The notes under the pieces: generated by a model
Told to the model about the DNA's origin: nothing
Databases searched by the model: none
Seen by the model: only the letters and a program-made list of their open reading frames with translations
Program-made: the position numbers and the translations under genes
Shown here: in pieces, positions 1 through 15,136 of the stretch
Position numbering within the stretch: the stretch's first letter is position 1
How the letters are laid out: each line of letters opens with the position of its first letter
Origin: a bacterium
GTDB taxonomy: Bacteria; SAR324; XYD2-FULL-50-16
Assembly (NCBI GenBank): GCA_024275165.1
Contig: JAJRZQ010000033.1
Location: forward strand, 1-15,136
Length of the DNA: 15,136 bases
Direction: 5' to 3'

Positions 1-1215
1 ACGACTCCTGCCCCCATGGCTCATGCCCGCGCCGTGCCCATTTATCAAACCAGCTCTTTTTTGTTCGACAGCCCAGAGCAGGGGGCTGATACCTATATCG
101 GCATGACGAACCCCACTATCGAGGCGTTTGAAAAGCGCATGGCGGAAATGGAAGGCGGGGCCGGGGCTTTGGCTACCGCGAGCGGGCAATCTGCCGAGTT
201 TATGGCGATTGCCAATCTTGCCGGAAGTGGGGATGAAATCGTTTCTACCTCCAGTTTGCAGGGGGGAACCGGTACCCTGCTGAGTCAAACCTTGCCCAGG
301 TTTGGCATTCGGGTTCATTTTGCCGACGGGGCGGACCCCGATTCCATCGCGGGCTTGATCCGCGAAAAAACCAAGGCCGTTTATGTTGAAACCATTGGCA
401 ACCCCGGGGGGCATATCGCCGATATTCCCGCGATTGCCGAAATAGCGCACCAACATGGTATCCCTCTGCTGGTCAATTCCACCTTTACAACGCCCATTCT
501 TTGCCGCCCTATTGAGCTGGGCGCGGATATTGTGATTCATTCGGCCACGGAATTTATTGGTGGACACGGTACGAGCATTGGCGGGGTGATTATTGACTCA
601 GGGAAGTTTGACTGGGGGCAAAATGACCGGTTCCCCGGTTTGATGGATCCGGACTCCGCCTATCATGAAATCGTTTATACCGAGGTGGTGGGCAATTTAG
701 CCTATATCACCAAGGCGAGGACGATTTTACTGCGCGATCTTGGCCCAGCGCTCAGCCCCTTGAATTCTTTTTTGTTTCTGCAGGGCTTAGAGACCCTGCA
801 TTTAAGGATAGAGCGCCATAACTCCAATGCCTTAGCCCTGGCCCGCTATCTGGAAAAGCATCCCAAGGTGCAATGGGTTCAGTTTGCCGGTCTAGCCAAA
901 CATAAGGATCACGAACGGGCCAAAAAACTTTTTGGGGGGAGGTACTTTGGCAGTATTTTTACCTTTGGGCTCAAGGGAGGCTCAGAGGCGGGGGCGGCTC
1001 TCGTGCGCCAGGTCAAGCTTGCCGGTCATTTGCCCAATGTGGCGGATGTCAAGACCTTGGTCAGTCACCCCGCAAGCACGACCCATCAACATTTAAGCGA
1101 ATCGGAACAGTACGCGGCCGGGGTTTTGCCTGAAATGGTGCGGGTCTCGGTGGGGATTGAGCATCCCGACGACATCATCGCCGACCTCGCTCAGGCGCTC
1201 GCTGCTTTGGGGTGA
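1..1215 (+). CDS. Cys/Met-metabolism PLP-fold protein (O-acetylhomoserine sulfhydrylase-like), probable pseudoenzyme, 5' partial
   Basis: The fold is that of O-acetylhomoserine sulfhydrylase/cystathionine gamma-synthase enzymes, which make methionine or homocysteine with PLP. Landmarks numbered from the ATG at 16 are ARAVPIYQTS (4-13), ETIGNP (125-130), GGHGTSIGGVI (182-192) and the C-terminal HPASTTH and VRVSVGIEH. The reading frame is open to the window edge and homologues have about 20 more residues before ARAVPIYQT, so the real start is probably upstream; the ATG at 16 has no ribosome site. The cofactor site is badly altered. The Schiff-base Lys of the SATK motif is Glu179, the pyridine-nitrogen Asp is Asn154, the ring-stacking Tyr is Gln82 and the phosphate-binding Arg of the Y-x-R motif is Gly29. 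Tyr27 and the C-terminal Arg of VRVSVG remain. The frame is otherwise intact over about 400 residues, which suggests a maintained PLP-free paralogue rather than decay. Fold assignment is secure; function is unknown. Confidence 0.9.
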   Translation, partial: TTPAPMAHARAVPIYQTSSFLFDSPEQGADTYIGMTNPTIEAFEKRMAEMEGGAGALATASGQSAEFMAIANLAGSGDEIVSTSSLQGGTGTLLSQTLPRFGIRVHFADGADPDSIAGLIREKTKAVYVETIGNPGGHIADIPAIAEIAHQHGIPLLVNSTFTTPILCRPIELGADIVIHSATEFIGGHGTSIGGVIIDSGKFDWGQNDRFPGLMDPDSAYHEIVYTEVVGNLAYITKARTILLRDLGPALSPLNSFLFLQGLETLHLRIERHNSNALALARYLEKHPKVQWVQFAGLAKHKDHERAKKLFGGRYFGSIFTFGLKGGSEAGAALVRQVKLAGHLPNVADVKTLVSHPASTTHQHLSESEQYAAGVLPEMVRVSVGIEHPDDIIADLAQALAALG

Positions 1216-1233
1216 GGGGTTGGCGTAAAAGGC

Positions 1234-1262
1234 TTGCCTTTATGTATATATAGTTCTATATT
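1234..1262 (+). promoter_or_regulatory. Candidate sigma70-type promoter for rpmB
   Basis: TTGCCT at 1234-1239 is followed by a 17-base spacer and TATATT at 1257-1262, a good -35/-10 pair inside a strikingly AT-rich stretch (about 1240-1285). Transcription from it would give an rpmB leader of roughly 108 bases. The leader holds two weak inverted repeats: GGTT/AACC at 1277-1289 and TTGGC/GCCAA at 1291-1312. No further gene is seen in 1216-1377. Confidence 0.5.
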
Positions 1263-1377
1263 ATATATTATAAATTGGTTTTTTTAACCCTTGGCCGGAA
1301 AGGCATTGCCAAAACCGCTTGGATTAGCTAAGTTTATCGTTTCTGTACTCCCTTGAACGATCAAGAAGGACTCGATC

Positions 1378-1572
1378 ATGTCTATGAAATGCGATATCTG
1401 CGGCAAAGCCCCTCAGACCGGCAACAATGTAAGCCACGCCCACAACAAAACCCGTAGGCGCTGGCTACCCAATCTGCAATCGGTGCGGGTTAAAAAAGCC
1501 AACGGCAACAAAACAAAGCTTACCCTGTGCGCCAACTGCATCAAATCCGGTGCCACGATAGCCTCAGTTTAA
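1378..1572 (+). CDS. rpmB: 50S ribosomal protein L28
   Basis: This is a structural protein of the large ribosomal subunit. The 64-residue protein has the L28 signature: a CDICGK start, the basic [16 protein letters not shown] core and an [11 protein letters not shown] end. It is the zinc-binding form with two CxxC pairs (Cys5/Cys8 and Cys51/Cys54), and is short compared with the roughly 78 residues of E. coli L28. The ATG has a strong ribosome site, AAGAAGGA at 1363-1370, seven bases upstream. Unlike in many bacteria, rpmG (L33) does not follow; the next gene, a rhodanese-NifU fusion, starts 24 bases downstream. The identification is secure. Confidence 0.96.
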
Positions 1573-1596
1573 CCTCAATTCCAAACAAGGGGGAAT

Positions 1597-2199
1597 GTGA
1601 AATTCGTCAACAACAACGACTTTCCTGCAGAGCAGTATCAACTTGACGCGTCTGAGGCGATTGCCCAACGGCGTCAGCCTCAACCCCCGATCTTTGTCGA
1701 TGTCCGTACCACCGAAGAATACAAAGAACAACACCTTGCAGGGGCAAACCTGATCCCTGCGGAATTTTTGGAAGATCATCTGTTCCAACTTCCTCCCTTT
1801 GCTCATATTATCCTTTATGGGGAGGCGGCGGATGAAAAAACCATCCAAGCGGTCAAACTATTGCGCGATAATGGCTTTAACGAGGTGAGTTATGTCCCCG
1901 GGGGGTTGCCTGCCCTGGTGGCCGCCTTGAAAGCGGATGATCAAGAAATCTTTTTGGCGGACTTGCCAAAAGAGCAATGGAATCAAAAGATTGAAGAGGT
2001 TTTGACCCAAAAGGTGCGGCCTGCCTTGGCCAGTGATGGAGGCGGCTTGGAAGTTTTAAAGATTATGGAGGACAAGCTCTATGTGCAATACCAAGGCGCT
2101 TGCTCGGGTTGCTCTTCCAGCACGGCAGGGACTCTGCGCTTTATTCAAGGGACTTTAAGAGTGGCGCTCAATCACGACATCGAGGTGATTACCGCCTAA
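1597..2199 (+). CDS. Rhodanese-like domain fused to NifU C-terminal Fe-S scaffold domain
   Basis: Residues about 15-112 form a rhodanese-like domain, with FVDVRTTEEY (33-42), the H-xx-GA-xx-IP motif and a C-terminal PGGLPAL. Residues about 126-200 form a NifU C-terminal (Nfu) domain: a KVRPALASDGGGLEV start, then the Cys169-x-x-Cys172 pair of GACSGCSSSTAGTL, which in Nfu proteins binds a labile Fe-S cluster for transfer to target enzymes. The rhodanese active site normally begins with a persulfide-forming Cys after the Ile-Leu-Tyr strand; here that position is Gly75. The domain is therefore predicted not to transfer sulfur and may bind or dock instead. Translation starts at GTG 1597, preceded by AAGGGGG at 1587-1593, a short spacing. 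The gene is probably co-transcribed with rpmB and gmk. Domain calls are secure; the role in Fe-S carrier work is inferred. Confidence 0.9.
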   Translation: MKFVNNNDFPAEQYQLDASEAIAQRRQPQPPIFVDVRTTEEYKEQHLAGANLIPAEFLEDHLFQLPPFAHIILYGEAADEKTIQAVKLLRDNGFNEVSYVPGGLPALVAALKADDQEIFLADLPKEQWNQKIEEVLTQKVRPALASDGGGLEVLKIMEDKLYVQYQGACSGCSSSTAGTLRFIQGTLRVALNHDIEVITA

Positions 2200-2217
2200 A
2201 AGTTGGAGCTGTCCCCC

Positions 2218-2898
2218 ATGCGTTTTACCCGTCCTCAGCTTTGCGTCCTCTCCGCGCCCAGTGGGACCGGCAAAAGCACCCTGCTTGCTGAATTGCTGAA
2301 GCTTTTTCAAGGGGGCCTGACCCTTTCTGTTTCCTACACCACCCGCGCCCCACGCCCCGGCGAAATCGAGGGGCAAGATTACTTTTTCATTGATAAAAAA
2401 GAGTTCACCCGTCGGATTCATGGGGGGGATTTTTTAGAATGGGCCGAGGTTCACGGCAACTTCTACGGAACCGGCAAAAACCAAATCCAGGCATCCTTAG
2501 CCCAGGGGCAAGTGGTTTTATTGGATATTGATGTGCAAGGGGCCCTGCAGTTGATGGATCAAGCCGCCCTGGAGGCTCAATTTATTTTTCTCAGCCCCCC
2601 CAGCCTAGCCGAGTTGAAACGGCGCCTGAAAAAAAGAGCAACGGAAACCAAAGCTCAGATTCGCGTTCGCTTAGAAAACGCGAAAGAAGAGATGAAATAT
2701 CGGCACTTCTACCACTATCAGCTTAAAAACGAACATTTTACCCTGGCCTTGTTGGAGTTTGCCACTCTTTTGTTAAAGCTGGCCGGCCCCAGCCCTTGGC
2801 CCAAAGCGTTGCTCGCCTTAAGCTTGGATCAGGCCAACCCCCGCAACGCCTCTTTAAAGTTAGACCAATTGGCTTTAGTCTTACCCCAACTCTTTTGA
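2218..2898 (+). CDS. gmk: Guanylate kinase
   Basis: Guanylate kinase phosphorylates GMP to GDP with ATP in the cytoplasm. Visible motifs are the P-loop APSGTGKST (13-21), SYTTRAPRPGE for GMP binding (39-49), FLEWAEVHGNFYGT (72-85), LLDIDVQGA (101-109) and the arginine-rich lid around 135-151. The lid is somewhat divergent (RATET replaces the usual RGxDS), and the usual YDYxxVND becomes YHYQLKNE, but the Arg residues and the Asn are kept. The protein is 226 residues against 207 in E. coli, with a leucine-rich tail of unknown purpose. I chose ATG 2218 over the in-frame TTG at 2203 because GGAG at 2205-2208 sits nine bases before it. The gene follows the nifU-type gene closely and precedes the ppGpp synthetase homologue, an often-seen gmk/RSH neighbourhood. 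Confidence 0.94.
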   Translation: MRFTRPQLCVLSAPSGTGKSTLLAELLKLFQGGLTLSVSYTTRAPRPGEIEGQDYFFIDKKEFTRRIHGGDFLEWAEVHGNFYGTGKNQIQASLAQGQVVLLDIDVQGALQLMDQAALEAQFIFLSPPSLAELKRRLKKRATETKAQIRVRLENAKEEMKYRHFYHYQLKNEHFTLALLEFATLLLKLAGPSPWPKALLALSLDQANPRNASLKLDQLALVLPQLF

Positions 2899-2937
2899 TC
2901 CTAGGCTTTTTCATCAAAAGGGGTTAACCTTTTTGAT
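2893..2937 (+). promoter_or_regulatory. Two mutually exclusive hairpins spanning the gmk stop and the relA ribosome site
   Basis: The segment ATCAAAA at 2913-2919 can pair perfectly with TTTTGAT at 2893-2899, which contains the gmk TGA. Extended to ATCAAAAGG (2913-2921), it can instead pair with CCTTTTTGAT at 2928-2937 with one bulged T. The second hairpin would bury both the ribosome site AAAAGGGG (2916-2923) and the TTG start at 2933 of the next gene. This geometry could couple relA translation to ribosomes finishing gmk. The pairing is seen directly; any regulatory role is inference. Confidence 0.35.
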
Positions 2938-5095
2938 AACTCTACTGCCTATGATCCGCATCGAAAACATCATCAACCTCTTCGAGGAATACACCGAAGG
3001 CGAATACAGTTGCAGCCCCTTGCAAAAAGCTTGGGTGTTGGCGGTGAAACATTTTTCTCAGCCTTTTTTAGTGGGGCTAAATCGGCTGGATATGGCCTTG
3101 GAGCGGGCGCAAATCCTGGTGGACCTCCATGCCGACCTCCCCAGTTTAGTGGCGGCCTTGTTGTTGGATGTTCCCCGTTTGGAAAAATCCACCTGGGTAG
3201 AGTTGGAGCAACAATTAGGGCAGGAAACAACCGAGATTTTAAAACAGGTCACTCTCTTGATGGGTTTGGCCAACGAACCTGGAGCCTTACGGCAAAAAGG
3301 GGTTGGGGTGCGCGAGGTGATCTCCGCCGCGATTACCGACCTGCGCCCCCTGCTGGTCAGTTTGGCGGCCCGGCAAATTCAGCTTTCTCATTGGTCGAGT
3401 TTTGCCAAGGGGCGGGTGAAACCTCTTGCCAAAGACGCTCTGGAAATCTACGCCCCCTTAGCGGAGCGTTTGGGCCTCAATCAGTTGAAAGCGAACTTGG
3501 AAAACCTCGCCTTTACCTACCTCCACCCCAAAGAAGCGAAAGAGATTCAGGGGTTTTTACAAAAAAACGAACGACATTTTCAAGACTTGCTGCAAACCTT
3601 TCGGGGGCAGGTAAGCCGACTCTTGCAAGAACACGCTATTGAAGCGCAGGTCAAATGCAGGATCAAGCACGCCTATAGTCTCTATCAAAAGTCAAGGCGC
3701 ACGAAAATGGGTTATGAGCATATTCACGATCTTTTAGGCGTGCGGGTGATCGTGCAGAGCGTGGACGCGGCTTATCAGGTTTTAGGCCTGATCAACAACG
3801 CCTTTCATCCGCTGCAAGACCGCTATAAAAACTACATCTCCTTTCCCAAACCCAACGGGTATCAGTCGATTCACGCCTTTGTTTTTGATCGCTACGGGCA
3901 GGGTTTCGATGTGCAAATTCGTACCGCGGAAATGCACCAAATCGCGGAGTACGGGGTCGCCAGCCATTGGTCTTATAAAGTGGGTGGAGGCGGCTTGAGG
4001 GAATCGAGCCTGCAATGGTTAAAGGAATTGGCCGCGCGGCTAAACCTCACCGATGATCCAGAAGAAGCTTTGGAAATCTTCAACCGAGAGCTCTATTCGG
4101 ATCAAATCTATGTTTTTACCCCCAAGGGAAAGATCATCACCCTTCCCCTGGGGGCCACGGTTTTAGACTTTGCTTACGCTATCCACTCCGAGGTGGGAAA
4201 TCATTGCACCGGCGCTTTGATCAATGGGGTTAACCAGGCTATCAGCAATGTCTTAAAGCAGGGGGATAAGATCGAGGTCTTGACCCGAAACGACCAATGG
4301 CCCAAGCCCGATTGGTTGCTCTTGGCCAAAACGGCCAAGGCTCTAACTCACATCAAAACGGGGTTGCGCAAAAAAGAGGGGCAGGAAGCGCGAAAATTAG
4401 GAGAGGAGATTTTAATTGGTTTGCTGGCCCATTTAGGTCAATCTTCCAAGGAATTGCACAAAAACGAGGAATTTCAAGATTTTCTAAAACGCTCGAAATT
4501 AAAAAGCCTGGAGGAATATCAAATCAAATTGGGTTTTGGGCAGGCGAATCCGCAGGCCCTGCAGCGTTTTTTGCAAAGCGGTAATTTAGGGGGGAAGAGG
4601 CGCTTAGGACTGCATTACTTTAAAAAACCAACAGGGGTCAAGGTACTGGGAGTAGAAGACACCTTAGTGCGCTACGCCAATTGCTGCAACCCCGTTAAGG
4701 GCGACCCGATTGTGGGGGTTCGCTTAAAGCACAAGGGGGTTTCGATTCACTTAGCCGACTGCAAGAATGCGCACACCGCCAAGATTACCCCGGATAAACA
4801 AGTCGAAGTGGAATGGGTCAAGACCAAGTTAGAGAGCCTGCCCGCCTGGATTCACCTAGAGTACCCAGAAAGCATCAAGACCCAGCGGATGTTGTTGAAA
4901 TTGATTCAAACCAAAAAAATCCCGCTTTTAGAGAGCAATTTGCGCGTGGTTTCGGGGAAAACGCAACAAGATTTGTTGATTCGGGTCAGCAGTCGCGCCC
5001 AACTGGCCACCTTGTTGAAAAAAATCAATGGCACCGCGGGCCTCAAGGCGGAACGAAAACTTCTGTTGGAAGATCACCCCACAGTGGAAAACTAA
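2933..5095 (+). CDS. relA: RelA/SpoT-family (p)ppGpp synthetase with inactivated HD hydrolase domain
   Basis: RSH proteins make and/or degrade the alarmone (p)ppGpp. Domain order in the 720-residue protein: a degenerate HD domain (about 40-180), synthetase (about 235-350), TGS (390-452), a zinc-finger/conserved-Cys segment (Cys584-Cys585 and Cys610) and an ACT-like end (about 638-712). In the HD domain the HD pair has become Leu78-Asp79 and the HP motif is absent, so hydrolysis is not expected. The synthetase keeps Arg243, Lys245, His246, the metal-binding Asp266, PKPNGYQSIH (305-314) and QIRT; the catalytic Glu two places before QIRT is conservatively Asp326. The specificity motif reads RYKN (297-300), closer to the RxKD of bifunctional Rel than to the ExDD of RelA. 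TTG 2933 was chosen because AAAAGGGG lies nine bases upstream; an internal ATG at 2951 has no ribosome site. A separate hydrolase would have to exist elsewhere. Confidence 0.92.
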   Translation: MITLLPMIRIENIINLFEEYTEGEYSCSPLQKAWVLAVKHFSQPFLVGLNRLDMALERAQILVDLHADLPSLVAALLLDVPRLEKSTWVELEQQLGQETTEILKQVTLLMGLANEPGALRQKGVGVREVISAAITDLRPLLVSLAARQIQLSHWSSFAKGRVKPLAKDALEIYAPLAERLGLNQLKANLENLAFTYLHPKEAKEIQGFLQKNERHFQDLLQTFRGQVSRLLQEHAIEAQVKCRIKHAYSLYQKSRRTKMGYEHIHDLLGVRVIVQSVDAAYQVLGLINNAFHPLQDRYKNYISFPKPNGYQSIHAFVFDRYGQGFDVQIRTAEMHQIAEYGVASHWSYKVGGGGLRESSLQWLKELAARLNLTDDPEEALEIFNRELYSDQIYVFTPKGKIITLPLGATVLDFAYAIHSEVGNHCTGALINGVNQAISNVLKQGDKIEVLTRNDQWPKPDWLLLAKTAKALTHIKTGLRKKEGQEARKLGEEILIGLLAHLGQSSKELHKNEEFQDFLKRSKLKSLEEYQIKLGFGQANPQALQRFLQSGNLGGKRRLGLHYFKKPTGVKVLGVEDTLVRYANCCNPVKGDPIVGVRLKHKGVSIHLADCKNAHTAKITPDKQVEVEWVKTKLESLPAWIHLEYPESIKTQRMLLKLIQTKKIPLLESNLRVVSGKTQQDLLIRVSSRAQLATLLKKINGTAGLKAERKLLLEDHPTVEN

Positions 5096-5104
5096 AAAAA
5101 CGCT

Positions 5105-5124
5105 ATCCAGCCCTGGATTTTTTT
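5105..5124 (+). terminator. Intrinsic terminator after relA, probably bidirectional
   Basis: ATCCAG (5105-5110) and CTGGAT (5113-5118) form a short hairpin followed by a T7 run at 5118-5124. An A7 run at 5094-5100 gives the opposite strand a T tract as well, so the element could also end the convergent minus-strand FliL-like gene that stops at 5130. Confidence 0.75.
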
Positions 5125-5129
5125 GGTTT

Positions 5130-5534
5130 TTATAGGTTGACCCCAAACTCTTCTTTAATCGTGACTTGGAGTTCTTCATCGTTTTCCATCCCCATGTAAC
5201 GAATCTCGGTGAGCACCTTGCGCCGAATGACATTTAAGTCATCGCTGTCGGTGCTGTTGGCGATCATGCTGCGCAGGTCCATCCGCCGGAGGTTGCCCAT
5301 GACTGCTTTGCGGATTCGCTCGCGCAATTTATCCAGGTCTTTTTGTTCGAGGTCTTTAAAGTAGTATTCAATTTCCACCTGATTTTTCCCCAAAAGGCTC
5401 ATGGTCATCCAGGTGGTGATGCGATTCTCCTCTTTTTTCGGGGTCGGGGGGGTTACATTCGAAGCCCCTAACCCTGTATTGCTTGCGAGCAGGCAAAACA
5501 AGAGGGCGAAAAAAAGGGTTCTTGACTTTCTCAT
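5130..5534 (-). CDS. Small exported protein, FliL-like, function unknown
   Basis: The 134-residue protein begins with a signal peptide: MRKSR, a hydrophobic core FFALLFCLLASN, and likely cleavage after GLGA. A short proline/lysine linker (about 28-37) follows, then a mixed alpha/beta domain. The pattern of a VEIEYYF strand, a long charged helix (LDKLRERIRKAVMGNLRRM), then an RRKVLTEI helix and a terminal LQVTIKEEFGVNL strand recalls the C-terminal domain of FliL, the flagellar basal-body-associated protein. The resemblance is by pattern only. FliL usually has a longer transmembrane anchor, and no flagellar gene is nearby. The ATG has a GGAAG ribosome site just upstream on the minus strand. 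It lies downstream of pepN and converges on relA. It could equally be an unrelated periplasmic protein. Confidence 0.6.
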   Translation of the reverse strand: MRKSRTLFFALLFCLLASNTGLGASNVTPPTPKKEENRITTWMTMSLLGKNQVEIEYYFKDLEQKDLDKLRERIRKAVMGNLRRMDLRSMIANSTDSDDLNVIRRKVLTEIRYMGMENDEELQVTIKEEFGVNL

Positions 5535-5730
5535 GCTTCCTTTTTCGGTTCCAGGTTCACCCTTACTTTATCGGCGTGAATCCAATGAACTTGAGTCCAG
5601 CCCTGCATAAAAAACCTGAAAAAAAGATAGAGGTTTTTACAAAAATCCATGCAACGGGCAGAAGGGGAACTCCCTTCTTGTTTTCTTATCGGCAAGAGCG
5701 CTCGTTCCTTGAGTCTTTTTTTTTGTTTTT
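5535..5730. other. Intergenic spacer with stacked inverted repeats
   Basis: This 196-bp gap between the FliL-like gene and the 3' end of pepN holds no credible gene. It contains AAAAACCT/AGGTTTTT at 5610-5638 with a 13-base loop, which read on the minus strand could end the gatB-pepN transcript. It also has a perfect 7-bp hairpin AGAAGGG/CCCTTCT at 5660-5678, followed on the plus strand by a T-rich tail, and an 8-bp palindrome GAGCGCTC near 5697. A long T-rich tract (about 5715-5738) borders pepN. No clear promoter for a small RNA is visible. Confidence 0.45.
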
Positions 5731-7185
5731 TTATTTTTCTTGGCCCAATCCCTTAGCAACGATTTCATAGAGATTTTTTGAGATTCCAGGCAGCGCGAAG
5801 AGGGTTTTTAATTCTTTTTGCATCAATTCTTGGCGAGGCCCCTCGAATTTACGAAAATGGATCAAGGGTTGAACCAAGCGGGCCGCCATTTGCGGGTTTT
5901 TTGGGTCGATGCTTTCAATCTGCGTTCGCAGCAAGGCATAGCCCTGTCCTTCGGCTTGATGAAACCCCTTGAAGTTGCGGTTGCTAAACACCCCTAAGAG
6001 CGACCTCAGTTTATTGGGGTTCTGGGGGTCGTAAGCAACATGTTTCATCAAGTTTTGGATTTTGTCGGCGTCCATTCCTCGGCTGCCTGCCTGCAGGCTG
6101 AACCAGTGATTCATGACCAGAGGCTCTTTTTCCCATTGGCGTTCAAATTCCTTCAAGGCTTGATCGCGCTCTGGGCCGGGGTGGTCGATCAAGGCGGATA
6201 AAGCCCCCAGCTGATCGGTCATGTTGCTTGCCTGAAGAAACTGCTCCAGGGCCAGCGCAAGCTCGCCCGCTTCTGCCAGGTAGGCCAAGGCTAAATTTTT
6301 CAAGGCTCTTTTGCCGACCTGGGTCGCCTCAAATTGATAGGCCGCGGGGTCTTGCATGCGCGCGTAGCTTTGGGCAAACCAGGGTTTGAGCTGGATGGCC
6401 AGTTCGTGTTTGAAGAATTCCCGCACTTGGCAAATGCCTTCGACTAGAATCGGTTGGACCTCTTCTGCGAGCATGCCCGGGCTGGGGACTTGCAAGGCCA
6501 AGGCAACCCAGGCCGGATCAGCTTGATCCTCTTCTAAAATCTGTCGCCAAGCTTGCGGCAGCCTTGGGTCGAGGGTCAGCTCTCCTGAGCCGTAAAGCTG
6601 TTCCAACAGTTTGCCGGTGATCAGCTTTTGCCCCGCTTCCCAGCGGTTAAAGGGGTCTTGATCTCGGGCAAACAAAAAGGCCAGTTCTTCGTCCGTCGTC
6701 TTTTTCCGTAGTTTAACGGGAGCCGAAAAGCCCCGCAGCAGGCTTAAAATGGGTTTTTCACTTATATTTTGAAAGACAAATTCTTGGGTTTCTTCCTCCA
6801 GCAGCAGCAGGCGCTCACAGGGGGCGCCTTTTTCCTTTCGCAGGGTAAGGGGCAGGGCGTGGCCCTGGGAGTTGTACAGAGCGGTCAGCAAGGGAATCAA
6901 CAAGGCCTTGGGGCCTTGTTTTAAGAGCAAACGAAATTCTTTTTTTTCTGGGCTCCATTGCTCTTGGACTTCAACAACGGGGGTCCCCGCTTGCTGATAC
7001 CAGCCCATGAAGGGAGCGGCCTCCCAGTTGTTGGCCGCTTCCATGGCGGCGATAAAGTCCTCCACCCGTACCGCTTGCCCGTCATGGCGGGCAAAATAGA
7101 GGTCCATTCCCCTGCGAAACCCAGCTTGCCCCAAAAGCAGGCGCAGCATGCGAATCAGCTCCCCTCCCTTGTTGTATACCGTCAT
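5731..7185 (-). CDS. pepN: PepN C-terminal fragment
   Basis: This 484-codon open frame carries the end of the catalytic domain, including the TVYNKG segment with the catalytic Tyr, then the beta-sandwich and the helical C-terminal domain (SNMTDQLGALSAL, NPNKLRSLLGVFSNRN, MAARLVQPLIHF), all matching PepN to its natural end. The first Met (at 7185) is an internal residue of the intact enzyme, and no ribosome site precedes it, so independent translation is doubtful. Its intactness argues that the TAG upstream is recent, artefactual or read through. Confidence 0.75.
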   Translation of the reverse strand: MTVYNKGGELIRMLRLLLGQAGFRRGMDLYFARHDGQAVRVEDFIAAMEAANNWEAAPFMGWYQQAGTPVVEVQEQWSPEKKEFRLLLKQGPKALLIPLLTALYNSQGHALPLTLRKEKGAPCERLLLLEEETQEFVFQNISEKPILSLLRGFSAPVKLRKKTTDEELAFLFARDQDPFNRWEAGQKLITGKLLEQLYGSGELTLDPRLPQAWRQILEEDQADPAWVALALQVPSPGMLAEEVQPILVEGICQVREFFKHELAIQLKPWFAQSYARMQDPAAYQFEATQVGKRALKNLALAYLAEAGELALALEQFLQASNMTDQLGALSALIDHPGPERDQALKEFERQWEKEPLVMNHWFSLQAGSRGMDADKIQNLMKHVAYDPQNPNKLRSLLGVFSNRNFKGFHQAEGQGYALLRTQIESIDPKNPQMAARLVQPLIHFRKFEGPRQELMQKELKTLFALPGISKNLYEIVAKGLGQEK

Positions 7186-7203
7186 GGTGTAGAAGTTGTT
7201 GAT

Positions 7204-8319
7204 CTAGATAAAGTGATCGGGCCGCACGGGGTGGCGCATCGGCCCTTCGTCTTCGGGGAACTGGTGAGCCCGTAAGAGCTTTACATCCTCAATCCGCGCC
7301 AGGGCAGCGGAATTTAGGTCTTGGGTGAAGCTTTGATCCCTAAAAATCGTGAGCCCCTCTTTTAAACTCAACTGAAACCAGTCGCGCAGGGTGACCCGGT
7401 TGCCCGTCCAATTGTGAAAATATTCATGAGCGATGATTCCTTGAATATTCTCAAATTCCTTATCCGTTGCCGTGGCCGGGTTGGCGAGGATGCAAGAGCT
7501 GTTGAAGATGTTGAGCCCTTTGTTTTCCATAGCGCCCATGTTAAAGTCGTTGACCGCGACGATCATGTAGATATCCAGGTCGTACTCACGGCCATAGATC
7601 TCTTCATCCCATTGCATGGCCTGTTTCAGGCTTTTCATGGCGTGCTCGGTGCGGCCTTGGTTGGCCGGTTCGACCCAGATTTCTAAAATGACCTTTTTCC
7701 CCTTGAAGGTGGTGAATGCGTCTCGATGACAAACCAAATTCCCTGCCACCAAAGCAAAGAGATAAGCGGGCTTGGCAAAGGGGTCTTGCCAGGTGGCAAA
7801 GTGGCGGCCTTCTGCGAGTTCTCCTTTTTCGACGCAGTTGCCGTTGGAGAGCAAAACCGGAATGTCTTGATCGGCTTCGATGCGGGTGGTGATTAGGGTC
7901 ATCACATCGGGGCGGTCTGGGTAGTAGGTGATGCGGCGAAAGCCCTCGGGCTCGCATTGGGTGCAGTAGTTTCCGCTGGAGCGATACAAGCCCTCTAAAG
8001 CGGTGTTGCGCTCTGGGTCAATTTCCACCTGAGTTTCAAGTTCAAAGCCTAAAGGGCAGTTTTTTAGGATCAAGCCCTCGGCATCGACTTCGTAATCGGT
8101 CTCTTGGAGTTCTTTCCCCTCACGCTTGAGGGATAACAGCTTCAAGCCACGGCCATAAAGCCGCAGGTTGCGGTTTTTTTGTCCCGGGGTTTGCTCAAGG
8201 CGCATTTTTGCCAATACTTGGGTGTGGGCAGGAAAAATGCGTATGGTTAAGTCCAATTGCGCCACCTGAAAGGCGGGCGGCTGGTAGTCCCTTAAAAAAA
8301 CAGGCGCTCGTTGGTTCAT
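7204..8319 (-). CDS. pepN: PepN N-terminal fragment (beta domain and zinc site)
   Basis: These 371 residues carry the N-terminal beta-sheet domain and most of the thermolysin-like catalytic domain. The exopeptidase motif GAMEN is at 262-266, the zinc ligands are in HEYFH (298-302) and the third ligand is Glu321 in LKEGLT. Spacing from the first His to the family Tyr (beyond the stop) is 84 positions, identical to E. coli. The ATG at 8319 overlaps the TGA of gatB by four bases and has only a weak ribosome site, as expected for coupled translation. On its own the fragment is predicted inactive. Confidence 0.8.
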
Positions 8320-9752
8320 GCCGGACCCAAAAGCTTTTTCATTAATTCGTTGGCGAGTTTGGGGTTGGCCTTGCCGCTTGTTTTTTTCATCACCTGCCCC
8401 ACGAAGAAACCAAAAAGCTTGTCCTTGCCTCCCTGATAGGCGGCAACTTGAGCTTGGTTTTCCTGGAGAATCTCTAAACAGATTTTTTCCAAGGCACCTT
8501 GGTCGCTCTCTTGCCTTAACCCCTTTTCTTCTACAATTTGCCCCGGTTCTTTGCCCGTGGTAAAGGCTTCCTCAAAAACGGTTTTGGCGATTTTACCCGA
8601 AATGGTACCGTCTGCGATGAGGGCTAAGAGAGCCGCTAAGTTTGGCGGGCGAATCTTGCACTCTCGAATGGTTTGTTTGTTTTCGTTTAAAAGTCGAGCC
8701 AGCTCCACGGTGACCCAGTTTGCCGTTTTTTTGGCATCGGCCCCTAGAGCGATGACTTCTTCATAGTAGGTCGCAATGGCTTGATCAGCGACCAGTACCG
8801 CCGCGTCATAGGGGCTTAAGGCATATTGTTGGGTAAAGCGGTCGCGTTTTTGATCGGGCAACTCCGGTAGGGTTTCCCGTGCCTTATTGACCTGCTCGGG
8901 GTCGATTAAAACAACGGGTAAATCGGGGCAGGGAAAATAGCGATAGTCTTGACTGTCTTCTTTGACGCGGAGAGAGCGCGAGGTGCGTTGATTTGCGTCC
9001 CAGAGTCTGGTTTCCTGCACGATCTTGCCCCCATCGAGTAAGACATCGGTCTGGCGGGCGATTTCGGCGTCAATGGACTGGGCTACATTGCGAAAGGAAT
9101 TGAGGTTTTTCGATTCGGTGCGGGTGCCGAATTTTTCTTCCCCTACCGGGCGGATGGAAACATTCGCGTCGCAGCGCAGGTTCCCTTTTTCCATATCCCC
9201 GTTGCAGATGCCTAGATAGGTCACAAAGCTATGGATTTTTTCCATATAGGCTTTGGCTTCTTCGGAGGTGCGGATATCGGGTTCGGAAACGATTTCCAAT
9301 AAGGGGGTGCCCGCCCGGTTTAAATCCACATAAGAGGCGTTGGGGTCTTCTCCTTCATGGACGAGCTTGCCCGCGTCTTCTTCCATATGGATGCGGGTGA
9401 TCCCGATGCGTTTGGTTTTGCCCTTGACCTCGATATCAATCCAACCCTTTTCGCAAATGGGCCGATCAAATTGAGAAATCTGGTAGGCCTTGGGCAGGTC
9501 GGGATAAAAGTAGTTTTTTCTGGCGAATTGGCTGTCTAAGATGATTTCGCAGTTGGTGGCCAGACCCAGCATAATGGCGTACTGTACCGCTTTTTCGTTG
9601 ACATTGGGCAGGGCGCCGGGCAGGCCTAAGCAAACCGGACAGGTATGCTGGTTTGGGGCGGCCCCGAAAGAGGTGGAACAGGAGCAAAACATTTTGGATG
9701 CCGTAGAGAGTTGGGCATGCACCTCCAGCCCGATCACAGGTTCATATTTCAT
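8316..9752 (-). CDS. gatB: Aspartyl/glutamyl-tRNA(Asn/Gln) amidotransferase subunit B
   Basis: GatB is the tRNA-binding kinase/transamidase subunit of GatCAB, which converts Glu-tRNA(Gln) or Asp-tRNA(Asn) to the amide form. The 478-residue protein has [13 protein letters not shown] at its start, the zinc-binding cysteines CSCST and [59 protein letters not shown] and a C-terminal YqeY-like tail ending in [19 protein letters not shown] 9752 is chosen because homologues begin at this point; the frame remains open to a TTG at 9821, but that extension has no ribosome site and no family match. gatA and gatC are not in the window, so the complex is encoded at dispersed sites or further away. It heads the minus-strand unit with pepN. 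Confidence 0.95.
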
Positions 9753-9784
9753 GGGTCGTTTGGTTCGTTGGATAGGGTTTCTGG

Positions 9785-9790
9785 TTGACA
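9785..9790 (+). promoter_or_regulatory. Perfect -35 hexamer TTGACA in the gatB/hpt divergent region
   Basis: TTGACA lies 48 bases before the hpt ATG in the 85-bp divergent region (9753-9837). No good -10 hexamer is found at 16-18 bases. The hexamer is part of an imperfect inverted repeat (GGTTGACAC...GTGCCACC) that could be an operator. The call is weak. Confidence 0.3.
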
Positions 9791-9837
9791 CCAATGTGCC
9801 ACCAATAGAGGATGAAAGCAAGCCAGGAGCCCCGAAA

Positions 9838-10341
9838 ATGACCCACGAAACCCTATTTACCGCAACAGAGATTCAACAGCGGATTCAAGGCCTTGCCCAA
9901 GAGATCGAAGAAAATCATCGAGGGGAAACCCTAGACTTGGTGATTGTCTTAAAGGGGGCCGCCTTTTTTGGCGCCGATTTGGCCCGAACCATCACCAACC
10001 CCTGCCGTTTGCACTTTATCCGGGCAAAAAGCTACCAGGGAGCCAGCTCAGGAGCCCTGACCTTGGAACTCGCTCAAGACATGAACCTGAGCGGTAAACG
10101 GGTGATTGTAGTCGAGGACATGGTCGATACGGGCAAGACCTTAAAAAACCTGCTGCCCGCCTTGGCCAAGGAAGAACCCCTAAGCTTAGAACTCTGCGCC
10201 CTCTTGCAAAAGCGCGAGGTAGAGGGGGTAAAAGTGGACTATCTGGGGTTTTCCACTCCTGATTTATTTTTGGTCGGTTACGGCTTCGACCACAGCGAGG
10301 CCTTTCGTAATCTTCCCCATATTGCCATTTTTAAGCCTTAA
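9838..10341 (+). CDS. hpt: Hypoxanthine phosphoribosyltransferase
   Basis: This cytoplasmic purine-salvage enzyme makes IMP or GMP from the free base and PRPP. The 167-residue protein carries [15 protein letters not shown] (34-48), the flexible-loop KSYQGASSG (64-72), the PRPP motif [12 protein letters not shown] (91-102) with the acidic Glu93-Asp94 and Asp97, Lys125 (base O6 contact) in LLQKRE, and [20 protein letters not shown] (141-160) with Phe144 and Asp151 of the purine site. All key residues are present and the length is normal. ATG 9838 is preceded by AGGAG at 9825-9829, eight bases upstream; the frame is open further upstream, but that part lies inside gatB on the other strand. It is followed after six bases by the DUF368 gene, with which it is probably co-transcribed. 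Confidence 0.93.
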
Positions 10342-10347
10342 GGATCT

Positions 10348-11313
10348 ATGCAGTCTCGACCCGTCTCGTTCAAGCAAGCTTTTTTTGCCTCTCCTGGCCC
10401 CAAAAACCTAAAGGAATCGGGGATTTTATATCTCAAAGGCTTGGCCATGGGGGCGGCGGATATCATCCCCGGGGTCTCTGGGGGAACCATCGCCTTGATT
10501 TCGGGGATTTATACCTCCTTGTTGGACGCTCTTAAATCCCTGGGAACCCAGACCTTCAAAGATCTGGCCGCCTTTCGCTGGAAAGAGGCCCTAGCGGGGG
10601 TGCATCTGCGGTTTTTGTTGGTTTTGCTGTTGGGGATCGGTACGGCTTTGGTTAGCCTAGCCCGCCTGATGCACTGGCTCTTGCAAACCCACCCCGTGCC
10701 GACTTGGGCCGCCTTTTTTGGGCTGATTTTAGCCAGTTCCCTTATTTTGGGGCAGCATATCAAGAGTTGGATCGGGCCGGAGGGGGCCATGTTTGGGTTG
10801 GGTTTGGTCTTTGGTTTTGTGATGGTGGGTCTGATTCCCATCCGTACGCCAGAAGACCCCTGGTTTATTTTTCTCTGCGGGATGATCGCGATTTGCGCGA
10901 TGATCTTACCGGGGATCAGCGGGAGCTTTTTGCTGCTCATCTTGGGCAAGTATCAATATATCACCGCTGCCTTGCGCGACCCCTTGAACCCCGAAAGCCT
11001 GATGATTATCGGGCTTTTTTTAGCTGGCGCGGTGGTGGGGATTACCGGATTTTCCCGTTTTTTATCCTGGTTGCTGCGCCATTATCACGGGCTCACCCTA
11101 GCCTTTCTGACCGGCTTGATTACGGGCAGCTTGCGCAAAATCTGGCCCTGGAAGGAAACCTTGGAAAGCACCGTTATTCGGGGCAAGACGCATATTTTAC
11201 GAGAAGCGAGCATCTTCCCCCCCCTTGATTCTAGCCTCGCCTGGGCTTTATTGGTCATGCTTCTTGCCTTTGTTTTTACGCTGAGTTTGGAAAAAAAGGT
11301 CAACCCCGCTTAA
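10348..11313 (+). CDS. popT: DUF368 membrane protein, PopT-type undecaprenyl-phosphate translocase
   Basis: DUF368 proteins are polytopic inner-membrane proteins shown in recent work to return undecaprenyl phosphate, the lipid carrier of peptidoglycan and other wall sugars, across the membrane. The 321-residue sequence shows the family's paired half-motifs: KGLAMGAADIIPGVSGGTIAL (30-50) and CAMILPGISGSFLLLILGKY (183-202), each in a re-entrant-like hydrophobic region. Around them lie about seven to nine membrane segments (for example 88-108, 120-136, 147-165, 213-235, 303-315). ATG 10348 has an AAGGA ribosome site overlapping the hpt stop. Its TAA shares the palindrome TTAA with the stop of the opposing glycosyltransferase gene. 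Nearby glycosyltransferase and mltD genes fit a role in envelope assembly. Family is secure; the transport role rests on the family. Confidence 0.88.
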   Translation: MQSRPVSFKQAFFASPGPKNLKESGILYLKGLAMGAADIIPGVSGGTIALISGIYTSLLDALKSLGTQTFKDLAAFRWKEALAGVHLRFLLVLLLGIGTALVSLARLMHWLLQTHPVPTWAAFFGLILASSLILGQHIKSWIGPEGAMFGLGLVFGFVMVGLIPIRTPEDPWFIFLCGMIAICAMILPGISGSFLLLILGKYQYITAALRDPLNPESLMIIGLFLAGAVVGITGFSRFLSWLLRHYHGLTLAFLTGLITGSLRKIWPWKETLESTVIRGKTHILREASIFPPLDSSLAWALLVMLLAFVFTLSLEKKVNPA

Positions 11314-12182
11314 GCCCAATCCCCCAAAAGCCGAGCGTCGCGCTCTGCCTTGCTCGGCAAATGGCCTTGCTCGGCAGAGGTGACCCATCTCAGCAGCCAA
11401 GATAAATCCCTCCCTCTTTTTTGGCCCCCTTGCGTCAATATCTTTGTTTTTGCCCGCAGGGCCTCCAGGGTCCATTGGGTTTGTGTGGGGGAGAGGGTTT
11501 GTTCCTCCAGCAGGGCGAAGATCGCCCAAACGCGAAAGCGATCCATGGCGGGGTAGCGGCGAGAAAGTTGGTCTGCCCGCCCTCCTTCTTTAAGGGTCAA
11601 GGGCTCTTTGATCTGACCAACGGGTTCTTTGGCCGTGATTTTCAACCATAAATGATAATCTTCACAAGCGGGAAGTTCTTCTGCGAAGGGGCCATAGGTC
11701 TTCCAAATCTCTTGGCGCAGCAAGACCGCGCTGGGGCTGATCACACAGAGGTCTAAGCTGGGTCGAAACAGCATGGGGCCCGGGGGGCGGTGTTTTTTTA
11801 AGGGTCGGATTTGCTTGCCCTTCCATAGCCACTCCTCTTGGGTTTGAGAGACGCGAACCCGCGGGTTTTGTTGGTGAAACTCGACTTGTCGCGCTAATTT
11901 ATCCGGGGCCCAGTGGTCATCGCTGTCTAAAAAAGCAAGCCAATCCCCTTTCGCCTCTGCCGCCCCACGATTGCGCGCATGGCTGACTCCTCGGTGGGGG
12001 AGGGAGAGCCAAGTGACCGCTTTTCCCCAATAGCTTGGCCCCTGGACCTCGCTTTGGTCATTGGAGCCATCATCGGCGATGATCAGTTCAAGGGGGGGAA
12101 AGCGTTGTTTCAATACACTTTCCACGGCCCGGCAAAGGAGTTGAAAACGGTTGTAATGGGGAATAATGACACTAATTCGCAT
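11310..12182 (-). CDS. Family 2 glycosyltransferase
   Basis: The 290-residue protein is an inverting GT-A-fold glycosyltransferase that moves a sugar from a nucleotide-sugar donor. It starts with SVIIPHYNR (4-12), then has the nucleotide-binding IIADDGSND (34-42), RGVSHARNRG (64-73), the metal-binding DxD as FLDSDDHW (84-91) and the probable catalytic base in CEDYHLW (173-179). The substrate cannot be told from sequence. No membrane segment is visible, so it acts at the cytoplasmic side. The C-terminal third (about 205-290) is helical, basic and not typical of the family. ATG 12182 matches the family start but has no clear ribosome site. It stands alone between popT (tail to tail, sharing TTAA) and mltD (divergent). 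Confidence 0.9.
   Translation of the reverse strand: MRISVIIPHYNRFQLLCRAVESVLKQRFPPLELIIADDGSNDQSEVQGPSYWGKAVTWLSLPHRGVSHARNRGAAEAKGDWLAFLDSDDHWAPDKLARQVEFHQQNPRVRVSQTQEEWLWKGKQIRPLKKHRPPGPMLFRPSLDLCVISPSAVLLRQEIWKTYGPFAEELPACEDYHLWLKITAKEPVGQIKEPLTLKEGGRADQLSRRYPAMDRFRVWAIFALLEEQTLSPTQTQWTLEALRAKTKILTQGGQKRGRDLSWLLRWVTSAEQGHLPSKAERDARLLGDWA
11347..11376. repeat. Tandem 13-bp direct repeat GCCTTGCTCGGCA with inverted partners
   Basis: GCCTTGCTCGGCA occurs at 11347-11359 and 11364-11376, a 17-base period. GCCGAGC at 11330-11336 is the inverse of GCTCGGC in both copies (11352-11358, 11369-11375). The outer CTCTGCC and GGCAGAG also pair. It lies within the 3' end of the minus-strand glycosyltransferase gene and just downstream of popT on the plus strand, so the folded RNA could act at the popT 3' end. 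It has no T tract. Confidence 0.5.
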
Positions 12183-12270
12183 TTTTGGCAGTACTTTTGC
12201 TAGTAGATCAGGGATTGAAAAGGAGTCCGTCAGTGGATCGGGAAAGGCGATTATTCCAACCCGGTTCTAT

Positions 12271-12291
12271 GGCTGTTTCAGGGGCACAGCC
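12271..12291. promoter_or_regulatory. Inverted repeat in the glycosyltransferase/mltD divergent region
   Basis: GGCTGT (12271-12276) and ACAGCC (12286-12291) form a 6-bp stem with a 9-base loop, followed on the plus strand by TTTACTTT. It sits in the 161-bp promoter region between two divergent genes, so an operator is as likely as a terminator-like hairpin. A TATAAA lies just before the mltD ATG, without a good -35 partner, and mltD has no visible ribosome site. Confidence 0.3.
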
Positions 12292-12343
12292 TTTACTTTG
12301 ATCCTCATTTATGCTTAGCTGATCTAAATCCTATAAACTTTCT

Positions 12344-13750
12344 ATGCGGTTCAACAAACGGTTTCTTCTTTTTCTTTTCACTTTTTATTTCCCCTGGGCT
12401 CTCTTTGCGGAGAATTTAAAACTCAGCCAAGCCGAAGTCGAAGCGCTCGCCAAGCAAACGGCGCAAGCAGAAGAGAAGCGCACCCCCGAAGAACTGGTAG
12501 CGGATAAAATCGACAGCGAGATTGTGCAAGAGTTGCGCTTGGCCCAGCAAGAAAGCGGGGAATTGATTCCCCTCAAGCGAGCCCGCCCGATCCCCCTGTA
12601 CTCGAACGCGAAGATTGAGCGCTTCATCGACATGTATGCGGGGCGCAAGCGGGGTGCCTTTACCCAGGCGATTGAGCGCAGCGCGAAATATATGCCCATG
12701 ATCGAGCGGATTTTTGCCGAGCATGACCTCCCCCCCAATTTGGGTTATTTGGCGGTGGTGGAATCCAACTTCAACCCCAAAGCCCGCTCTTCAGCCAATG
12801 CCGTGGGGATGTGGCAGTTCATGCGCTATACGGGCCGCCATTTTGATCTGCATAATTCCTGGTGGCATGACGACCGCTACGACCCGGAAAAATCAACCAT
12901 CGCCGCTGCCAAATACCTAACCCAACTCTACAATCAATTTGGGGATTGGGAGTTGGCTTTAGCGAGTTACAACGCCGGCGGGGGCAAGGTGCGCTCGACC
13001 ATCCGCCGGGCCAAACGGCGTCACCGAGATACGGATTATTGGTCTTTGCCCCTACCTAGAGAAACAAGAGGTTATGTTCCCAGTTTTTACGCGGTGAATA
13101 TTCTGTTTGAAAATTTAGAATCCTATGATTTTATTCCGGTTCCCGCTTGGGAAGAAGAAGAGATCAAAGAGCCCCTCTCGGTGCCTGGCGGAGTGAGCCT
13201 TTCTCAAGTGGCAAAGCTTATTCAGGTGGACCCAAAAACCCTAGCGAGCTTAAACCCGCATATTCCCCGTGGCCTGACCCCGGCCAACATGGATCAGTTC
13301 GATATCTTCATTCCCCCGGGAACCAAGTATGACCCCGCAAGTCTAAAGGCCTTGGAAAAGAACCGAAAGCGTTTTTGGAAATTTCATCGGGTCAGAAATG
13401 GGGATACCCTTTGGGCGATTTCTCGTCGATACGGGGTCCCCCTCAACGAACTTTTAGGGTTTAACAACCTGAGAAAGCGCTCTACCTTACGCATTGGGCA
13501 AAAAATTCTTTTGCCGGTGGCCGAAGATTATAACTATGCCGCTCACAAACGCAAAGGCTTTCGCAAGCGGGCAGGCTACCACTATCATCAGGTGAAGCCG
13601 GGGGATACGCTGTGGAGCATCAGCCAGAGGTATCGGGTTCCCCTCACCGCGGTAAAGCGGTGGAATCGCCGTTTGGCCCGGAAAAGGCACCTGAAGGTGG
13701 GTTCTTTGGTAGCCTTAAAGATCTCAAAAAAAAAACAGCATCCATTATAA
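12344..13750 (+). CDS. mltD: Membrane-bound lytic murein transglycosylase D
   Basis: MltD cuts peptidoglycan glycan strands non-hydrolytically, leaving 1,6-anhydro ends. The 468-residue precursor starts with a signal peptide (KRFLLFLFTFYFPWALFA, cleavage near 22; no lipobox Cys, unlike E. coli MltD). The SLT domain spans about 108-262 with the catalytic Glu140 in VVESNFNPKARS, then GMWQFM (155-160) and ALASYNAGGGKV (205-216). A LysM-like remnant lies at about 278-326. Two clear LysM domains follow: HRVRNGDTLWAISRRYGVP (348-366) to 391, and HQVKPGDTLWSISQRYRVP (415-433) to 460; they bind glycan. The linkers and tail are very basic (HKRKGFRKRA, SKKKQ). The gene stands alone, ends at a strong terminator, and fits the envelope theme of popT and the GT2 gene. 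Confidence 0.94.
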   Translation: MRFNKRFLLFLFTFYFPWALFAENLKLSQAEVEALAKQTAQAEEKRTPEELVADKIDSEIVQELRLAQQESGELIPLKRARPIPLYSNAKIERFIDMYAGRKRGAFTQAIERSAKYMPMIERIFAEHDLPPNLGYLAVVESNFNPKARSSANAVGMWQFMRYTGRHFDLHNSWWHDDRYDPEKSTIAAAKYLTQLYNQFGDWELALASYNAGGGKVRSTIRRAKRRHRDTDYWSLPLPRETRGYVPSFYAVNILFENLESYDFIPVPAWEEEEIKEPLSVPGGVSLSQVAKLIQVDPKTLASLNPHIPRGLTPANMDQFDIFIPPGTKYDPASLKALEKNRKRFWKFHRVRNGDTLWAISRRYGVPLNELLGFNNLRKRSTLRIGQKILLPVAEDYNYAAHKRKGFRKRAGYHYHQVKPGDTLWSISQRYRVPLTAVKRWNRRLARKRHLKVGSLVALKISKKKQHPL

Positions 13751-13776
13751 AAAAATCCCACTGAAGCGGGATTTTT
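13751..13776 (+). terminator. Strong intrinsic terminator after mltD, bidirectional
   Basis: AAAAATCCC (13751-13759) pairs perfectly with GGGATTTTT (13768-13776) around an 8-base loop, directly after the mltD stop. The A tract before the stem gives a T tract on the minus strand, so it can also end the convergent fmdB transcript. Confidence 0.88.
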
Positions 13777-13781
13777 ATTTC

Positions 13782-13799
13782 AGGGGTAGACCTACCCCT
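13782..13799 (-). terminator. Second hairpin at the convergent mltD/fmdB junction
   Basis: AGGGGTAG (13782-13789) and CTACCCCT (13792-13799) form a GC-rich perfect inverted repeat just downstream of fmdB. On the minus strand no T tract follows directly, but the bidirectional terminator at 13751-13776 comes next. It may strengthen termination or protect a 3' end. Confidence 0.45.
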
Positions 13800-13813
13800 C
13801 AGCAGCCGCCTGC

Positions 13814-14014
13814 TCAGCCAAAGCCGCTTGGGGCGCTTGGGGGTCGAGACGCGGCTCCGCCATTACTGCTGCCGCTGAGGGCAAAACTCGAAATCAAGCG
13901 TTTGCTTGCCTGCTGGCAGTTTGGGCAGGGGGTGGGGTCGTCTTTTTGAGAAATTTTCTTTAAGAGGCTGAAGGTTTCCCCGCAGGCGGGGCATTCATAC
14001 TCGTATAAAGGCAT
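13814..14014 (-). CDS. FmdB-family small zinc-ribbon protein
   Basis: The 66-residue protein opens with MPLYEYECPACGETF, the signature of the FmdB family of small putative regulatory proteins, and has a zinc ribbon made by Cys8/Cys11 and Cys30/Cys33. The segment SLLKKISQKDDPTPCPNC is also typical. A flexible Ser/Gly/Pro tail (about 44-66) follows. Members are found widely next to unrelated genes, and no molecular role is established. ATG 14014 is taken from the family start; the in-frame TTG at 14044 would overlap the upstream gene and add an unmatched extension. It begins 20 bases after the stop of the Trypco1-like gene, so the two probably share a transcript. No good ribosome site is visible, which suggests dependence on upstream translation. 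Confidence 0.88.
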   Translation of the reverse strand: MPLYEYECPACGETFSLLKKISQKDDPTPCPNCQQASKRLISSFALSGSSNGGAASRPPSAPSGFG

Positions 14015-14033
14015 GAGCGTAGGTCGGTTCAGG

Positions 14034-14351
14034 TTAGGGTTCAAAAAGAAGGTTCACTTTGATGTGAGCTTCTTTGGCATCTTGTTTTAAGATGACCTCG
14101 TTGTTCGAACCAATGGAAAAACCAAATTGCAATTCCACCCGTTTGGGTTTTTGCTCTAAGGTGGTTAAGGGTTTTAAGACCTTATCCACTAAGGGGCGGA
14201 TCACCGCTACCGCTTCTCCGAATTCACGGGCACGGTTATATAGACCGGGCGCGTCTTCTTTGACTCGATCCGCTTTTCCCGCCTCTTCTTTCCATTCGAC
14301 AAAGAGACTTTGGTTTTCGTCGAGGTGAAATTCCAGATAATTTTTAACCAT
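14034..14351 (-). CDS. Trypco1-like (CU044_2847 family) small domain protein
   Basis: The 105-residue protein resembles trypsin-co-occurring domain 1 (CU044_2847 family). It has an N-terminal beta stretch (LEFHLDENQSLFVEW), a central helix built as RAREFGEAVAVIRPLVDKVL (40-59), and the diagnostic end VELQFGFSIGSNNEVILKQ with EAHIKVNLLFEP. In the family the end reads approximately VEFG-x-x-LSAEAGAVI...EAxFKVTL. Trypco domains were described from comparative genomics as adaptors found with trypsin-like peptidases and STAND NTPases in bacterial conflict systems. No such partner is inside this window. The neighbours are FmdB downstream and a divergent XRE-ankyrin gene. The ATG has no ribosome site, and a promoter lies just upstream, giving a very short leader. 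The family call is from memory of the pattern. Confidence 0.7.
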   Translation of the reverse strand: MVKNYLEFHLDENQSLFVEWKEEAGKADRVKEDAPGLYNRAREFGEAVAVIRPLVDKVLKPLTTLEQKPKRVELQFGFSIGSNNEVILKQDAKEAHIKVNLLFEP

Positions 14352-14371
14352 TGTTTGAATATTCTTATATT

Positions 14372-14400
14372 AGTATAATATATCAAGCTTGCCAAGACAA
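14372..14400 (-). promoter_or_regulatory. Candidate promoter for the Trypco1-fmdB unit
   Basis: On the minus strand TTGTCT (14395-14400) is followed by 17 bases and TATACT (14372-14377), in an AT-rich block. The expected start near 14365 leaves only about 14 leader bases before the ATG at 14351, consistent with the absence of a ribosome site and near-leaderless translation. Confidence 0.5.
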
Positions 14401-14404
14401 AAGT

Positions 14405-14412
14405 CGCTAGCG
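14405..14412. promoter_or_regulatory. Palindrome CGCTAGCG between the Trypco1 and XRE-ankyrin genes
   Basis: This perfect 8-bp palindrome, with an overlapping GCTA-GCG-TAGC repeat (14406-14416), lies five bases beyond the -35 element of the Trypco1 promoter and upstream of the XRE-ankyrin gene. It is a plausible operator for the adjacent XRE protein; binding is inference only. The rest of 14352-14483 shows no clear plus-strand promoter. Confidence 0.3.
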
Positions 14413-14483
14413 TAGCATTACACTCTTTGTTAGCCTATGTCAGACACTAAAGCGAAGCAACCGAGACTTTATTCAATGGCCTT

Positions 14484-15136
14484 ATGATGACAATTGCTCA
14501 AGGCAGTCTTTCTTTTCACTCCGGCAAAAAACTTGCTTTAGCTCGCAAGTTGAAGGGGTTTACCCAAGAGGAACTGGCCGGAACCTTGGGCTTTCCCGCG
14601 GTTTCGATTAAAACCCTGCGCCGTTGGGAGCAAAAAGGAATTAACCCCGTGCGTTTAAAAGAAGTAGCTGAATTTTTTCAGCTGCCCTTGTGGCCCTTTT
14701 TTGATGAACACCTCGACCCGGAGAGTTTCAGCACGCTGATTCTGCACCCGCAAAATTTTAGCCCCGCTTTGAGAGGGAGCCTTATATCCTCTGTAGGAGG
14801 GGAGTATTGTCGCGAAAAAATACCCGATCCTGAAGAAAGCAACTTTCGCGGCAAGGTCGAATTGCTCCGCTATGCTAAAATTGAGGATTTGTTGATCGAG
14901 CTCAAGGGCTTTCCCATTTTATTTCAAGATACAAAAGGGTGGCATTTGTTGCTCTACGCCGTTAAATTTGAGCGGGCCGATTTGGTGTTTCAGTTGGGGG
15001 CCAGGGCGGGCGACCTCGTCAACCTTGCCGACAGCGATGGATTTACCCCCTTGATGTGCGCCGCCTATCAAGGGAACCTGGATAGTCTGACCACATTGCT
15101 CGATTTAGGCGCCCAGGCTGATTCTGTCGATGCTTC
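14484..15136 (+). CDS. XRE-type helix-turn-helix protein with ankyrin repeats, 3' partial
   Basis: The frame is open from ATG 14484 (or 14487) to the window edge, giving at least 217 residues. Residues about 13-68 are a Cro/C1-type helix-turn-helix: KKLALARKLKGFTQEELAGT, then a recognition region SIKTLRRWEQKGINP and LKEVAEFFQLP. Residues 70-150 are a linker I do not recognise. Ankyrin repeats follow: a degenerate one at about 152-181 (GWHLLLYAVKFERADLVFQL) and a canonical one from 184 (DGFTPLMCAAYQGNLDSLTTLLDLGA). The C-terminus is missing. DNA binding is expected from the first domain and protein-protein contacts from the repeats. No ribosome site precedes the start, but a 16-codon open frame (ATG 14437 to TGA 14487) overlaps it by ATGA and could couple translation. 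The gene diverges from the Trypco1 gene across 132 bp. Confidence 0.8.
   Translation, partial: MMTIAQGSLSFHSGKKLALARKLKGFTQEELAGTLGFPAVSIKTLRRWEQKGINPVRLKEVAEFFQLPLWPFFDEHLDPESFSTLILHPQNFSPALRGSLISSVGGEYCREKIPDPEESNFRGKVELLRYAKIEDLLIELKGFPILFQDTKGWHLLLYAVKFERADLVFQLGARAGDLVNLADSDGFTPLMCAAYQGNLDSLTTLLDLGAQADSVDA

Follow-up and report, generated by a model that had tools for sequence, protein, structure and literature searches.

Does a MetY homologue that no longer carries the residues by which its family holds PLP persist as a working protein, or is it a gene on its way out? The question is raised by the first gene of a 15,136-nucleotide stretch of DNA (the window), which is the entire contig C25 of G000, a host genome of the phylum SAR324. 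An earlier note on the window had described this gene as a MetY-like frame that lost four of five PLP contacts, and had suggested selection for a PLP-free role. The positions of the relevant features are collected in Table 1.

Identity, extent and predicted fold of the MetY-like frame

The frame was open up to a TGA stop. In a profile search it matched TIGR01326 over residues 3-401 with 554.8 bits (curated cut-off, 495.1), and Pfam Cys_Met_Meta_PP also matched. The predicted model of the protein had a pLDDT of 87.1, with low values only at residues 1-21 and about 28-35. Compared to solved MetY chains, the model gave Z scores of 53-57, the best being 8sf5 (Z 57.3, rmsd 1.8 A over 388 residues); it was derived from the family alignment and is silent on PLP binding. 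The marks of a pseudogene, a stop or a frameshift, were seen neither in the 404-codon open frame nor in the part on contig C13, and all length changes in the gene are multiples of three.

The downstream neighbours in the window are an rpmB-like frame, a rhodanese-NifU gene and gmk, none of them a ThiS, ThiF or JAB gene. The first of these is a short frame at about 1328-1560 (+), between metY and the rhodanese-NifU gene, and resembles ribosomal protein L28. The second, at 1597-2199 (+), encodes a single 200-residue protein that consists of a rhodanese domain and a C-terminal NifU domain. At the far end of the window (14034-15134), a CU044_2847-family protein (-) lies divergent from an HTH-ankyrin protein that is truncated at the contig end.

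The 5' end and the quality of the assembly

The gene starts on C13, the last 135 bases of which are identical to window bases 6-140. From this overlap we infer that C13 and C25 join. Upstream of the overlap the two contigs differ in the copy number of a 15-base repeat unit, a difference that reflects either length variation within the population sampled or a bubble in the assembly. The N-terminus MGERKLHIDTLAVHAGQ... is encoded on C13, and the joined protein would start MGERKLHIDTLAVHAGQAPDATT. The repeat, at window 1-22 and at the end of L003, adds PAPMV units to the N-terminus, and the relatives are without such units.

Several genes of the assembly contain stray stops. pepN in the window (5731-8319, -; TIGR02414, 1130.8 bits when read through) carries a single in-frame TAG at 7204-7206, with both halves intact. 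G000 has a single full-length sulfite reductase (L142 3851-6340, -, near the MetY2 genes described below), and this has an in-frame TAG at about 5525, where G004 has Gln. A single TAA or TAG also occurs in each of mnmG (L164), serA (L151), an M28 peptidase (L184) and a histidine kinase (L165). Recoding of TAG, which was suspected from pepN and the sulfite reductase, was rejected: about 19-24% of long frames still end in TAG, and no suppressor tRNA turned up in 1.88 Mb. The stray stops are therefore likely to be either errors in the consensus or genuine nonsense changes, and not the sign of an altered code. The implied error rate was estimated at a few per 10,000 bases, which is well under one per gene.

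Residues of the cofactor site

Residue positions were fixed by an alignment of 29 relatives, an alignment of 23 orthologues, and the solved MetY chains 8sf5 and 7kb0. In an active PLP-dependent homocysteine synthase the S-x-T-K motif provides the Schiff-base lysine; this place is taken by Glu184, and the expected Asp, Tyr and Arg are replaced by Asn159, Gln87 and Gly34. Codons and alignments thus confirmed the Glu, Asn, Gln and Gly that the earlier note had assigned to Lys210, Asp185, Tyr111 and Arg58. Its nucleotide coordinates for these codons were exact; its residue numbers were counted from the ATG at 16, so that its Glu179 corresponds to frame codon 184. The four replacements cost a minimum of five nucleotide changes, as Tyr (TAY) to CAG takes two.

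Table 1. Features of the MetY-like gene in the window (residues numbered by frame codon; CBL, E. coli cystathionine beta-lyase).
Feature	Position	Strand	Evidence or remark
MetY-like (O-acetylhomoserine sulfhydrylase family) frame without PLP-binding residues	1..1215	+	5' end on contig C13
Contig end at 15-base in-frame repeat (TTCCTGCCCCCATGG: 2 units on C13, 1 on C25)	1..22	+	C13/C25 comparison
In-frame loss of 27 bases (LFALKEFGN in relatives), between codons 29 and 30	85..90	+	alignment
Tyr32 (TAT), CBL Tyr56 equivalent, kept	94..96	+	codon and alignment
Gly34 (GGC), replaces phosphate-binding Arg (Arg58)	100..102	+	codon and alignment
Gln87 (CAG), replaces ring-stacking Tyr (Tyr111)	259..261	+	codon and alignment
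Asn159 (AAT), replaces pyridine-N Asp (Asp185)	475..477	+	codon and alignment
Ser181-Ala-Thr183, Ser207/Thr209 equivalents, kept	541..549	+	codon and alignment
Glu184 (GAA), replaces Schiff-base Lys (Lys210)	550..552	+	codon, alignment and pattern search
Glu223, replaces invariant Gly (YHG motif)	667..669	+	23-orthologue alignment
Ser359, CBL Ser339 equivalent, kept	1075..1077	+	codon
His364, replaces invariant Gln (TTHQQL motif)	1090..1092	+	23-orthologue alignment
Arg381, substrate-carboxylate Arg372 equivalent, kept	1141..1143	+	codon and alignment

The count of four lost contacts out of five holds in that four are replaced and Tyr32 is kept, but the five represent one choice of residues. 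Further first-shell residues, namely Ser181, Thr183, Gly62, Ser359 and Arg381, are kept. We take these to be first-shell residues, with the equivalences of Table 1, from general knowledge of the family. The extent of change had also been underestimated, since the nine-residue deletion, which sits right before the Tyr-x-Arg motif, and the changes Gly223Glu and Gln364His were missed. The protein deviates at 8 of the 77 columns that are invariant in the 23 orthologues; single orthologues show 0-6 deviations over these columns, never at PLP residues. Judged by its residues, the protein probably no longer binds PLP.

Comparison with relatives

Every other MetY protein examined keeps the lysine (29 relatives, and 115 frames from 80 GTDB loci among the matches listed). 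All cofactor residues were kept in 114 of the 115 GTDB frames, and the sole exception still has the Lys, the Asp and the Tyr111 equivalent. The window protein is 63-66% identical to five intact orthologues of its taxonomic family and to a broken copy in G004, all six of which keep the cofactor residues; the closest relative among the GTDB matches listed is about 65% identical. Glu at the lysine position, searched with the degenerate pattern SxTE..GGHG, was found only in the window gene among 52 SAR324 genomes and 383 genomes overall, with a pattern that needs the GGHG context and would therefore miss more divergent cases.

The search for homologues with the same replacements, proposed in the earlier note, found none that share them, and so a family of such proteins is not supported. 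The putative cofactor-less MetY is a single lineage, an orphan.

A second MetY and the locus in sister genera

A second, intact MetY, for which a check had been recommended, was found in G000 on contig C47 (MetY2). It has an SSTK motif and is about 36-38% identical to the window protein. Its cluster also encodes a ThiS-type carrier with GGGQ at its C-terminus, an E1 of the ThiF/MoeB type and a JAB protein, and is followed by sulfite reductase and then by more sulfate-assimilation-like genes (the latter judged by eye). Relatives of MetY2 at 65-68% identity were found only in G001, G002 and G004, and the next nearest, in G007, is 49% identical. The layout on C47 is as expected of a protein-thiocarboxylate route, such as Krishnamoorthy and Begley reportedly described in Wolinella in 2011. 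By its gene context, MetY2 appears to be a homocysteine synthase fed by the ThiS-type sulfur carrier, and it would do the job of the classical MetY.

It is in precisely the three sister genera with such relatives of MetY2 (G001, G002 and G004) that the classical metY is at risk. The classical metY locus has the order lepB, outer-membrane-protein (OMP) gene, metY, which is common to G002 and G004. The gene is intact in G002. In G004 (L140 10573-11948, -) it contains a one-base deletion in a G run and an in-frame TGA, and the catalytic residues are kept. The classical metY is absent from G001, where, on a 72-kb contig, the OMP gene is followed by a ThiD-like gene. Other members of the family have an intact metY, or one that is complete up to the edge of its contig; it adjoins metA in G003, G006, G008 and G009, and a partial metX in G005.

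Since the host and its sisters have a second sulfur route, the classical metY probably became redundant. Loss of substrate supply was also considered as a cause and was rejected, because the steps around MetY are still present. MetX was not found over the cut-off in the family. MetA-type HTS was present in nine of the ten genomes, including G000. B12 methionine synthase was present too, so the reactions on either side of MetY have not disappeared.

Decay versus constraint

In a GatB tree, G000 stands beside G002 and G004 on a branch of normal length (0.28 vs. 0.24-0.26). The MetY branch of G000 was 0.46 vs. 0.13-0.14, an excess of amino-acid change of about 2.5-3-fold. At 228 sites where six family members agree, the window protein shows 42 differences, whereas the members themselves differ at 5-15.

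These changes were not spread evenly. Four of the six substitutions at invariant sites fall on the five named contacts (hypergeometric P = 6e-5, or 3e-3 counting 11 contacts, with a contact set that was chosen after the sequence was seen). At the other invariant sites (about 70), two were changed, compared to about eight expected under uniform excess divergence of about 12% (P = 0.01).

A codon model on the species tree gave a dN/dS of 0.11 on the window branch compared to a background of 0.044 (2 delta lnL 4.4), values that are rough because synonymous sites are near saturation. A branch dN/dS of 1 was rejected (2 delta lnL 21, or 10.5 log-likelihood units), where the estimate averages the time before and after loss of the PLP site and concerns a single lineage. 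That the frame has no stop says little by itself (P = 0.13 at a neutral change of 12%).

These data are poorly explained by plain decay of the whole gene and best explained by a loss of PLP function in a protein that kept its fold. The earlier view that the frame is well conserved and that its changes gather at the cofactor contacts was upheld. The argument against decay gained support as well, in that uniform neutral decay fits poorly by both the invariant-site test and the branch dN/dS.

Explanation and alternatives

The window gene would be the classical metY that this SAR324 family had from its ancestor, retained in its place after lepB and the OMP gene. A second homocysteine synthase with a ThiS-type carrier (ThiS, MetY2, ThiF, JAB) would have made the classical MetY dispensable. 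In G000, the residues needed to hold and activate PLP would then have disappeared, together with nine residues of the N-terminal segment. By the mechanism of its family, the protein could then no longer work as a PLP enzyme, and the rest of its fold would be under constraint. We lean towards this reading, a PLP-free, constrained pseudoenzyme born of pathway replacement. Against it count that the replacements are known from one lineage and that the locus is dispensable in two of the three sister genera.

A non-catalytic role of the protein is plausible. The surviving constraint would reflect a non-catalytic (binding or regulatory) use, not a recent arrival of the mutations. The PLP-free role suggested earlier gains from the clustering, the conserved frame and the intact paralogue, but nothing points to a specific partner or ligand. 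Only tentatively do we propose the fuller version, a selected PLP-free MetY derivative in which the old protein was kept as a non-catalytic binder or regulator, with its cofactor pocket rebuilt, after the sulfur-carrier takeover.

Because sister genera can do without the orthologous locus, a relic that is dying out is a serious alternative, though a less probable one. The gene would be in the course of loss after the thiocarboxylate takeover, with the active site going first and the frame still unbroken. This would agree with the frameshift and nonsense change at the same locus in G004, its disappearance from G001, the faster amino-acid change on the window-gene branch, the in-frame length difference between C13 and C25 at the 5' end, and replacements that are common to no homologue. 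It agrees less well with the way in which the changes cluster on PLP contacts (P 6e-5 to 3e-3) and spare about 68 of the 70 remaining invariant sites, with a branch dN/dS far under 1, and with a whole frame that has neither stop nor frameshift and varies in length by multiples of three.

That the protein serves as a non-catalytic partner subunit of MetY2 is improbable. The N-terminal segment of MetY-family proteins reaches into the active site of the neighbouring subunit, and the segment with the Arg58 equivalent is the most altered part of the window protein; for this reason, and because identity is just about 36-38%, partnership with MetY2 is not favoured. The sisters, moreover, have MetY2 without a classical MetY (G001) or with a broken one (G004). 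The idea draws on a shared fold family, on the presence of both genes in G000, and on the precedent of SPT1 in serine palmitoyltransferase, which lacks the PLP-binding motif and is still required (PMC6148460).

Equally hard to credit is a PLP pocket turned into another ligand or catalytic site with new chemistry. New polar residues do stand at former contacts (Gln87, Asn159, Glu184), perhaps joined by Glu223 and His364, and the substrate-carboxylate Arg and the Ser are kept; however, there are no relatives to show that the new residues were themselves selected.

A sequencing or assembly artefact can practically be set aside: the contig does end within the gene, and several conserved genes with a single stop suggest some consensus errors, but an error rate well under one per gene cannot explain how a single gene came by five specific nucleotide changes and by in-frame indels as well.

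The clade presents a small natural series of one gene, intact, frameshifted, deleted and cofactor-less, beside a second route. Such a series makes the fate of a displaced enzyme testable. The gene is also an annotation trap, as automatic pipelines probably label it an active homocysteine synthase. In a limited open-access search of the literature, no account was found of a Cys/Met-metabolism family protein whose PLP site is gone but whose frame and fold persist.

Comparison with known systems

Compared to MetY (TIGR01326; PDB 8sf5, 7kb0, 2ctz), the window protein is alike in sequence, length, predicted fold and most invariant motifs, and its gene occupies a place common to the sister genera. 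Unlike MetY, it has the Schiff-base Lys, the pyridine Asp, the stacking Tyr and the phosphate Arg replaced and carries the nine-residue deletion, and so would not be an active member by the known mechanism.

A passage of PMC5764234 cites Krishnamoorthy and Begley (2011) for the protein-thiocarboxylate-dependent homocysteine synthase pathway of Wolinella succinogenes. G000 has the same layout on C47, with an intact paralogue beside ThiS, ThiF and JAB. The window gene, in contrast to the MetY of that route, lies outside the C47 cluster, and its product is only about 36-38% identical to the cluster's MetY.

SPT1/LCB1 (PMC6148460), like the window protein, is a PLP-fold protein without the cofactor lysine that exists beside a catalytic homologue. 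However, SPT1/LCB1 is a required partner, whereas the sister genera live without the window gene.
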